From Halorussus gelatinilyticus (GTDB lineage: Archaea > Halobacteriota > Halobacteria > Halobacteriales > Haladaptataceae), in assembly GCF_023238445.1 (NCBI RefSeq), contig NZ_CP096658.1:1054001-1118000 (forward strand): a DNA stretch of 64,000 nucleotides. The letters are read 5' to 3'. The translations under genes were made by a program, and so were the position numbers. This document shows positions 1 through 64,000 of the stretch, piece by piece. Each line of letters starts with the position of its first letter. Position 1 is the stretch's first letter. The notes below the pieces were generated by a model. It searched no databases, was not told the DNA's origin, and was given only the letters and a program-made list of their open reading frames with translations.

Positions 1-357
1 CGGGCGGACGCCGGGGTCGAACTCGGCGGTCAGACGGGCGCGGTGCGCGGCCGCGGCGCGGACCAGTGCGGTCCCGACGCCCCGGCCCCGGCGGGCGCGC
101 CTGACCGCCACGGCGTCGATGTGCGCGGCCTCGTCGCCGGACGCGTCCGGCGCGTCGTCGCTCAGAGGCACGAGAACCAGCGCACCGAGAACCGGCGTCT
201 CGCGCTCGCCGGAGTCCTCGTCGCCCTCGCTCGCCACCAACACGTCCCCGGCGGCGACGCGCTCGCGGAGGTCGTCGCGGACGTCCAGCATCGCGGCGTC
301 GAGGACGCGCCGGACGCCCAGTCGATCGTCGGCGGTGGCACGGGTGATTCGGACCAT
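1..357 (-). CDS. GNAT family N-acetyltransferase (partial, C-terminus off the left edge)
   Basis: The reading frame is open from an ATG at 357 to the window edge, giving 119 residues without a stop. The N-terminus (MVRITRATADD) is typical of GNAT proteins. The stretch AVRRARRGRGVGTALV near residues 89-104 matches the acetyl-CoA pyrophosphate-binding motif A (R/Q-x-x-G-x-G/A). GNAT enzymes transfer an acetyl group from acetyl-CoA to an amine, but the substrate cannot be told from this half. A glycine/acid-rich loop sits before motif A. The C-terminal strands lie outside the window, so the length is unknown. The family call is secure; the substrate is not known. Confidence 0.8.
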   Translation of the reverse strand, partial: MVRITRATADDRLGVRRVLDAAMLDVRDDLRERVAAGDVLVASEGDEDSGERETPVLGALVLVPLSDDAPDASGDEAAHIDAVAVRRARRGRGVGTALVRAAAAHRARLTAEFDPGVRP

Positions 358-370
358 GTATGCAGTTGAT

Positions 371-559
371 CTACGAAGCGGCCTTTCGTCGGAGTCTCGT
401 GAACGTGTACGCTACTATCGCAGTCGTCAGGGTCGTGAACGCGACCGACGTCATGTTCTGGAGGCCAACGAGTTCGGAGTCGAACCAACTGAAAATGGCG
501 ACGACTAGGGTGATGCCGAAGATGAGTCCGGCCTCGGTCGAATTGACGTTCCACTCCAT
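371..559 (-). CDS. small two-helix membrane protein, unknown function
   Basis: This is a 62-residue protein with two probable membrane helices (about residues 11-25 and 36-52) and a basic C-terminal tail (RLRRKAAS). A TTATTC box about 26 nt before the ATG fits a leaderless haloarchaeal promoter; it lies in the 3' end of the halocin-like gene upstream. I recognise no family. It sits directly downstream of a Cys-rich bacteriocin-like gene on the same strand, so a role as a membrane immunity or accessory protein is possible, but this is inferred from position only. Base composition is less GC-rich than the core genes, as in the rest of this accessory patch. Confidence 0.5.
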   Translation of the reverse strand: MEWNVNSTEAGLIFGITLVVAIFSWFDSELVGLQNMTSVAFTTLTTAIVAYTFTRLRRKAAS

Positions 560-573
560 CTTCGATAGTACCG

Positions 574-897
574 TTAGTGTCCTGAATAACGTTTACATGT
601 TGGATAGCACACGGCGGCCGTGACAGCACCGCAGAAGACACCACAGCCTACGGTCAACGACGAAGCGACGACTGACGCCGCGCACAGCGAGCCGCACGAC
701 GTTCCTGTGGCCGCGGAGAGTGTACCGCAGAATACCTTGCAGGCGTCGACGCAGTAGAATCCGCCACATTGGATGTGGTTCTGGATTCCGACCCTGTCCG
801 ACGACCCGTACGAGAGTATGCCCCGAGACTGACTCTCAGAGACCGTGAATGAAAGCCCCTCATCGCTATTGACAGTACCCTCTACGTTGACGTACAA
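574..897 (-). CDS. Cys-rich halocin C8-like peptide region (frameshifted from the upstream pro-region)
   Basis: This 107-codon frame opens at a TTG and carries ten cysteines in its last 65 residues (motifs such as CGGFYCVDACKVFC and GCGVFCGA) on a Gly/Ala/Val-rich, fairly hydrophobic background. The mature halocin C8 peptide also has ten cysteines, so the resemblance is in cysteine count, composition and position after a pro-region. Its frame overlaps the end of the preceding frame (866-1537). Deleting one T of the minus-strand CTTG near 896-898 would join GEP to LYVNVEG and give one continuous precursor of about 330 residues, the usual architecture of this family. I therefore read it as the C-terminal part of a precursor with a +1 shift rather than an independent gene. 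Translational coupling of two genes is the alternative. Confidence 0.55.
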   Translation of the reverse strand: MYVNVEGTVNSDEGLSFTVSESQSRGILSYGSSDRVGIQNHIQCGGFYCVDACKVFCGTLSAATGTSCGSLCAASVVASSLTVGCGVFCGAVTAAVCYPTCKRYSGH

Positions 898-1537
898 GCG
901 GTTCGCCGTCCTCTCGTGTTATTGGAACCCGAAGCCATGCTCGACTTGCGTCTTTCTCCGGCATTTGAACGAGCATGGGATTCGGAGCCTGCTTGTCGGA
1001 CTTGGCCAGAACGCGCTTCAGTGCCCGAACAACTTCCACTCGGTCAGCCGGACCGTCGCCGATCGACTCTGCCCCTCCGTTTGACAGCACTTCGACAATC
1101 ATCTTCCGTCCTGTCTGCTCTACCTTTGGGGTGTGGCCAACGTCTACTACGCTCCCGTGTTCTCCGTCGATCTTCCGCACTCCGTCACCAACCTTCTTCT
1201 CTCCTATCGCCTTGGCAGCTGTACCCTCGAAGTCGGCCGATTCGTAGTACTTGACGGTAAACTCTTTTTCCTCGTTCTCTAGTACGACGACCTTGCCCTG
1301 ACTAGTCCCATCGTCGTCGCTGATAGTGTACTTGCCAGCGGTCCTCACTGACGGTGCGCTCCCGAACTGGTCCACGACGAACTGGACCTGCTCTGATTCC
1401 CGCGCGGCCTTAACTAGGGCTTTCCGCTCTGAACTACTCATTTCCTCTATATCGACACCTATCTCGCCCGACGCAGTCAGTTCGTTTGCACTAGTTACGC
1501 CCGGCGCAATTGCGGTCGCACCGGCGGCAATACCCAT
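866..1537 (-). CDS. halocin C8-like pro-region / immunity part with damaged Tat start
   Basis: The frame encodes 223 residues from an internal ATG. Just upstream in frame lie NRRGVLQKMGIAAGATA codons, a twin-arginine signal with its hydrophobic core, but no in-frame start precedes them. An ATG at 1569 (and another at 1584) leads to a TAA within two codons; one extra A in the AAA run at 1564-1566 would restore a start reading MKINRRGVLQKMG. Halocin C8 precursors have a Tat signal, an immunity/pro-region of about 200 residues and a C-terminal Cys-rich peptide. This order is reproduced here if the two single-base shifts (near 1565 and 897) are repaired. The gene is either a decayed bacteriocin or affected by sequencing error. 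Identity rests on architecture, not on a database match. Confidence 0.55.
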   Translation of the reverse strand: MGIAAGATAIAPGVTSANELTASGEIGVDIEEMSSSERKALVKAARESEQVQFVVDQFGSAPSVRTAGKYTISDDDGTSQGKVVVLENEEKEFTVKYYESADFEGTAAKAIGEKKVGDGVRKIDGEHGSVVDVGHTPKVEQTGRKMIVEVLSNGGAESIGDGPADRVEVVRALKRVLAKSDKQAPNPMLVQMPEKDASRAWLRVPITREDGEPLVRQRRGYCQ

Positions 1538-1679
1538 CTTCTGAAGTACGCCTCGTCGGTTTATTTCATGGTTTTCTCAACCATGTAAAGAAACATACAA
1601 CCTCTTTGATTATAGTTTTCTGACGTTTAGTGGAGAATACTGAGGGCGTGAGCGACGTTTCAGGCGAAATGCGGTGACA

Positions 1680-2453
1680 CTACCGTAACATCCGGTCCAC
1701 CATCGCCAGCACGTCGTCCACTGGCGGCCGGTCGTCGGTGCCCTCGCCGCGGTGGACCGCGAACAGTCGCAGGTCCCCGTCGCGGGCGTCCAGAATCGCG
1801 GTCTGGGGTAGTCGCCCGAGGAGGTCGTGGAGACCGCCCAACTTGCCGAATCTGGTCGGCTGGCCGTACTGCTCGGCGACCGACTTGTCGGCGTCGGCGA
1901 CGACCGGGAACGGCGAGTGGGTCTTCGTCTGCCACTTGGTGGCCTTCTCCTCGGACTCCGGCAGAACCGAGACGACCGCGGCGTCGCGCTCGCGGAACTC
2001 GCCGTAGCGGTCGGCGACCGCCCGGACCTGCTCGCGGCACGCCCGACTGTAGTAATCGCGCTGGAACAGCAGGACGATAGCGGCGTTGTCCTCGGGCGGC
2101 GTCCGCGTGCGGTTCGGTCGCCGCGCGGCCATCTCGGGGTCGGCCGCGAGGTCCGAGAGGACGAGCGGGTCGGATCCGGTGCCGGCGTTGGGCGACTCGA
2201 AGTCGAGTTCCGAGACGCCGAGGTCGTCGCGTTCTCGCTCCAGCCCGGCCGCCGCGCTTCCGCCCTTGATGAGTCGAAGCACCTTCACGCGGTCGGTCTC
2301 GACGGGCTGGTCCTCGGGGACCGGGCGGCCGTCCACCATCACCGAGACCTCGTGGGGGCTGAGGTCCACTTTCGCCAGCAGGTCGGCGTAGGTCGCGTCC
2401 TCGACTTCGAAGTCGTGAGTCCCCTCGCCGACGACTTCGACGGTCACGTTCAT
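1680..2453 (-). CDS. SAMP2 (ubiquitin-like) domain fused to a peroxiredoxin/AhpC-TSA domain
   Basis: The protein has 257 residues. Residues 1-65 look like a complete SAMP2, the small archaeal modifier: it starts MNVTVEVVGE, contains LSPHEV and VDGRPVPEDQ, and ends at the diglycine of VLRLIKGG. SAMP2 is normally a free protein of about 66 residues ending at this diglycine, which is adenylated by UbaA for protein conjugation and tRNA thiolation. Here the frame continues without a stop through SAAAGLERERD into a redoxin domain (about 80-257) with VLLFQRDYY, one cysteine (C139 in SRACREQV) and FPVVADAD. The usual first Cys of a CxxC-like site is Ser136. Unless a protease cuts after Gly65, the diglycine is blocked. 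The start is set by a CTTACC box about 28 nt upstream. A sequencing error removing a stop is possible. Confidence 0.75.
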   Translation of the reverse strand: MNVTVEVVGEGTHDFEVEDATYADLLAKVDLSPHEVSVMVDGRPVPEDQPVETDRVKVLRLIKGGSAAAGLERERDDLGVSELDFESPNAGTGSDPLVLSDLAADPEMAARRPNRTRTPPEDNAAIVLLFQRDYYSRACREQVRAVADRYGEFRERDAAVVSVLPESEEKATKWQTKTHSPFPVVADADKSVAEQYGQPTRFGKLGGLHDLLGRLPQTAILDARDGDLRLFAVHRGEGTDDRPPVDDVLAMVDRMLR

Positions 2454-2638
2454 GGAGTAGGAGTTTCGGGGCGCGCGTGGTAAGCGTGTCGGGCTACGAA
2501 GGTGCGGGAGGCCGAAAGCCGACGGACTCGGACGGCGGACCCATCGGAGACGAAGTCCGAGGACAGCCAGCCACCGCCGACGCCGAGTAGGGTTTCGCAC
2601 CCGCCGATTCTGTATAGCCATAGATGGTTTACCGGCTC

Positions 2639-3682
2639 CTACAGCGTCGAGTCGGCCGCCGTCTCGTCGCGGCCGCCGTACCGCCGCCGACCGCCGAGTG
2701 CGAGCGCGCCGAGACCGAGCAGGAGGACGACGAATTGAACCAGACCGCCCAGAATCGGGACGAAGCCGACCAGCGAGACCGCGACGAGACCGACCGCGAG
2801 CGCGACCCACTTGCTGTCGTTGTCGGCGACCCCGGCCAGCCAGCCGCCGAGCGCGAACGCGCCGTAAACGTACCCGAGCCACAGCGCGACGGCGTACAGC
2901 AGGACGCCGAAGAGGCCGAGCGGAATCCCGACGAGCGAGACGAACAGCAACACGAGCAGTATCGGAACGCCGACGAACAGCAGGAGTCCGACCCCCGCAG
3001 ACCGGAGCGGGTCCGCGATAGCTCGCGACGCGACCCCCGCGGAGAACCGCGGGAAGACGAGCAGTGCGACCGCGCCGAGGACGAAGTTCACGAGGAAGCC
3101 GTACACCGCACCGAGCCAGTCGGGGAACAGCGGACCGCCGACGCCCACGCCGAGGTTCACGTTCGGCTCCTCGCGGACTCGGCCGTCGATTCGGGCACCG
3201 GATGCCCTGTCGAGGTCGCCGTCGTACACGAAGTCGCCGCCGACGACCGCGCTCGGGCCGAGCCTGATGGTGCCCGCGCCGACCCGCGCGTCCCGCCCGA
3301 TTTCGCCCTCGACCACGACGTTGCCCGCCGCGGTCTCCAACTCGCCGCCGATTTCGCCGCCCTGCGCGAGCAGGAAGTTCCCGCCAGCGGCGGTAACGTT
3401 GCCGGTGACGGTGCCGTTGACGCGGACGTTGCCGGCGAACGCTTCGAGGTCGCCGTTCACCCGCCCGTCAACGAACACGTTGCCGCCGAACGCCGTCACG
3501 TCGCCGTTCACGGTGCCGCGGACGACGACCGTGCCTCCGAACGCGGTCAGGTCCTCGTTGACCGTCTCGCCCGCCTCCACGACGACGGTCCCGCCGCTCC
3601 GGGTCTCGTCGGCCGCGACCGGCGCGGGGACTGCCGCGAGGACGACCAGCGCCGCGAGGACGACTGCGAGTCGGGTTTTCAT
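2639..3682 (-). CDS. bactofilin-like polymer-forming repeat protein with C-terminal membrane domain
   Basis: The 347-residue protein has a signal peptide (about 1-24, ending PVAA), then a run of short beta-helix-like repeats (about 28-165) built on GTVNGDVTAFGGNVFV-type units, as in the polymer-forming bactofilin-like family. About six hydrophobic helices follow (190-335), with a basic C-terminus. The repeat domain would sit outside the membrane given the signal peptide. Haloarchaea carry many such proteins, which are usually annotated as polymer-forming cytoskeletal proteins; their substrate or partner is unknown. It is transcribed toward the SAMP2 fusion gene and away from rfcS. Confidence 0.65.
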   Translation of the reverse strand: MKTRLAVVLAALVVLAAVPAPVAADETRSGGTVVVEAGETVNEDLTAFGGTVVVRGTVNGDVTAFGGNVFVDGRVNGDLEAFAGNVRVNGTVTGNVTAAGGNFLLAQGGEIGGELETAAGNVVVEGEIGRDARVGAGTIRLGPSAVVGGDFVYDGDLDRASGARIDGRVREEPNVNLGVGVGGPLFPDWLGAVYGFLVNFVLGAVALLVFPRFSAGVASRAIADPLRSAGVGLLLFVGVPILLVLLFVSLVGIPLGLFGVLLYAVALWLGYVYGAFALGGWLAGVADNDSKWVALAVGLVAVSLVGFVPILGGLVQFVVLLLGLGALALGGRRRYGGRDETAADSTL

Positions 3683-3745
3683 ATCGAATCCGTCGATAGC
3701 CCCCGAATTAGTAGTTTCCCGGTTATCGACAAGACCGACAGTTAA

Positions 3746-3760
3746 GCCGGTCCTACCGGC
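3746..3760. promoter_or_regulatory. perfect 6-3-6 palindrome in a divergent intergenic region
   Basis: GCCGGT and ACCGGC arms flank a CCT spacer in the 240-nt gap between the divergently transcribed bactofilin-like gene and rfcS. It lies just after a TTAAG box. It could be a repressor site or a short stem. In GC-rich DNA such palindromes arise by chance, so the call is weak. I see no gene in the rest of this gap. Confidence 0.25.
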
Positions 3761-3922
3761 GAGAAATCTCGTTCTCGGTCGGATTTACCGCCGAGGATTC
3801 GCGGCTCTGTCGGCCCGCGCCTCGGCACGGCGAGACGCGCACGGCGAGACGTAAGTTTCGACGGGCACGTCGGCGACCCGGTTCTCGGGGAGTTTAAGAC
3901 CGGCAAGCACCTCGGGTCGTAC

Positions 3923-4966
3923 ATGAGCGAGGTCGAGAGCGAAGCCGAGAGCGAGGCCGACGAGGCGGCCGAATCGGACGAGGGAGTCGCGCCGGACGAC
4001 GCGACCGACGCCACCGAGGCGGCCCGCGGGGAGATCTGGATCGAGAAGTACCGCCCCGAGCGGTTGGACGACGTGGCGGGCCACGAGGACATCACCGAGC
4101 GCCTGAGCCGGTACGTCGAGCGCGACGACCTGCCGAACCTCCTGTTCTCCGGACCGGCGGGCGTCGGGAAGACCACTTCTGCGGTCGCCATCGCCAAGGA
4201 ACTGTACGGCGACGACTGGGAGAGCAACTTCCTCGAACTCAACGCCTCCGACCAGCGGGGCATCGACGTGGTCCGGGACCGCATCAAGAACTTCGCGCGC
4301 TCGTCGTTCGGCGGGGCCAACTACCGCATCATCTTCTTGGACGAGGCCGACTCGCTGACTTCGGACGCCCAGTCCGCGCTCCGCCGGACGATGGAGCAGT
4401 TCTCGAACAACACCCGGTTCATCCTCTCGTGTAACTACTCCAGCAAGATCATCGACCCGATTCAGTCGCGGTGCGCGACGTTCCGGTTCGGTCCCATCTC
4501 CGAGGAAGGCGTCACCGAGCAGATTCTGAAGGTCGCCGAACAGGAGGGCATCGAGACGACCGAAGACGGCATCGAAGCGCTGGTCTACGCCGCCGACGGC
4601 GACATGCGCAAGGCCATCAACGCGCTCCAGGCCGCGGCCGTGATGGGCGAGGTCGTGGACGAGGAGGCCGTGTTCACCATCACCAGCACGGCCCGCCCGG
4701 AGGAAATCGAGGAGATGGTCACGTACGCCATCGAGGACGACTTCAGCAAGGCGCGCTCGATTCTGGACGACCTGCTCACGAACAAGGGGATGGCGGGCGG
4801 CGACATCATCGACCAACTCCACCGGTCGGTCTGGGAGTTCGACCTGAGCGACGAGGCCACCGTCCGCCTGATGGACCGCGTGGGCGAGGTCGATTACCGC
4901 ATCACGGAGGGCGCGAACGAGCGCGTCCAGCTAGAGGCGCTGCTGGCGTCGCTGTCGCTCGAATAG
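3923..4966 (+). CDS. rfcS: replication factor C small subunit
   Basis: This is the 347-residue AAA+ clamp-loader small subunit, which with RfcL loads PCNA onto primed DNA. Residues 36-52 carry the RFC box ([14 protein letters not shown]), 77-84 the Walker A motif GPAGVGKT and about 139-142 the DEAD Walker B; the SRC arginine-finger motif follows ([10 protein letters not shown]). An acidic extension of about 35 residues precedes the conserved core. No intein is present, although this family often carries one. A TTTAAG box about 30 nt upstream of the ATG supports the start. Confidence 0.97.
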
Positions 4967-5130
4967 CCGCGAAATTAGCGCGAGGCTGACCGCGACACAA
5001 TCGGCCGTTTCGACGCTCCCGCCCGATGGCACGAGCGTTCCCCGCGAGAAAGCCCGCGTTGCGTCGGAAAACGGTCCGAAACGGCCACCCCTCTTATCCC
5101 CCAGTCCGGCGTAGCGACGCGGGAGTACAC

Positions 5131-5313
5131 ATGGGACGTTATCCGAGAGAAGCGCGGGACGCGCGCTTGAAGTGCATCGAGTGCAACGCGCCCGTCGTCG
5201 AGACGGTCGAAGGAAGCTACGCGTGCGTGGACTGCGGTGCCGCGCCGATCAGCGCCCGGTCGAGCGCGACGGCGTCCGCCGCGGACGACGCGCGGTCCCC
5301 GGCGGACGACTGA
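5131..5313 (+). CDS. small zinc-ribbon protein
   Basis: This 60-residue protein has two CxxC pairs (CIEC near residue 14 and CVDC near 32), a likely zinc ribbon, followed by an Ala/Ser/Asp-rich tail. A longer frame exists from 5026, but the ATG at 5131 is preferred: a CTTATC box lies about 35 nt before it, and the upstream residues are Arg-rich and unlike halophilic proteins. The function is unknown; such small ribbons in haloarchaea may bind nucleic acid or protein partners. It stands alone between rfcS and the ABC transporter genes. Confidence 0.6.
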   Translation: MGRYPREARDARLKCIECNAPVVETVEGSYACVDCGAAPISARSSATASAADDARSPADD

Positions 5314-5372
5314 CGCGAGTCGGTCCGCCGATACGAACCACACTTTTGTCACTGGTCGGTGAAGCGGAAGGT

Positions 5373-5438
5373 ATGAGCTACGCTCGTCTCGAACCGACGA
5401 TAGACGCCCTCCGCACCGTCCGACGGTCGCACGCATGA
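5373..5438 (+). CDS. 21-codon leaderless mini-ORF coupled to the ABC transporter genes
   Basis: An ATG lies about 26 nt after a TTTTGTC promoter-like box at 5343-5349, so a leaderless transcript would begin at or next to it. The frame runs 21 codons (MSYARLEPTIDA...) and ends in a TGA that shares ATGA with the start codon of the ABC ATPase. Ribosomes starting on the 5' end would translate this peptide and could reinitiate on the ATPase. The peptide resembles nothing I know and may matter only as a translated leader. Confidence 0.45.
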   Translation: MSYARLEPTIDALRTVRRSHA

Positions 5439-6223
5439 CCGCGAACGCACCGATACGCACCGAGTCGCTGACGAAGCGGTACGGCGAGACGGTCGCGGTC
5501 CGGGACCTCACCTTCGAGGTCGAGCGCGGCGAGGTGTTCGGGTTCCTCGGACCCAACGGTGCGGGCAAGACCACGACGATGCAGATGCTGACGACGCTGA
5601 CCCGGCCCAGTTCCGGCGAGGCGTGGGTCGCCGGCGAACCCGTCACCGACCGCGACGCCGTGGTCGAACGGTTGGGCTACATGCCCGAGGAGCCGCCAAT
5701 CTACGACGAACTCACCGGGCGCGAGCAGTTGGAGTACGTCGCCGGCCTCCGGGACCTGCCCGACGGCGAGGCCGACCGGACGATTCGGGACCTGCTCGGC
5801 AGGTTCGACCTCGCGGCGGACGCCGACGACCGCATCTCGACGTACTCGAAGGGGATGAAGCAGAAGACCGCGCTGATTCAAGCGCTCCTCCACGACCCGC
5901 AGGTCCTCTTTCTGGACGAACCGACCTCGGGGCTGGACCCGCGCGCGGCCCGGACCGTCAGGAACCTGATTTCGGAACTGCGCGAGGAGGGAATGACCGT
6001 CTTCCTCTCGACGCACATCCTCCCCGTGGTGGAGGAACTCGCGGACCGCGTCGGCGTCCTCCACGACGGTCGCCTCGTCGCCGAGGGGTCGCCCGAGTCG
6101 CTGACCCACCGGGCGGAGTCGGGCGAGGAGTCCACGCTCGAAGAGGTGTTCCTCGAAGTGACGAGCGAGCACCCGGAGGGCGAGGTCGGCGCGGACGAAG
6201 AGCGGTCGGAGTTCGCGCGATGA
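5435..6223 (+). CDS. ABC transporter ATP-binding protein
   Basis: The 262-residue ABC ATPase has Walker A GPNGAGKT (about 39-46), signature YSKGMKQK (about 137-144), Walker B VLFLDEPTSGLD and the switch histidine in STHI. The layout matches the ABC-2/NatA-like exporter class that drives substrates out across the cytoplasmic membrane. The stop codon overlaps the permease ATG by 4 nt (ATGA), so the pair is one transcription and translation unit. The start codon itself overlaps a mini-ORF. The transported substrate is unknown. Confidence 0.9.
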   Translation: MTANAPIRTESLTKRYGETVAVRDLTFEVERGEVFGFLGPNGAGKTTTMQMLTTLTRPSSGEAWVAGEPVTDRDAVVERLGYMPEEPPIYDELTGREQLEYVAGLRDLPDGEADRTIRDLLGRFDLAADADDRISTYSKGMKQKTALIQALLHDPQVLFLDEPTSGLDPRAARTVRNLISELREEGMTVFLSTHILPVVEELADRVGVLHDGRLVAEGSPESLTHRAESGEESTLEEVFLEVTSEHPEGEVGADEERSEFAR

Positions 6224-7908
6224 AGACGCCAGACCTCTCGCACGCGACCCGCATCGCCCGCGTCGAGGTCGTCCGGAGCGTCCGGACGGTCCGGTCGAGC
6301 GGCACCCGGACCCTCGCTTTCGCGTTCGCGCTCCTGTTCTGGGTCGCCCTGCCGACCGTCGGCGGCGGCTATCTGGCCTACCGACTCGGGCGGGAACTCC
6401 CCAACGTCCCCTTCGACGCTCCGGTGTTGGACCTCCTCCGGGGCGGCACCGCGGTCGGGTGGGTCGGTCTCGCGGCGCTCGCCGCGGCCCGGACCGCCGG
6501 CAGGAAGGGCGAACTCGATTCGCCGGAGGGAATCCTGACGACCGTGCCCGCTCGGGACGCCGCGCTCGGTCTCCTGCTCGCCGAGTACGTCTGGATGGCG
6601 CTGGTCGCGGCGATTCCCGTCGTGACGATTTCGGTCGCGCTCGCGGTCGGTGCGGGCGTCGTCGCGCCGATACTGGCGATTCCGGCGACCGCCGCGCTCC
6701 TGCTCGGCGTCGGTCTCGCGGTCGGCTTTCCGGTCGGCCTCGGCGTCAAGTGGGTGACGCTCAGGACGCCGTGGCTCGCACGTCACAAGACCGTGCTGCT
6801 GCTCGCCGCGTTCGGTCTCTACTTCCTCGCGGTCACGTCCGAAACGCTCAACGAGGTCGTCGCCGCCCTCCAGCGCGCGCTCCGGGACACGCCGCTGGCG
6901 TGGTTCGGCGACGCCGCGCTGCTCGGTCTCCCCGGCATCGGGGCGGTCCCGGTCCACGCGCTCGCCGCGGCGGCGCTCGCGGCGGTCCTCCTCCCGGCTC
7001 TCGGAGTCGTCGGGATTCGCTCGGCGACGACGCTCTGGTACACCGACCGGTCGGAGGCGACCGGCGAGGAGTCCGACCGGAAGCGCGCCGACGCGGAGAA
7101 ACGCGGCGACGCGGACGTGAGCGGCCGCGTCGGTGCGGCGAGCGAGAGCCTCGGCGAGCGCGCGCTCGCGCCCCTCTCGCCGTTCCTCGCGCGACCCACG
7201 CGGACCGTGACGCTGGCGGTCTGGCGGCGGACCAAGCGCGCGCCGATTCGGATTCTCTACGTCGCCTACCCCCTGTTCTTTCTCTACGCGCCGCTCCGGA
7301 CCGCGTTCGAGAGCGGCGTGACGACCGTCCTGCCGCTGATGGTCGCGCTCTACGGGACGTGGGCCGCGGGCGCGCTGGTGCTGAATCCCCTCGGCGACGA
7401 GGGGTCGGTCCTGCCGACCACGCTGCTGTCGGGCATCGACGGCAGGCAGTTCGTCGTCGGTCACGTCCTCTCGGCGGCGCTGGTCGGGGTGCCGGTCGTC
7501 GCGCTGGCGACCGCCGCGACGGGCGCGCTGAGTCCGCTCGAACCCCTCCGGTGGCTGGCGCTGACGGGCGCGAGCGCCCTGCTCGTCGTCGCCGGGACGG
7601 TGCTGGCGGTCGCGGTCGGCACGCTCCTCCCGCGGTTCGGCACGGTCGAGGTGTTCCGGAGCCGCGAGGTCACGATGCCGAGCAAGGGCGCGTTCGCGGC
7701 CTACTCCATCGCGCTGTTGGGCGGCGCGGTCGGCGCGATGGTCGCGCTCCTCCCGCCGCTGGCGGGGTTCGTCGGCGGACTGGTCGGCGTGCCGGGTATC
7801 GCGGTCCGGGCGGTCGGCGGTGCGCTCGCGGTGCTGGTCGGCGTCGTCGGTCCAGCGGTCGGGTTCCGGTGGGCCGCCCGGAGGTTCGAGGCGTACGCGC
7901 TGGACTGA
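6220..7908 (+). CDS. ABC-2 type transporter permease
   Basis: The 562-residue integral membrane protein has about twelve hydrophobic segments in two clusters (roughly 28-260 and 345-555) separated by a charged cytosolic loop (about 275-315, rich in Arg, Glu and Asp). It starts inside the stop codon of the ATPase gene and is surely its partner. The double-length permease suggests one polypeptide forms both transmembrane halves. Haloarchaeal exporters of this kind are annotated without known substrates, and nothing nearby indicates one. Confidence 0.8.
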   Translation: MKTPDLSHATRIARVEVVRSVRTVRSSGTRTLAFAFALLFWVALPTVGGGYLAYRLGRELPNVPFDAPVLDLLRGGTAVGWVGLAALAAARTAGRKGELDSPEGILTTVPARDAALGLLLAEYVWMALVAAIPVVTISVALAVGAGVVAPILAIPATAALLLGVGLAVGFPVGLGVKWVTLRTPWLARHKTVLLLAAFGLYFLAVTSETLNEVVAALQRALRDTPLAWFGDAALLGLPGIGAVPVHALAAAALAAVLLPALGVVGIRSATTLWYTDRSEATGEESDRKRADAEKRGDADVSGRVGAASESLGERALAPLSPFLARPTRTVTLAVWRRTKRAPIRILYVAYPLFFLYAPLRTAFESGVTTVLPLMVALYGTWAAGALVLNPLGDEGSVLPTTLLSGIDGRQFVVGHVLSAALVGVPVVALATAATGALSPLEPLRWLALTGASALLVVAGTVLAVAVGTLLPRFGTVEVFRSREVTMPSKGAFAAYSIALLGGAVGAMVALLPPLAGFVGGLVGVPGIAVRAVGGALAVLVGVVGPAVGFRWAARRFEAYALD

Positions 7909-8040
7909 CGGTCGGGCCGCCACACCGGTCGAGGGAAGCGAAATCGCCGCCGGGAGACCCCCGGAACGTCCGGGTCGAGGCTGACGCAGTGGCAGACTTG
8001 CGGAACTGTTTTACCCGTTCGTTGGCGAAATACGGATAAT

Positions 8041-10839
8041 ATGAGCGAACTCGAAGAGGAGTACCGCCTCGATTATTTCGAGGAAGAGGGCTTCGTCAGG
8101 AAGGAGTGTACCGAGTGCGGTGACTTCTTCTGGACGCGCGACCCCGACCGAGAGACCTGCGGCGAACCGCCCTGCGAGCAGTACCAGTTCATCGACGACC
8201 CCGGCTTCGACGAGGCCTACACCCTCGAAGAGATGCGCGAGGCGTTCCTCTCGTTCTTCGAGGGGAACGACCACGAGCGAATCGAACCCTACCCGGTCGC
8301 CGCGAACCGGTGGCGCGACGACGTGCTGCTCACGCAGGCGTCCATCTACGACTTCCAGCCGCTCGTGACGTCGGGCCAGACGCCGCCGCCCGCCAACCCC
8401 CTGACCATCAGCCAGCCCTGCATCCGGATGCAGGACATCGACAACGTGGGCAAGACGGGCCGCCACACGATGGCGTTCGAGATGATGGCCCACCACGCGT
8501 TCAACGCCCGCGAAGACATCGAGGACCCCGAGCAGTACGCCTATCAGGGCGAAGTCTACTGGAAAGACGAGACGGTCCAGTACTGTGACGAATTCTTCGA
8601 GTCGATGGGGGCCGACTTGGAGGAGATCACCTACATCGAGGACCCGTGGGTCGGGGGCGGCAACGCCGGACCCGCCATCGAAGTCATCTACAAGGGCGCG
8701 GAACTGGCGACGCTGGTCTTCATGTCGATGGAGCAGGACCCCGACGGCGAGTACGAGATGAAGGACGGCAACCGGTACTCGCCGATGGACACCTACATCG
8801 TGGACACGGGGTACGGTCTCGAACGCTGGACGTGGATGTCTCAGGGCACGCCGACGGTCTACGAGGCGGTCTACCCCGAGATGATAGGCTTCCTGAAGGA
8901 CAACGCGGGCATCGACCACACCGACGAGGAAGAGGAACTCGTCCACCGCGCCTCGAAGCTCGCTGGCCACATGGACATCGACGAGGCCGAGGACATGGAG
9001 GCCGCCCGCGACAACATCGCCCGCGAGTTGGACGTGTCCAAATCGGACCTCGAAGCCCTGCTCGAACCCCTCGAAGACATCTACGCCATCGCGGACCACT
9101 GCCGGACGCTGGCGTACATGCTCGGCGACGGCATCGTCCCGAGCAACGTCGGCACGGGCTACCTCGCCCGGATGGTCCTCCGGCGCACGAAACGGCTCTG
9201 CGACAACGTGGGCGTGGACGCCCCGCTGGACGAACTCGTGGACATGCAGGCCGAGCGACTGGAGTACGAGAACCGCGACACGATTCGGGACATCGTCCGC
9301 ACCGAGGTCGAGAAGTACCGCGAGACGCTCGAACAGGGCGGCCGCCGCGTCGAACGCCTCGCCAAGGAGTACGCCGAGAAAGGCCGGCCGATTCCGACCG
9401 ACGAACTGGTCGAGTTGTACGACTCCCACGGCATCCAACCCGACATGGTCGAGGAAATCGCGGCGGAGTTCGGGACCGATGTGGACGTGCCCGACGACTT
9501 CTACAGCGTCGTCGCCTCGCGCCACGACTCCGGGCAGGCCTTCGAGGAGGAGGAGGACGAGGACGACCGTCTGGCCGACCTGCCGAAGACCGAGCGCCAG
9601 TTCTACGAGGACCAGTACGGCACCGACTTCGAGGCCGTGGTCCTCGACGTGTTCGAGCGCGAGGGCGAAGGCGAGGACGGCGACGCCGCCTACGACGTGG
9701 TGCTGGACCAGACGATGTTCTACCCCGAAGGTGGCGGCCAACCCGCCGACCGCGGGACCCTGACCACCGACGACGCCAGCGTGAAGGTCAGCGACGTGCA
9801 GGTACGGGACGGCGTCATCCTCCACCGGACCGACGACGAAGTCGGGAAGGGCGACATCGTCCGCGGGAAGATAGACCGCGAGCGCCGGCGTCGGCTGATG
9901 CGCCATCACACCGCGACCCACCTCGTCGTCCACGCGGCCCGCGAGGTGCTGGGCGAACACGTCCGACAGGCGGGCGCGCAGAAGGGCATCGACAGCTCTC
10001 GCATCGACATCCGCCACTACGAGCGCATCGACCGCGAGACCCGAGAAGAGATAGAGATGGTCGCCAACGAGCTCGTGATGGAGAACACGTCGGTCCAGCA
10101 GGAGTGGCCCAACCGCCACGAGGCCGAGGAGGAGTACGGCTTCGACCTTTATCAGGGCGGCATCCCCGCGGGCCAGAACATCCGGCTCGTCCACGTCTCC
10201 GAGGACGTGCAGGCCTGCGGTGGCACCCACGTCCGGCGCACGGGCGACGTGGGCACCATCAAGATTCTGAACACCGAGCGCGTGCAGGACGGCGTCGAGC
10301 GACTCACCTTCGCCGCGGGCGAGGCCGCCATCGAGGCGACCCAGCGCACCGAGACCGCCCTCGCGGAGGCCGCCGACGTGCTGGACGTGGCTCCCGAGGA
10401 GGTGCCCGAGACCGCCCAGCGGTTCTTCGACGAGTGGAAGGACCGCGGCAAGCAGATAGAGGACCTGAAAGAACAACTCGCGGAGGCCCGCGCCTCTGGC
10501 GGTGGCGGCGGCGAGGAGGTCGAGGTCGGCGACGTGACCGCGGTCGTCCAGCGTCTCGACGGCGACATGGACGAACTCCGGGCGACCGCGAACGCCCTCG
10601 TGGAGGACGGCAAAATCGCGGTCATCGGGAGCGGCGCGGACGGCGCGACGTTCGTGGTCGCGGTGCCCGACGGCGTCGGCGTCAACGCGGGCGAGGTCGT
10701 CGGCGAACTCGCCGGGAAGGTCGGCGGCGGCGGCGGCGGCCCGCCGGACTTCGCGCAGGGCGGCGGTCCGGACGCCGAGAAGTTGGACGAGGCGCTGGAC
10801 GAGGCCCCGGACGTGCTGAAGCAGGTTCAGAACGCCTGA
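8041..10839 (+). CDS. alaS: alanine--tRNA ligase
   Basis: The 932-residue archaeal-type alanyl-tRNA synthetase attaches alanine to tRNA-Ala. It shows the archaeal N-terminal extension with Cys residues ([15 protein letters not shown]), the class II catalytic core, the editing-domain zinc motifs HHTATH (about 621-626) and CGGTH (about 725-729), and a C-terminal oligomerisation region with poly-Gly segments near residue 900. Length is usual for archaea. A TTTTACCC box at about 8009 lies roughly 30 nt before the ATG. Confidence 0.97.
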
Positions 10840-10848
10840 TATACCCCG

Positions 10849-10861
10849 ACAGCTCTTTTTG
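10849..10861 (+). terminator. T-run terminator after alaS
   Basis: A CTCTTTTTG stretch begins about 12 nt after the alaS stop. Archaeal transcription commonly ends at such short T runs without a stem-loop. The remaining 150 nt before the next gene show nothing else I recognise. Confidence 0.45.
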
Positions 10862-11015
10862 AGCGCGGACCGACTCGACGCGAGGTGACCGACTCGACGT
10901 CCTTCCGTCGCGTCACCGCGGCCGCCGCGCCCGACTGTGACTCGCCGCGCCCGACTCCGGGCCGACGAACTCGGTCCGGGCCGGTCTGCCACGCCCCACT
11001 CCGCCACCCGACGGG

Positions 11016-12230
11016 CTACCGGTCGAACAGCCACCGCTTCGCCCGTTCGAGGACCGACCGGCGGCGGGCGAGTCGCCGATTCAGCGCGTCGTTGACCCGG
11101 CGGAGTCGCGCGTTGTCGGCCTCCAGTCGTCGCAGTTCCTCACGAAGCCGTTCGTCGTCGGCGTCGAGTCGCTCGTCGGCCCGGCGGAGTTCGGCGTCGG
11201 AGCGAGGTCGCTCGGCGTCCGGGCGCGACAGTTCCGCCGTCCGCGTGCGCTCGCCGGCCGACCGGGACTCGTCGGTCGAAATCGAGTTGCCGGTCGGACC
11301 GCGTTCCGTCCGCGGGGCGCGGTCCGACGCGCGGCCGCGAGGCGCGTTCGGTCCGCGGTCGGTGCGGGACGCTCCGGCCCGCTCCGGCGCGTCGTACTCC
11401 GGGTCGAGGGCCGCCAGCGCGCGCTCGTCGCGGATGCGACCCGCGAGGACCGCGTTGACGACCGCGCCGACCAGCAGGACGAGACTGCCGAAGTAGAGCC
11501 AGATGAGCAGGAGGAACGCGCTCCCGAGCGCGCCGTACACCGCTTCGTAGCGCCCGGCGAGCGTGACGTAACCCTGAAACAGCGCCTCCAGCGTGGTCCA
11601 CCCGACGGCGGCGACGGCGACGCCGGGCAGGACCTCGCTGGGCGTCACGTCAGCGTCGGGGAAGACGTAGTAGATGGGAAAGAACGCGACGCCGAGACCG
11701 AGCGTGAGGACGAGCGGGTCGAACACCGCGGGGTACGGTAGGTCGGGCACGCGCGAGGCCACCGCGCCCGCGACGAGGAAAGCGGCGACGGCGGTCCCGA
11801 GCGCGACGAACACGACGAGAGCGTTCTCCAGTTGCGCGAGCAGGGGCTTGTTCGGGTCGGTACCGTAAATCTGGGAGAACGCCACGTCGAGTCCCCGGAA
11901 AATCTTCGACATGCCCCACAGGAGCGTCACCGCGCCGACGACCGACACGCCGGCCTCGGCGGTGGCGACGTCGAACGATTCGGCCAGCAGGTCGCGGGCG
12001 TAGTCGGTCAGAAACGGCTCGGTGACGTCGGCGACCGACGCCGTGAACGCCTCGTTGCCGACCATCGTGAGAATCACGAGGGCGAACAGCAACAGCGGCA
12101 GCATCGAGACGAAGGCGTGGTAGGCGATGCTCCCGGCCATGAACGTGATGTTCTGGTCGTGTATCTCGCGCCACGACGCGCGGACGACCCGCTTGGTCGC
12201 CCCCCAGACCTCTCTCCCCCGACCACCCAT
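11016..12230 (-). CDS. YihY/virulence factor BrkB family membrane protein with C-terminal coiled coil
   Basis: Residues 1-275 form the YihY/BrkB core with six hydrophobic helices, including the conserved opening ITFMAGSIAYHAFVSMLPLL and the final VYGALGSAFLLLIWLYF. The family was once mis-called ribonuclease BN and has no settled function. Beyond it, residues 280-404 are Arg/Glu-rich; from about 345 they form heptad-like repeats (RREELRRLEADNARLRR type), a probable cytosolic coiled coil. A GTTTTACC box about 28 nt upstream of the ATG supports the start. The tail is longer than the usual family member of about 280-300 residues. Confidence 0.8.
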   Translation of the reverse strand: MGGRGREVWGATKRVVRASWREIHDQNITFMAGSIAYHAFVSMLPLLLFALVILTMVGNEAFTASVADVTEPFLTDYARDLLAESFDVATAEAGVSVVGAVTLLWGMSKIFRGLDVAFSQIYGTDPNKPLLAQLENALVVFVALGTAVAAFLVAGAVASRVPDLPYPAVFDPLVLTLGLGVAFFPIYYVFPDADVTPSEVLPGVAVAAVGWTTLEALFQGYVTLAGRYEAVYGALGSAFLLLIWLYFGSLVLLVGAVVNAVLAGRIRDERALAALDPEYDAPERAGASRTDRGPNAPRGRASDRAPRTERGPTGNSISTDESRSAGERTRTAELSRPDAERPRSDAELRRADERLDADDERLREELRRLEADNARLRRVNDALNRRLARRRSVLERAKRWLFDR

Positions 12231-12370
12231 GCGAAGCTATCACGCGGTCGTGCGGTAAAACGTCGTTGCCCGTTCCGAGTCGTCTCCCCCGTGGTCGAGG
12301 CGGGGCGTTCGACCCGCGCACCCGAACCTTCTTACCGAGCGTCGTCGTCGCCCTTCCGGGGGAGAAATCG

Positions 12371-13237
12371 ATGACACAGCGACAGTCACGACGACGCCGA
12401 CAGTTCCGACGAAGCGAACGGCGAGGGAACCAGCAGTCCGGGTCCGGCCAGCAGTCTCAGTCCGGTCAGCGTCCCACCCGGACGTACCGGAGCGCGGTCG
12501 GCCTGCCGGACGAGACCCGGCGGGCGATGGTCGGGTTGCTCAACCAGAGCCTCGCCGACACCACCGACCTGATGACCCAGTGCAAGTTCGCCCACTGGAA
12601 CGTCAAGGGGATGAACTTCTACCAGTTGCACCTCCTGTTCGACGAGATCGCCGAGACGTTCGAGGACCACGCCGACATCATCGCCGAGCGAGCGACCGCG
12701 CTCGGCGGCGAAGCGACCGGCACCGTCCGGAGCGCGGCCTCGACCACTCGGATTCCCGAGATTCCGCCCGACGCGACCACCGGCCCGGAGTACGTCGCGG
12801 CGCTGGTCGAGCGCGTCGGCGTCCACGCCAACCACCTCCGGCGGGAAATCGAAATCGCGGTCGAACACGACGACGAGGACACCGCCGACATGTTCACCGA
12901 ACTCTCCCGCGAGGTGGACAAGCAACTGTACTTCCTCGAAGCGCACCTGCAAGCGGTGACGCCCGAGGCGATTCCCGAGAGTCCGGGCGGGACGCTACAG
13001 GGCGACCAGTCGTCGCAGTACCGCGAGCAGTCGCAGGCGGACCAGCAGGTCGGCCAGCGGATTCCGATTACCGAGCAATCGCAGGCGGGGTCACAGAACT
13101 CGACCGGCCAGCAGAACTCGACTGACCCGAGTCAGACCGGCCAGCAGACAGAGGCGGGCCAGCAACCGCAGTCCGGCCAGCAACCGCAGTCCGGCCAACC
13201 GCCGCACCAGCGCCGGTACGGAACGGGCGGACGGTAA
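12371..13237 (+). CDS. Dps/ferritin-like DNA-protection protein with Gln-rich tails
   Basis: The 288-residue protein has a Dps core at about 40-200 with a complete ferroxidase site: His75, His87, Asp102 and Glu106 match the family spacing (12, 15 and 4 residues). Dps oxidises Fe(II) with hydrogen peroxide and stores iron in a 12-mer. The N-terminal 38 residues are strongly basic (RQSRRRRQFRRSERR) and could bind DNA. The C-terminal 80 residues are a Gln/Ser/Gly-rich disordered tail with repeats such as GQQPQS. Typical Dps is about 180 residues. The ATG at 12371 is chosen because upstream residues do not belong to the fold and a CTTCTTACC box lies about 40 nt before it. Confidence 0.85.
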   Translation: MTQRQSRRRRQFRRSERRGNQQSGSGQQSQSGQRPTRTYRSAVGLPDETRRAMVGLLNQSLADTTDLMTQCKFAHWNVKGMNFYQLHLLFDEIAETFEDHADIIAERATALGGEATGTVRSAASTTRIPEIPPDATTGPEYVAALVERVGVHANHLRREIEIAVEHDDEDTADMFTELSREVDKQLYFLEAHLQAVTPEAIPESPGGTLQGDQSSQYREQSQADQQVGQRIPITEQSQAGSQNSTGQQNSTDPSQTGQQTEAGQQPQSGQQPQSGQPPHQRRYGTGGR

Positions 13238-13282
13238 CAGCGCCGCGGTTCCGCGGAGGGTCCGACGCCGACGGCCTCTTTC

Positions 13283-14449
13283 TTATCGGTCCGCCAACCC
13301 GAGTACGCGCTCCGCGGCCGCCTCGACCTCGGGAAGCGACTCCTCGGGCGCGTAGACGCCGAGTCGCCACTGCGCGCGGCCCGCCGCGCGCAGTCCCTCG
13401 ACCAGCGGCGACTCGTCGGCGAGTCGCCGGACCTCGCCGTCCACGACCACGCGCGTCGAGGTCTCGGGCATGCTCGGTTCGCCGGGGGTATCGACCAGCA
13501 CGGCCTCGGGCGCGACGCCGGCCACGGACGCGACGTCCCGCTCGAACGACCGGACCGCCTCGCGGTCGGCGGTCACGACCTCCGGGGGCACGGCGTCGAG
13601 TTTGGCCCAGACCGCCCGCTTGTAGAGGTCGCGGTGTTCGAGTCGCCGGGCCGCCTCGGCGGTCGCCTCGCAGTCGCGCAGCGCCGCGAGCAGTCGGTCG
13701 TCGGTCATCCGGGCGAACTCCTCGGCGGCGAGGTCGGTGGCGTCGAGCAGGCGCTCGCCCGCGCGTTCGAGCATCGCGCCCGCGATGCGCGAGACGTGGT
13801 GGCGGTAGACGGTGGCGTTCATCAGCGCCCGCGCCACGAGCGTCCCCTCGGCGGTCTGGACGTTACCCCCGGAGAGCACGAGGTCGTCGTCGCGGAACTG
13901 GAGCGCGGCCAGCAGGCGCGAGTGGTCGATGGTGCCGTAGGGGACGCCGGTGTGGTGGGCGTCCCGGACGAGGTAGTCCATCCGGTCCACGTCGAGTTCC
14001 CCGGCGACCAGTTGGCCGAGTCGACCCCTCCCTTCGACCAGCGCGGCGACCTCGGCGGGGTCGAGACCGTGGCGCTCCAGCACGTCGGCGAGTCGTCCCG
14101 ACCCGAGCAGGTCGGCCACCTCGTCGTGGTGTCGCCCGAGTCGGCGTTCGATGATGCCCTCGGTCTGGTGGCCGTAGGGACCGTGGCCCACGTCGTGGAG
14201 GAGCGCGGCCGCCCGGACCGCCAGCGCGCGCTCGCCCTCGACGCCGAGGAGCGAGCAGGCTTTTCGAGCGAGGTGGTAGACGCCGAGACTGTGTTCGAAT
14301 CGGGTGTGGTTCGCGGAGGGGTAGACGAGTCTGACCGTGCTGAGTTGCTTGATGTGGCGCAACCGCTGGAGTTCGGGCGTATCGAGCAGATCGGCCGCGA
14401 GGTCGCAGACGGGGACGTGGTCGTGGACGCTATCCTTGATGGCCTTCAT
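13283..14449 (-). CDS. HD-domain phosphohydrolase (SAMHD1/dGTPase-like)
   Basis: The 388-residue protein starts MKAIKDSVHDHVPV and has the HD superfamily metal site: H (HTRFEHSLGVYHLA, about 48-61), HD (LLHDVGHGPYGHQ, about 88-100) and a later D (DVDRMDYLVRDAHH, about 153-166). This is the pattern of YdhJ/SAMHD1-like deoxynucleoside triphosphohydrolases, which remove triphosphate from nucleotides. The substrate is not proven here. It is convergent with the dps gene. Confidence 0.85.
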   Translation of the reverse strand: MKAIKDSVHDHVPVCDLAADLLDTPELQRLRHIKQLSTVRLVYPSANHTRFEHSLGVYHLARKACSLLGVEGERALAVRAAALLHDVGHGPYGHQTEGIIERRLGRHHDEVADLLGSGRLADVLERHGLDPAEVAALVEGRGRLGQLVAGELDVDRMDYLVRDAHHTGVPYGTIDHSRLLAALQFRDDDLVLSGGNVQTAEGTLVARALMNATVYRHHVSRIAGAMLERAGERLLDATDLAAEEFARMTDDRLLAALRDCEATAEAARRLEHRDLYKRAVWAKLDAVPPEVVTADREAVRSFERDVASVAGVAPEAVLVDTPGEPSMPETSTRVVVDGEVRRLADESPLVEGLRAAGRAQWRLGVYAPEESLPEVEAAAERVLGLADR

Positions 14450-14582
14450 GAGTTCGGGGTTGACAGAGCGGTGGCAAAAGTGGCCCGTCTCGGGGTCGCC
14501 CCCGCGGGCCAGTCCGCAAAGCGAAACCGAGAGATCGGACCGAGTTATTTTTCAGCTGACAGATAGTAGCCGAGACAACTTC

Positions 14583-15116
14583 GTGTCTTCGCGCGACTCC
14601 TCCAAGTCCGAACTCGCCGCTGGCCTCCTGCTGTGGGGGGCCGCCGCGGTCGCGCATCTCGTCTCCGCGACCGGCCTGTACCCGCTCCCCGACTGGCTCC
14701 TCACCGTCTCCCACGCGTGGATAGGTGTCGGCGCGTACCACGCGCTGAAGGCCGGGTCCACGCGATTTCGGCGCGTCTGGTTCGACCCGCGCGTCCGGAG
14801 CGTCCTCGCGCTCGTCGCGTTCGCGGCCGCCGGAGGTCTCTACGCGACCGGAGCGAAATCGACGGCGGCCTTCGCGGCCTTCGTCGGCGTTATCTTCGGT
14901 TCGGGGGCGGTCGTCGAGTCCCACGAGCGAGGGTCGCTCCGGGCGGATCCGTACTTCCGACTGGTCGTGGGACTGGCCGGACTCGGCTTCGTCGCGCTCG
15001 CGTGGATTCTCGGAACGACGTACCCGTACTTCGGCGTCGCGGTCATGGCGGCGACCAGCGCGGTCACCGGACTCGGATGCATCGCGTGGGCGGTCCGGAC
15101 GACGAGGCGGCCGTGA
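14583..15116 (+). CDS. multi-helix membrane protein, unknown function
   Basis: The 177-residue protein is read from a GTG at 14583, placed about 28 nt after a TTATTTTT box, so a leaderless GTG start fits better than the upstream in-frame codons that run antisense to the HD gene. Six hydrophobic stretches are spread over residues 10-170 and separated by short basic loops. I recognise no motif. It is followed by the alpha/beta hydrolase gene on the same strand with a 45-nt gap. Confidence 0.6.
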   Translation: MSSRDSSKSELAAGLLLWGAAAVAHLVSATGLYPLPDWLLTVSHAWIGVGAYHALKAGSTRFRRVWFDPRVRSVLALVAFAAAGGLYATGAKSTAAFAAFVGVIFGSGAVVESHERGSLRADPYFRLVVGLAGLGFVALAWILGTTYPYFGVAVMAATSAVTGLGCIAWAVRTTRRP

Positions 15117-15161
15117 GTCGGGAACGAACCACTGAAACGCCCCGGCCCCGAACCCCCGGCC

Positions 15162-16010
15162 ATGCCTTACGCGGACAACGACGGCGTTTTTCTCCACTAC
15201 GAAGTTGGCGGCGACGGCGCGGTCGAACCCGACGCGCCGGTCGTCCTGCTGTCCGACGCGGGCTACGGCCCGTGGCAGTGGGGCTGGCAGTTCTCGGCGC
15301 TCGCCGGTCCCTTCGAGGTCGTCGTCCCCGCCACGCGCGGGACCGGCGATTCGGACGCACCGGACCAGACCGCCTCCGACTCGGACACCTCCGATTCCGG
15401 CGCGTCCGAGTCCTACAGCGTCGAGACGCTCGCCGCGGACCTCGAAGCCGTCCTCGCCGACCACGGCGCGCGCAAAGCCCACCTCGTCGGCGCGGGACTG
15501 GGCGGGATGGTCGCGCTCCGGTACGCCCTCGACTTCTCGCGCGCCCGGTCGCTGAGTCTGCTCGGCACCTCGCCCGGCGGCCCGCGAGCGACCCCCGTCG
15601 CCGACGGCCTGCGCGAGCGACTGGCGGCGGACCCCGGCGACTCGGCCTCGCTCCGAACGTCGCTCGAACCCGTCGCCGGCGCGGAACTGCTGGAGACCGA
15701 CGACCTCGTGGAGCGCATCGTGTCGTGGCGGCGCGACGAGGACGCCGCTCCCGCAGTCCAGCGCGCCCACTTCGACGCGATGGCCGAGTTCGACGCCAGC
15801 GACGGCCTCTACGAGATTACGATTCCGGCGCTGGTCTGTCACGGCGACGACGACCGCGTGGTTCCGGCCGAGGACGGCCGACTGCTGGCCGACGGTCTCC
15901 CGAAGGGCGAGTTCGCGGCGTTCCCCGGCGAGCATCTCTTCTACGTCGAGCGCTCGCGGGAGGTCAACGACGAACTGGTCGGGTTCCTGACCGACCGCAC
16001 CGAGGAGTAA
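15162..16010 (+). CDS. alpha/beta-hydrolase fold protein lacking the nucleophile serine
   Basis: The 282-residue protein has the alpha/beta-hydrolase pattern (VVLLSDAG near 27-34, elbow LVGAGLGGMVALRYAL at 108-123, CHGDDDRVVP and GEHLFY near the C-terminus). The nucleophile elbow reads G-A-G-L-G-G, so the usual Ser (position 112) is Gly, and the usual HG oxyanion motif is SDAG. The acid and histidine candidates remain. The protein is probably not a classical esterase; it may bind ligand or use another chemistry. An acidic Ser/Asp-rich insert occupies 63-84. An AMP-ligase-like gene follows 48 nt downstream, so they may act together. Confidence 0.75.
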   Translation: MPYADNDGVFLHYEVGGDGAVEPDAPVVLLSDAGYGPWQWGWQFSALAGPFEVVVPATRGTGDSDAPDQTASDSDTSDSGASESYSVETLAADLEAVLADHGARKAHLVGAGLGGMVALRYALDFSRARSLSLLGTSPGGPRATPVADGLRERLAADPGDSASLRTSLEPVAGAELLETDDLVERIVSWRRDEDAAPAVQRAHFDAMAEFDASDGLYEITIPALVCHGDDDRVVPAEDGRLLADGLPKGEFAAFPGEHLFYVERSREVNDELVGFLTDRTEE

Positions 16011-16058
16011 TCGGACTTCGCAACAACGCCTACCTACGCCGACGCCGAACCCCTCGAC

Positions 16059-17630
16059 ATGACGCTCTCGCTCGAACGCCGGGCCGCGCTGTGGGGGGAC
16101 CGAACTGCGGTGGTGGACGCGAGCGCCGACCGGCGGGTAAGCTACGCCGACCTCGAATCCGAGGCCGACGCGATGGCCCGACGCCTCGCGGCGCTCGGGG
16201 TCGGGCCGGGCGACCCGGTGGCGGTCGTCTCGCGCAATCGAATCGAGACGCTGGCGCTGTTGTTCGCGGTCCGGCGACTCGGCGGGATTTTCGCGCCGGT
16301 TTCACACAGGCTCACGCCCGCCACCGTCGAGGAACCGCTGGAGACCATCGACCCGGAAGTCGTCGTCCACGAGGCCGGACAGCGCGACCTCGTGCGCGAA
16401 CTGCCCGACGAGCGGACTCACTCCTTCGAGGAGTTGGGCCGCCACGAGGGCGCGGACTACGAAAGCGTCGACCGCGACGCAGAGGACTCGCTGGTCTACC
16501 TGCACACGAAGGCCGAGGCCGACCGCCCCGCGGTCGGGGAGGACGAGGGGCGCTCGCGCCCCGGCGAGTCGCTGAACGAGGACCCGACGACGGCCCCGCG
16601 GGTGGTGGACTACCCGGCGCGAGCGGTCGAGTGGAACTGCGTCACCGCCGCGGCGGCGTGGGGACTGGGCCGGGGCGACTGCGCGCCCGCGCTGCTCCCG
16701 TTCTCGGACGCCGACGGACTCCTCGGACTCGTCCTTCCGCTGCTCTACGTCGGCGGTCGGGTCGCGCTCCTCCGGGCGTTCAGGCCCGAGGACGCGCTGG
16801 CCGCGGTCGCCGAGGAGGGCGCGACCGCGCTGTTCGCGGGGGCGACCGAGTACCGCGAACTCGTCGCCGCCGACGAGTTCGCGGCGACCGACTTCTCGGG
16901 CGTCGAGTGGATAGCCACGCGGTCCCGACTCCCGGCCGACGCCCGCGAGGAGTTGGCCCGGCACGCGCCCGTGGTCCGGACCTACGGCCGAGTCGAGACC
17001 GGCCCGAACGCGCTGTTCGTGCCGCCCGGCGAGTCCGGAAGCGCGGCCGACGCCCCGGACCGCGACGCCGACCGGGTGGGCCGACCGTTCCCCGACTGCG
17101 AGGTCCGGGTCGCCGCCGACGACGGAACGCCGGTGGAAGACGGCGAACTCGGGGAGATCCGGTGCCGAGGAGCCGTGACCCCGAAGGGTCGACTGACGGA
17201 CGACGGGACGACGGAGACGTTCCCCGACTGGGTGCCGACCGGCGACCTCGGCTTCCGCGAGGGCGGCGACTACTACCTGCTCGGGCGAGCGAGCGAGGCG
17301 TTCGAGTCCGGCGAGTCGGCGGCGTCCGCCGAGTCGGCAGACTCGACCGACCCGGCCCGCGTCCATCCCCGCGAAGTCGAGCGCGCGCTGGAGTCCGAAC
17401 CGGACGTGACCGCGGCGGGGGTCGTCCCGGACGACGAGGGCGTGCTGGCGGCGTTCGTCGGCGACGCGGACCCCGGCGAGTTGCGGGGTACGCTCGCCGA
17501 CTCGCTCCCCGAGGGCGTGGCGATTCGGGAACTGAATCGCGTCGAGTCGCTCCCCAGACGGGCGACCGGCGAACTCGACCGGGCGGCGCTCCGGCGGCAA
17601 CTGGACGACGAGGAGCGCATCGACGAGTAG
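16059..17630 (+). CDS. AMP-dependent synthetase/ligase-like protein with degenerate P-loop
   Basis: The 523-residue protein has the adenylate-forming (ANL) layout: N-terminal VSYADLESEADAMARRL, a central TYGRVETGP in place of YGxTE, the hinge region VPTGDLGFREGGDYYLLGR, and a C-terminal subdomain ending LPRRATGELDR, where the catalytic Lys of family members is replaced by Glu or Asp. The phosphate loop that normally reads YTSGTTGxPK is YLHTKAEADRP (about 147-157), lacking Ser/Thr/Gly. Family members make acyl-CoA via acyl-AMP, for example MenE or fatty acyl-CoA ligases. This one has lost several catalytic residues, so activity is doubtful. It likely forms an operon with the upstream hydrolase-like gene. 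Confidence 0.75.
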   Translation: MTLSLERRAALWGDRTAVVDASADRRVSYADLESEADAMARRLAALGVGPGDPVAVVSRNRIETLALLFAVRRLGGIFAPVSHRLTPATVEEPLETIDPEVVVHEAGQRDLVRELPDERTHSFEELGRHEGADYESVDRDAEDSLVYLHTKAEADRPAVGEDEGRSRPGESLNEDPTTAPRVVDYPARAVEWNCVTAAAAWGLGRGDCAPALLPFSDADGLLGLVLPLLYVGGRVALLRAFRPEDALAAVAEEGATALFAGATEYRELVAADEFAATDFSGVEWIATRSRLPADAREELARHAPVVRTYGRVETGPNALFVPPGESGSAADAPDRDADRVGRPFPDCEVRVAADDGTPVEDGELGEIRCRGAVTPKGRLTDDGTTETFPDWVPTGDLGFREGGDYYLLGRASEAFESGESAASAESADSTDPARVHPREVERALESEPDVTAAGVVPDDEGVLAAFVGDADPGELRGTLADSLPEGVAIRELNRVESLPRRATGELDRAALRRQLDDEERIDE

Positions 17631-17654
17631 TGAGGGCGGAGAGACGCCGGACGC

Positions 17655-18743
17655 TCAGGCCCCGTCGGTTCCGGATTCGGCGGGTGCGCCGGACGTATCG
17701 GACGCACTGGACCCGCCGGACGCACCGGACTCGTCGGCGAGTTTCAGCCCCGACACGAGGCGGTTGGTCACGACTCGCGCCACGATGCCGACCAGTTCCG
17801 CGTCGGTCCCGTCGGCGGTCAGGTCGGCGAACACGCCCAGCGGAATCTGGCCGCCGGCCATCTCGCGGTGGCCGCCCGCGCTCCCCACGTCCTCGAAGAT
17901 GTCGCGGAGGACGTTGCCGACGTGGACCCGCGAGTCGGTCGAGCGCGCGCTGAGTTCTATCTCGTCGTCCACGATGCCGAAGACGATGGCGGTCTCGACG
18001 CCCTCCAGCGTGGCGAGGTAGTCGGCGGCCTGCGGGAGCGCGTCGCGCTCGTTCGTCCGGCCGACGTGCGAGATGAGGACCGACCCGCGGACCACCCGGT
18101 TGTCCACCGCGTCGGCGATGGCGTCCACCGTCGCGCCGCTGACCGCCGGGGTCGAGAGCCGCCGGAGCATGTCGGGGTCGGCGAACTCGTGGAGAATCCG
18201 GGCCGCGTCGTATTCGTCGCCGGTCACGCCCCGGAGGAACCCCAGCGTCTCCCGCCGGATGGCGAACAGCAGGCCGGTCGCCAGCGTCTGGTCGAAGGCC
18301 ACGTCGAGTTCGTGGACGTACTCGGTCAGGATGGTCGCGGTCGCGCCCACCTCCTCGCGGTGGTCCGCGAACCGCGCGTCGATTCCCTCGGCGGGGTGGT
18401 GGTCGATGACGACGTCCACCGGTACGTCCTCGGGCACCTCGTTGTTGACGCCGGGCACGGAGTGGTCCACGAACGCGACCAGCGAGTCCGCCGCGCGCTC
18501 GCCGACCGACTCGGGGTCGAACTGCTGCAGGTCGAGTTCGAGCAGGTTGACGAACGCGCGGTTCTGCTGGTGGGAGATGTCGCCGCTGTAGAGGATGCGT
18601 CGCTCGTCGATTCCGGCGTGGGCCGCGATGCGACCCAGCGCGAGCGCGCTCGCCAGACAGTCGGGGTCGGGATTGTTGTGACAGACGATGGTCAACTCCT
18701 CGCCGTCGGCCAGCAGGTCGTGGAGTTCCGCGGACTTGCTCAT
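17655..18743 (-). CDS. DHH family phosphoesterase (NrnA/RecJ-like)
   Basis: The 362-residue protein has DHH signature elements: NNPDPDCLASALAL (about 22-35), FVDHSVPG (about 90-97), VIDHHP (about 110-115), and a DHHA1 C-terminal motif GSAGGHREMAGG (about 287-298). Such enzymes hydrolyse nanoRNA, pAp or cyclic dinucleotide linkers; the substrate is not deducible. The start is placed at MSKSAELHDLL, where the fold begins, not at a longer frame. The C-terminal 25 residues are a Ser/Gly/Ala low-complexity tail. Confidence 0.85.
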   Translation of the reverse strand: MSKSAELHDLLADGEELTIVCHNNPDPDCLASALALGRIAAHAGIDERRILYSGDISHQQNRAFVNLLELDLQQFDPESVGERAADSLVAFVDHSVPGVNNEVPEDVPVDVVIDHHPAEGIDARFADHREEVGATATILTEYVHELDVAFDQTLATGLLFAIRRETLGFLRGVTGDEYDAARILHEFADPDMLRRLSTPAVSGATVDAIADAVDNRVVRGSVLISHVGRTNERDALPQAADYLATLEGVETAIVFGIVDDEIELSARSTDSRVHVGNVLRDIFEDVGSAGGHREMAGGQIPLGVFADLTADGTDAELVGIVARVVTNRLVSGLKLADESGASGGSSASDTSGAPAESGTDGA

Positions 18744-18889
18744 TGCCCGCTCTTCGTGGCACAGCGCCAAGAGATTGTGGTCGGAGAGCGGTGGCGCTCG
18801 GCGACGCGGACCACGGTTTCGAGAACGAAGCGCCACCGACTCCCGTTACTTGTTTTACTGTTATCGGACGCTCTCGGACGACTCAGGAC

Positions 18890-19009
18890 ATGAAAACCAA
18901 AATTTCACTCCGAGTTCGTAGCCAAGAATCACTCGGAGTCACGAATACCGGCAGTACTCCCCACGGGGGAATCCCTTTTGCCCTCGAAACGAGTTGTATA
19001 CAGCAATGA
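18890..19009 (+). CDS. possible 39-codon upstream ORF overlapping the amidotransferase start
   Basis: An ATG at 18890, about 30 nt after a TTTTACTGTTATC box, opens a 39-codon frame whose TGA shares ATGA with the start of the glutamine amidotransferase gene. Composition (Lys, Ser, Thr and Gln rich) is unlike halophilic proteins, and a second TATA-like box (CCTTTTG at 18973) could drive the amidotransferase directly. I give it as a weak candidate because it repeats the geometry of the mini-ORFs at 5373 and 47156. Confidence 0.2.
   Translation: MKTKISLRVRSQESLGVTNTGSTPHGGIPFALETSCIQQ
18907..18939. promoter_or_regulatory. 9-bp inverted repeat upstream of the amidotransferase gene
   Basis: ACTCCGAGT at 18907-18915 and ACTCGGAGT at 18931-18939 are perfect reverse complements separated by 15 nt. 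A second palindrome, TCCCC-ACG-GGGGA, lies at 18958-18970, abutting the CCTTTTG box that precedes the gene at 19006. The two sites sit in the 260-nt divergent gap with the DHH gene, a natural place for an operator or an RNA hairpin. No regulator is identified. Confidence 0.4.
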
Positions 19010-19722
19010 GTCGATTGCGAATCGCGTTCGTCAACGCCGCCCACGAGGGCGCGGACACCCGGCGGAACTTCCGGCGGGAGCTGGACGCCGACCTCGTGGA
19101 GTTCGACGCGACGGGCGGCGAGTTGCCCGCGACCACCGACTTCGACGGCGTGGTGGTCTCGGGGTCTCGGTCGTCCGTCTACTGGGACGAAGACTGGATC
19201 GAACCGACGAAGGAGTGGATCGGCGAGGCCATCGACGCCGGACTCCCCTGCCTCGGCGTCTGTTGGGGCCACCAACTGCTCGCGGACGTGCTGGGCGGCG
19301 AGGTCGCCGACATGGGCGAGTACGAAATCGGCTACCGGACGGTCGAGCACACCGGCGACTCGCGGCTGTTCGACGGCGTGGACGAGGCGTTCACCGTCTT
19401 CACTACCCACTCCGACGCCGTGACGGAACTCCCGCCGGGCGCGGAGGAAATCGCCGCGAACGACTACGGCAACCACGGCTTCCAAAGGGACCGCGTGTTC
19501 GGCGTGCAGTTCCACCCCGAGTACGACACCGAGACCGCCGAGTCGGTGACGAAGGGCAAGGATTTGGCGGACGACCGGATGGACGAGGTACTCGCGGGCA
19601 TCACCGAGGAGAACTACCGAGCGGCCTGCGAAGCGAAACTCGTCTTCGAGAACTTCTGCGACTTCGCCCGCGAGGTCCGCGAGCGCGAGGCCGAGAGCGA
19701 CGGCGGCACCGTCTCGGCGTAG
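19006..19722 (+). CDS. type 1 glutamine amidotransferase (GMP synthase-like)
   Basis: The 238-residue class I glutamine amidotransferase has the nucleophile elbow LGVCWGHQL (Cys near 85) and the His/Glu pair in VQFHPEYD (about 168-175). Such domains hydrolyse glutamine to supply ammonia, or act as gamma-glutamyl hydrolases. No synthetase partner is adjacent, so its acceptor is unknown. The ATG at 19006 is preferred over one four codons upstream because the fold starts at SRLRIAFVNA and a TATA-like box lies 30 nt before it. Confidence 0.85.
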   Translation: MSRLRIAFVNAAHEGADTRRNFRRELDADLVEFDATGGELPATTDFDGVVVSGSRSSVYWDEDWIEPTKEWIGEAIDAGLPCLGVCWGHQLLADVLGGEVADMGEYEIGYRTVEHTGDSRLFDGVDEAFTVFTTHSDAVTELPPGAEEIAANDYGNHGFQRDRVFGVQFHPEYDTETAESVTKGKDLADDRMDEVLAGITEENYRAACEAKLVFENFCDFAREVREREAESDGGTVSA

Positions 19723-19764
19723 CGAGCGAACACTTTATATTTCCAACCAGACATGCGGTAGCTG

Positions 19765-19980
19765 ATGGCTCCCCCTCGCCGGTTCGACACGCTGTTGGAG
19801 TACAAGGCCTTCGAGGCGAAACTCTCGGTCGTCCTCTTCGTGGTGTTCGGCGTCGGGACGGTACTGGCGGAGTCGCTGGGGTATCTCTCGTCGAACGACG
19901 TCGAGTTCGCCGTCTACCTCGCCGCGCTGTGTTTCGGCGCAATCGTCCTACTGCTCTGGTGGGCCGGAAAGTACGACTGA
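19765..19980 (+). CDS. small membrane protein, unknown function
   Basis: The 71-residue protein has two hydrophobic helices (about 19-38 and 47-66) and a short charged N-terminus. A TTTATAT box at about 19733 lies 28 nt before the ATG, and the frame is isolated from its neighbours. No family is recognised. The clear promoter and two clean helices make it a likely real gene. Confidence 0.6.
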   Translation: MAPPRRFDTLLEYKAFEAKLSVVLFVVFGVGTVLAESLGYLSSNDVEFAVYLAALCFGAIVLLLWWAGKYD

Positions 19981-20013
19981 CGGTTACTCCACCCCGACGC
20001 AGGTGACCGACCG

Positions 20014-21081
20014 TCACACCACGTTCGCGTCCACGACGACGTGCCAGACGCCCTCGCTGTGGCTCTTGACTTTCCGGCGGTCGAGTATCTCGACCTCCCG
20101 GCCAGCGTCCGCGGCCGCGTCGCGCAGGCGCGAAACCGGCCGGTCCCAGAGCAACTCCTCGGGGGTCGCCTCGTGCATGTGGACGACCCCGCCGGGTTTC
20201 AGCGCCGCGAGCGCCGAATCGAGGTACTCGTGAGCGTCGTAGTACCCCATCACCACGCGGTCGGCTTCGGGGTCCACTTCCACGTCGCGGCAGTCCGCGC
20301 GGAAGGCCGAGACGCGTTCGGACACGTCGTTGAGCATCGCGTTCTCTATCAGGAAGCGGAACGCGGCGGGGTTGCGCTCGACGGCGGTCACGTCGGCCCC
20401 GGCGCGGGCCATCGGCAGGGTGAAGTAGCCGACGCCGGCGAACATGTCGAAGACGCGCTCGCCGGGTTCGACCGCCTCGCCCATCCGGGCGCGTTCGGCC
20501 TTGTTGCCCGGCGAGAACATGACCTCCGCCAAATCGAGCGCGTACCGGGTGCCGTGTTCGGTGTGGACCGTCTCGGTGTCGCCCGCGCCCGCCACGACCG
20601 AGACCGAGGGTTCGCGGTGGTCGCCCGAGACGCCCTCGTGGGCCAGCACCGTGTCGGCCTCGCCGTGGAGGTCGAGCAGGGCCTCGCCCAACTCCTCGCG
20701 GTCGATTTCGCCCGCTTCCCCCTCGCCGGTAGGTCCGTCCGCGCCGCCGTCGTCCTCGTCGCCGAAGGTGACGAGGACGACGCTCCCGACGACCGCCCAC
20801 GAACTCGGCGCGCGCGCTATCTCCTCGTCGGTCCACCCCATCTCGCGGAGGTGCGATTCGAGGTCCGGGAGGCGGCGCTCGGGGGCGACCTGCTCCACCA
20901 CGTCCAGCACGGCGGTCTCGCTCGGCGGGTCGGTGACGGGGAGTTCGACCAACTCGTCGTCGCGCTCCCTGACCTTCCGGGTCGCGTCGTAGACGCCTTC
21001 GTCTTCGAGGGCCGCGATGGTCGTCTCGGTGTCGGGCTTGCGGACGACCGCCGCCAGCGCTAGTTCGTCGTTGCCCGGCAT
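20014..21081 (-). CDS. Trm5/TYW2-family tRNA enzyme, probably wyosine-pathway aminocarboxypropyltransferase
   Basis: The 355-residue class I SAM enzyme of the Trm5/TYW2 group modifies G37 of tRNA-Phe. It has EVMFSPGNKAERARM (about 185-199), the SAM loop FDMFAGVGYFTLPMA (about 210-224) and VERNPAAF. Trm5 methyltransferases carry an NPP/NLP motif after strand four; here the place reads MGYYDAHEYL, more like TYW2/Taw2, which transfers the aminocarboxypropyl group of SAM. I lean to Taw2 on that basis. The stop lies next to the NMD3 gene's end with 1 nt between, so the gene follows nmd3 in the same minus-strand unit. Confidence 0.75.
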   Translation of the reverse strand: MPGNDELALAAVVRKPDTETTIAALEDEGVYDATRKVRERDDELVELPVTDPPSETAVLDVVEQVAPERRLPDLESHLREMGWTDEEIARAPSSWAVVGSVVLVTFGDEDDGGADGPTGEGEAGEIDREELGEALLDLHGEADTVLAHEGVSGDHREPSVSVVAGAGDTETVHTEHGTRYALDLAEVMFSPGNKAERARMGEAVEPGERVFDMFAGVGYFTLPMARAGADVTAVERNPAAFRFLIENAMLNDVSERVSAFRADCRDVEVDPEADRVVMGYYDAHEYLDSALAALKPGGVVHMHEATPEELLWDRPVSRLRDAAADAGREVEILDRRKVKSHSEGVWHVVVDANVV

Positions 21082-21082
21082 G

Positions 21083-22210
21083 TCACTCGTCCGGTACGAC
21101 GTGGAGGCCCGCGCGACTCTTCAGCACCGGCACCGCCTCGGCGTCGGGGTCCATGTAGTCGGGCCGCGCGACGGTCTTCGTCCGGTAGGTCTCGGGGTCC
21201 AGCACCTGCACCGCGCGCTCGTCTTCGACCGCGACGAGCGTCGTCTCCTCGGCGTCGTCGAGGCGGCCGAGTCGCCGGGCCTCGGGCGCGTCGCCGACCT
21301 CGTATCCGGCCTCGTAGTCCTCGCCGGTGGTGAGTCGAGTCCCCTTCAGGTTGCCGCGGACGCTCCGGACGAGGACCGGGCCGCCGTCGTCGTCCTGCAG
21401 GTCGATTATCTCGCCGGGCGAGTACGGCGGCAGGTGGACGGCGTAGGTCACGCGGTAGACCTCCTCGCCGTCCTCGTCCTCGGTGACGAGCGTCTCGGAG
21501 TCCGAGTAGTCGCCGCCGAACTCCTCGACCATCTTGGCCGCGATCTTCTTGCCGATGTTGGTGGTCGAGACCTTGATGTTCACGCCGTCGTCGGTCTCGC
21601 TGACCTCGGTGACGAAGGCGTTGCGGTCGCCGGTCTCCTCCATCTCCTCGACGATGTCGTGGGCGATCTCCTCGGCGCGCTCGACCTCCTCGGTCGTCGG
21701 GTCGCGCTCGCGCGCCCGGACTTGGACCGTGCTGGCGTAGTAGTCGCCCGCGATGCGACCGCACCGCGTACAGGTCTGCCGGGAGATTTTGACCGGGACG
21801 ACGACCGTCTCCTCCACGAAGGTCTCGCGCACGATGCCCGAGAAGTGACAGTGCATCCGGATGGTGTTCTGGTCCACCTGCTCGGGGTCCACCTGCCACG
21901 ACACGTCGTAGGCGTCGAGGTGGACGCCGAGCGCGTCGCTGACCTCCTCGATGGCGACGTCGGTGTAGTCGCGGGCGTCGATGTCCACCCAGCGGTTGCC
22001 GCGGTGGACCGCCCCGCACCGCGCACAGACCAGCACCTCGATGCGGTCGGGCGCGTCCACGAGGTCGAATCGGTCGAAGTAGCACGAATCGCAGAGCTTC
22101 TGCTCCTTGCCGCGCTTGCCGGCGGTGTCGGGGAGCGGCGTCCGCTCGGCGGGGTCCACTTCCATGGGGTCCCCGCAGTTCGGACAGAACTCGCGGGCGT
22201 CGGTAGTCAT
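21083..22210 (-). CDS. nmd3: NMD3-like ribosomal biogenesis protein
   Basis: The 375-residue archaeal homologue of the eukaryotic 60S export adaptor NMD3 has its zinc-binding pairs in order: CPNC (9-12), CDSC (40-43), CARC (about 62-65) and CTRC (about 147-150). In eukaryotes NMD3 binds the large subunit; in archaea, without nuclear export, it is thought to act in subunit assembly or checking. A CTTAAACC box about 30 nt upstream of the ATG marks the promoter. The C-terminal half ends in an OB-like region (LPPYSPGEIIDLQ). It is followed directly by the Taw2-like gene. Confidence 0.93.
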   Translation of the reverse strand: MTTDAREFCPNCGDPMEVDPAERTPLPDTAGKRGKEQKLCDSCYFDRFDLVDAPDRIEVLVCARCGAVHRGNRWVDIDARDYTDVAIEEVSDALGVHLDAYDVSWQVDPEQVDQNTIRMHCHFSGIVRETFVEETVVVPVKISRQTCTRCGRIAGDYYASTVQVRARERDPTTEEVERAEEIAHDIVEEMEETGDRNAFVTEVSETDDGVNIKVSTTNIGKKIAAKMVEEFGGDYSDSETLVTEDEDGEEVYRVTYAVHLPPYSPGEIIDLQDDDGGPVLVRSVRGNLKGTRLTTGEDYEAGYEVGDAPEARRLGRLDDAEETTLVAVEDERAVQVLDPETYRTKTVARPDYMDPDAEAVPVLKSRAGLHVVPDE

Positions 22211-22279
22211 GGGGTTGGGTAGGGGTTTGGCGGGTTTAAGTCTGAAGAACCGCGTGGAATCTCGGAGTCCGGAGCCGAC

Positions 22280-22729
22280 TCACCGCGTCACGACGAGAAT
22301 TCCCGTCCCGAGAAGCAACAGACTCGCGCCGACCCAGTGGGGATTGAACGCCTGCGTGCCGTGAACCGCGTCGTGAATCCCCAGCACGTAGTGGTCCACC
22401 GTGCCGTCGAAGACGTTGAACAGTCCGGCACCGACGAGAAGGCTTCCGAACGCCCGGACGGCCGAGTATGATTCCGAAGTCCCGTTCAGCGCCCGCCAGA
22501 CCGTCCCCATCCCCGCCGCCATCACGCCGACCATCGCGAGCGAGAACAGGCCGTCCCAGTAGACGTTCGTCCGCAGGCCGGCGAGCGTCGAGGGCGTGAA
22601 GAAGTCCGAGAGCAGGTGGTGCCACTGGAGGATCAGGTGGAAGACCAGCACGTCGAGGAGCGCGCCGAGTCCGAAACCGAAGACCCCCGCACCGAACAGA
22701 ACGGTCCGCTCGCCGTCAGTTCGAGCCAT
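22280..22729 (-). CDS. DUF2243 family membrane protein
   Basis: The 149-residue protein has four hydrophobic helices, with LDVLVFHLILQWHHLLSD near residues 25-42, WDGLFSLAMVGV in the second helix and a His/Asp motif GTVDHYVLGIHDAVHG, all features of DUF2243. A longer frame continues upstream but is antisense-type, Arg-rich sequence opposite the epimerase, so the ATG at 22729 is the start. Function in the family is unknown; the conserved histidines could bind metal or heme. Confidence 0.75.
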   Translation of the reverse strand: MARTDGERTVLFGAGVFGFGLGALLDVLVFHLILQWHHLLSDFFTPSTLAGLRTNVYWDGLFSLAMVGVMAAGMGTVWRALNGTSESYSAVRAFGSLLVGAGLFNVFDGTVDHYVLGIHDAVHGTQAFNPHWVGASLLLLGTGILVVTR

Positions 22730-22773
22730 GAGCGCGTTTCGAGCGAGAGAGCGAAAGTCCCGGCGGCCGAATC

Positions 22774-23670
22774 CTACTCCCGAACCAGTTCCGGCCCCGC
22801 GACGTCCTCGTCGGCGGCGTCGCGCCACGAGTGGTCGGGGTCCCAGTCCAGCACCTCCTCGGCCTTCTCGACCGACAGCGCCGACTCGTCGCCCGAGACG
22901 TTGCAGTCGTCGGGCGACTCGCCGAAGAACGATTCGAGAGCCTCCTCGATGGGACGCTCCAGATAGTTGTCCGCGGCCGCGGCGTGGAACGCCTCGTGGC
23001 CCGAGAAGTCGGCGTCGAGCGCGGCGGCGACGATGCTCGCTACGTCGCGGGCGTCCACGTACGACCAGAAGTTGCCCGCCCCGTTTGCGAGGTCGTCGCG
23101 GCTCTCGACGCACTCGTACTCGCCGGGGTACTGAATCCACGAGGGGCGAATCGAGGCGACCGGCACGTCGAACCGACGGGACACCATCTTGGCGACCTCC
23201 TCGCCGACGACCTTCGAGGTGCCGTAGGGGTCCTCGGGCCGGAGGGCGTCGGCCTCCCGAATCGGCAGGCGGTCTGGGAGGCGCTTCTCCGCGGCGAAGG
23301 CGTAGCCGTAGGCGCTCTCGCTGGAGGCCCACGCGACCCGCACTCCGGCCCGGCCCGCGCCGACGAGGACGTTGTACGCCGCCAGCACGTTCGTCTCGAA
23401 GACCCGGCCGCCCGCGTGGCGCGTCGGCGAGGGCAGGGCGGCCCAGTGGACCACGGCGTCGGGGTCGAGGTCCGCGAGGAGGTCGAGGGATTCGCCCCGA
23501 TTCGTGAGGTCGGCGGCTCTGAAATCGAGGTTCTCGCGCGCGTCGATTTCCCATCCGGGATGAGTCCGGTCCACGCAGACGACCCGCCAGTCCTCGGCGA
23601 GGTGGTCGGCTATCCAGCGCCCGGAGCGACCGAGGCCGCCGGTGACGACGACAGTTCGGTTCTCTGGCAT
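22774..23670 (-). CDS. NAD(P)-dependent epimerase/dehydratase (SDR family)
   Basis: The 298-residue extended short-chain dehydrogenase has the Rossmann loop TGGLGRSGRWIA (about 10-21), an acid after strand two (CVDRTHPG) and the catalytic pair in PYGTSKVVGEE (Tyr and Lys about four apart, YGTSK), with an upstream Ser (ASSESAYG). This fits sugar-nucleotide or steroid-type epimerases; the substrate is unknown. It starts at MPENRTVVVTGG. Confidence 0.85.
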   Translation of the reverse strand: MPENRTVVVTGGLGRSGRWIADHLAEDWRVVCVDRTHPGWEIDARENLDFRAADLTNRGESLDLLADLDPDAVVHWAALPSPTRHAGGRVFETNVLAAYNVLVGAGRAGVRVAWASSESAYGYAFAAEKRLPDRLPIREADALRPEDPYGTSKVVGEEVAKMVSRRFDVPVASIRPSWIQYPGEYECVESRDDLANGAGNFWSYVDARDVASIVAAALDADFSGHEAFHAAAADNYLERPIEEALESFFGESPDDCNVSGDESALSVEKAEEVLDWDPDHSWRDAADEDVAGPELVRE

Positions 23671-23769
23671 GGGTCGAGGTACGGGCAAGTGTGGGTAAAC
23701 GATTGGGGCGAACGTCGGAAGACGACGAGGCCGGAAGCGGGAGACACGACAGCGAGAACCCTCGGACAC

Positions 23770-24174
23770 TCACCGGTACGTTTCGACCTCGACGCCGTCG
23801 ATGGTCTGAAAGTGCGAATCGCCGGTCAGGACGGGTTCGTCTCGTTCGAGTGCCGTCGCCGCAATCGCGGCGTCACCCTTGCCGATTCCGGGTCCGTCGC
23901 CGTCGCCCGAATTTGTTCGTTCGCCGAGGAGTCTGCCGGCACGGCGTGAGATGCTCGGCGTCATCTCCACGAGCGGATACGTGTCGAGGACCGCTTCGAC
24001 CTGTCGGCGTTCTCGCTTGGAGTTCGCGACTTTCCCAACGCCGATGTAGAGTTCCACGAGCGTCATCGCGGGGATGACGAGAGGGACGCCCGTAGCTTCC
24101 AACTCTCGTTCCTTTTCGATAGCCGCATCGAGACCGTCGATTACGTCGAGAACGAAGCTGGTGTCGACTATCAT
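23770..24174 (-). CDS. vapC: VapC-type PIN-domain ribonuclease toxin
   Basis: The 134-residue PIN domain has the four acidic metal ligands Asp4, Glu41, Asp101 and Asp119. PIN toxins cleave RNA, often tRNA or rRNA, unless bound by their antitoxin. The ATG overlaps the stop of the antitoxin gene by 4 nt (24171-24174), the normal VapBC arrangement. A Gly/Asp-rich loop (NSGDGDGPGIGKGD) precedes the third acid. Confidence 0.88.
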   Translation of the reverse strand: MIVDTSFVLDVIDGLDAAIEKERELEATGVPLVIPAMTLVELYIGVGKVANSKRERRQVEAVLDTYPLVEMTPSISRRAGRLLGERTNSGDGDGPGIGKGDAAIAATALERDEPVLTGDSHFQTIDGVEVETYR

Positions 24175-24401
24175 TCGAAGCGGTCGGCGACCTCACTGAC
24201 CTCGGTCACGTCGTTTTGGTCTGCCGCCTCGATTGCGTCTCGCATCTCGTCGACCTGCTCGTCGTCGAAAACGTCGCCGAGGTCGCGTAGCGAGCGATTC
24301 TCGATGAGTCGCTCGATAGCGTCGCTGAACGACTCTCCCTCCCGTTTGTTCGCCTTGATACGCTCGTAGAGGTCGTCGCTAAGTCGGACCTGATGCGACA
24401 T
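24171..24401 (-). CDS. vapB: VapB-type antitoxin
   Basis: The 76-residue protein starts MSHQVRLSDDLYERI, a ribbon-helix-helix-like beginning, with IKANKREGESFSDAIERLI following as in the VapB/DUF7557-like antitoxins of haloarchaea. The C-terminal half is acidic and probably masks the toxin active site. I chose the ATG at 24401, which lies 3 nt from a palindromic site, over an in-frame codon upstream. It is translationally coupled to vapC. Confidence 0.82.
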   Translation of the reverse strand: MSHQVRLSDDLYERIKANKREGESFSDAIERLIENRSLRDLGDVFDDEQVDEMRDAIEAADQNDVTEVSEVADRFE

Positions 24402-24404
24402 CGT

Positions 24405-24421
24405 TGTCAACAACGTTGACA
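24405..24421. promoter_or_regulatory. palindromic operator of the vapBC pair
   Basis: TGTCAAC and GTTGACA arms flank a 3-nt AAC spacer, a perfect 7-bp inverted repeat directly before the antitoxin ATG. Antitoxins of this class bind their own promoter, so it is a plausible VapB/VapBC site. Binding is inferred. Confidence 0.55.
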
Positions 24422-24508
24422 CCGAAACCGAATCAGTGTTTGGGTCGTCGGAGCGTCGCCGAGTCGGACGCTCGATGGTTCGAAATATGCGAACAGCGAG
24501 CCGAAACG

Positions 24509-25249
24509 CTATCCCTCGGGTCGCCGACTGTCTCCGACGGCGTCGGGCGGTTCCCCGCCGGTTTCGGAGTCAGGTCGTTCGCGGTCTTCGGACACGTCGT
24601 CACTTTCTCGTAGGAATCCGAGCACACCCCAGATTCGCTTCCGGCCGAAGAAAGCGACGAGGAGGGCGAGGAACGCGATGATGACCTCGATGTTCTGGAT
24701 AACCCACTGGGCTATTAGTTCCGCGTGACATTCGACAGGACAGCGAACGTCGAACGTGAACTCGTCGGTCGCCAAACTCCGCAAATTCGGCGACATTCGA
24801 GTGATCCCGACGGTCGAACGCTCCCTCGGTAGCTTCTGTTCGGGAGAGATAGTCACGGGAACGTACTCCGTTGCGTCGGACTTGGCAGCCGGAATGAACG
24901 CGATAACGTCGTAGTTCGGAAAGAACATCGGTGCGTCCACGACTTCTACGGCCGGGTTGTGGAACTCGAACGACGTCGGCGTCTCGGAACGCACCTCGAA
25001 TCCGAGCAGAATCCGGTCTCGCGGGTCGGCAACGACGCGAACGGTGAAGGTCATCGGCTGATTCCTCAGGACGCGACTCGACTCCGGTACGACCTCTATC
25101 GTTTCCGACGCTGACCGTGCGATAGGTGCCGTAATCTGCTCCGACTCGTCCACCGTGTCCCGAGACCGGTCTGCTGGTACGAACGCAATCGAGCTACCGA
25201 CCAGTACGAAAAATAGGCAAACCGCGACGAAGGCCTTTGCGTTTGTCAT
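24509..25249 (-). CDS. secreted or membrane-anchored protein, unknown function
   Basis: The 246-residue protein has an N-terminal signal or anchor helix (about 5-22), a beta-rich extracellular part (about 40-175, with TFTVRVVADP), a two-Cys segment (RCPVECH, about 171-177), then a membrane helix (about 187-203) and an acidic cytosolic tail. I recognise no family. The gene is GC-poorer than its neighbours and lies next to vapBC, so it may be part of an acquired patch. Confidence 0.6.
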   Translation of the reverse strand: MTNAKAFVAVCLFFVLVGSSIAFVPADRSRDTVDESEQITAPIARSASETIEVVPESSRVLRNQPMTFTVRVVADPRDRILLGFEVRSETPTSFEFHNPAVEVVDAPMFFPNYDVIAFIPAAKSDATEYVPVTISPEQKLPRERSTVGITRMSPNLRSLATDEFTFDVRCPVECHAELIAQWVIQNIEVIIAFLALLVAFFGRKRIWGVLGFLRESDDVSEDRERPDSETGGEPPDAVGDSRRPEG

Positions 25250-25348
25250 ACGTCTCCGCCGAGAGCAGGTTCCCGACTAGCGCTAGCGTTCGACGTGACA
25301 GAGTATCAACGCTCTGTAAGCAGCGAGACAGAATTTCCGACGAACCGA

Positions 25349-26689
25349 CTACCCGAACACCTCGCCAATCGCGTCGTCCAGCACGCCCACCGCCTCCCGA
25401 ACGTCGGACTCGTCGGCGCAGAGCGGCGGCGCGACGATGAGTTGGAACCCCGGTCTGCCGCCCCCGACCAGCACGCCCGCGTCCATCGCGGCCTCCTTCA
25501 CCGCGGCGACCGGGTTGTCGTCGGTCTCGTTCCCTTCTCCCGCCCACGGGTCCACGTAGGGGTCGCCGGTCTCGGGTTCGGCGAACTCGACCGCCCAGAG
25601 GAACCCCCGGCCGCGCACCTCACTGACCGCCTCGTGGGCGTTGAGCGCGCGGAGTTCCGATTCGAGCGTCGGGGCGACCGACTCGACGTTGTCGAGGAGT
25701 CGGTCCTCGTAGACGTCCATCGCGGCGACCCCGGCGGCGCAGGCGACCGGGTGGCCGCCGAACGTCTGGCCCACGTCGATGCCCTCCTCGCGGAGCGACG
25801 CCCCGAGCGAGTCGCGGACGAGGACGCCCGCCAGCGGAGCGTACGCGCTGGTGACTCCCTTTGCAAACGTTATCATATCGGGCTGGACGCCCTCGGCCTC
25901 GATGCCGAACCAGTCGCCACAACGTCCGAAACCGGTGATGACTTCGTCGGAAATCAGGAGGACGTCGTACTCGTCGCAGAGGTCCCGGACGCGCTCGAAG
26001 TAGCCCGGCGGTGCGGGAAACGCCCCGCTGGTGCCGCCGACCGGTTCCATCAGGAGGGCGGCCACGGAGTCCGGGCCCTCGTTCCGAATTACGAATTCGA
26101 GGTGGTCGGCGGCCTTCTCGGTCAGCTCCTCGGGGCTCTCGGCGTCGAACGCCGCCGGAATCGGCGGGAGGAACTTGCCCGACCCGGAGGTCGCGGCGTA
26201 GCGTTCGACCGTGGCGCGGGTCTCTGGGTCGCCCGTGAGCGCCGCCGCGCCGTAGGTCGCGCCGTGGTACGACCGCCAGCGCGTCAGGACCTTCGGGGCG
26301 TCCTGCTCGGCGCGGGCGAACTGGACCGCCGCCTCGTTGGCCTCGCTTCCGGAGACGGCGAAGTACACGCCCGAGAGGTCGCCGGGCGCGACGTCGGCGA
26401 GTCGCGCCGCGAGTTCGGTTCTGGCGTCGTTGTGCTTCGACGAGGAGACGTAGGGAATCCGTCGGGCCTGTTCGGTCATCGCCTCGACGATGGTCTCCTC
26501 GCTGTGGCCGGCGTTGACGCAGTACAGTTGCGAGGCGAAGTCGAGGAACTGGGTTCCCTCGTCGTCGGAGACGCGCACGCCCTCGCCGCGGGTGATGGTC
26601 GGCACGTCGTCGCCGTCGGACCAGTGGGGGAGACTGCCGCTCGCGGGCGTCTCTCCGGCCGGCGTCGCGGGTCGCTCGCTTCCGGTCAT
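25349..26689 (-). CDS. class III pyridoxal-phosphate aminotransferase
   Basis: The 446-residue fold-type I aminotransferase of the class III group (4-aminobutyrate, ornithine and omega-amino acid enzymes) has the PLP phosphate loop SGSEANEAAV (about 110-119), LLISDEVITGFGR (about 231-243), and the Schiff-base lysine in MITFAKGVTS (about 261-270). The substrate cannot be fixed from sequence. It lies between a secreted protein gene and a CPBP protease gene, all on the minus strand, without visible co-operon logic. Confidence 0.88.
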   Translation of the reverse strand: MTGSERPATPAGETPASGSLPHWSDGDDVPTITRGEGVRVSDDEGTQFLDFASQLYCVNAGHSEETIVEAMTEQARRIPYVSSSKHNDARTELAARLADVAPGDLSGVYFAVSGSEANEAAVQFARAEQDAPKVLTRWRSYHGATYGAAALTGDPETRATVERYAATSGSGKFLPPIPAAFDAESPEELTEKAADHLEFVIRNEGPDSVAALLMEPVGGTSGAFPAPPGYFERVRDLCDEYDVLLISDEVITGFGRCGDWFGIEAEGVQPDMITFAKGVTSAYAPLAGVLVRDSLGASLREEGIDVGQTFGGHPVACAAGVAAMDVYEDRLLDNVESVAPTLESELRALNAHEAVSEVRGRGFLWAVEFAEPETGDPYVDPWAGEGNETDDNPVAAVKEAAMDAGVLVGGGRPGFQLIVAPPLCADESDVREAVGVLDDAIGEVFG

Positions 26690-26752
26690 ACCACCGTGTC
26701 ATCGGCCCCCGTGATAAGCGTTCCCGAACGAACAGGTCTCGTCGGATAGCTG

Positions 26753-27517
26753 TCAGGGCGGGAGGACCGACGATACGGCGGCGGCGGCCTCGGGCATCAA
26801 ATCCGACGAGAGGACCAGATACGCGAGTCCGAACAGCAGGGCGTCGTAGAAGCCGTGGACCAGCATCGGAACGACCAGATTGTCGGTCCAGACGTAGAGG
26901 TAGCCGAGCAGAATCGAGAGACCGAACAGGATGGCGAGCGTCACCGAGACGGCGACCGGGTCCGGTGTCGCTATCCACGTCGTCGGCAGGTGGACCAGCG
27001 CGAACAGGACGCTGGTGAGGACGACCGCGGGGCCGCGCGAGAAGGCACCGTCGAGGTACGACTGGACGACGCCGCGGAAGAGGAACTCCTCGGCCGGGCC
27101 GATAACGACGACGGAGAGCGGGACCAGCAGGAGGAGCGTGGCGAGGACGCCCTCTCGAGCGAGTCGCGTGACCGAGTTGCCAGCGAGCGGAAGCCCGAGG
27201 GCCTGCACCCCGAGAATGGCGACGAGTCGGTACGCGAACAGCGCGACGGTTCCCGCGACGACGAATCCGAGCGCCCGGAGGCCGGGCGTCCGAATCCGGA
27301 AGAAGTCGAGTCCGTTGCCGGTCGCCCGGAGGAAGACGAGTCCGGCCGCGACGAACCCGAGTTCCGAGAGAACGAGCGCGACCGCGAACTCCGCGACTGT
27401 TCCCAGCGGGACGACGCTGACGGGAATCGACAGCAGGACGCCGAAGACGGCTCCGAGCGCCGTCAGCCCGGTGGCGACCCCGACTCGCCGGGCGGAATCG
27501 ACCGATGGGTGAGACAT
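26753..27517 (-). CDS. CPBP family intramembrane metalloprotease
   Basis: The 254-residue, seven-to-eight-helix membrane protein has the CPBP motifs: EEFLFRGVV (Glu-Glu and Arg in helix one of the site), then FALVHLPT and LVHGFYDALL, giving the two conserved histidines. The family includes Rce1-type prenyl proteases and bacteriocin-immunity proteins. The ATG at 27517 begins where the first helix starts; a longer frame upstream overlaps the divergent promoter. Confidence 0.85.
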   Translation of the reverse strand: MSHPSVDSARRVGVATGLTALGAVFGVLLSIPVSVVPLGTVAEFAVALVLSELGFVAAGLVFLRATGNGLDFFRIRTPGLRALGFVVAGTVALFAYRLVAILGVQALGLPLAGNSVTRLAREGVLATLLLLVPLSVVVIGPAEEFLFRGVVQSYLDGAFSRGPAVVLTSVLFALVHLPTTWIATPDPVAVSVTLAILFGLSILLGYLYVWTDNLVVPMLVHGFYDALLFGLAYLVLSSDLMPEAAAAVSSVLPP

Positions 27518-27641
27518 CACGGATACTGACAACGGCCAGTGACAAGTACGTTTCCGGGGTCGAACCGCCAGCCAGTGTCGGCGTCGTCGCCGGGCGGAAC
27601 GCCGACGAACGTTTAAACGGTGTGAAACCCTACTGGCGGAT

Positions 27642-28508
27642 ATGAAGTGGAAAGCAGACTGGGGACTTCGCGGGCGGATGGCCCTGACGATGTTCCTGCT
27701 GTTCGCGCTGTACGCCGTCTTCATTGGCATCTTGAGCACGCGGTTTACCAGCATGTTCGTTCCCGTGCTCCTGCTCGGAAGCTTCTCGCTCGTCCAGTTC
27801 TTCTTCAGCGACAAACTGACGCTGTGGAGCATGGGCGCGAAGGAGGTGACGGAAGACGAGTATCCCGACCTCCACCGGACGCTCGGCCGCCTCTCCCAGC
27901 AGGCCGACCTGCCGAAGCCGAAGGTCGCGGTCGTCGATAGCAAGGTTCCCAACGCGTTCGCCACGGGGCGCTCCCAGAAGAACGCCGCCGTCGCGGTCAC
28001 GACCGGCCTGATGAACACGCTGGACGACGACGAGTTGGAGGGCGTGCTGGCCCACGAACTCGCCCACGTCAAGAACCGCGACATGATGGTGATGACCGTC
28101 GCGTCGTTCCTCTCGACCATCGCGTTCCTCGTGGTCCGGTGGGGCTGGTGGTTCGGCGGTGGCGGTGACAACCGGAATCAGGCCCCCGTGTGGGTCGCCA
28201 TCGTCGCCTCGCTGGTGGTCTGGATAGTGAGTTTCCTCCTCATCCGGGCGCTCTCGCGCTACCGCGAGTTCTCGGCCGACCGGGGCGGCGCGACCATCAC
28301 GGGCAAGCCGGCGGCGCTGGCCTCGGCGCTGATGACCATCGACGGCAACATGAGCAAGGTCCCGAAGGAGGACATCCGCGAGCAGTCCGAGATGAACGCC
28401 TTCTTCATCATCCCCATCAAGGGCGACTTCATCGGCAAGGTGTTCAGCACCCACCCCAGCACCGAGAAGCGCGTCGAGCGGTTGCGGGAACTCGAACGCC
28501 AGATGTAG
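27642..28508 (+). CDS. htpX: HtpX-type M48 zinc metalloprotease
   Basis: The 288-residue membrane protease has two N-terminal membrane helices (about 12-50), the HExxH site LAHELAHVKNRD (His near 139 and 143), further helices (about 150-205) and the zinc-ligand Glu in FSADRGGA. HtpX degrades damaged membrane proteins. A TTTAAAC box lies about 28 nt before the ATG. The next two genes, a lipoprotein and PspAB, share orientation, pointing to a membrane-stress group; each has its own TATA-like box. Confidence 0.93.
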   Translation: MKWKADWGLRGRMALTMFLLFALYAVFIGILSTRFTSMFVPVLLLGSFSLVQFFFSDKLTLWSMGAKEVTEDEYPDLHRTLGRLSQQADLPKPKVAVVDSKVPNAFATGRSQKNAAVAVTTGLMNTLDDDELEGVLAHELAHVKNRDMMVMTVASFLSTIAFLVVRWGWWFGGGGDNRNQAPVWVAIVASLVVWIVSFLLIRALSRYREFSADRGGATITGKPAALASALMTIDGNMSKVPKEDIREQSEMNAFFIIPIKGDFIGKVFSTHPSTEKRVERLRELERQM

Positions 28509-28556
28509 GCGGTCGAGACCAGAATATTTTTGTCCGGTATCTAATCTATTCGCCGT

Positions 28557-29486
28557 ATGGACAGACGGCGGTTCGTCGCTGGCGTCGGGGGCGCGCTCCC
28601 GTGGGTCGCCGGGTGTACCGCTTCCCGGTCGGAATCCGGGCCTCGGCCCCAGTCGGGAACCGTCGAGAGCGGACGCCGATACGCGCTGGAGGCGCACCCC
28701 ATCGGCGCGGACGGGATTCGCGTCGCGTTCGCCACGCAGGCCGGGGAACTACCGGACGGAGCGCTAGACCTCTTCTTGGCCACGCTCGACGGGAGCGACG
28801 ACCCCCGTACCTACGGCCACAGGGAGTTCGAGTACGCCGGTTTCGTCGAGTACGGCGGGCGGTTCTACCGCGTCACCGTCGATGAGACCGGCCAGAAGAC
28901 GCGGGAGCGACCGGTGCTGCTCGCCGAACCCGTCGAGAGCGAGGCGGCCCGGCAAAAAGCGGTTCACTGGTCTACGTACTCGGGCGACGACGACGCCGCG
29001 CTACGACGCGCCGCGTCGCAGGCCGACTCCGAGGACGGGAACGCAAACGGAAACGGGAGTGAGTGCGACTGCTACGTCCTCCGGCACCGCGACCCCGACG
29101 AGAGCGACCTGTTGCCCCAACCGAAACACGAGTACGTCAGATACGACGGGAGCGTCCTGCGCCTCTCGGTGGAGCGCCGCGAACTCACCGAGACGGAGTA
29201 CACCTACGAGACGACCAGAGTGGCCGACTCCACGACCGCGTTTCGGGAGTTCGTCCGCGAAGAGGTCGTAGACGTGTGGCTCGACGACTCGAACCTCTCG
29301 GAGCGCCAGCGCACCGTCTTCGAGGCGGCCAGAGCCGGCGAGTACGCCGAGTCGGGCGACCTCTCGGCCGCGTATCGGGGACTCCTCGAACGCATCTTCG
29401 GCGACCTCCCGGCGGATACGACGGGCGAACGAGTCGGGTACGACGGTCGCACTCACGAGGTCCACGTACACGTCGGCGAGTCGTAA
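28557..29486 (+). CDS. Tat-exported lipoprotein of unknown function
   Basis: The 309-residue protein begins with a Tat signal (MDRRRFVAGVGGAL) and a lipobox (PWVAGC, Cys20), so it should be lipid-anchored outside the membrane. The remainder is acidic, with a Cys pair ECDC (about 163-166) in a Gly/Asn spacer and an all-alpha C-terminal part (about 215-290). I recognise no family. It lies between htpX and pspAB, with a TATTTTT box about 30 nt upstream. A role in membrane or envelope stress is inferred from position only. Confidence 0.7.
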   Translation: MDRRRFVAGVGGALPWVAGCTASRSESGPRPQSGTVESGRRYALEAHPIGADGIRVAFATQAGELPDGALDLFLATLDGSDDPRTYGHREFEYAGFVEYGGRFYRVTVDETGQKTRERPVLLAEPVESEAARQKAVHWSTYSGDDDAALRRAASQADSEDGNANGNGSECDCYVLRHRDPDESDLLPQPKHEYVRYDGSVLRLSVERRELTETEYTYETTRVADSTTAFREFVREEVVDVWLDDSNLSERQRTVFEAARAGEYAESGDLSAAYRGLLERIFGDLPADTTGERVGYDGRTHEVHVHVGES

Positions 29487-29540
29487 TCGGAGCGGCGCGC
29501 GGAACCACTTCTTTTTGTCCGTGAGTGCGTACGTCGCGCC

Positions 29541-30164
29541 ATGGGACTGTTCGACGGACTGCGGGAAGTGCTGGGCATCCGGGCCGAGACCGACGCGACT
29601 CGGAAGGCCGACCCCGACGACCTCTTCGGGATGAGTACGGCCTACGTCACGATGGAGGCCGAACTGGGCTACGAGGCGGTCGGCGAGGCGGCGCTCTGCT
29701 TCTCGGAAGTCGATAGCGCCGACTTCTCGGACGCCGTCGAGGAGGTCCACGAGATTCTAGAGGTGGGTGCCGAGGAGACCGGAACCGAGACCGAGGCCCA
29801 CACCGACGACTACGGCTACTCGTGGGTCATCCTGCGCGACGACGACTTCGAGGACCTCGTGACCAGCCTCAACTTCGCCGCCGACACGCTGATGGAGCGG
29901 GGATACGGCTCCCGACTGCTCGCTGCCCTGTTCGGATTCCGGGACACCACGGACCGACAGAAGGGCGGCCGGTACGCTTACTGGGTCTACTCGTTCCGCC
30001 GCGGGGCGTACTATCCCCTCGTGCCGAAGGGGACCGACGACCGCGACGAGAGCGCTGAGTTCAAACTGGAGAGCAAACTCGACGGGGAACTCGACTTGGA
30101 GGAGAACAAGGAGTACTGGTACGCGCTCCTGCCGAGTACGCCCGACAGTCACCCGTGGGAATAG
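29541..30164 (+). CDS. pspAB: PspA-associated protein PspAB
   Basis: The 207-residue protein begins MGLFDGLREVLGI and carries DDLFGMSTAYVTMEA, DLVTSLNFAADTLMERGYG and YWVYSFRRGAYYP, the conserved blocks I know from haloarchaeal PspAB proteins. PspAB is associated with the PspA phage-shock response and is often next to htpX, as here. No pspA gene is in the window. A CTTTTTG box lies about 30 nt before the ATG. Confidence 0.8.
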   Translation: MGLFDGLREVLGIRAETDATRKADPDDLFGMSTAYVTMEAELGYEAVGEAALCFSEVDSADFSDAVEEVHEILEVGAEETGTETEAHTDDYGYSWVILRDDDFEDLVTSLNFAADTLMERGYGSRLLAALFGFRDTTDRQKGGRYAYWVYSFRRGAYYPLVPKGTDDRDESAEFKLESKLDGELDLEENKEYWYALLPSTPDSHPWE

Positions 30165-30317
30165 AAACCGCCTGATTAGTCGGCGACCGTTACCTCGATT
30201 CTTCTCAGTTTAAACCCCGTCAGACGCACGTCGTCTCCCCGACGCTTGCTCGCAGTTTCACTTTCGCTATGGTGTTAACGGGGGTTTATATGAGGTGCCG
30301 CACAAGGCAAGGATACG

Positions 30318-31352
30318 ATGGCAGCAGACGTAGACCTCGAAGAACTGCCGGGCGTCGGTCCGGCGACCGCAGAAAAGCTCCGAGACGCAGGCTTCGACTC
30401 CTACGAGGGTCTCGCAGTAGCAAGCCCCAGCGAACTCTCGAACACCGCCGACGTGGGCGACTCGACGGCCTCCGACATCGTGCAGGCGGCCCGCGAGGCC
30501 GCCGACGTGGGCGGCTTCGAGACCGGCGCGGCCGTGCTGGAGCGCCGCGAGAAGATCGGTAAACTCAAGTGGAAAATCGACGAGGTGGACGAGCTACTGG
30601 GCGGCGGCGTCGAGACCCAGTCCATCACGGAAGTCTACGGCGAGTTCGGTGCCGGGAAGTCCCAGGTCACCCACCAGCTCGCGGTCAACGTCCAGCTTCC
30701 GCGCGAACACGGCGGGCTCGGCGGGAGCGCCATGTTCGTGGACAGCGAGGACACGTTCCGACCCGAGCGTATCGACGACATGGTGAAGGGCCTCCCGGAC
30801 GAGGCGATTCAGGCCGCGATGGACGAGCGCGAAATCGAGGGCACGCCCGACGACGACGAGGCGATGGAGGCGCTGGTCGAGGACTTCCTCGACAAGATTC
30901 ACGTCGCCAAGGCGTTCAACTCCAACCACCAGATGCTGCTGGCCGAGAAGGCCCAGGAACTCGCCAACGAGACCCAGGACGACGAGTACCCCGTCCGCCT
31001 GCTCTGCGTGGACTCGCTGACGGCCCACTTCCGCGCGGAGTACGTCGGCCGCGGCGAACTCGCCGAGCGCCAGCAGAAGCTCAACAAGCACCTCCACGAC
31101 CTCGACAAGGTGGGCAACCTCCACAACACCGCGGTCGTCGTGACGAATCAGGTCGCGTCGAACCCCGACTCGTTCTTCGGCGACCCGACCCAGCCCATCG
31201 GCGGCAACATCCTCGGCCACAAGTCCACGTTCCGCATCTACCTCCGCAAGTCGAAGGGCGACAAGCGCATCGTCCGTCTGGTGGACGCGCCGAACCTCGC
31301 CGACGGCGAGGCCGTCATGCGCGTCGAGGACGCCGGACTGAAGCCCGAGTAA
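30318..31352 (+). CDS. radA: DNA repair and recombination protein RadA
   Basis: The 344-residue archaeal RecA/Rad51 recombinase forms filaments on single-stranded DNA and pairs homologous duplexes. It has an N-terminal helix-hairpin-helix domain ([16 protein letters not shown], about 9-24), Walker A GEFGAGKS (about 107-114), Walker B LLCVDSLT and the L2 region near [10 protein letters not shown]. No intein. A TTTATAT box at about 30285 lies 30 nt before the ATG. Confidence 0.97.
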
Positions 31353-31580
31353 GCGTCTCGGAACATCGATTCGACCGTCGGCGTTCGCAGTTCTCCCTCG
31401 TTTCTCTTCTGCGTCGCATTCGACGCTCCGTCGGTTCTCTGTTCGCCATGCTTTGTTTCTCGCCGGCCCGACGGTCGGTAGCTCGCGGCGCTCGCAGGCG
31501 AGCGCCAGCGCCCGGCGAACCGGCGCGACTCCCGAGTCGGCCACTTCCCCTTTACATCCCGACAGACTCTGTACGAGCGT

Positions 31581-32570
31581 ATGAAGGCGCGGACTGCGTT
31601 TGCGACCGTTCTGGTCGGCGTTCTCGCGGTGTTGTCGCTCCTCGTCATCAGGCCGTTCCTCGATTACGTCCTCGGCGCGATGCTGTTGGCGTTCGTCCTG
31701 ACGCCGCTCCAGCGCCGCCTCGCGCCCGAGGTCGGCGCGCGGGTTTCGGCGTTCGCGCTGGTTTCGCTGACGATTCTGCTGTTTGTCGGGCCGATCGGGC
31801 TGTTCGTGCGGGTCGTGTTCGACGGCGTGGGCGAGTTGCCGACCGAGGTCAGCGACCTGCCGACCTACCAGTCGGTCGAGCGAGTGGTCGAGCGCGTCGT
31901 CGGCGTGCAAATCGGCGCGCGCTTCGACCAGATTCTCGGGAACTTCACCTCGACGCTCGCCGAGCGCAGTTCCGGACTGGCGAGCGCCGGGGTCCACTTC
32001 ACCTTGGGCGTCCTCCTGTTGCTCTTCCTGCTGTACTACCTGCTCAAGGACGGCGACGTGCTGATTCGGTGGGCCAAGGGCGTGACGCCCCTTCCCCGGA
32101 AGGTGCAAGACGACCTCTACGCCGAGGCCGAGGAAGCGACGTGGGCGGTCCTGAAGGGCCACGTCTTCGTCGCCACCGTGCAGGGGTTCGTCTCCGGTCT
32201 CGGCCTCATCGCGCTCGGACTCCCGAACGCGGCGTTCTGGACCGTCGTGATGATGTTTCTGGCGATGGTTCCCATCGTCGGCGTCTCGCCGGTCCTCGGC
32301 GGCGCGACGATATACCTCGTCGTGAACGGCCGCCTCCTCGAAGCCGCGCTGCTGGTCGTCTACGGCATAACCGTCGTCGCCGTGACCGACGACTACCTCC
32401 GCGCGCTGGTCATCGACAAGGAGTCGTCGCTCCACTCGGGCGTCGTCCTGTTGGGCGTGTTCGGCGCGGCGTACTTCCTCGGCGCAATCGGCATCTTCGT
32501 CGGTCCCATCATCCTCGCGCTCTTCAAGGAGACCGTCGAGGTGTTCAACGAGTACTACGACCTCGCGTGA
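31581..32570 (+). CDS. AI-2E family transporter
   Basis: The 329-residue membrane protein has seven to eight hydrophobic segments and typical family features: the opening VLVGVLAVLSLLVIRPFLDYV, the LLLFLLYYLLKDGD segment (about 144-157) and the final helices near LLGVFGAAYFLGAIGIFVGP. Despite the name, archaeal members have no proven autoinducer role; some family proteins export ions. A TTTACA box lies about 30 nt before the ATG. The 228-nt gap upstream holds no other gene. Confidence 0.88.
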   Translation: MKARTAFATVLVGVLAVLSLLVIRPFLDYVLGAMLLAFVLTPLQRRLAPEVGARVSAFALVSLTILLFVGPIGLFVRVVFDGVGELPTEVSDLPTYQSVERVVERVVGVQIGARFDQILGNFTSTLAERSSGLASAGVHFTLGVLLLLFLLYYLLKDGDVLIRWAKGVTPLPRKVQDDLYAEAEEATWAVLKGHVFVATVQGFVSGLGLIALGLPNAAFWTVVMMFLAMVPIVGVSPVLGGATIYLVVNGRLLEAALLVVYGITVVAVTDDYLRALVIDKESSLHSGVVLLGVFGAAYFLGAIGIFVGPIILALFKETVEVFNEYYDLA

Positions 32571-32645
32571 CCGGGAGCGCCGCGACTCCGGAGCGATGGC
32601 TGGCGGTCGCTGGAGAGCGTCGAAAACCGGACCTCGAAAAATCGC

Positions 32646-33074
32646 TTACTCGTCGTCCGCTTCGGTCGTCGTCTTGTCCAGTTCCTTCTCGCCCTCGTAG
32701 ATGTCCGCACCGTCTTGGACGACCTTCTCGGCGAGGACCGCGCACTTGACCCGCATCGGGCTGATGTCCACGCCGAGCATGTCTATCACGTCGTCGCGGT
32801 CCAGTTCCTGCATCTCCTCGACGCTCATGCCCTGCAACTCGCCGGTCAGCATGCTCGCGCTGGCCTGACTGATGGCACAGCCGTCGCCGCGGAAGGCGAC
32901 GCGTTCGATGACCTCGTCGTCCTCGTCGAGTTGCACGTCTATCGTTATCTCGTCGCCGCACATCGGGTTCTCGCCAGCGTGGGAGAATGTCTTCTCCTCC
33001 AGTTCCCCGTAGTTTCGGGGACTCTTGTAGTGGTCGAGAATCTGCTGGCGATACATGTCCGAGCCCATGCCCAT
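32646..33074 (-). CDS. sufU: SufU-type iron-sulfur scaffold/sulfur acceptor
   Basis: The 142-residue protein starts MYRQQILDHYKSPRNYG after a short MGMGSD extension and has the three conserved cysteines in NPMCGDEI, GDGCAISQAS and VKCAVLA. SufU in Firmicutes is a zinc protein that takes sulfur from SufS; related IscU proteins assemble the cluster. The gene for SufS lies 1.4 kb upstream on the same strand, with two other genes between. A TTTTACGC box about 28 nt upstream marks a separate promoter. Confidence 0.88.
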   Translation of the reverse strand: MGMGSDMYRQQILDHYKSPRNYGELEEKTFSHAGENPMCGDEITIDVQLDEDDEVIERVAFRGDGCAISQASASMLTGELQGMSVEEMQELDRDDVIDMLGVDISPMRVKCAVLAEKVVQDGADIYEGEKELDKTTTEADDE

Positions 33075-33134
33075 TGTTGAAAGAGGATAGGTGAGTAGCG
33101 CGTAAAAGAGTTGCGCAGACGCGATTTCGCCGGT

Positions 33135-33581
33135 TCAGACCGCGTAACCGATGAGCGCGGCGTCCAGCACCAGCAGGGTGGCGACCAGCGAGTTCGTCCG
33201 GAACGCCATCTTAAGCCGGGTCGGGAGTTCCCGGACGCCGTCCTCGCGGGCGCTCTTGGTCTCGTACCACGACCAGACGCTCGTCAGCGCGAAGACGCCG
33301 TACAGCGTCATCATGGCGACGAGCGCGGTCCCGCGCTGGCCGCCGGGGAGTTCGTTGTCGTAGAGCAACCAGAGCGCGCCGCCGCCCGAGGCACCCATGA
33401 GGACGATGCCGCCGAGCGCGAACCACTTCAGCGAGTCCAGCACGTCGAGCGCGAACTCCGGCGCGTCGTTGCGCCGCGCCGCGGGCAGGACCACCATCCC
33501 GGTCACGAGGTAGCCGCCGGTCCAGAGGACCGCCATCAGTACGTGAATCGCCATCACGGCCGCCAGCGTCCAGTCTACCAT
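33135..33581 (-). CDS. four-helix membrane protein (CopD-like)
   Basis: The 148-residue protein has four hydrophobic segments (about 5-30, 50-75, 83-100 and 125-147) and an IHVLMAVLWTGGYL opening resembling the CopD/copper-resistance D family of small membrane proteins, where the helix-1 histidine may bind metal. Function is uncertain. The ATG at 33581 starts the protein at MVDWTLAAVMAIH. It lies between sufU and the HD-hydrolase gene. Confidence 0.6.
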   Translation of the reverse strand: MVDWTLAAVMAIHVLMAVLWTGGYLVTGMVVLPAARRNDAPEFALDVLDSLKWFALGGIVLMGASGGGALWLLYDNELPGGQRGTALVAMMTLYGVFALTSVWSWYETKSAREDGVRELPTRLKMAFRTNSLVATLLVLDAALIGYAV

Positions 33582-33661
33582 GTCGGGAGGGTGTGACGGA
33601 ACCGCCAAAAAGCGGCCGGTTCCGGGCGAACGGTCCGGGAGAGCGACACTCGCCGCCGTCG

Positions 33662-34390
33662 TCACCGTTCGCCCATCGCCTCGCGCTCGAATCGCTCGGC
33701 GAACGCGGCGACGTACTCGCCGCGTTCGCGGGCCAGCTCCCGGCCGGCGTCGGTGTACATCCGATCCGGCAGGTCGAGAATCTTCTCGTGGACGTGGTTG
33801 AACTGGGTCTCTCCGGCGGCCGAATCGTCGGCTTCGGGCGGTAGGTCGGGGTCGTACAGCGGTTGGCCGAGTTCCCCGCCGTAGGCGAAGACGCGAGCGA
33901 TACCGACCGCGCCGAGCGCGTCCAAGTTGTCGGCGTCCGAGAGGAGTTTCGCCTCGCGCGTCTCGGGGTCCACGTCGTTGGAGTAGCGGTGCGCCCGGAC
34001 GCAGTGCTGGACCGCCTCGACGGTCTCGGCGTCCGCGCCGAGGTCTCGGAGGATTTCGGCGGCTTCCTCCGCACCCCACTCGGCGTGGTCTTCGATTTCG
34101 CCGCGGTCCTCCTTCGCCCGGCCGACGTCGTGGAGCCAGACCGCCGCGAGGAGTACGTCTTCGTCTACGCCGCTTCCGTCCTCGTCCACGTCGCTTCCGT
34201 CCTCGTCCACGTCGCTTCCGTCACCGGCCGCGTCGCTCTCGCTGGCTCCGTCGCTCGCGCTGGCTTCGTCGTCGTCCGCCTCAACCAGCGTCTCGGCGAG
34301 TCTGGCGACTCGCCGGACGTGGTGCCAGTCGTGGGCGGGCGAGACGCCGTCGAAGTAGGTCCGGGCGCGTTCGCGCACCTCGTCTTGCAT
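33662..34390 (-). CDS. HD-domain hydrolase with an acidic tandem-repeat insert
   Basis: The 242-residue protein is of the HD phosphohydrolase group: PAHDWHHVRRVARL (about 18-31), VWLHDVGRAKED (about 84-95) and SDADNLDALG supply the metal ligands. Between the first histidines and the HD pair, an insert of about 40 residues contains a 7-residue unit DGSDVDE repeated three times (about 57-77). The core resembles small HD enzymes such as YedJ, whose substrates are poorly known. It lies between sufS and the CopD-like gene. Confidence 0.8.
   Translation of the reverse strand: MQDEVRERARTYFDGVSPAHDWHHVRRVARLAETLVEADDDEASASDGASESDAAGDGSDVDEDGSDVDEDGSGVDEDVLLAAVWLHDVGRAKEDRGEIEDHAEWGAEEAAEILRDLGADAETVEAVQHCVRAHRYSNDVDPETREAKLLSDADNLDALGAVGIARVFAYGGELGQPLYDPDLPPEADDSAAGETQFNHVHEKILDLPDRMYTDAGRELARERGEYVAAFAERFEREAMGER
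34157..34222. repeat. 21-bp tandem repeat inside the HD-hydrolase gene
   Basis: Three near-identical copies of a 21-nt unit encode DGSDVDE, DGSDVDE and DGSGVDE in frame. They lie in a surface-loop insert, so copy-number change would be tolerated without disturbing the catalytic fold. Confidence 0.75.
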
Positions 34391-34464
34391 GGTCCGGCGA
34401 ACGCAGGCCCGCCGCAAAAAGAATCGGGAATTAGGAATCGGGAATCGGGCGCGGACGCCGGAAC

Positions 34465-35709
34465 TCAGGCGAACAGTTCGCGGGCGCTGTCGATGGCGTC
34501 GATGAGCGCGTCGATTTCGTCCATCGTGTTGTAGAGGTAGAACGACGCTCGCGCCGAGGCCGCCACGCCCAACTTGTCGTGGAGCGGTTGGGTGCAGTGG
34601 TCGCCGGCGCGGATTGCGACCGCGTGGTCGTTCATGATAGAAGCGAGGTCGTGGGCGTGGACCGAATCGAGGTTGAACGAGACCAGTCCGCCGCGGTCGG
34701 TCGGGTCCATCGGGCCGTAGATTTCGATGTCGTCGAACTCGGCCATCCGGTCGAGGGCGTACTCCGTCAGCGTCTCCTCGTGGCGCTGAATCGCGGTCAT
34801 GCCGATGTCTTCGAGGTACTCGACCGCCTCGGCGAAGCCGACGCCCTGCGCGATGAGCGGCGTGCCGGGTTCGAACTTCCACGGCAGGTCGTGCCACGTC
34901 GAGTCCTCGAACTCGACTTTCCGAATCATGCCGCCGCCGTACTGGAACGGCTCCATCTCTTCCAGAATCTCCTGCTTGCCGTAGAGACCGCCGATGCCGG
35001 TCGGACCGGCCATCTTGTGCGCGGAGAAGGCGTAGAAGTCGGCGTCGATGTCTTTCACGTCCACCGGGCGGTTGGGCACCGCCTGCGCACCGTCCACGAA
35101 GATGTAGGCGTCGTGGTCGTGCGCGAGGTCCGCGAGGTCCGAGACGGGGTTGACGGTCCCGAGCGTGTTCGAGACGTGGACGACGCTGACCATCTCGGTG
35201 TCGTCGGTGATCATCTCCGCGGCGGCGTCCATGTCGAGGTAGCCCTCGTCGGTGACGGGAACGTACTTCACGTCAGCGCCGGTGCGCTTGCCGATCTGTT
35301 GCCACGTCACCAGCGAGGCGTGGTGTTCCATCTCGGTCAGGACGATCTCGTCGCCCGGCCCGAGTTCGTTCAGGCCCCACGCGTAGGCGACCAGGTTCTC
35401 GGCTTCGGTGGTGTTCTTCGTGAAGACCATCTCCTCGCGGCCCTCGGCACCGACGAACTCGGCCACCGTGTCGTGGGCCTCCTCGTAGGCCTTCGAGGCC
35501 TCTTGGCTCAACTGGTGGATGCCGCGGTGGACGTTCGCGTTGGAGTGGCGGTAGTAGTCGGCGATGACGTCGACCACTCGGTCCGGCGTCTGACTCGTCG
35601 CGCCGTTGTCGAGGTAGACGAGTTGCTCGCCGTCGAACTCCCGCTGTAGGATGGGGAAGTCCTCCCGAATCCGCGCCACGTCGAGCGCGTCCGATTGTTG
35701 CAGTCCCAT
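34465..35709 (-). CDS. sufS: SufS-type cysteine desulfurase
   Basis: The 414-residue PLP enzyme removes sulfur from cysteine for Fe-S assembly. The PLP lysine is in YAFSAHKMAGPTGIG, and the persulfide-forming cysteine is in VAIRAGDHCTQPLHDKLG near the C-terminus, the short-loop (group II, SufS) form. SufU, encoded downstream on the same strand, is the likely sulfur acceptor. The start MGLQQSDALD fits the family. Confidence 0.94.
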   Translation of the reverse strand: MGLQQSDALDVARIREDFPILQREFDGEQLVYLDNGATSQTPDRVVDVIADYYRHSNANVHRGIHQLSQEASKAYEEAHDTVAEFVGAEGREEMVFTKNTTEAENLVAYAWGLNELGPGDEIVLTEMEHHASLVTWQQIGKRTGADVKYVPVTDEGYLDMDAAAEMITDDTEMVSVVHVSNTLGTVNPVSDLADLAHDHDAYIFVDGAQAVPNRPVDVKDIDADFYAFSAHKMAGPTGIGGLYGKQEILEEMEPFQYGGGMIRKVEFEDSTWHDLPWKFEPGTPLIAQGVGFAEAVEYLEDIGMTAIQRHEETLTEYALDRMAEFDDIEIYGPMDPTDRGGLVSFNLDSVHAHDLASIMNDHAVAIRAGDHCTQPLHDKLGVAASARASFYLYNTMDEIDALIDAIDSARELFA

Positions 35710-35869
35710 TGTCGGCGAGTAGGGCTTCGAGCAAGAACATTCCTTCGGTCCCGGCGACCGTCCGTAACCGGAATCGATTTCATTTGGAGCCGAGCGCGCC
35801 CCGAGGAAACCGAAGCCGCGGAACCGCGCGCGGGGACGGGGTTAATACCCTGCGACCCGATGCCATCGT

Positions 35870-36091
35870 ATGGTCTCGAAACGACGACTCGGTGCGAGCC
35901 TCTTGCTCCTCGGACTCGCGTTCGTCGGGGCGTTCCACGCGGTGCTGGCGGTCGCGTACGACACCGGACTGGCCTCGGTCGGGGCGGGACTGGCGGGCAT
36001 CTCGGTGCTGTCGCTGATGGTCGTCAACCTTCCCGCGCTCGGCGAGGGCGATAGCTCCGGCGGGGACGACGATTCGACGGCCGAGAAGTAG
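35870..36091 (+). CDS. small membrane protein, unknown function
   Basis: The 73-residue protein has two hydrophobic helices (about 9-30 and 33-54) followed by an acidic Gly/Ser/Asp tail. A TTAATAC box at 35839 lies about 28 nt before the ATG. Its stop abuts the end of the convergent DUF424 gene. No family is recognised. Confidence 0.6.
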   Translation: MVSKRRLGASLLLLGLAFVGAFHAVLAVAYDTGLASVGAGLAGISVLSLMVVNLPALGEGDSSGGDDDSTAEK

Positions 36092-36382
36092 CTACATCCG
36101 GAGGAACTGCGCGTGACGCGTCGTCTCGATTTCCAGAACGTTCGCCTCGTCCACGAACCCCTCCCGAATCGCCAGTTCGACCGCCTCTGTCCCGACGAGG
36201 TTCGCCACCGAGGCGCGAGCGAGGCTGTCCACGACGGTCTGCTCGTCCGCTTCGTCGCCGCCGTAGAACTCTTCGGTGACGGTCAGCGAGACGCCGTCGT
36301 CCTCGAACGTCTCGCCCAGCACGTCGTCGTCGCAGACGGCTACGAGGAGTCCCTCGTCGGTCTCGCGCTCGTTGAGTATCAT
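36092..36382 (-). CDS. DUF424 family protein
   Basis: The 96-residue protein (MILNERETDEGLLVAVCDDDVLGETF) matches the archaeal DUF424 pattern of a short beta-rich N-terminal half and NLVGTEAVELAIREGFV. The function is unknown. It begins within the stop codon of the TPR gene (ATGA overlap at 36379-36382), so the two are translationally coupled. Confidence 0.75.
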   Translation of the reverse strand: MILNERETDEGLLVAVCDDDVLGETFEDDGVSLTVTEEFYGGDEADEQTVVDSLARASVANLVGTEAVELAIREGFVDEANVLEIETTRHAQFLRM

Positions 36383-37131
36383 CGCTCCTGTCGCTGTTCC
36401 TCTTGGTCGATGAGTTCCTGCTCGGCCTGCTCGCGGAGGTCTTCGGCCTCCTCGGCTATCTCCTCGGCCTCGTCGTACTGGCCGAGTTCTTCGAGCGCGC
36501 GGGCCTTCTCGTCCAACACCTGCGAGTTGCGGAGACCGAGGCGGATGGCGTTTTCGAGGCTGTTCAGCGCGTCCTCGGCCAGTCCGCGTTCCAGCAGGAA
36601 GAACCCGCGATTGAACCACGCCTCGGCGAACCGCTCGTCTATCTCGACGGCCTTCTCGGCGTGTTCGAGCGCCTGCTCGCTCTGGCCCGCCTCCCAGAGC
36701 GCGTAGGCCAGATTCGTCTCGGCGGTCGCGGCGTGTTCGCTCTCGGCGTCGATGCGAATCGCTTCCCGGTAGTCGCCGATGGCGGCGTCCCACTCTTCGA
36801 GTTCGGCGTGGGCCGCGCCCTTGTTCGTCCACGCCTCCTGTTCGAGTTTACTGTCCTCGGGGGCGTACTGGGCCGCGCGTTCGAAGGTGTCGGCGGCCTG
36901 CTCGAACCGGTTTATCTGCATGTAGTTCAGGCCGACGTCGATGAGTTGCGGGACGTCTATCTCGTCGTCGTTGACGTTCTGGTCGTCGAGCAGGTCGGCG
37001 ACGACGCGCGAGTCCACCGGGTCCACCTTGTCGGGGTCCACGTCCAGTTCGGGCGGGTCGAGGTCGAACCCCTCGTAGGGGTCGTCGAACCGCTCGTCCT
37101 CGGAGAAGTCGTGGTCCTCGGGGTCAGTCAT
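36379..37131 (-). CDS. TPR-repeat protein
   Basis: The 250-residue acidic protein has about four to five tetratricopeptide helix pairs (about 60-215), with typical NKGAAHAELEEWDAAIGDY and AWFNRGFFLLERGLAEDAL units, and a C-terminal Glu/Gln-rich helix (about 215-250). TPRs mediate protein-protein contact. The first 55 residues are Asp/Glu/Pro-rich and likely disordered. Translationally coupled to the DUF424 gene. Confidence 0.82.
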   Translation of the reverse strand: MTDPEDHDFSEDERFDDPYEGFDLDPPELDVDPDKVDPVDSRVVADLLDDQNVNDDEIDVPQLIDVGLNYMQINRFEQAADTFERAAQYAPEDSKLEQEAWTNKGAAHAELEEWDAAIGDYREAIRIDAESEHAATAETNLAYALWEAGQSEQALEHAEKAVEIDERFAEAWFNRGFFLLERGLAEDALNSLENAIRLGLRNSQVLDEKARALEELGQYDEAEEIAEEAEDLREQAEQELIDQEEQRQER

Positions 37132-37225
37132 GTCTCGGTGTTTGGCGTTCGGCGGGGTTAAGAACTACGCTATCGAGATTCGCCGAGCGCGTTTCCGTGA
37201 GAAGAGTGGTCGGCGAGACCGCCCG

Positions 37226-37555
37226 CTACTCGCTCCGCGTCCGGACCGCGGTGCCCGAGAGGTTGACCCACAGCATCCCCTCGGCCATCTCTTCGTAGTC
37301 GAACGACGCGCCCACCACGGCGTCGGCGTCCAACTCCTCGGCGTCCGCACGCAGGTCCTTGATGGCCTCCTCGCGGCCGCTCTCTATCTTCTTCTCGTAG
37401 GAACCGCTTCGGCCGCCGACCACGTCGCGGATGCCCGCCGCGATGTCGCTGACGACGTTCGCGCCGATGACCGCCTCGCCGGAGACGACGCCGAGGTACT
37501 CCGACACGTCGCGCCCGTCGAGACCGTCCGTGGTCGTGATGATGACGTCTGACAT
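37226..37555 (-). CDS. YbjQ/UPF0145 family protein
   Basis: The 109-residue protein with VIITTTDGLDGRDVSEYLGVVSGEAVIGAN and DADAVVGASFDYE matches the heavy-metal-binding-domain-like YbjQ/UPF0145 fold, which forms pentamers in known structures. The function is not established. It stands alone between the TPR gene and thpR. Confidence 0.8.
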   Translation of the reverse strand: MSDVIITTTDGLDGRDVSEYLGVVSGEAVIGANVVSDIAAGIRDVVGGRSGSYEKKIESGREEAIKDLRADAEELDADAVVGASFDYEEMAEGMLWVNLSGTAVRTRSE

Positions 37556-37688
37556 ACGGGTTCGGCTTCGACGGGAAGGGGGATAAGTTCGCCGTGAGAA
37601 TTGCGGGCGAGACGCACGGGACCGGCGGCGAGAATCGTCCGCTTCGCCGACCACCCACCTTCAAGCCCTCGGGCGACCAGTTGGGACT

Positions 37689-38246
37689 ATGCGACTGTTC
37701 GCCAGCGTCGATCTCCCCGACGAGTTCGCCGCGGAAGTCGAGGCCGTGCAGGACGAGTTCGCCGACGCCTCGGGGCTGAGTTTCACCGACCCCGAGCAGG
37801 CCCACGTCACCCTCAAGTTCCTCGGCGACGTGAATCAGGGAGAACTCCCGCGGGTGAAAAACGCCCTCCGGCGCGCGGTGGGGAAGGCTGGCGTCGGACC
37901 GTTCGAGGCCACCTACGAGGGACTGGGCGTGTTCCCCGACCTCGGATACATTCAGGTCCTCTGGCTCGGGGTCGGCGAGGGGAGCGAGGCGATGACGAGC
38001 CTCCACGAGGCCATCGAGCGCGAGGTGACGCGCCTCGGCTTCGACCCCGAGGACCACGACTTCACGCCCCACGTCACCCTCGCGCGGATGGAACACGCCG
38101 GCGGGAAGGAACTGGTGCAGGAGAACGTCGAGGAACTGGACCCGACCGTGGGCACGACCGAGGTGTCCGAGATTCGACTGACCGAGAGCGTCCTGACCGA
38201 CGACGGACCCGAGTACTCGACGGTCGAGTCGTTCGAGTTGGAGTGA
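37689..38246 (+). CDS. thpR: RNA 2',3'-cyclic phosphodiesterase
   Basis: The 185-residue 2H phosphoesterase has two HxT motifs, HVTLKFLG (about 39-46) and HVTLARM (about 126-132). The enzyme opens 2',3'-cyclic phosphates on RNA ends (formerly 2'-5' RNA ligase, LigT). The N-terminus MRLFASVDLPDEF is typical. A GNAT gene follows 15 nt downstream. Confidence 0.93.
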   Translation: MRLFASVDLPDEFAAEVEAVQDEFADASGLSFTDPEQAHVTLKFLGDVNQGELPRVKNALRRAVGKAGVGPFEATYEGLGVFPDLGYIQVLWLGVGEGSEAMTSLHEAIEREVTRLGFDPEDHDFTPHVTLARMEHAGGKELVQENVEELDPTVGTTEVSEIRLTESVLTDDGPEYSTVESFELE

Positions 38247-38261
38247 ACGGAGCGGTTTCGA

Positions 38262-38882
38262 ATGCGAATCCGACTCGCCGACGAAGCCGACGCCGCCCGA
38301 ATTCGCGCCATCTACGCGCCGATAGTCGAGGAGACCGTAATCTCCTTCGAGGAGGACCCACCGAGCGAGGCGGAGATGGCCGACCGCATCGCCGAGACCG
38401 TCCGCCGATACCCGTGGATAGTTTTCGAGGTGCAGAACGGAGACGGCGAGGGAGACGAGACCGACGGGGAAATCGGAGGCTACGCCTACGCGGGCCGACA
38501 CCGCGAGCGCGAGGCCTACCGCTGGTCGGTGGACGTATCGGTCTACGTCGCCGAGAGCTATCGCCGCAGGGGAGTCGGGCGGGGTCTCTACGAATCGCTC
38601 GTCGAAATTCTCCGCTTTCAGGGGTTCTGCAACGCCTACGCCGGGATATCGCTTCCGAACCCCGCGAGCGTCGCGCTCCACGAGTCGCTCGGGTTCGAGC
38701 AGGTCGGCGTCTACGAGTCGGTCGGGTACAAGCACGGCGCGTGGCACGACGTCGGCTGGTGGCAACGACGGCTTCGAGAGCGACCGGAGCACCCCGACCC
38801 GCCGCGACCCCTGACGGAGGTCGCGGGGACCGCGGCGTTCGAGACCGCCCTCGGAGAGGGTGAGTCGGCGGTCGAAGGCTGA
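38262..38882 (+). CDS. GNAT N-acetyltransferase (phosphinothricin acetyltransferase-like)
   Basis: The 206-residue protein begins [31 protein letters not shown], and has the acetyl-CoA site [16 protein letters not shown] (about 104-119) and [19 protein letters not shown]. It resembles Pat/YncA-type N-acetyltransferases that act on small amino compounds; the substrate is unknown. The gap of 15 nt to thpR suggests co-transcription. Confidence 0.85.
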
Positions 38883-38941
38883 CGAAGGACCGGGGCCAAA
38901 GCAACACGATTTTAAGCTACGGCGGGGAAGAGCATGGTACC

Positions 38942-39094
38942 ATGAGTAAGAAATCGAAGGCGAAGAAGAAGCGCCTCTCTAAGCTCGACCGCCAGAACAG
39001 CCGCGTTCCCGCGTGGGTCATGATGAAGACCGACCGCGAGACGCAACGCAACCCCAAGCGCCGAAACTGGCGGCGTAACGACACCGACGAATAA
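38942..39094 (+). CDS. rpl39e: 50S ribosomal protein L39e
   Basis: The 50-residue basic protein starts [19 protein letters not shown] and ends with [11 protein letters not shown], with the Trp-containing VPAWVMMKT block characteristic of L39e, which lines the exit tunnel. A TTTTAAG box lies about 30 nt upstream. Its stop overlaps the L31e start (TAATG), and the operon continues with L31e and aIF6. Confidence 0.95.
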
Positions 39095-39372
39095 TGAGCG
39101 CCAACGACTTCGAGGAGCGCGTCATCACGGTGCCGCTCCGCGACGCCAAGGCCGCGGCGAAGCACGAGCGAGCCGACAAGGCGATGACGCTCCTCCGGGA
39201 CCACCTCGCACAGCACTTCAAAGTAGACGACGACGAAGTCCGCCTCGACCCCTCGATCAACGAGGCCGTCTGGTCGCGCGGTCGCAAGAAGCCCCCGAGC
39301 AAGCTTCGCGTCCGCGCCGCCCGGTTCGAGGAAGAGGGCGAGACGGTCGTCGAAGCGGAACACGCCGAGTAG
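39094..39372 (+). CDS. rpl31e: 50S ribosomal protein L31e
   Basis: The 92-residue protein contains [14 protein letters not shown] at the N-terminus and IDPSIN-like and [19 protein letters not shown] near the C-terminus, matching L31e, a large-subunit protein near the exit tunnel. It is coupled to L39e by a 1-nt overlap and followed 4 nt later by the aIF6 gene. Confidence 0.95.
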
Positions 39373-39376
39373 AGCT

Positions 39377-40042
39377 TTGCTCCGCGCCGCTTTCGTCGGG
39401 TCGTCGTACGTCGGTGTCTTCGCTCGCGCCACTGACGAGTACCTGCTGGTCCGCCCCGACATCGACGACGAGACCGTCGCCGACGTAGCCGACGAACTGG
39501 AAGTGGACGCCGTCGAGACCACGGTCGGCGGCTCCTCGACCGTCGGCGCGCTGGCGGTCGGCAACGAGAACGGCCTGCTGGTCAGCAGTCGAGCCACCGA
39601 CCGCGAGTGCGACCGCATCGCCGAGGCCGCGGACGTGGACGTGACCGAACTGCCGGGCAAGATCAACGCCGCGGGCAACGTCGTCCTCGCCAACGACAAC
39701 GGCGCTTACGTCCATCCCGATCTTTCCCGCAAGGCGATTCGAGCGGTGAAGGACGCGCTGGACGTCGAAGTCGAGCGCGGCGAACTCGCCGACGTCCGGA
39801 CGGTCGGCACCGCCGCGGTCGCCACGAACAACGGCGTCCTCTGTCACCCGAAGGCGACCGACGCGCAACTCGACCGACTGGAGGAGGTGCTGGACGTGCC
39901 CGCCGACATCGGAACCATCAACTACGGCGCGCCGTTGGTCGGGTCGGGCCTGCTGGCCAACGAGAACGGCTACGTCGTCGGTCAGGAGACCACCGGGCCG
40001 GAACTGGGCCGCATCGAGCAGTCGCTGGGCTACATCGAGTAG
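39377..40042 (+). CDS. eif6: translation initiation factor aIF-6
   Basis: The 221-residue anti-association factor binds the large subunit and blocks premature 30S joining. The TTG start at 39377 gives [20 protein letters not shown], the family N-terminus; no ATG fits. Five pentein repeats are visible, for example [14 protein letters not shown] and [13 protein letters not shown]. It belongs to the L39e-L31e-aIF6 operon, which usually continues with L18Ae and prefoldin; here those lie 7.6 kb away. Confidence 0.94.
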
Positions 40043-40213
40043 CTACTCGGCGTGCCAGAGGATGGTGTTGCCGATTTTCTCGCTTCTAATCGTTCCGTCT
40101 TCTTCGAGTTTCTTCAGGTAGTAGTAGGCACAGTCGTACTCACAGCTTAATTTCTCGGCGACGTTCGTCGTCGTCGCAGTGTCGAGGCGTTCGACCGCGC
40201 CTCGCAAAGTCAT
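40043..40213 (-). CDS. small winged-helix DNA-binding protein
   Basis: A 56-residue frame from an ATG at 40213 encodes a helix-turn-helix with a wing: AVERLDTATTTNVAEKL, then YYYLKKLEEDGTIRSEKIG, the typical recognition helix and wing of MarR/ArsR-like haloarchaeal regulators. It is convergent with aIF6 and ends at its last base. The target is unknown. A CTTATC/TTTAAC element lies about 80-110 nt upstream. Confidence 0.6.
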   Translation of the reverse strand: MTLRGAVERLDTATTTNVAEKLSCEYDCAYYYLKKLEEDGTIRSEKIGNTILWHAE

Positions 40214-40358
40214 CTTCAGAGGGCCGTTCGTCTCGGTTCAGGGGATACGGGTAGAGGTCTGCCACGCTTCGACGTCGTAGTGGCCGAGAGATAAGTGTCG
40301 GTTAAATGTATATTGAACGGGAGAGTCGGGACTCCGTGACCAGTCACGAAACGACCGC

Positions 40359-40526
40359 TCACTCCTCGTCGGCTTCGTCCTCACGGCGGTCGCTCAGATG
40401 TTCCCAGATTTCCGTACACCCCGCCCCGTCCGCCACGTCCGAGAGGTGGCTCCGTTCCCGGTCGGCGTCGCTCTCCTCGGACTCGTCGGCCACGGCCTGC
40501 TCGTCGAGTGTTTCCTCGGCGGTCAT
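40359..40526 (-). CDS. small acidic protein, unknown function
   Basis: A 55-residue frame starting MTAEETLDEQAVADE carries a C-terminal core DVADGAGCTEIWEHLSDRRED. The pattern of an acidic start followed by GCTEIWEHLS is one I associate with small conserved haloarchaeal proteins of unknown role. No motif shows activity. The next 258 nt to the following gene hold nothing I recognise. Confidence 0.5.
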   Translation of the reverse strand: MTAEETLDEQAVADESEESDADRERSHLSDVADGAGCTEIWEHLSDRREDEADEE

Positions 40527-40785
40527 CGATACTCGATAGGGAGACGAAGCGAATAAACCCGCGCTCAGGCGTAATCGCTACCGATGCTCTCGCTCGGAGG
40601 CGGTTCTTTCCGGTAGTCGTGACGGTGGCCGAGTCCTCGAAAACGGCCGCGGAGCGAGCGAGGCGTCCGATCAGCGGGGTTCGGGCGGCGGTTCCGCGGT
40701 TCGTCGGCGTCATCGAATCCGCGGACACTCGGCAACAGTCGCGGGCGACGACAGCCTTACTCGCCGGCTGGTCCTCTTCGGAAGC

Positions 40786-41124
40786 ATGGTCGTCTCTATC
40801 CACCAGTTGGACGACGGCGCGTGGCTCAGCGTCAACGACTCGCGGTCGGTCCCCGTGAGCGAACTCTGGCTGCTCGCGCGCCACGACTTCTGCGACTGCG
40901 AACCCGCCGACTTTCTGGCGGAGGGGTTCGTGGAGGTCGGCGTCGATTGGCCCGACGTGGAGGGTCGCATCGCCGGGCAGTGCGTGCAGTGCGGCGCGAG
41001 CGGCGTCACCGGCTGGCTGGCGCTGGGTCGCGTCGAGCGCGAGAGCGAGGAATTCCACCGAGTGGACCCGTCGAGCGTCCACGTCCCCGAGCGCCGGACG
41101 CGGTTGGCCACGCCGTCGGAGTAG
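40786..41124 (+). CDS. conserved small protein with Cys pairs
   Basis: The 112-residue acidic protein has CDC near residue 36 and CVQC near 64, a possible zinc or redox site, in a sequence starting MVVSIHQLDDGAWLSV. I know no function. It lies 130 nt before the nitrite/sulfite reductase operon in the same direction. Confidence 0.6.
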   Translation: MVVSIHQLDDGAWLSVNDSRSVPVSELWLLARHDFCDCEPADFLAEGFVEVGVDWPDVEGRIAGQCVQCGASGVTGWLALGRVERESEEFHRVDPSSVHVPERRTRLATPSE

Positions 41125-41256
41125 AATCTCGTGACGCCGTCGGAGTAGGGTATCGAGGGCATCTTCGACTCCGGCAAAGCCCGCCGATTGGCGGGAGCCT
41201 CGGGGAAGTTTGACGGAGCAATCGCCCCTTTACCGGCCGCTCGCGTTGGCACTCCC

Positions 41257-43047
41257 ATGCCGAGCAAAGTCGAAAGCTGGAAAGACGAACTCTACGGCGT
41301 CGATATTCGAGACCACCTCGAACGCTTCGCCGAGGAGGGCTGGGACGCGATTCCGGAGGACGAACACGACGCGTGGTTCGAGCGCTTCAAGTGGTGGGGC
41401 CTGTACCACCAGCGGAAGGGCCAAGAGTCGTACTTCATGATGCGGGTCGGCGTCCCGATGGGTCGCCTGACGCCCGAGCAGTTGCGCGTCGTCGGCGAAA
41501 TCGCCCGCGAGTACGCCACCGGACCGGTCGAGAACCCGGAGTTCGGCGACGCGTACGCCGACTTCACGACGCGCCAGTCGATTCAGCTCCACTGGATAAA
41601 GGTCGAGGACGTGCCCGACATCTTCGAGAAACTGGAGTCCGTCGGTCTCTCTACGATTCAGGCCTGCGGCGACTCGTGGCGCAACATCGTCGGTTCGCCG
41701 GTCGCGGGCCGGGACGCCGACGAACTGCTGAACGTCTGGCCGGTCGTCCAGGAACTCCACGACGAGTTCAAGGGCAACGACCTCTACGAGAACCTGCCCC
41801 GCAAGTGGAAGGTCGCGGTCACCGGCGACACCCGCGGCGCGGGACAGGGCGACATCAACGACCTCGCCTTCGAGCCGGCGGTCAAGGAAATCGAGAACGA
41901 GGACGGGGGTAGCGAGGAGGTCGCGGGCTTCAACGTCCGGGTCGGCGGCGGTCTCGCCCGGAAGGAACCCCGGTTCGCCCGCGACATCGACGTGTTCTGC
42001 CGCCCGGAGAACGCCAGCAAGGTCGCGGCGGGCCTCTCGGGGCTGTTCCGCGACTACGGCGACCGCGAGGACCGCTTCAACGCCCGCATGAAGTTCCTCG
42101 TGGACGAGTGGGGACCGGAGAAGGTTCGGGAGACGCTACAGGACGAGTACGTCGAGCACGAGCTTCCGACCGCCGGCGAGAACCTGCGCGAGCAGTACGA
42201 CTACAACGCCGGCCGCGCCGACTCGCCCGGCGACTACGTGGGCGTCCACGACCAGAACGACGGCGACCACTTCGTCGGTCTCTCGGTGCTGGTCGGCCGG
42301 ATGGCCGCCGAGGACGTCGTCGAACTCGCGGACCTCGCCGCGGACTACGGCTCCGAGATGATCGGCGTCACCCAGCGCCAGAACCTCATCGTCGGGGACA
42401 TCTCCGACGACGACCTCGACGACTTCCTCGACGAGTCCCTGCTGGACGAGTACTCTCCCGACCCGCACCCGTTCCTCCGGGGGTCCATCGCCTGCACCGG
42501 GACCGAGTACTGCTCGCTGTCCATCGTGGAGACGAAGAATCGGATGGTCCGGTACGGCCGCTGGCTCGAGGAGAACGTTCCGGTCCCGGAGGGCGTCGAG
42601 GACTTCCACATTCACCTCTCTGGCTGTACGGCCTCCTGCGCGCAGCCCCAAATCGCGGACATCTCGCTCCGCGGGATGAAAGCGCGCAAGGACGGCGAAC
42701 CGGTCGAGGCGTTCGACGTGGGACTGGGCGGCGGCTTGGGCGAGAATCCGGAGTTCGCCGACTGGGTGGAGATGCGCGTGCCCGCCGACGAGATTCCGGG
42801 CTACGTCCGGAACCTGCTCGCCACCTTCGAGGAGAACCGCGAGGAGGGCGAGAGCTTCCGGGACTTCGTGCGAGAGCGCGACGAGGACGAGATGCAGGCC
42901 CTCGCCGACCCCGAGGAGACCGACTACGAGGACCCCTACATGCACAACACGAAGATGACGTGGTACCCCTACGCCGACGAGGACGACATGGCCGCCTCGC
43001 CCGCGCCGACCGACGCGCAGGGAGCGCCGCTTTCGGGGGACGACTGA
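41257..43047 (+). CDS. ferredoxin-dependent nitrite/sulfite reductase (siroheme, 4Fe-4S)
   Basis: The 596-residue enzyme reduces nitrite to ammonia or sulfite to sulfide with six electrons from ferredoxin. The cluster/siroheme ligands are seen as CTGTEYC (C-x5-C) and SGCTASCAQ (C-x3-C) in the C-terminal half, and the two-fold nitrite/sulfite reductase repeats flank them (VGVPMGRLTPEQL early; VGRMAAEDVVELADLAADYG later). Neighbouring siroheme genes support this. Nitrite (assimilatory NirA-type) is favoured over sulfite but not proven, since no nitrate reductase is present. The ATG at 41257, about 30 nt after a CTTTACC box, is preferred to a longer frame. Confidence 0.88.
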   Translation: MPSKVESWKDELYGVDIRDHLERFAEEGWDAIPEDEHDAWFERFKWWGLYHQRKGQESYFMMRVGVPMGRLTPEQLRVVGEIAREYATGPVENPEFGDAYADFTTRQSIQLHWIKVEDVPDIFEKLESVGLSTIQACGDSWRNIVGSPVAGRDADELLNVWPVVQELHDEFKGNDLYENLPRKWKVAVTGDTRGAGQGDINDLAFEPAVKEIENEDGGSEEVAGFNVRVGGGLARKEPRFARDIDVFCRPENASKVAAGLSGLFRDYGDREDRFNARMKFLVDEWGPEKVRETLQDEYVEHELPTAGENLREQYDYNAGRADSPGDYVGVHDQNDGDHFVGLSVLVGRMAAEDVVELADLAADYGSEMIGVTQRQNLIVGDISDDDLDDFLDESLLDEYSPDPHPFLRGSIACTGTEYCSLSIVETKNRMVRYGRWLEENVPVPEGVEDFHIHLSGCTASCAQPQIADISLRGMKARKDGEPVEAFDVGLGGGLGENPEFADWVEMRVPADEIPGYVRNLLATFEENREEGESFRDFVRERDEDEMQALADPEETDYEDPYMHNTKMTWYPYADEDDMAASPAPTDAQGAPLSGDD

Positions 43048-43048
43048 G

Positions 43049-43375
43049 ATGGCCGACCGCGTGCTGAAGGTCAACGCGTACACGACGCTCGACCTCGTGG
43101 ACGCCACCGCCGAGGGCCACGACTTCGAGGAGTCGGCCTACGCCACGCTGAACGCGACCGCGGCCCGCAACGACCCCGACAGCGTGGACCTCCAGTTGGA
43201 ACTCGACAACACTGACCTCGACGCGCTCCCGGCCCACGCCGACCGCGTGGCCCTCTCGCCCGAGCAGGCCCGGACGCTCGCTGCGGACCTCGAAAAACAC
43301 GCCGAGCGAGTCGAACAGGCCCGGAGAAGCCCGGCCGACGACGGTACTCAATCCACCGCCAGCGACGATGACTGA
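43049..43375 (+). CDS. DUF6360-like small protein in the siroheme operon
   Basis: The 108-residue acidic protein starts MADRVLKVNAYTTLDLVDATAEG one base after the reductase stop and overlaps the CbiX gene by 8 nt. I recall similar haloarchaeal proteins under DUF6360, but the number is from memory. It has no visible catalytic motif; its consistent place suggests a role with the reductase or siroheme supply. Confidence 0.6.
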   Translation: MADRVLKVNAYTTLDLVDATAEGHDFEESAYATLNATAARNDPDSVDLQLELDNTDLDALPAHADRVALSPEQARTLAADLEKHAERVEQARRSPADDGTQSTASDDD

Positions 43376-45077
43376 GCAGGCGCTGCTAGTCGCGGGGCAC
43401 GGCTCTCACCGGAATCCGGACTCGTCGACGCCGGTCCACCGGGCGGTCGATGCGGCCCGCGAGGACGGCTCCTTCGCCGAGGTCCGCCCGGCGTTCTGGA
43501 AGGAGGCCCCGTCGCTCCGCGAGGTCGTCCACACCGTGGACGCCGACGAGGCAATCGTCGTCCCGCTGTTCGTCAGCGAGGGCTACTTCGTCGAGCAGGT
43601 CCTGCCCCGCGAGTTCGGACTGGGCGTCGAGGACCGCGACGACGCGCCGACGCTCCGGTACGCCGACCCCATCGGCACGCACCCCGAGATGACCGAGGTC
43701 GTCGCGGCCCGCGCCCGGCGGATGTTGAGCGGGGAGCCGGCGGACGCATCTCCGGCGGACGACGCCGCGGCCGTCGCGCCGGAGGACGCCGCGCTCGCCG
43801 TCGTCGGCCACGGCACCGAGCGCAACCCCAACAGCGCCGAGGCCATCTACGACCACGTCGAGGCGCTCCGCGAGGAGAGCGCGTTCGCGGAGGTCGGCGC
43901 GCTGTTCATGGACGAAGCGCCCTACGTCGAGGACGTACTGGCGGAGTTCGCGGCCGACGACGTCGCGGTCGTCCCGCTGTTCACCGCCGACGGGTTCCAC
44001 ACGCAGGACGAGATTCCGGAACTGCTCGGCCTGACCGACGACCCGGAGACTGGGTATCCCGTCCCAGCAAACGTCGAGAATCGGCGCGTCTGGTACTCCT
44101 CGGCGGTCGGCACCGACCCGCTCGTCGTGGACGTGGTGCTGGAGCGCGCCGCGGAGGCGGGCGCGAATCTCGGCAACGCTGATGCGGCAGACTCGTCCGC
44201 GAGCGCGGACGAGTCCGGCGCACCCGACTCGGGCTTCGTCCGCGAGGAAGCCGCCGACGCCTTCCTCTCGTGGGTCGAGCGAGCCGGAGACGAGTCGAGC
44301 GATGCGACCCGCGACGTCCGTGAGACACGCGAAGCCCGTGAGGCCCGTAACGCCCGCGTCTGGGGCGAACTCGCCGTCGGCCGCGCCGACGGCGAGACCG
44401 AGAGTTACCACCTGCGCCACCGGAGCGACCGCGGCGCGCCCGCGTCCGACCTCGAATCGCTGTCCGTCGGCGACCTGCGCGAGACGATTCGGTACGCCGA
44501 CGACGGGCGCTACCGACCGTTCGCCGGCGAGGCGACCCTGCCGAGCGGATGGGTTTGTGCGGACCTCGGCCGCGAGACGTTCCTGCGAGCGATTTCGACC
44601 GTCTACCCCGCGGGCATCGAACACTGGGCCGCCGAGCGCTCGGGCGACCTCGACCCGGTTCCGTTCCGGGCGGTCGCCGAGCGCCAGACCGGCATCTACG
44701 ACTGCGTGAGCGACTGCTCGCAGGCGGAAGTGTCCGGAACTATCGAAGCGACCTGCGGCAACTGCGCGAAGCGCCGCGCGTGGGACGCCGAGGGCGAACC
44801 GCCGGAGTCCGGTTCCGCGGACGCACCGGCCGACGCCGAGGGAGCGATTCCCTGCCGAGAGCCGTGTTCGTTCCTCGTCGCGGCGGCCCGCGAGTTCCAC
44901 CAGCACGAGGGGACGCCGGGGAGCGACGACGCGGAGAGTCACGGAGCATCGACTTCCGACCGACCAACCGAGAGCGACCCGTCCGCGCCCCGCGGCGACC
45001 TGACCGACCCGGCGAACGTCTACCGGGTTCGGTACCGCCGGGCGCGAGACGACCAGAAGGAGCGACCAGAACCATGA
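43368..45077 (+). CDS. CbiX/SirB-type chelatase fused to a DR2241 domain
   Basis: The 569-residue protein has two CbiX/SirB-like modules (GHGSHRNPDSSTP near residue 10, and GHGTERNPNSAEA near 146), each with a catalytic-type His after Gly, then a DR2241-like C-terminal domain (about 325-525) with YDCVSDCS, TCGNCAKR and PCREPCSF Cys pairs that could bind a cluster. CbiX/SirB insert Fe or Co into sirohydrochlorin. Placement between the reductase and the SUMT methyltransferase suggests ferrochelatase for siroheme. Acidic low-complexity tail. Confidence 0.8.
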   Translation: MTEQALLVAGHGSHRNPDSSTPVHRAVDAAREDGSFAEVRPAFWKEAPSLREVVHTVDADEAIVVPLFVSEGYFVEQVLPREFGLGVEDRDDAPTLRYADPIGTHPEMTEVVAARARRMLSGEPADASPADDAAAVAPEDAALAVVGHGTERNPNSAEAIYDHVEALREESAFAEVGALFMDEAPYVEDVLAEFAADDVAVVPLFTADGFHTQDEIPELLGLTDDPETGYPVPANVENRRVWYSSAVGTDPLVVDVVLERAAEAGANLGNADAADSSASADESGAPDSGFVREEAADAFLSWVERAGDESSDATRDVRETREAREARNARVWGELAVGRADGETESYHLRHRSDRGAPASDLESLSVGDLRETIRYADDGRYRPFAGEATLPSGWVCADLGRETFLRAISTVYPAGIEHWAAERSGDLDPVPFRAVAERQTGIYDCVSDCSQAEVSGTIEATCGNCAKRRAWDAEGEPPESGSADAPADAEGAIPCREPCSFLVAAAREFHQHEGTPGSDDAESHGASTSDRPTESDPSAPRGDLTDPANVYRVRYRRARDDQKERPEP

Positions 45078-45928
45078 GCCATCCGAACCAGAACGCGACC
45101 ACCGGTACCGCCTACCTCGTCGGCGCGGGACCGGGCGACCCCGAACTGCTGACCGTGAAAGCCCGGCGTCTCCTCGACGAGGCAGACACCGTCCTCCACG
45201 ACAACCTCGTGGGCGACGACCTCGTTGAGACGATTCCCGAGTGTACGACCCTACAGAACGTCGGCAAGCGACCCGGCGGCGAGCGGACGCCCCAAGCCGA
45301 GATAAACGAGATGCTCGTCCGCGAGGCGCGGGCGGGCCGCGACGTGGTGCGACTGAAGGGCGGCGACCCGACCACCTTCGGCCGCGGCGGCGAGGAAGCC
45401 GAGTACCTCGCGCGCCACGGCGTCCCCTTCGAGTTCGTGCCCGGCGTCTCCAGCGCCATCGCGGGGCCGAGTTCCGCCGGCATCCCGGCGACCCACCGCG
45501 ACCACGCCTCGGCGCTCGCGGTCGTCACGGGCCACGAGGACCCGACGAAGGAGGACAGCGCCATCGACTGGGACGCACTGGCCGACATCGTGTCGGCGGG
45601 CGGCACGCTCGTCGTCCTGATGGGCGTCGGGCGACTCCCGGACAACGTGGCCGCGCTCAGGGACGAAGGCGTCGCCGAGGACACGCCGGTCGCCATGGTC
45701 GAGCGCGCGACGCTCCCGACCGAGCGCACCGTCACCGGAACGCTCGATACCATCGTGGAGCGCTCCCGAGCGGTCGATATCGAACCGCCGGCAGTCACCG
45801 TCGTCGGCGACGTGGTGAACGTCCGCGAGACGGTGGCCGACTGCCTCGGCGGCGCGGCGGGAGAGTTGGGTCCGGCGGTCGGCGTCGGCGGCCGCGCCGA
45901 GGAGGAGATCGAGGTGAACCAGCGATGA
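45074..45928 (+). CDS. cobA: uroporphyrinogen-III C-methyltransferase (SUMT)
   Basis: The 284-residue methyltransferase makes precorrin-2 from uroporphyrinogen III and SAM. The motifs are AYLVGAGPGDPELLTVKARRLL (about 13-34), VRLKGGDPTTFGRGGEEAEYL (about 92-112) and GVSSAIAGPSSAGIPATHRD (about 125-144). The ATGA overlap with the CbiX gene (45074-45077) and with the next gene shows operon translation coupling. The product feeds siroheme for the reductase, and may also feed cobalamin. Confidence 0.93.
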   Translation: MSHPNQNATTGTAYLVGAGPGDPELLTVKARRLLDEADTVLHDNLVGDDLVETIPECTTLQNVGKRPGGERTPQAEINEMLVREARAGRDVVRLKGGDPTTFGRGGEEAEYLARHGVPFEFVPGVSSAIAGPSSAGIPATHRDHASALAVVTGHEDPTKEDSAIDWDALADIVSAGGTLVVLMGVGRLPDNVAALRDEGVAEDTPVAMVERATLPTERTVTGTLDTIVERSRAVDIEPPAVTVVGDVVNVRETVADCLGGAAGELGPAVGVGGRAEEEIEVNQR

Positions 45929-47046
45929 GCGGCGAACAGGTTCGAGACGGCGGGGTCGGTGCCGACGACCTCCCGGAAATCGACGGCGAGTGGCCGCTCC
46001 GTCGCCTCCTGACCGAAGTCGTCGGCTCGGGGCCGAAGACCGCCGACGACATGAGATACGAGCAGGCCCGCGAGGCGTTCGCCCGCGTGCTGGTTGGCGA
46101 CCCGGACGACGCCACGCTCGGCGCGTTCCTGCTGGCGAACCGCTGGAAGGAGAGTACGCCCGCGGAGTTGGCCGGGTTCGTGGACGCGATGCGCGAGCGG
46201 TCGGTCGTCGCCGCGACGCCCGACGCCGACCCGGTGGACTGCGGCGGTAACTACGACGGCAAGAAGAAGACGGCCGTGCTGGGCGTCGCCACGGGACTGG
46301 TCGCCGCGGCCGCGGGGACGCCCGTGGTCGCCCACAGCGGGCCGTCGCTCCCCGCGAAGCACGGCACGACGTACGGCGACGTGCTGGCCGAGTTAGGCGT
46401 CCCGACCGGCGTGGACCCCGCGGCGAGCGCGGCGATGACCGACGAGGTGGGCTTCGGCTTCTACGCCCAGTCGCGGTTCAACCCGGTCGTCCACGACCTG
46501 CGGGAGACCCGCGAGTCGGTCGGCGTCCGGACCTCGGTCAACACCGTCGAGACGCTGGCGAACCCGGCGGACGCGACGGTTCACTTCGGGAGCTTCTACC
46601 ACCTCTCGTACGCCGAGCGCATCGCGGGCACCGTCCGCGAGAGCGCCGAGTTGCCGTTCGAGCGCGTCGTGATGGCCCAAGGCATGGAGGGCTACGACGA
46701 CGTGCGCCCCGGCACGACGCGGGTCGCCGAGTGGGAGGCCGAGTCGGGCACCGAGGGCGGCCGAATCGAGGACGACGGGGTCGAGACGGCCGACTTCGGC
46801 GCGGACTTCGAACGCGAGGAGTTGCGCGTCGATGACCTCCCGGCCGACTCCGCGCGCGTCACCGAGGAGGTTCTGATGGGCGAGCGCGACGGCGCGTTCG
46901 CCGACGCGGTGGCGCTCAACGCCGGCTTCCGAATCTACGCGGGCGACGCCGATTCCGTCGGCGAAGGCGTCGAGCGAGCGCGAGACGTCCTCGCCGACGG
47001 GAGCGCGGCGAAACGGCTCGACGCGCTCCGCGCGTTCGAGCCGTGA
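45925..47046 (+). CDS. TrpD-like phosphoribosyltransferase paralogue in the siroheme operon
   Basis: The 373-residue protein follows the anthranilate phosphoribosyltransferase fold: LLTEVVGSGPKTADDMRYEQAREAF, DCGGNYDGKKKTAVLGVATGL (the PRPP-binding-like segment) and HSGPSLPAKHGTTYGDVL. TrpD makes phosphoribosyl-anthranilate; but no other trp gene is near, so this resembles TrpD2/YbiB paralogues with other or DNA-related roles. It begins inside the SUMT stop codon (ATGA), so it is surely co-expressed. Confidence 0.75.
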   Translation: MSGEQVRDGGVGADDLPEIDGEWPLRRLLTEVVGSGPKTADDMRYEQAREAFARVLVGDPDDATLGAFLLANRWKESTPAELAGFVDAMRERSVVAATPDADPVDCGGNYDGKKKTAVLGVATGLVAAAAGTPVVAHSGPSLPAKHGTTYGDVLAELGVPTGVDPAASAAMTDEVGFGFYAQSRFNPVVHDLRETRESVGVRTSVNTVETLANPADATVHFGSFYHLSYAERIAGTVRESAELPFERVVMAQGMEGYDDVRPGTTRVAEWEAESGTEGGRIEDDGVETADFGADFEREELRVDDLPADSARVTEEVLMGERDGAFADAVALNAGFRIYAGDADSVGEGVERARDVLADGSAAKRLDALRAFEP

Positions 47047-47129
47047 AGACCGCCGTTTCGTGACTCTCTACGCGCGTATCGGACCGACGTATCGCGTCCG
47101 ATTCCGTCCGGCGCGACGACAACGCTTAT

Positions 47130-47145
47130 TTGAACGCTAATTCAA
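47130..47145. promoter_or_regulatory. TTGAA-N6-TTCAA inverted repeat in the arsC promoter
   Basis: TTGAA (47130-47134) and TTCAA (47141-47145) flank CGCTAA. The repeat overlaps the TTATTTG TATA-like box and the transcript start region, the expected place for an ArsR/SmtB-type repressor. Binding is inferred; the short arms mean modest confidence. Confidence 0.4.
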
Positions 47146-47155
47146 TCGGCTCTCG

Positions 47156-47236
47156 ATGGCCGAAACCGCCGACCGCTTCCGGCGACGCTTCGACGGGCGA
47201 ACGAGCGACGAGACCGAAACGCGGGGTGGGACATGA
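47156..47236 (+). CDS. 26-codon leaderless mini-ORF coupled to arsC
   Basis: An ATG about 26 nt after TTATTTG opens 26 codons (MAETADRFRRRFDG...) and ends in a TGA that overlaps the arsC-like ATG (ATGA at 47233-47236). The start resembles my recollection of haloarchaeal ArsR N-termini (MAEATDRLRRYL...), so it could be a stub of a deleted arsR gene. Either way it would feed ribosomes to the downstream gene. Confidence 0.4.
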   Translation: MAETADRFRRRFDGRTSDETETRGGT

Positions 47237-47643
47237 CCGGCGTCGCCTTCGTCTGCGTCCAGAACGCGGGCCGGAGTCAGATGGCGACCGCGTTCGCGGA
47301 ACGGGAGAGAGCCGACCGCGGGATGGAGTCGGTCGAAATCGTCACCGGCGGCACCGACCCCGCCGACCGCGTCCACGAGGAGGTGGTCGAGGTGATGGCC
47401 GGGCACGACTTCGACCTCTCGGACCGGACGCCCCGCGAGATAACTCACGAGGAGTTGCAGGACTGCGACTACGTCATCACGATGGGCTGTTCGGCCGAGG
47501 ACGTCTGCCCCGCGACGTGGGCCGGCGAGAACCGCGACTGGGGACTGGACGACCCCGACGGGCGGGACCTCGACGCGGTGCGAGCGATTCGAGACGAAAT
47601 CGAGGCGCGCGTCGCCGACCTGTTCGACGAACTCGCCGACTGA
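47233..47643 (+). CDS. arsC: low-molecular-weight phosphatase/ArsC-type arsenate reductase
   Basis: The 136-residue protein has the phosphate-binding loop VCVQNAGRSQM (Cys8, C-x5-R-S) and a C-terminal DDPDGRDLDAVR acid motif with CSAEDVC between. This is the thioredoxin-coupled ArsC/LMW-phosphatase family, which reduces arsenate or dephosphorylates proteins. An upstream repeat of ArsR type and a mini-ORF suggest metal control. Two cysteines (about 79-86, MGCSAEDVC) could complete a redox relay. Confidence 0.82.
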   Translation: MTGVAFVCVQNAGRSQMATAFAERERADRGMESVEIVTGGTDPADRVHEEVVEVMAGHDFDLSDRTPREITHEELQDCDYVITMGCSAEDVCPATWAGENRDWGLDDPDGRDLDAVRAIRDEIEARVADLFDELAD

Positions 47644-47702
47644 GTTCGGGCGGTCGTTCCCGAGTAGGAAGATTCTTCCCTGCGCGTGTCCCAGATTCCC
47701 CC

Positions 47703-47879
47703 ATGAGTGCGTTTACTGTACGCGGTAAGTTCCAGAGTCGAGACGGCTGGCAGGAGTTCGAGACGAGTATCGAGGCCGACAACGAGGACGTCGCCGAGGA
47801 GCGGACCTACACCAACTTCGGCAGTTACCACGGCGTGAAGCGCACGCAACTCGAAATCGAGGAGGTCGAAGCACAATGA
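47703..47879 (+). CDS. rpl18a: 50S ribosomal protein L18Ae
   Basis: The 58-residue protein MSAFTVRGKFQSRDGWQEFETSIEA matches archaeal L18Ae (LX). The stop overlaps the prefoldin ATG by 4 nt (47876-47879). Together with prefoldin and FtsY it forms the second part of the operon whose first part (L39e-L31e-aIF6) is 7.6 kb upstream. Confidence 0.9.
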   Translation: MSAFTVRGKFQSRDGWQEFETSIEADNEDVAEERTYTNFGSYHGVKRTQLEIEEVEAQ

Positions 47880-48340
47880 TGGGCGGCGGCGGCAACCCCG
47901 AGCTTCAGGAGCTGTCCCAGCAGTTGCAGGAACTCGAAGAACAGCAGGAGGAACTCGAAGGCGAAATCGAGGACCTGAAAGACGAGAAGGGCGACATCGA
48001 CGAGGCTATCGAGACCATCGACGCGCTCGACACCGGTTCCATCGTGCAGGTTCCCCTCGGCGGCGGCGCGCACGTCCGCGCGGAGGTTCAGGACTTGGAC
48101 GAGATCGTCGTGGAACTGGGCGGCGGCTACGCGGCCGAGCGCGACGAGGAGAACGCGGTCGAGACCCTCGAAAACAAGCAGGACACCCTCGACGAGCGCA
48201 TCTCGGACCTCGAGGACGAGGTCAGCCAGGTCGAAGAGCAGAGTTCGGAACTGGAGCAGAAGGCCCAGCAACTCCAGCAGCAGCAGATGCAGCAGCAGAT
48301 GCAGCAGATGCAGGGCGAGCAGAACGACGAGGACGAGTAA
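47876..48340 (+). CDS. pfdA: prefoldin alpha subunit
   Basis: The 154-residue protein has two long coiled-coil stretches (about 8-50 and 88-145) around a small beta hairpin (VQVPLGGGAHVRAEV, about 58-72), the classic prefoldin alpha. It hands nascent chains to the thermosome. The C-terminal tail is Gln/Met-rich (LQQQQMQQQMQQMQGEQ). Coupled to L18Ae and followed 6 nt later by ftsY. Confidence 0.94.
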   Translation: MMGGGGNPELQELSQQLQELEEQQEELEGEIEDLKDEKGDIDEAIETIDALDTGSIVQVPLGGGAHVRAEVQDLDEIVVELGGGYAAERDEENAVETLENKQDTLDERISDLEDEVSQVEEQSSELEQKAQQLQQQQMQQQMQQMQGEQNDEDE

Positions 48341-48346
48341 CCGGCG

Positions 48347-49495
48347 ATGTTCGACAGCCTGAAGGACAAACTCGGGAGTTTCCGGAAGGACGTAGAGGAG
48401 ACGACCGAGGAGAAGGCCGAGGAAGCCGAAGCGGAGGCGGAAGCCGAAGCCGAAGCAACCGCGGAGGCAGACGCGACCGCCGACGCAGAAGCGGACGCGA
48501 CCGCCGAAGCGGAATCGACCGCCGAGGTGACGGCTGACGCCGGGACGCAGGCGGCGGCCGAACCTGAAACTGCGGAGTCCGAGGAGGACGACTCGTCCTC
48601 CGACCGGAGCTTCGCGCAGAAGGCCAAGTCGTTCGCCAAGGGCGAAATCGTCATCGAAGAGCAGGACGTCGAGGACCCCCTCTGGGAGTTGGAGATGGCC
48701 CTGCTGGAGAGCGACGTGGAGATGAACGTCGCCAAGGAGATTCTGGAGAACATCCGCGAGGACCTCGTGGGCGCGACCCGCTCGTTCAACAGCGAGACCG
48801 CCGACGTGGTCGAGCAGGCGCTCCACGACTCGCTGTTGAAGGTCATCTCGGTCGGCCAGTTCGACTTCGACCAGCGAATCGCGCAGGCCGACAAGCCCGT
48901 CACCATCATCTTCACGGGCGTCAACGGCGTCGGCAAGACGACGACCATCGCCAAGCTCTCGCGGTACTTCGAGGAGCAGGGTCTCTCGACGGTGCTGGCG
49001 AACGGCGACACCTACCGCGCCGGAGCCAACGAGCAGATTCAGGAGCACGCCGACAACCTCGGCAAGAAGCTCATCTCCCACGAGCAGGGCGGCGACCCCG
49101 CGGCGGTCATCTACGACGCCGTGGAGTACGCCGACTCGAACGGCATCGACGTGGTGCTGGGCGACACCGCCGGACGACTCCACACCGACGAGGGGCTGAT
49201 GGACCAGTTGGAGAAGATCGGTCGCGTCGTGGACCCGGACATGACGCTGTTCGTGGACGAGGCCGTTGCCGGACAGGACGCGGTCCAGCGCGCCAAGCAG
49301 TTCAACGAGGCCGCCGAAATCGACGGCGCGGTGCTGACGAAGGCCGACGCCGACTCGCAGGGCGGCGCGGCCATCTCCATCGCGCACGTCACGGGCAAGC
49401 CAATCCTCTTCCTCGGCGTCGGGCAGGGCTACGACGACGTCGAGAAGTTCGAGCCGGAGGAGTTGGTCGAGAGTCTCCTCGGCGACGAGGAGTAG
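48347..49495 (+). CDS. ftsY: signal recognition particle receptor FtsY
   Basis: The 382-residue SRP GTPase receptor has a long Ala/Glu/Asp-rich A-domain (about 15-85) and the NG domain with GVNGVGKTTTIAKL (about 188-201), DTAGRL (about 269-274) and TKADADSQGG (about 326-335). It docks SRP-bound ribosomes at the membrane; its partner SRP54 is encoded 0.8 kb downstream. A T-run (CCCTTTTTCG) follows the stop. Confidence 0.95.
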   Translation: MFDSLKDKLGSFRKDVEETTEEKAEEAEAEAEAEAEATAEADATADAEADATAEAESTAEVTADAGTQAAAEPETAESEEDDSSSDRSFAQKAKSFAKGEIVIEEQDVEDPLWELEMALLESDVEMNVAKEILENIREDLVGATRSFNSETADVVEQALHDSLLKVISVGQFDFDQRIAQADKPVTIIFTGVNGVGKTTTIAKLSRYFEEQGLSTVLANGDTYRAGANEQIQEHADNLGKKLISHEQGGDPAAVIYDAVEYADSNGIDVVLGDTAGRLHTDEGLMDQLEKIGRVVDPDMTLFVDEAVAGQDAVQRAKQFNEAAEIDGAVLTKADADSQGGAAISIAHVTGKPILFLGVGQGYDDVEKFEPEELVESLLGDEE

Positions 49496-49498
49496 TCC

Positions 49499-49512
49499 GA
49501 CCCTTTTTCGCC
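49499..49512 (+). terminator. T-run terminator after ftsY
   Basis: CCCTTTTTCG begins about 6 nt after the ftsY stop, just before a convergent minus-strand gene, a typical archaeal termination site. Confidence 0.4.
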
Positions 49513-49523
49513 GTCGGTCGCGG

Positions 49524-49793
49524 TCACCGTCGCTGGTGTTTTACCGCGACGACGACGTTCACCGCGATGAGCGCCGTCGTCACCAGACCGAGCGTAAAGA
49601 GTTCGACCGGAAGGTTCCGGAAGACGAGCCAATACGCCGTCAGCAGAAGACCGAGCGCGGCGACGATGTTGTACGCGTCAGCCGCCAGTTCGCTCGCCAG
49701 TCCGGTGTCGCCGCTCGCGTCGCCTGCCACGTCGGTGCGTTCGGGCGTCGTTGCCACCGAGCTATCGCGTGCCTTGTTTAAATCGCGTGCCAT
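49524..49793 (-). CDS. small membrane protein, unknown function
   Basis: The 89-residue protein has a hydrophilic N-terminal 35 residues and two hydrophobic helices (about 40-57 and 64-83). It is convergent with ftsY. I recognise no family; the upstream ACATTGAAAT region does not show a strong TATA box. Codon use is typical, so it is likely real. Confidence 0.55.
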   Translation of the reverse strand: MARDLNKARDSSVATTPERTDVAGDASGDTGLASELAADAYNIVAALGLLLTAYWLVFRNLPVELFTLGLVTTALIAVNVVVAVKHQRR

Positions 49794-49854
49794 ACATTGA
49801 AATTACGCGGACGGGAGTTTCTGCCGGCATCTAATAAGCGTATCGGCCGATTCG

Positions 49855-50256
49855 ATGCGGGACGGTCGGGAATCCGCGGAAGAACGGCCGAGAATTTACG
49901 GAGGGTCGGTGAGTCTCGTCGCACGGAAGACGATCGTCGTCCACACGACCATCACGTTCGACGCGGAGCGCCGTGACGAGGCGATAGCGCTCGTCGATGA
50001 CTTGGTCGAGCAGTCACGGAACGAGGCCGGAACGGTCAGGTACCGAGCGATGACCGACATCGGCGACGAAAACACGGTCCGATTCTTCGAACAGTACGAA
50101 GACGAAGAGGCGTGGACTGCACACACCGAAAGCGACCACTATCGGCGGTTCACCGACCGACTTCCCGAACTGGTCGACGGCACGATGGAGACGATCAACC
50201 TCGTGGACGCCGAACCGAACGTCCACACGTTCACCGTCGAGGATCTGGCCGAGTAG
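49855..50256 (+). CDS. antibiotic biosynthesis monooxygenase (ABM) domain protein
   Basis: The 133-residue protein has the ABM dimeric alpha/beta-barrel pattern (TIVVHTTITFDAERRDEAIALVDDL, then RYRAMTDIGDENTVRFFEQYEDEEAW and HTESDHYRRF). Members include heme-degrading and quinol oxygenases; the activity here is unknown. A TAATAAG box at 49831 lies about 24 nt before the ATG, supporting this start, though a GTG at 49909 would give the bare domain. Confidence 0.78.
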   Translation: MRDGRESAEERPRIYGGSVSLVARKTIVVHTTITFDAERRDEAIALVDDLVEQSRNEAGTVRYRAMTDIGDENTVRFFEQYEDEEAWTAHTESDHYRRFTDRLPELVDGTMETINLVDAEPNVHTFTVEDLAE

Positions 50257-50337
50257 CGGATCGGTCGGTGCCGCCTCGAATCGAGGCTCGCCCGAGAAAA
50301 AGGCTTTAACGGTCACGCGGTCTATCCTACGGTAACA

Positions 50338-51729
50338 ATGGTACTCGACGACTTGGGAAGTTCCCTCCGCGACTCCCTCGGCCAACTCAGCGGGCAGTCC
50401 CGCGTGACCGAGGAGGACGTGGAGGACATCGTCAAGGAGATTCAGCGCTCGCTCCTGCAGGCCGACGTCGAAGTCAGCCTCGTGATGGACCTCTCGGACT
50501 CCATCAAGGAGCGCGCACTGGAGGAGGAGTCCCCGGCGGGCACCTCCGCTCGGGACCACGTTCTGAGCATCGTCTACGAGGAGATGGTGGACCTCGTGGG
50601 CGACAGCACCGAGATTCCGCTGGAGAACCAGACCATCCTGCTCGCCGGCCTGCAGGGGTCGGGGAAGACGACCACGTCCGCGAAGATGGCGTGGTGGTTC
50701 GCCAAGAAGGGCCTCCGTCCCGCCATCGTCCAGACCGACACCTTCCGGCCCGGCGCGTACGACCAGGCCAAGGAGATGGCGAGTCGCGCCGAGGTGGACT
50801 TCTACGGCGACCCCGACGAGGAGGACCCCGTGGAAATCGCCCGGAAGGGCCTCGAAGAGACGGACGAGGCCGACGTTCACATCGTGGACACCGCGGGTCG
50901 CCACGCGCTCGAGGACGACCTCATCGCCGAAATCGAGGAGATAGAGCGCGCGGTCGAACCCGACCGCAATCTGCTCGTCCTCGACGCCGCGATCGGGCAG
51001 GGCGCGAAGGACCAAGCCCGCCAGTTCGACGACTCCATCGGTATCGACGGCGTGGCCATCACGAAACTCGACGGGACCGCGAAAGGTGGCGGGGCGCTGA
51101 CCGCGGTCAACGAGACCGACTCGTCCATCGCCTTCCTCGGGACCGGCGAGGAGGTCCGGGACATCGAGCGCTTCGAGCCGTCGGGCTTCATCTCGCGCCT
51201 GCTCGGGATGGGCGACCTCAAACAGCTCACCGAGCGCGTCGAGCGCGCGATGGAGGAGACCCAGCAGGAGGAGGAAGACTGGGACCCCGAGGACATGCTC
51301 AAGGGCGAGTTCACCCTGAAGGACATGCGCCGCCAGATGCAAGCGATGAACAACATGGGGCCGCTCGACCAGGTGATGGACATGATTCCCGGCATGGGCG
51401 GCGGCCTGATGGACGAACTCCCCGACGACGCGATGGACGTGACCCAGGACCGGATGCGGGACTTCGAGGTCGTCATGGACTCGATGACCGAGTTGGAACT
51501 CGAGAACCCCCGCGCCATCGGCGCGAGTCAGGTCGAGCGCATCGCCCGCGGAAGCGGGAAGGACGAGGAGCGCGTGCGCGAACTCCTCGAACAGCACAAG
51601 ATGATGTCCCAGACGCTCAAGCAGTTCCAAGGCATGGGCCAAGGCAACATGGAGCGCATGATGAAGAAGATGGGCGGCGGTGGCGGCGGTGGCGGCGGCA
51701 TGGGTGGCATGGGACCGTTCGGCGACTGA
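50338..51729 (+). CDS. srp54: signal recognition particle 54 kDa protein
   Basis: The 463-residue SRP54/Ffh binds 7S RNA and signal peptides. It has N-domain helices, GTPase [14 protein letters not shown] (about 104-117), DTAGRH and [11 protein letters not shown], and a Met-rich M domain ending in a Gly-rich tail with [19 protein letters not shown] box lies about 30 nt upstream. It lies close to ftsY and probably acts with it. Confidence 0.97.
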
Positions 51730-51838
51730 TTCGACCGCCGAGTCGTCGTAACCGGCTTGGTTTCAGTTTCTTCACTTCTCCGGGTACAATCCTGTAAACA
51801 CCGAATAATCAACTTCCGTGACTTGTAACTCGTTTCGT

Positions 51839-52888
51839 ATGAGCGAGCACGGCGACCCGGACGCCCAAGTAGACGAGTTCCTCGAACTCTAGCGGGAACT
51901 CAGCACCGGGCAGCAGACCCGTCGAACCTACGACGAGGGGAACGTCGCGGAGGCCGCGAAGATTCCCGCCGCGGAGGTCCCCGACGACTACCCGGTCCCC
52001 ATCGAGACCCGACAGGCGCTCCAGTTGAACGTCGAGACGCCCGACGGCGAGACGGTGACGACGTATCTGGAGTGGCCCGGAGAAGGCGGCGAGGCGCAAC
52101 GCGCCTCGAATGCGAGCGGGGAGGGAGGTGACCCGCGAGCGAGCGACCACGTCGACCAACTCCTCGACGCGCTCGGCCGGGACCACAGCGAGTTCGCCAA
52201 CGTCTACGGCGACCGGGTGGCCCTCACCGCCGAGGACGGCTGGCACGGCATCGACGCCGAGAAGACCGCGGCGATGCGCGGCGCAGAGAGAGCCAGCGCC
52301 GACGACTCGCTGGACACGACGCGGAATCTCGTCGCGGGCGCGGTCGGCGTCGGAGCGCTCGGATTCACCCTCTCGAACGCGCTGTTCGACGCGGTCGCTA
52401 CCCTCGGTGGGTTCTTCATGGTCCTCGCGTGGCTCGCTATTCCGGGTGCGATGTACTTCGACATCTCGCGCGTCTCGGAGGTCGCCGGATGGCCGTCGAA
52501 GACCGGGCGATGGCTCGCGGGTGCCGCCGTCCCGATAGCGAACGTTCCGGTCGGGATGGCGTATCTCGTCGACCGCGAAGTCAGACTCTCCGGCACGACC
52601 GCAGGGGACGTCTCCGAACTGTGGTACAAGAGCGTCCTCGTCAGCGTCGGACTCATGGTTATCGGATACGTGACCATGGGACTGTTCGGGGCCTTCGGCG
52701 CGGCCGTATTCGTGTACGGCTGGTTCTTCCTCCCGTTCGCGCTCTACTTCGACGCCGAGTACGTCGAAGACGCGACCGACTGGGACCCCAACGAGGAGCT
52801 GTGGGCGCTCGGTGCGCTCCTCGACGTCGTCTTCGCACCGCTCGTCGGCGGCGGGTATCTCGTCCGACGGCGACAGGCGCTGAACTGA
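51839..52888 (+). pseudogene. membrane-protein gene interrupted by an in-frame amber stop
   Basis: An ATG about 28 nt after an AATAATC box opens MSEHGDPDAQVDEFLEL and meets TAG at 51890-51892; the same frame then runs open for 331 codons to 52888. The 350-codon reading would be a soluble N-terminal part (about 20-150) and then a membrane part with four hydrophobic helices (about 162-340, with LVAGAVGVGALGFTLSNALFD). After the stop the first start-like codon is a TTG at 52025, in the middle of the domain. The TAG creates a CTAG tetranucleotide, avoided in haloarchaea, so a recent mutation (CAG to TAG, or TGG/TAC) or a sequencing error is likely. A truncated product from an internal ATG (52273) is possible. 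Confidence 0.6.
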
Positions 52889-52939
52889 CGACGACCGACC
52901 CGCCCGTTTTTTTGCCTCGGAACTACTTCGTCACGATAG

Positions 52940-53515
52940 ATGTCCGTCCGCGAAGTCGCCGCGCAGGCGTACCGAGAGGCCCTCCCCGCGCTGGCCGCGA
53001 GCGTCGTCGGCGGGCTGTTCGCCGGGGTCGTCCTCGGCGGGATGCGCGCGGAGTTACGCGCCGTGCCCGGCCTGCTCGTTCTCGTGCCCGCGCTGCTGGC
53101 CACCCGCGGGAACGTCTACGGTTCGCTCGGCGCGCGCCTCTCGACCGGACTCCATCAGGGTCTGGTCGAACCCCGATTCGGCTACGACGACCGACTGGCG
53201 GCGGCCGTCGCCGCGGCGCTCGCCAACGGGATTCTGGCCAGCCTCTTCGCGTCGGTCGTCGCGTTCGCGGTCCTCGGACTGCTCGGCGACGCGGTCGCGC
53301 CGCTGTTCACCCTGCTCGCCATCGCGCTCGTCGCGGGCCTGCTCTCGGGCGTCGCGCTCACGGTCGCGGTCGTCTCGGTCGTCTTCGTCGGTTTCCGTCG
53401 GGGGTACAACCCCGACACGCTGGTCGGCCCGCTGGTGACGACGACCGGCGACGTGTTCGGTATCGCCTTCCTCCTGCTCGCGGTCAGACTCGTCTTGGCG
53501 CTCGGGGGGATGTGA
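52940..53515 (+). CDS. MgtE-like divalent cation transporter half, first of a pair
   Basis: The 191-residue membrane protein has five hydrophobic helices with VPALLATRGNVYGSLGARLSTGLHQG (about 49-74) and DTLVGPLVTTTGDVFGIAFLL, as in the MgtE/SLC41 transmembrane domain, whose conserved residues bind Mg2+ in the pore. It lacks CBS and cytosolic domains. A T-run/TATA region (GTTTTTTTG) lies 26-30 nt upstream. The second half follows with zero spacing. Confidence 0.8.
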   Translation: MSVREVAAQAYREALPALAASVVGGLFAGVVLGGMRAELRAVPGLLVLVPALLATRGNVYGSLGARLSTGLHQGLVEPRFGYDDRLAAAVAAALANGILASLFASVVAFAVLGLLGDAVAPLFTLLAIALVAGLLSGVALTVAVVSVVFVGFRRGYNPDTLVGPLVTTTGDVFGIAFLLLAVRLVLALGGM

Positions 53516-54073
53516 GTGCAGACCGAGTGGAGCGTCCGGGCCATCACGCGAGCGACCCTGCCGGTCCTGCTCGGACTCACGGTGGTCGAAATCGGGAGCG
53601 GTCTCGTGTTGGGGAGCTTCGAGACGGCTCTGCTGACCTACCCGTCGCTGCTGACGCTCGTGCCCGTGACCATCGGGACCGCAGGGAATCTGGGAAGCGT
53701 GCTGGCCGCGCGCCTCTCGACGGCGTTCCACCTCGGGACGCTCTCCTTCGACCCGACCGACGACCAACTCGCGGGCAACGCGGTGGCGACGGTGGCGCTC
53801 GCGCTGACCATCTTCCCGGTCGTGGGCGCGGGCGCGTGGACGCTCTCGCTTGCGCTCGGGAACGCGCGACTCCCGCTTCTCACGGTCGTCGCGGTGGCGC
53901 TGGCCAGCGGCGCGGCGCTCGCGGTGGTCGCCGTCGCGGTGACGCTGGTGGCGACCTACGCGGCCTACCGCTTCGAGTTGGACCCCGACGACGTGGTGAT
54001 TCCGGTCGTCACGAACGTCTGCGACGTGCTGGGCGTCGTGGTGCTGTTCGTCGTGGTGCAGGTGTTGGTGTGA
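53516..54073 (+). CDS. MgtE-like divalent cation transporter half, second of a pair
   Basis: The 185-residue protein starts at a GTG immediately after the stop of the first half and has five hydrophobic helices with LVPVTIGTAGNLGSVLAARLSTAFHLG and DDVVIPVVTNVCDVLGVVV, the matching pore motifs. The two chains probably form one heteromeric transporter in place of a single MgtE homodimer. The ion is inferred from the family. Confidence 0.78.
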   Translation: MQTEWSVRAITRATLPVLLGLTVVEIGSGLVLGSFETALLTYPSLLTLVPVTIGTAGNLGSVLAARLSTAFHLGTLSFDPTDDQLAGNAVATVALALTIFPVVGAGAWTLSLALGNARLPLLTVVAVALASGAALAVVAVAVTLVATYAAYRFELDPDDVVIPVVTNVCDVLGVVVLFVVVQVLV

Positions 54074-54127
54074 GCCAGTCGTGTCGTCAGCACAAGAGGT
54101 TTACCGAGTCAGCAAGCAGTCTCGACC

Positions 54128-54838
54128 ATGCGACGCCGAACCGCCCTGAAATCCCTCGCCAGCGCGTCTGTCGGCCTCTCGGTAGCCGGGTGTCTCGGTG
54201 CCGAGGAGGAACCCGGAACCGCGACGAGTCGCACGTCTGCGACGACCCGGACGACCGACGCCCCTGTGACCGAGACGGGAGAGCCCACCACGACCGAATC
54301 CTCGGTGGGGACCACGACTGACACCACCACCGACGCGCCGGAGGAGACCCGGACGACGACCCACGAGTGCCCAGCAAAAGGCCAGCCAGCGCCGCCCTGC
54401 GGCGGCGACTGGAAGCGCCTGAACGCCGCGACCTCCGGCGACGTTTCTCGGGGCACCGCCGGAGGCTTCGAGTTGACCGCCGAACCGACGACCCTCTCGC
54501 TCGGCGACTGCGTGACGTTCAGACTCACAAACCGGAGCGGAGAGAAGCGAACGACCGGAATCAGAGAGTGCTACGATATCCATCGCAAGACCGACGGCGG
54601 CTGGCAGTCGGTGCTGTTCACGAAGCGTCGCGGCTACATCGACCTCGGTATCTGGCAGGAACCGGGCGAGGGGTTCGTCTGGAAGCGGCGACTCTCGCAG
54701 GCGGGGTTGTCGGGCCACAGCGAACGCCACGAGGTCAGAGCCTGCGAACCGCTCGAACCCGGTACCTACCGGTTCGTCTACTGGGGCGGTGCGGGACACT
54801 TCGACTCAATCGCCGCCGAGTTCGAGGTTACTGAATAG
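54128..54838 (+). CDS. Tat-type lipoprotein, unknown function
   Basis: The 236-residue protein opens MRRRTALKSLASASVGLSVAGC (twin Arg and lipobox, Cys22), followed by a Thr/Glu-rich stalk (about 25-80, with many TTTD repeats, probably glycosylated) and a globular part (about 85-230) with four Cys residues (HECPAK, APPCGG, GDCVTF and a later RACEP). It resembles immunoglobulin-fold haloarchaeal lipoproteins; the function is unknown. A TTTACC box lies about 30 nt upstream. Confidence 0.7.
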   Translation: MRRRTALKSLASASVGLSVAGCLGAEEEPGTATSRTSATTRTTDAPVTETGEPTTTESSVGTTTDTTTDAPEETRTTTHECPAKGQPAPPCGGDWKRLNAATSGDVSRGTAGGFELTAEPTTLSLGDCVTFRLTNRSGEKRTTGIRECYDIHRKTDGGWQSVLFTKRRGYIDLGIWQEPGEGFVWKRRLSQAGLSGHSERHEVRACEPLEPGTYRFVYWGGAGHFDSIAAEFEVTE

Positions 54839-54847
54839 TCGAGAAAG

Positions 54848-56200
54848 TTACGCCACGCCACCACCACGCGTCTCGAACTCTTCGTACTCCTCGTTTTCCA
54901 CGACCCGCTTCAACTGCTCGACGACCTCCCAGACGTCCTCGAAACTCGTGTACAGCGGCGAGGGACAGACCCGGACGACGTTCGGCGGCCGGAAGTCCAC
55001 GACGACGCCGCGCTCCTTCAGCGCCTCGCCGACCCGGTAGGCCTCTGGATGCTCGATTGCGACGTGGCCGCCCCGGCGTTCGGGGTCCCGAGGAGTGCCG
55101 ACCTCGCAGTCGGGCAGGCGCTCGTCCACGAGGAAGACGAGGTACTCCGTGAGCGCGACGGACTTCACCCGGACCGCCTCGATGCCGGCGGCCACGGCGT
55201 CGGCGGCGTCGGTCGGAGTCGCGTCGGCGACGTCGGTCGCCGCGGCGAGGCCCGTCTCGCCCGCGTCCTCGAAGATCTCCAGCGACCCCGCGAGCGGCGC
55301 GGCCGAGAGGATCGGAATCGTGCCGATCTGGTAGGCTCCGGCGTCGTCGGCGGGCGTGTAGGTCGGGTTCATCTCGAACTGCGTCTCCTTGTCGTGGCCC
55401 CACCAGCCGGCGAGCGCGGGCCGAGCGTCGAAGTGGTCCTCGTTGACGTACAGGCCCGCGATGGCTCCAGGTCCCGAGTTGAGGTACTTGTAGCTACACC
55501 AGACCGCGAAATCGACGCCGTGTCGGGAGAGGTCGTGGGGCACGACGCCGACCGAGTGCGCGAGGTCGAACCCCGCCAGAATCCCCCGCTCGTGGGCGGC
55601 CTCCGTAATCGCCGCCACGTCGAGCAACTGGCCGCTCCGGTAGAGGACCGACGGCAGGAACACCATCGCGGTGTCGTCGTCCAGCGCGTCGATGATGTCC
55701 TCGGTCTCGACGGTCCGACCGTCGCGGCTCTCGACCACGGTCAGCGCCTCGTCGGGGTCCACGCCGCGCTGGCGCAACTGCGCGCGGACGGCGTAGTGGT
55801 CGGTCGGGAAGTCCAACTCGTCCACGACGATTTTCGTCCCCTCCGCGCGGTCGTAGAACGTTCCGACCAGCGTGTGGATGTTGACCGTCGTGGAGTTGGC
55901 GACGACGACTTCGGACTCGTCGGCGCCGACCAGCGGCGCGAGTCGGTCGCCCAACCGCTCGCCGTAGTAGAACCACGGCGGGTCGGCGTCGGTCCACCCG
56001 CGGATGGCGAGGTCCTTCCACTCGGCGACGGCCCGGTCGAGCGCCGCCTCGGCGTCCGCCGAGCAGAGGCCCAGCGAGTTGCCGTCGAAGTACCACTCGT
56101 CGTCGGGGTCGTAGAATCGGTCGGCGAGGTGGGCCAACGGGTCGCCAGCGTCGCGCTCGGCGGCGTAGTCGGCCCCGAGTTCGAAGTCGTCGGCGTTCAT
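54848..56200 (-). CDS. kynU: kynureninase
   Basis: The 450-residue PLP enzyme cleaves kynurenine to anthranilate and alanine. The family features are YFDGNSLGLCS (about 38-48), the FDLAHSVGVVPHDL segment with the PLP-binding Asp, and the PLP lysine in WCSYKYLNSGPG. The ATG at 56200 is chosen: GATATACC about 26 nt upstream gives a leaderless start. It has no adjacent pathway gene; tryptophan catabolism or NAD synthesis is inferred. Confidence 0.9.
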   Translation of the reverse strand: MNADDFELGADYAAERDAGDPLAHLADRFYDPDDEWYFDGNSLGLCSADAEAALDRAVAEWKDLAIRGWTDADPPWFYYGERLGDRLAPLVGADESEVVVANSTTVNIHTLVGTFYDRAEGTKIVVDELDFPTDHYAVRAQLRQRGVDPDEALTVVESRDGRTVETEDIIDALDDDTAMVFLPSVLYRSGQLLDVAAITEAAHERGILAGFDLAHSVGVVPHDLSRHGVDFAVWCSYKYLNSGPGAIAGLYVNEDHFDARPALAGWWGHDKETQFEMNPTYTPADDAGAYQIGTIPILSAAPLAGSLEIFEDAGETGLAAATDVADATPTDAADAVAAGIEAVRVKSVALTEYLVFLVDERLPDCEVGTPRDPERRGGHVAIEHPEAYRVGEALKERGVVVDFRPPNVVRVCPSPLYTSFEDVWEVVEQLKRVVENEEYEEFETRGGGVA

Positions 56201-56308
56201 GTGGGGAGCGAGCGGTGCGAGCGGTATATCGTTTGGCACTCGACGGGGGTCGGGTCGGCGGGCCGTCGGCCGACGGCCCGCCGACCGCTCGCTACCGCTG
56301 TCCGCTCG

Positions 56309-57853
56309 CTATCGGCCGTCCGTGCCGTCGTCCGACGTTTCGGCGTCCACATCGTCATCCAGCGTTCCGTCGTCCGTGCCGTCGCCCGTCGTTCCGTCGT
56401 CCGCGTCGTCTGGCGGCGTTTCGACGCCCGTGAACTCGAAGCGCGCGCCGCCCGCCTCGCCGTCCGTGATGGCGAACCCCCACCCGTAGACGTTCGCCAG
56501 TTCCGCCACGAACGTCAGTCCGAGACCGGTTCCGCCGTCGTGGGTCGTGTACCCCGGCTCGACGACGTCCTCGCGTTCGTCCTCGGGGATTCCCGGCCCC
56601 GTGTCCTCGACGTAGAAGCCGTCGGCCAGCGCCCCGACCCGGACCGCGACCGACCCGTCGCTGTGCTCGACGGCGTTCCGGAACAGGTTCTGGAGTAGCT
56701 GTCGGAGGTGCATCGGATTCACGGACAGCGTCCGCGTGGACGCGACTTCGAACTCGGCGTCGTCGCTCTCGACGTCGGCCCACGCGTCCTCGACCGCCGC
56801 GGCGAGATCGACGGTCTCCCTGTCGCCGACCTCGTCGAGGCCCCGAGCGAGTATCAACAGCACGTCGATTATCTCGTCGATTCGGTCGAGGGCCTCCCCG
56901 ACCTGCTCGACGGTCGCGGTGTCCTCGCTGTCGAGGAGGTCGAGGTATATCATCGCGATTTCGAGCGGGTTCCGGAGTTCGTGGGCGAGCATGCTGGCGA
57001 ACCTGTCGAGGCGCTCGTTCTGGCGTCGTAGCCGTCGCTTGCGCGCCTCGCGCTCCGAGACGTCCACCATGGTGACGACCGCCCGCTGTATCGCTCCGTC
57101 GTCGTCCCGAATCGGCATGGCGTGGAACAGGACGGTGCGGCGCTCGCCGTCGAACCCCTCGATTTCGATGAGGTCGGGGGCGGTCACCTCCTCGCCTCGG
57201 AGCGCCCGAGCGAGCGGCCACTCCTCCGGTTCGACCGGGTTCCCGGTGTCGGCCCACCAGCCGGCGTACTGTTCGTACTCGGCGACAGAGTCCGCGTCGG
57301 CGAACCCGCCCCACGTCCGCCTCGCCGTCTGGTTGGCCTCGACGAGCGACCCGTGGGCGTCGGCGACGATGATGCCGACCGGGAGCATCCGGACGAGCAT
57401 CCGGAGTTGCTGTCTGTTCTTCTCGAGTTCGCGTTCGACCCGCTTGCGCTCCGAGATGTCGCGGAGCATCCCGACGAAGAAGCGGTCGCCGTCGTGGGTG
57501 AACTCGTTGAACGAGATGCCGAGGGGTACCTCGTGGCCCTCCCGGTGCAGGCCCGGCAGTTCGACGTACGTCCAGTCGATGTGCTTCTCGCCGGTGTCGA
57601 GGTACCGCTGGAACGCCTCTCGGTGGTCGTCTCTGAGTCGGTCGGGGATGATGTTCATCTTCGACGCGCCGACGAGGTCCTCGGGGTCGTACCCGAGGAT
57701 GCGTTCGACCGCGGGGTTCGCGTACTGAATCTCGCTGGCGGCGTCTAACATGACGATGCCGTCCGCGGACGCTTCGGCGAGCGCGGCGAACGCTTTCCAC
57801 TGTTCCCCGGAACCGGCAGGTCCACCCGGCAGTGTGTCCGTCGACTCCCCCAT
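56309..57853 (-). CDS. PAS-domain sensor histidine kinase
   Basis: The 514-residue protein has two PAS domains (about 20-135 and 150-270, with DGIVMLDAASEIQYANPAVERILGY in the first), then a HisKA domain with MLAHELRNPLEIAMIYLDLL (phospho-His about 301) and an HATPase part with LLQNLFRNAVEHSDG, YVEDTGPGIPEDE and GGTGLGLTFV. No membrane helix, so it senses inside the cell. The C-terminus is an Asp/Thr/Gly-rich tail. No response regulator is adjacent. Confidence 0.9.
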   Translation of the reverse strand: MGESTDTLPGGPAGSGEQWKAFAALAEASADGIVMLDAASEIQYANPAVERILGYDPEDLVGASKMNIIPDRLRDDHREAFQRYLDTGEKHIDWTYVELPGLHREGHEVPLGISFNEFTHDGDRFFVGMLRDISERKRVERELEKNRQQLRMLVRMLPVGIIVADAHGSLVEANQTARRTWGGFADADSVAEYEQYAGWWADTGNPVEPEEWPLARALRGEEVTAPDLIEIEGFDGERRTVLFHAMPIRDDDGAIQRAVVTMVDVSEREARKRRLRRQNERLDRFASMLAHELRNPLEIAMIYLDLLDSEDTATVEQVGEALDRIDEIIDVLLILARGLDEVGDRETVDLAAAVEDAWADVESDDAEFEVASTRTLSVNPMHLRQLLQNLFRNAVEHSDGSVAVRVGALADGFYVEDTGPGIPEDEREDVVEPGYTTHDGGTGLGLTFVAELANVYGWGFAITDGEAGGARFEFTGVETPPDDADDGTTGDGTDDGTLDDDVDAETSDDGTDGR

Positions 57854-57906
57854 TGCGCCCGATTCGAGTCTCGAAGTAATAAGGCCGTGGGCACACCTCG
57901 TGTCGG

Positions 57907-58806
57907 CTATTCGGCGGGGTGATGCTCGACGTCGGTGACGGTCGCCCGCCAGTAGGACAGGTCGCCGTCGGGCAGGTTCCACTCGACTTCGCCTTCGGTC
58001 GGGACGAGCAGGTCGTTTCGCTCCCGGTAGTCCCGGAGACGGACCGTCCACGCCGTCCGCTCGTAACTCCCGTCGTCGGTCGCGCGGGGGCGTTCGGCCG
58101 CGATGCGCTCGACTCGGTGGTCGTCGCCGAAGTGGAACACGGCGCTCGCCGTCGCGTCGCCGTGTTCGACGGTCGCCAGCGCCGAGTCGTCGCCTCTTGC
58201 CTCCCACTCGACGCCTTCGCCGGGAACGAGCGCGGTCGGGAACCAGACCGTCTCGGCGAGATACCGGAGGAGTTCGCCCTCGTCGAGCGCCGGGCCGGGG
58301 TCGGCGTTCGCGACCGGAAGCGCCCCGAAGACTGCGGCGCGGAGCGACCCCGTACCGCCGACGTAGGCGTCCACGGCCCGAATCGGAACGAACGGGGCCA
58401 GTTCGACGGTCGCGTCCCAGACGAACCCCGGCGGCCGGACGGTGAACCGCTGGGTGGCCTCGAGCGGTTTCCACGGCGCGTCGGCCCCGCCGAGTCGGAA
58501 CTCGCCGCGCTGTTCCAGTCGCACCGCCCGGACGTACGACCGCCCGTCTCGAATCGCGTGGTCGAGGTAGTCGCCGACCGGGTCGGGCAGGCCCGTCAGG
58601 TCGTCGTCCGTGACCGTGCGGTCGGTGTCCGTGACGATTCGGCGCTCGCCCGCGACCGCTCGCTCGGGGCGGCCCTCGGCGTCCGCGAGCAGTTCGTCCG
58701 TGAGAGCGGCGGTCTCTCGGTCGAAGCGGGCGCGGCCGACCGCGGCGGTCGCGCCGACACCGACCGCGGCCGCACCGAGTCCCTTCAGAGCGGTCGTGAC
58801 TCGCAT
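57907..58806 (-). CDS. DUF6544-like protein, unknown function
   Basis: The 299-residue protein has an N-terminal hydrophobic segment (about 5-25, ALKGLGAAAVGVGATAAVG), perhaps a weak anchor, then a beta-rich domain with RGEFRLGGADAPWKPLEATQRFTVRPPGFVWDATVEL, a pattern I recall from DUF6544/DUF6920 families. The role is unknown. Its ATG at 58806 faces the divergent esterase gene. Confidence 0.6.
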   Translation of the reverse strand: MRVTTALKGLGAAAVGVGATAAVGRARFDRETAALTDELLADAEGRPERAVAGERRIVTDTDRTVTDDDLTGLPDPVGDYLDHAIRDGRSYVRAVRLEQRGEFRLGGADAPWKPLEATQRFTVRPPGFVWDATVELAPFVPIRAVDAYVGGTGSLRAAVFGALPVANADPGPALDEGELLRYLAETVWFPTALVPGEGVEWEARGDDSALATVEHGDATASAVFHFGDDHRVERIAAERPRATDDGSYERTAWTVRLRDYRERNDLLVPTEGEVEWNLPDGDLSYWRATVTDVEHHPAE

Positions 58807-58927
58807 ACGTCCCGTTCGCTCTCGGTCGCCAAGAGCGTCGTGGCGCGACCGAGCGGATTCCCCGACGACGAGTGGCGAGCGAGTCCCGACCACCGGCTAC
58901 TTTCCGCTCGCCAGCCTACGCCCCGGC

Positions 58928-59920
58928 ATGACCGAACCCCTGCGCACCGAGCTGGACCCGGAGGTAACCGACGTAATCGCGGACATCGAGTCGGCGGGCG
59001 TGCCCGAGTGGTCGGCCATGTCGGTCGAGTCCGCCCGCCGCGTCGAGGACGAGGTGTTCTCCGGCGGCGACCCGCCGGAGGTCGAGTTCGTCCGCGAGTT
59101 GGCGATTCCGGGGCCGGACGGGTCCGCGGGCGACCGAACCCCGGAGATTCCGATTCGGGTCTACCGGCACGCCGACCCCGGCGGAGACGCCGACCCCGCG
59201 CCGGTGCTGGTCTACTACCACGGCGGCGGGTGGGTCCTCGGCACGCTCGACTCCATCGACGGGGTCTGTCGCCGCCTCGCCCGCCGTGGGGAGTGCGTCG
59301 TCGTCTCGGTCGATTACCGACTCGCGCCCGAACACCCCTTCCCCGCCGCGGTGGACGACGCCGACGCCGCGCTCCGGTGGGTCGCCGACCACGCCGCGTC
59401 GTTCGGCGGCGACCCCGAACGCCTCGCCGTCGGCGGCACCAGCGCGGGCGGGAACCTCGCCGCCGTGACGGCACTGCGGGCGAGAGACGCGCGACGGGAC
59501 TCCGAGCGCGACGACCCGCCCGCCGTCGCGCGCCAGTTCCTCTTCTACCCCATCACCGACTACGCCTTCGACACCGACTCCTACGCCGAGAACGCCGACG
59601 GGCCGCTCCTGACCGAGGCGGACATGCGCTGGTTCTGGGACCGGTACCTCCGGAGCGACGTGGACGGCGCGAACCCCTACGCCTCGCCGCTCCGCGCGCC
59701 CGACCTCTCTGGCCTCCCGCCCGCGACGGTCGTGACCTGCGGGTTCGACCCGCTCCGCGACGAGGGCGTGGCCTACGCGGAGCGACTCGCGGCGGCGGGC
59801 GTCGAGGTCCGCCACGACCACCACCCCGACCAACCCCACGGCTTCCTGAGTACGGCGGCGTCGGTGGCCGCGGCGGACGCGGCGCTGGACGAAATCGGCG
59901 CGGAGTTGCGGTCGTTGTAG
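58928..59920 (+). CDS. HSL-family alpha/beta-hydrolase (esterase/lipase)
   Basis: The 330-residue esterase has the oxyanion loop YYHGGGWVLG (about 98-107) and the nucleophile elbow GGTSAGGN (Ser about 174), with an Asp (FDPLRDE) and His (HGFL) at the C-terminal end. The HGGG motif defines the hormone-sensitive lipase group. It hydrolyses short to medium acyl esters; the natural substrate is unknown. Confidence 0.87.
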   Translation: MTEPLRTELDPEVTDVIADIESAGVPEWSAMSVESARRVEDEVFSGGDPPEVEFVRELAIPGPDGSAGDRTPEIPIRVYRHADPGGDADPAPVLVYYHGGGWVLGTLDSIDGVCRRLARRGECVVVSVDYRLAPEHPFPAAVDDADAALRWVADHAASFGGDPERLAVGGTSAGGNLAAVTALRARDARRDSERDDPPAVARQFLFYPITDYAFDTDSYAENADGPLLTEADMRWFWDRYLRSDVDGANPYASPLRAPDLSGLPPATVVTCGFDPLRDEGVAYAERLAAAGVEVRHDHHPDQPHGFLSTAASVAAADAALDEIGAELRSL

Positions 59921-60032
59921 AGCGCGATTTCGGCGTCGTTTCGACCCGTGACTGCTCTCGGAAGCATCGAATCGACCGCGCTGAAAGAACGGAAATCGAC
60001 GAGGATCGTCGGAAAGACGGTCTTCCGAGCGG

Positions 60033-63000
60033 TTACGCGAGTCGTCGGCGAGCGGCGACCAGCCCCGCCAGAAGCGCGGCCAGCGCGGTCGAGACGCCGA
60101 ATCCGGGCACGCCGCCACTGCCGCCGCCGTCGGTTGTCGTCGCCGTCGCGGTGGTGGTCCCGCCGGAGTCGCCGCCGTCCGAACCGCCCGACTCCTCGCC
60201 GGCGACCGAGACCGACCCGGCCGCGACGCCGTTCACCGCGAGGTCGTACTCGCCCGGCGAGTCGAGCGTCACCTCGAAGGTGAGGGTCTTCGACTCGCCG
60301 CCCGCGAGTTCGACCGTCTTCCGGGCGAGCGACTCGCCGCCGGCCGAGACCGTCACCGTCTCGTTGGCGGTGCCCGAGCCGTCGTTTTCGACCGTCGCGG
60401 TGACTTCGACCGACTCGTCCGGTTCGACGCTGGTCGCGCCGACCGACGCGTCGGTCACCGAGAGCGCGCCGCTCTGAACGCCGACCGCGAAGGTGCCGGT
60501 GTCCCCGGCCACGGCGCGCAGGACGTACGTCCCGCCGCCGGTCTCGACCACCTCGGTCTCGACCGCCCGCCACGACCCGCCGTCGAATCGGTAGATAGCG
60601 ACGTTCTCGGGCGTCTCGGCCGCGCTCGCGGGCACCGCGAACTCGACGCCGACCTCCGAGAGCTCCGACGAGGAGATGTAGGTCGTGTCGATATCGACGT
60701 AGCCGAGCGTCCGCACGTCGGGCGCGCTCGCGCCGTCCGGCGCGCTCGCCGCCACGCTGGCGTCCGCGTAGAACTTTGCTTGGGGTCGGGCGGTGTTCGG
60801 CCGAATCGTCACGCGCCGGACCGTGACGTCGCCCGCGGCGATGCCGCCGTCGGGGACGACGAGACCGGGCGCGTCGGACTGGGTGTTCGAGACCGCGGCC
60901 CGGAAACTACTCGCGGTCAGGTCGGTGACTTGGACTTTGACGGTCGGGTCGGGGATGCCCGCGCCGCCACTACCGCCGCCACCTCCACCACCGCCGCCGC
61001 TACCACCCGACGACTCGCTGACGACCGTGAACGAGACCGTCTTCGCCTGCTTCAGCGAGTTGCCCGCGTCGTCGGTCACTTCCAGCGTCGCGTTGTAGGT
61101 CCCCGCCGAGAGGTTCCGCGTGAAGGTGACCGTACCGTCGGCCGCCATCGGCCCGCCGGTCACGACTTCGACGCCGCTCTCGCTCTCGAACGTGAGCGTT
61201 ACGTTCGCCGGGTCCACGCCGGAGTAGCCGTCGGAGTACGACCCAGTGAGGGTCACGTCGCCGGGCGTCGGGTTCTCGGTCTTCACGGCGAGCGAGGCGT
61301 TCGGTGCCGCCGACTCCTGCGTGCCGGTGACGGCGTAGGTCGAGAAGTGCGGGGCCTCGATCTCGTAGGTGTAGGTGCCGTTCGCGTCGTCGGTGGCGAC
61401 GCGCTCGGCATCGACTTTCTCCCACCCGGTCGATTTGTTCTCCTCTTCGACCCAGAACTTCACCGTGCCGGGCTTGATGTACTTCTGGCGGACGCGCGAC
61501 TGCTCGACGGTCACCGTGACCGTCGCGTTCGTGATGTTGTCGTTCGAGACCGAGGTGTCTATCTGCGGGAAGTAGAGCGAGGTGTTCGCGGGGTCGCCCC
61601 GGTCGGGTTCCGGGTTCGTCGTCGCGGTCCCGACCGTCACGTTGGCCACGGCCGTCTCGTTCTCCGTCTCGATGGAGACCGAATTGACGTTCGTGTCGTT
61701 GGTCTCGGCCGAGAGCGTGTCGTTTTCGACCTGTTTCATCTCGACCTTCCGGCCGACGCTGTACTCGGCAGTCGTCAGATTCACCGTGTTGCCCGCCACG
61801 TCGGTAACGGTCACCTCGAAGGTGTGGTTGCCGAGCGCGGGTGCCGCCTTTGCGAAGCCGTCTCCGTCCGCGCCGACTCGGGTGCCACCGACGAGGATGT
61901 TGCCGATACCGTTCTCGTCGGTCGCATCGACCACGACGGGGACCGCGTGTTCGGGCAGAATTTCGGTTCGGTTCGTCAGTTTCGTCCCGCCGACCGTCGG
62001 CTTCTTGGTGTCTATCTTGATGGTCTCGGACTGGATGACTTCGCGGTTGCCCGCTTCGTCCACGCTGTAGAACTCGACGGTGTATTCGCCGTCGGCCGTG
62101 AGTCGGATACCCTCGTTCGCGTTGTACTCGGTCCAACTACTGGACCCGTTGAGACGGTACTTCGTCGCGTTCAGCCCGCTGTACAACTCGATTGTTGAGA
62201 GCGTGACGTTCACGTCCGACGTGTACCACCCTTGGCGGTCCTCGCTGACGTTCGTCGTGAGAGCGGTCGTCGGAACGAACGTGTCGATCTTGAACGAGGT
62301 GGACTCGTTCTCGACGTTGCCGGCCGCGTCGGTCGTCCGGTACTCGACGGTGTGGCTTCCGTCGGTCGAGACGGTGAAGTTCCCGTCGTAGGTCTGCCAG
62401 TCACCGCCGTCAACACGATACTCGATTCCGGTGACGCTGGAACCACCGTCGGTCGCCGAGAGGTTCACCTCGACAGACGAGGTGTGCCACCCGTTCGTCG
62501 TTCCGTCGGAGTCGAGTGTGACCGACGTGTTCGGCGCGTGCGTGTCGAGCAGGAACTTCTGGACGAGCGGTCGTTCCGAGTTGCCGCGCGTGTCGGTCAC
62601 GCTCGCGAAGAGCGTGACGGTACCGTCCGACAGTCCGGCCGCGTCCACCGTGAAGTTCCCGCGGTAGATTCCGTCGTCGCCCTCGCTGAGAGCGGGTGTC
62701 CCACCGCCGAGTTCGGCGGCGTCGGCGGTGACGCTCTCGACGTCCGAGAGCGCGTCCGAGACGGCGAGCGCGACCGAGACGCGTTCGCCGTCGCCGACGA
62801 CCACGTCACCGCCTTCGGTCGTCAGGTCGTGGACCGTGACGCTCGGCCCGGTCGTGTCCGCCACCACCGAGTCGGTCTGGTCGCTCGCGCCGTCGTTGCC
62901 GTCGGCGTCCTCGGCGTCGCGGAGCGCCGCCTCGAAGGTGCCGTCGGTGCCGTCCGAGACGTTCGCGCGGTAGACGTAGGTGGCCGACTCGTTCGTCTCG

Positions 63001-64000
63001 GTGAAGTCGGCGCGCGTCAGCGTCCCCGACGCGTCGCCGCCGAGTCTGACCGTGACGTTCGACAACTGCTCGTCGGACTCGAAGCGCACGTCCACGTCCT
63101 GTCCGGTCGCGGTCACGTCGAACGCCGAGATGGTCGGGGTGACGGTGTCCAACTCGAACGTAACGTTCCGGTCGGAGTCGGTCATCGTGAGCGACCGGGT
63201 ATGGACCTGCCGCGGGAAGCGCGTGCTGTTCTCCGGCGGTTTGACCGTTACCGACACGTCGCCCACGAACTCCATCCCGCGGCGGCCGGACGCTCGCGGG
63301 ACCATGTAGCCCTCGGCGTCCGTCGGCGTGAAGACGAAGTCGGCGGTCGCACCTGCACGCGAGTGCGTGAGGTTCACGCTCGCGTTCTCGACCGGGTTAC
63401 CGGCCTCGTCCACGACCCTGACGTTCAACAGCGGTGCGTTCGGCAGGTCTAACCGGCCGAGGTCGACGTCGCTGGTCGCGTTCACGCGGTCCAGCGCGTA
63501 CACGTCCGGCACGCCGTCGCGGGGGTACGACTCGCCGTCGGGCGTACTCTGATAGAACTCGACGTTGTAGGGTCGCCCCTCGTGAAGACCCTCCGCCGTG
63601 AAGTTCCCCGTCGCGTTCGTGTAACTGTAGGGCCAATGGTCGGCCGACTCGTTGATGACGGAGACGAACCCGTCGGTCACGGGATTCCCGCCGGCGTCGC
63701 GTATCTGTCCGGAGACGTTGACCGTCCGATGTACCGTGACCGTGACGTTGGTGTCGCTCGTCACCGTGAGATTTCGCACGGCGGTCTCGTCCGCGAACCG
63801 GTTGGCGTTCGGCGGCCCGACCGCTACCGACACGTCGCCGGTGACCTCGACGCCGCGGGTCGTGCTGGACGCGGTCGACCTGAGATACCCCTCGGCGTCG
63901 GTCGTCATGTTGGAGAACGTCGCGTTCTCGCCGAGGCGACTGTGGGTGACGTTGACCGTCGCGTTCTCCACCGGATTGCCGAACTGGTCCACGGCCCGGA
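60033..64000 (-). CDS. giant PGF-CTERM surface adhesin (N-terminus off the right edge)
   Basis: At least 1,322 residues of a secreted protein are open to the window edge; the true start lies beyond. In order: two carboxypeptidase-regulatory-like repeats (NPVENATVNVTHSR and NPVENASVNLTHSR units), a bacterial Ig-like series, two OmpL47-type repeats (GIEYRVDGGDWQTYDG, TEYNANEGI), then the PGF-pre-PGF region with a poly-Gly linker and a CARDB-like Ig domain (SVEPDESVEVTATVEN). The C-terminus is a PGF-CTERM signal (VPGFGVSTALAALLAGLVAARRRLA), processed by archaeosortase A. Many N-x-S/T sequons suggest glycosylation. It is a cell-surface or adhesion protein. Confidence 0.88.
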   Translation of the reverse strand, partial: RAVDQFGNPVENATVNVTHSRLGENATFSNMTTDAEGYLRSTASSTTRGVEVTGDVSVAVGPPNANRFADETAVRNLTVTSDTNVTVTVHRTVNVSGQIRDAGGNPVTDGFVSVINESADHWPYSYTNATGNFTAEGLHEGRPYNVEFYQSTPDGESYPRDGVPDVYALDRVNATSDVDLGRLDLPNAPLLNVRVVDEAGNPVENASVNLTHSRAGATADFVFTPTDAEGYMVPRASGRRGMEFVGDVSVTVKPPENSTRFPRQVHTRSLTMTDSDRNVTFELDTVTPTISAFDVTATGQDVDVRFESDEQLSNVTVRLGGDASGTLTRADFTETNESATYVYRANVSDGTDGTFEAALRDAEDADGNDGASDQTDSVVADTTGPSVTVHDLTTEGGDVVVGDGERVSVALAVSDALSDVESVTADAAELGGGTPALSEGDDGIYRGNFTVDAAGLSDGTVTLFASVTDTRGNSERPLVQKFLLDTHAPNTSVTLDSDGTTNGWHTSSVEVNLSATDGGSSVTGIEYRVDGGDWQTYDGNFTVSTDGSHTVEYRTTDAAGNVENESTSFKIDTFVPTTALTTNVSEDRQGWYTSDVNVTLSTIELYSGLNATKYRLNGSSSWTEYNANEGIRLTADGEYTVEFYSVDEAGNREVIQSETIKIDTKKPTVGGTKLTNRTEILPEHAVPVVVDATDENGIGNILVGGTRVGADGDGFAKAAPALGNHTFEVTVTDVAGNTVNLTTAEYSVGRKVEMKQVENDTLSAETNDTNVNSVSIETENETAVANVTVGTATTNPEPDRGDPANTSLYFPQIDTSVSNDNITNATVTVTVEQSRVRQKYIKPGTVKFWVEEENKSTGWEKVDAERVATDDANGTYTYEIEAPHFSTYAVTGTQESAAPNASLAVKTENPTPGDVTLTGSYSDGYSGVDPANVTLTFESESGVEVVTGGPMAADGTVTFTRNLSAGTYNATLEVTDDAGNSLKQAKTVSFTVVSESSGGSGGGGGGGGGSGGAGIPDPTVKVQVTDLTASSFRAAVSNTQSDAPGLVVPDGGIAAGDVTVRRVTIRPNTARPQAKFYADASVAASAPDGASAPDVRTLGYVDIDTTYISSSELSEVGVEFAVPASAAETPENVAIYRFDGGSWRAVETEVVETGGGTYVLRAVAGDTGTFAVGVQSGALSVTDASVGATSVEPDESVEVTATVENDGSGTANETVTVSAGGESLARKTVELAGGESKTLTFEVTLDSPGEYDLAVNGVAAGSVSVAGEESGGSDGGDSGGTTTATATTTDGGGSGGVPGFGVSTALAALLAGLVAARRRLA

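Follow-up and report, generated by a model that had tools for sequence, protein, structure and literature searches.

A SAMP2-redoxin fusion as the only SAMP2 gene in Halorussus genomes and a candidate JAMM-matured proprotein

In Haloferax volcanii the thiolation of tRNA-Lys(UUU) requires the ubiquitin-like modifier SAMP2 together with UbaA and NcsA (PMC4048286). In a 64,000-nucleotide stretch of the Halorussus gelatinilyticus genome (the window), the samp2 frame does not stop at its diglycine: it runs 192 residues further, and a free C-terminus is absent from the primary gene product. If the H. volcanii-type role of SAMP2, UbaA and NcsA in thiolation is kept in Halorussus, the diglycine must be freed.

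An earlier note on this DNA had described the first 65 residues as an intact SAMP2 ending at LIKGG, and profile searches bear this out. They match Pfam PF21965 (1.3e-30; 106 bits against a cut-off of 27), the NCBIfam equivalog NF041919 (115.6 bits; threshold 70) and the solved Haloferax volcanii SAMP2 (2l32/4hrs, 8e-25). The continuation of the frame into a redoxin domain, reported there with no strand, is confirmed on the minus strand (Table 1) by matches to AhpC-TSA PF00578 over residues 125-223 (1.7e-14; 54 bits against 26) and to Redoxin PF08534 over residues 136-247 (2.7e-8). Both folds are confident in a predicted model, with pLDDT 92-96 over residues 1-60 of the SAMP2 part. G+C per codon position is 0.76/0.43/0.91 in the fusion ORF, and the SAMP2, linker and redoxin segments all show codon-position G+C typical of a coding frame; an antisense ORF (1827-2483, plus strand) was set aside as a mirror ORF of GC-rich DNA. 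Judged from its sequence, the protein contains a SAMP2 domain rather than being mature SAMP2.

Table 1. Positions within the window of the fusion gene, its segments and its upstream element.
Feature	Position	Strand	Remarks
Whole fusion gene (SAMP2 - linker - redoxin), 257 aa	1680..2453	minus	ATG 2451-2453, TAG 1680-1682
SAMP2 domain, residues 1-65, LIKGG end	2259..2453	minus	Gly65 codon 2259-2261
Linker, residues 66-77, SAAAGLERERDD	2223..2258	minus	Predicted cut between Gly65 and Ser66
AhpC/TSA-type redoxin domain, residues 78-257	1683..2222	minus	PF00578, PF08534, Foldseek
Ser136 codon	2046..2048	minus	First position of the family CxxC; Thr position of the peroxiredoxin motif
Cys139 codon	2037..2039	minus	Second position of CxxC; aligned with the peroxidatic Cys
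Upstream element CGACACGCTTACCAC	2477..2491	minus	Putative promoter (BRE/TATA)

Comparison of upstream sequences showed that almost every Halorussus locus keeps the CGACACGCTTACCAC element about 25-40 bases 5' of the ATG; it is likely a promoter that gives a near-leaderless transcript. In the window, samp2 is separated from the divergent rfcS (3923-4966) by a bactofilin-domain gene (2639-3682, minus), and it lacks the adjacent GNAT gene by which samp2 is usually followed in relatives.

Both domains were detected in all 18 Halorussus genomes searched for them. Read at the DNA level, 17 of these have an in-frame junction: 16 carry complete fusions, and the draft G015 has a frame break further on inside the redoxin. 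A scan of the genome collection found the identical in-frame join in H. aquaticus, H. ruber, H. salinisoli and H. marinus. In G005 six consecutive G at the very junction disrupt the frame: the SAMP2 end becomes KGGAV-stop, and this stop is overlapped by a GTG in the frame of the redoxin. A seventh G would restore the usual KGGSG join, so that a missed base and a young split are both possible; slippage is a further possibility. Our search of the open-licence literature found no published SAMP2-redoxin fusion, whether as the sole SAMP2 source of a genus or otherwise, and no work on Halorussus ubiquitin-like proteins (Ubls). Fusions of Ubls to partners and Urm1-peroxiredoxin conjugation are already known, and the SAMP2-redoxin fusion is what appears new in the literature searched.

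The fusion locus also holds the only SAMP2 of these genomes. In each of the 18 a single SAMP2 passes the family cut-off, always at this locus, and the search for a separate stand-alone SAMP2 that the earlier note had proposed returned none in the window genome or in the other 17. A weak second match in G007 is a MoaD-like protein. The enzymes expected to act with SAMP2 are conserved: NcsA-type proteins (TIGR00269) occur in 18 of 18 genomes and a UbaA-type E1 in 17, missing from one draft that is 62% complete. A working SAMP2 in Halorussus can thus probably be obtained only by cutting the joint protein. JAMM proteases (Prok-JAB) are present in all 18 genomes, and that of the window genome matches solved JAMM domains and has the full catalytic motif E...HSHP...SxxD (EEICG ... 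HSHPRGPAEPSATD). As in a JAMM-processed Ubl precursor, the fusion has residues past the diglycine and a JAMM protease in the same genome. The presence of JAMM does not in itself prove cleavage: Haloferax volcanii, which has free SAMP2, also has one, and since haloarchaea with and without the fusion both have JAMM proteases it does not discriminate between them.

Sequence change in the genus is distributed unevenly along the fusion. LIKGG at residues 61-65 is invariant in the 16 complete fusions and the residue directly past the diglycine is Ser in 14 of them, while the linker ranges from 12 to 50 residues (12 in the window protein). Median pairwise dN/dS is 0.09 for SAMP2, 0.36 for the redoxin and 0.83 for the linker, the last a rough value based on poorly alignable sequence; these values indicate purifying selection on the first two and near-neutral change in the linker. 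In the predicted model residues 64-75 have pLDDT below 50, indicating a disordered linker. A low-confidence linker of this sort would be expected of a tail or spacer that is cut, and equally of a flexible tether that is not.

We favour, with a probability of roughly 0.6, the reading that the gene product is a SAMP2-redoxin proprotein matured by a JAMM/MPN+ desampylase of the HvJAMM1 type, which would hydrolyse the bond past Gly65. The freed SAMP2 would then be adenylated and thiocarboxylated by UbaA and serve NcsA-dependent tRNA 2-thiolation and sampylation, and the same cut would release a redoxin with its N-terminus near Ser66. This idea, one of those raised in the earlier note, is strengthened by the sole SAMP2, the conserved dependent enzymes, the little-constrained linker, the occurrence of two fusions (below) and the JAMM precedents (PMC4443979, PMC6043591). 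The precedents are what make us favour JAMM maturation: HvJAMM1 cuts a linear SAMP1-MoaE precisely behind the Gly, both in vitro and in vivo, and thereby restores its function (PMC4443979), and CsJAMM cleaves CsSAMP precursors (PMC6043591). HvJAMM1 also frees NcsA of SAMP2, and its cleavage of linear SAMP2 linkages is stated in general terms rather than for a SAMP2-redoxin substrate (PMC4048286).

Linear Ubl-MoaE proteins (MoaD-MoaE, SAMP1-MoaE) resemble the Halorussus fusion in having an N-terminal sulfur-carrier Ubl, a diglycine and then an in-frame partner, and the SAMP1-MoaE test fusion has no activity before JAMM has cut it after the Gly (PMC4443979). They differ in that the partner of MoaD is an enzyme that uses its sulfur, whereas SAMP2 is here joined to a redoxin; archaeal Ubl-MoaE fusions have been reported from Crenarchaeota only (PMC4443979). 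The Ubl-Cgi121 fusion of Thaumarchaeota is likewise an archaeal Ubl encoded with an adjoining domain, with a different partner, and the Caldiarchaeum SAMP precursors cut by CsJAMM are encoded with extra residues and have no redoxin. Eukaryotic ubiquitin-ribosomal protein fusions, to which the locus had been likened, also supply a modifier as a proprotein. That parallel holds in its logic and not beyond it: the modifier family is another one and the protease presumably of another class. In contrast to the ubiquitin fusions, with only one SAMP2 gene per genome all Halorussus SAMP2 would depend on the cut.

The released partner would be a peroxiredoxin-like protein. Peroxiredoxins are the top Foldseek matches of the redoxin model, the best being M. 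tuberculosis BcpB (5epf, E 4.2e-10, TMt 0.80). Cys139 is the sole Cys of the 257-residue protein; in an alignment to 5enu it is paired with the peroxidatic Cys, and Ser136 with the PxxxTxxC Thr; Arg takes the place of the Pro, which makes peroxidase activity doubtful. SelL-related and AhpC-TSA redoxins (NF040769, PF00578) share the thioredoxin fold and a CxxC at the peroxiredoxin active-site place; the window redoxin differs in scoring 39 bits on NF040769 against a cut-off of 120. Outside Halorussus CxxC was found in 20 of the 21 active sites read. Among the 16 complete Halorussus fusions there are nine CxxC, six SxxC and one CxxS sites, and G005 also has SxxC, so that the first Cys is lost in 7 of the 17 Halorussus redoxins read at that site. 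This loss is repeated in the fused lineage and rare outside it; the second Cys of the motif is lost in G013. Ser136 had been noted as standing where a first Cys is expected; this holds in comparison with the haloarchaeal CxxC family, but in the peroxiredoxin motif (PxxxT/SxxC) position 136 corresponds to the Thr. Since Ser136 falls on that Thr and SxxC recurs in six other Halorussus redoxins, we read the change as a lineage-wide erosion to a one-Cys form and not as a gene defect. The window protein may therefore be a one-Cys redoxin with altered chemistry. With CxxC in only 9 of 16 full redoxins, and one that has the first Cys alone, it is uncertain that a Cys chemistry is strictly required.

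The pairing of the two domains has relatives in other systems. In yeast, attachment of Urm1 to Ahp1, a 2-Cys peroxiredoxin, depends on the peroxidatic Cys of Ahp1 (PMC7016264, PMC8561144), and archaeal Urm1 expressed in yeast conjugates Ahp1 (PMC12645042). Two peroxiredoxins are modified by Urm1 in S. islandicus (PMC12625751), and in Thermococcales genes for OcmC-family peroxiredoxins adjoin Ubl genes (PMC2948915). The yeast and Saccharolobus pairs are alike in combining an Urm1-type modifier with an AhpC/TSA-type protein; they differ in being post-translational conjugates or acyl disulfides formed from free Urm1, whereas the Halorussus pair is a genetic head-to-tail fusion. By analogy, freed SAMP2 and redoxin probably work as partners like yeast Urm1 and Ahp1. 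In the likeliest form of such a partnership Cys139, once oxidised, would react with the SAMP2 thiocarboxylate to yield a persulfide and/or a conjugate. A link of the fusion to oxidative stress, as the earlier note had supposed, is plausible from the Urm1-Ahp1 and archaeal Urm1-peroxiredoxin cases. More tentatively, and short of an even chance, the locus would be an archaeal module of the Urm1-Ahp1 type, consisting of neighbours in several families that were hard-wired twice. Each cut would free the modifier together with its redox partner and set the supply for every SAMP2 function, and the oxidised Cys would take sulfur from its own SAMP2 or become conjugated to it.

Gene order across the order bears on this partnership. 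We surveyed 146 genomes and the loci fetched from them. An unfused redoxin gene adjoins samp2 in 12 genomes of five families (f3, f5, f6, f8 and f15) and also in Halohasta salina, where samp2 stops at TAA and the ATG of the redoxin follows about 50 bases on, giving at least 13 genomes with separate neighbours. About 87% of the sampled SAMP2 loci outside the genus have no adjoining redoxin; in some haloarchaea the redoxin lies apart from samp2 (e.g. G085, G122, G149) and elsewhere it was not found in this survey. In the four genomes from sister genera of the Halorussus family SAMP2 stops at the diglycine with no redoxin beside it. The search for SAMP2-redoxin fusions in haloarchaea, proposed in the earlier note, yielded one besides the 16 complete Halorussus fusions: G088 (family f5) reads KGG-SGRVHAPETVDF and both Pfam domains are found. 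In the redoxin tree G088, a long branch, joins unfused f5 genes (support 97/89), apart from the Halorussus clade (100/99), whose nearest relatives are, less firmly supported, unfused f6 genes. At least two fusion events are thus the simplest reading, with some reserve because of the long G088 branch, and SAMP2 and redoxin would be functional partners whose genes began as neighbours and were later fused at least twice. Other candidates were dropped: in G143, a draft genome in which coordinates suggested a fusion, SAMP2 is frame-broken near residue 40, and G070, G022, G050, G115 and G100, in which they suggested fusion or read-through, have separate neighbours with a normal stop.

Extensions past the diglycine are not confined to fusions. 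Of 99 SAMP2 loci outside the genus, 80 end at the diglycine, 18 have 1-24 extra residues and one is the G088 fusion, the tail fraction being indicative because the sample is the stronger-scoring part of the survey. As 19 of the 99 extend past the diglycine, a free C-terminus does not define the SAMP2 family. The tails begin with Ser in 10 of the 18 and occur in several families (L090, L092, L155, L164, L182, L185, L188, L012 with 6 residues, and others); the tails of G070 (24 residues) and G019 (17 residues) both belong to genes that adjoin an unfused redoxin. These tailed SAMP2s may, from their sequences, be unrecognised precursors.

The same neighbours and tails can be read as a graded path by which the chance loss of a stop joined two adjacent genes. 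A housekeeping desampylase would cut the product, so that the fusion costs nothing, and the two proteins would share no function beyond co-expression. The almost free evolution of the linker and the lack of the usual GNAT neighbour in the window genome agree with such an origin. However, a neighbourhood kept in five families and two fusions argue for a functional link, and Ubl-peroxiredoxin pairing recurs in Thermococcales, Sulfolobales and yeast (PMC2948915, PMC12625751, PMC7016264); we regard a purely accidental join as possible and rather doubtful.

Alternatively, the fusion might stay uncut, its blocked-tail SAMP2 acting as a docking domain that takes the redoxin to UbaA, NcsA or proteasome partners. 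Stability throughout a genus and two well-folded domains in the model fit this view, as they would the redox-linked module with a blocked tail that the earlier note had offered. We disfavour both, and consider the uncut fusion unlikely: it would leave the sole SAMP2 blocked beside conserved UbaA and NcsA, LIKGG is invariant in 16 of 16 fusions and needless for a docking domain, and linear SAMP1-MoaE is inactive before cutting (PMC4443979).

Separate products might also arise without proteolysis, by internal initiation for the redoxin and by ribosomal slippage or early termination for free SAMP2. The G005 junction, with its broken six-G run and overlapping GTG, is of the kind expected, but no conserved start codon at the linker or junction and no conserved internal start for the redoxin were found among the Halorussus fusions, the window junction (AAG GGC GGA AGC) has no slippery run, and internal initiation alone leaves SAMP2 blocked, which makes this route very improbable. 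That a sequencing or assembly error joined two genes can be dismissed: close neighbours elsewhere are separate genes, but the 17 genomes with an in-frame junction have differing linkers and coding-type selection acts on both sides of it, and the in-frame joins in other species and many independent genomes exclude the base-call error, or missed stop after the diglycine, against which the earlier note had asked the join to be checked.

Should the JAMM-matured proprotein indeed be cut, every tRNA thiolation and sampylation that needs SAMP2 would in Halorussus depend on a desampylase as maturase, and the genus offers a natural test of a role for which the haloarchaeal evidence so far comes from an engineered SAMP1-MoaE. 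A real partnership would tie Urm1-type modifiers to peroxiredoxin-like proteins genetically in archaea, and the age suspected for the Urm1-peroxiredoxin connection could then be tested in cultured strains. With tails past the diglycine in 18 of 99 other SAMP2 genes, maturation is perhaps more general among haloarchaea than annotated. A second MoaD/ThiS-type Ubl in this genome (G000:C1:711004-711255 onward) extends 14 residues past its diglycine (...FPPVAGG-ARPRTCSRVAERKR), and with the SAMP2 tails this means that trimming after the diglycine seems to be asked of more proteins than the fusion. In family f8 the SAMP2s (L016, L014, L090 and others) carry inserts of about 10-30 residues before the TYADLL helix.
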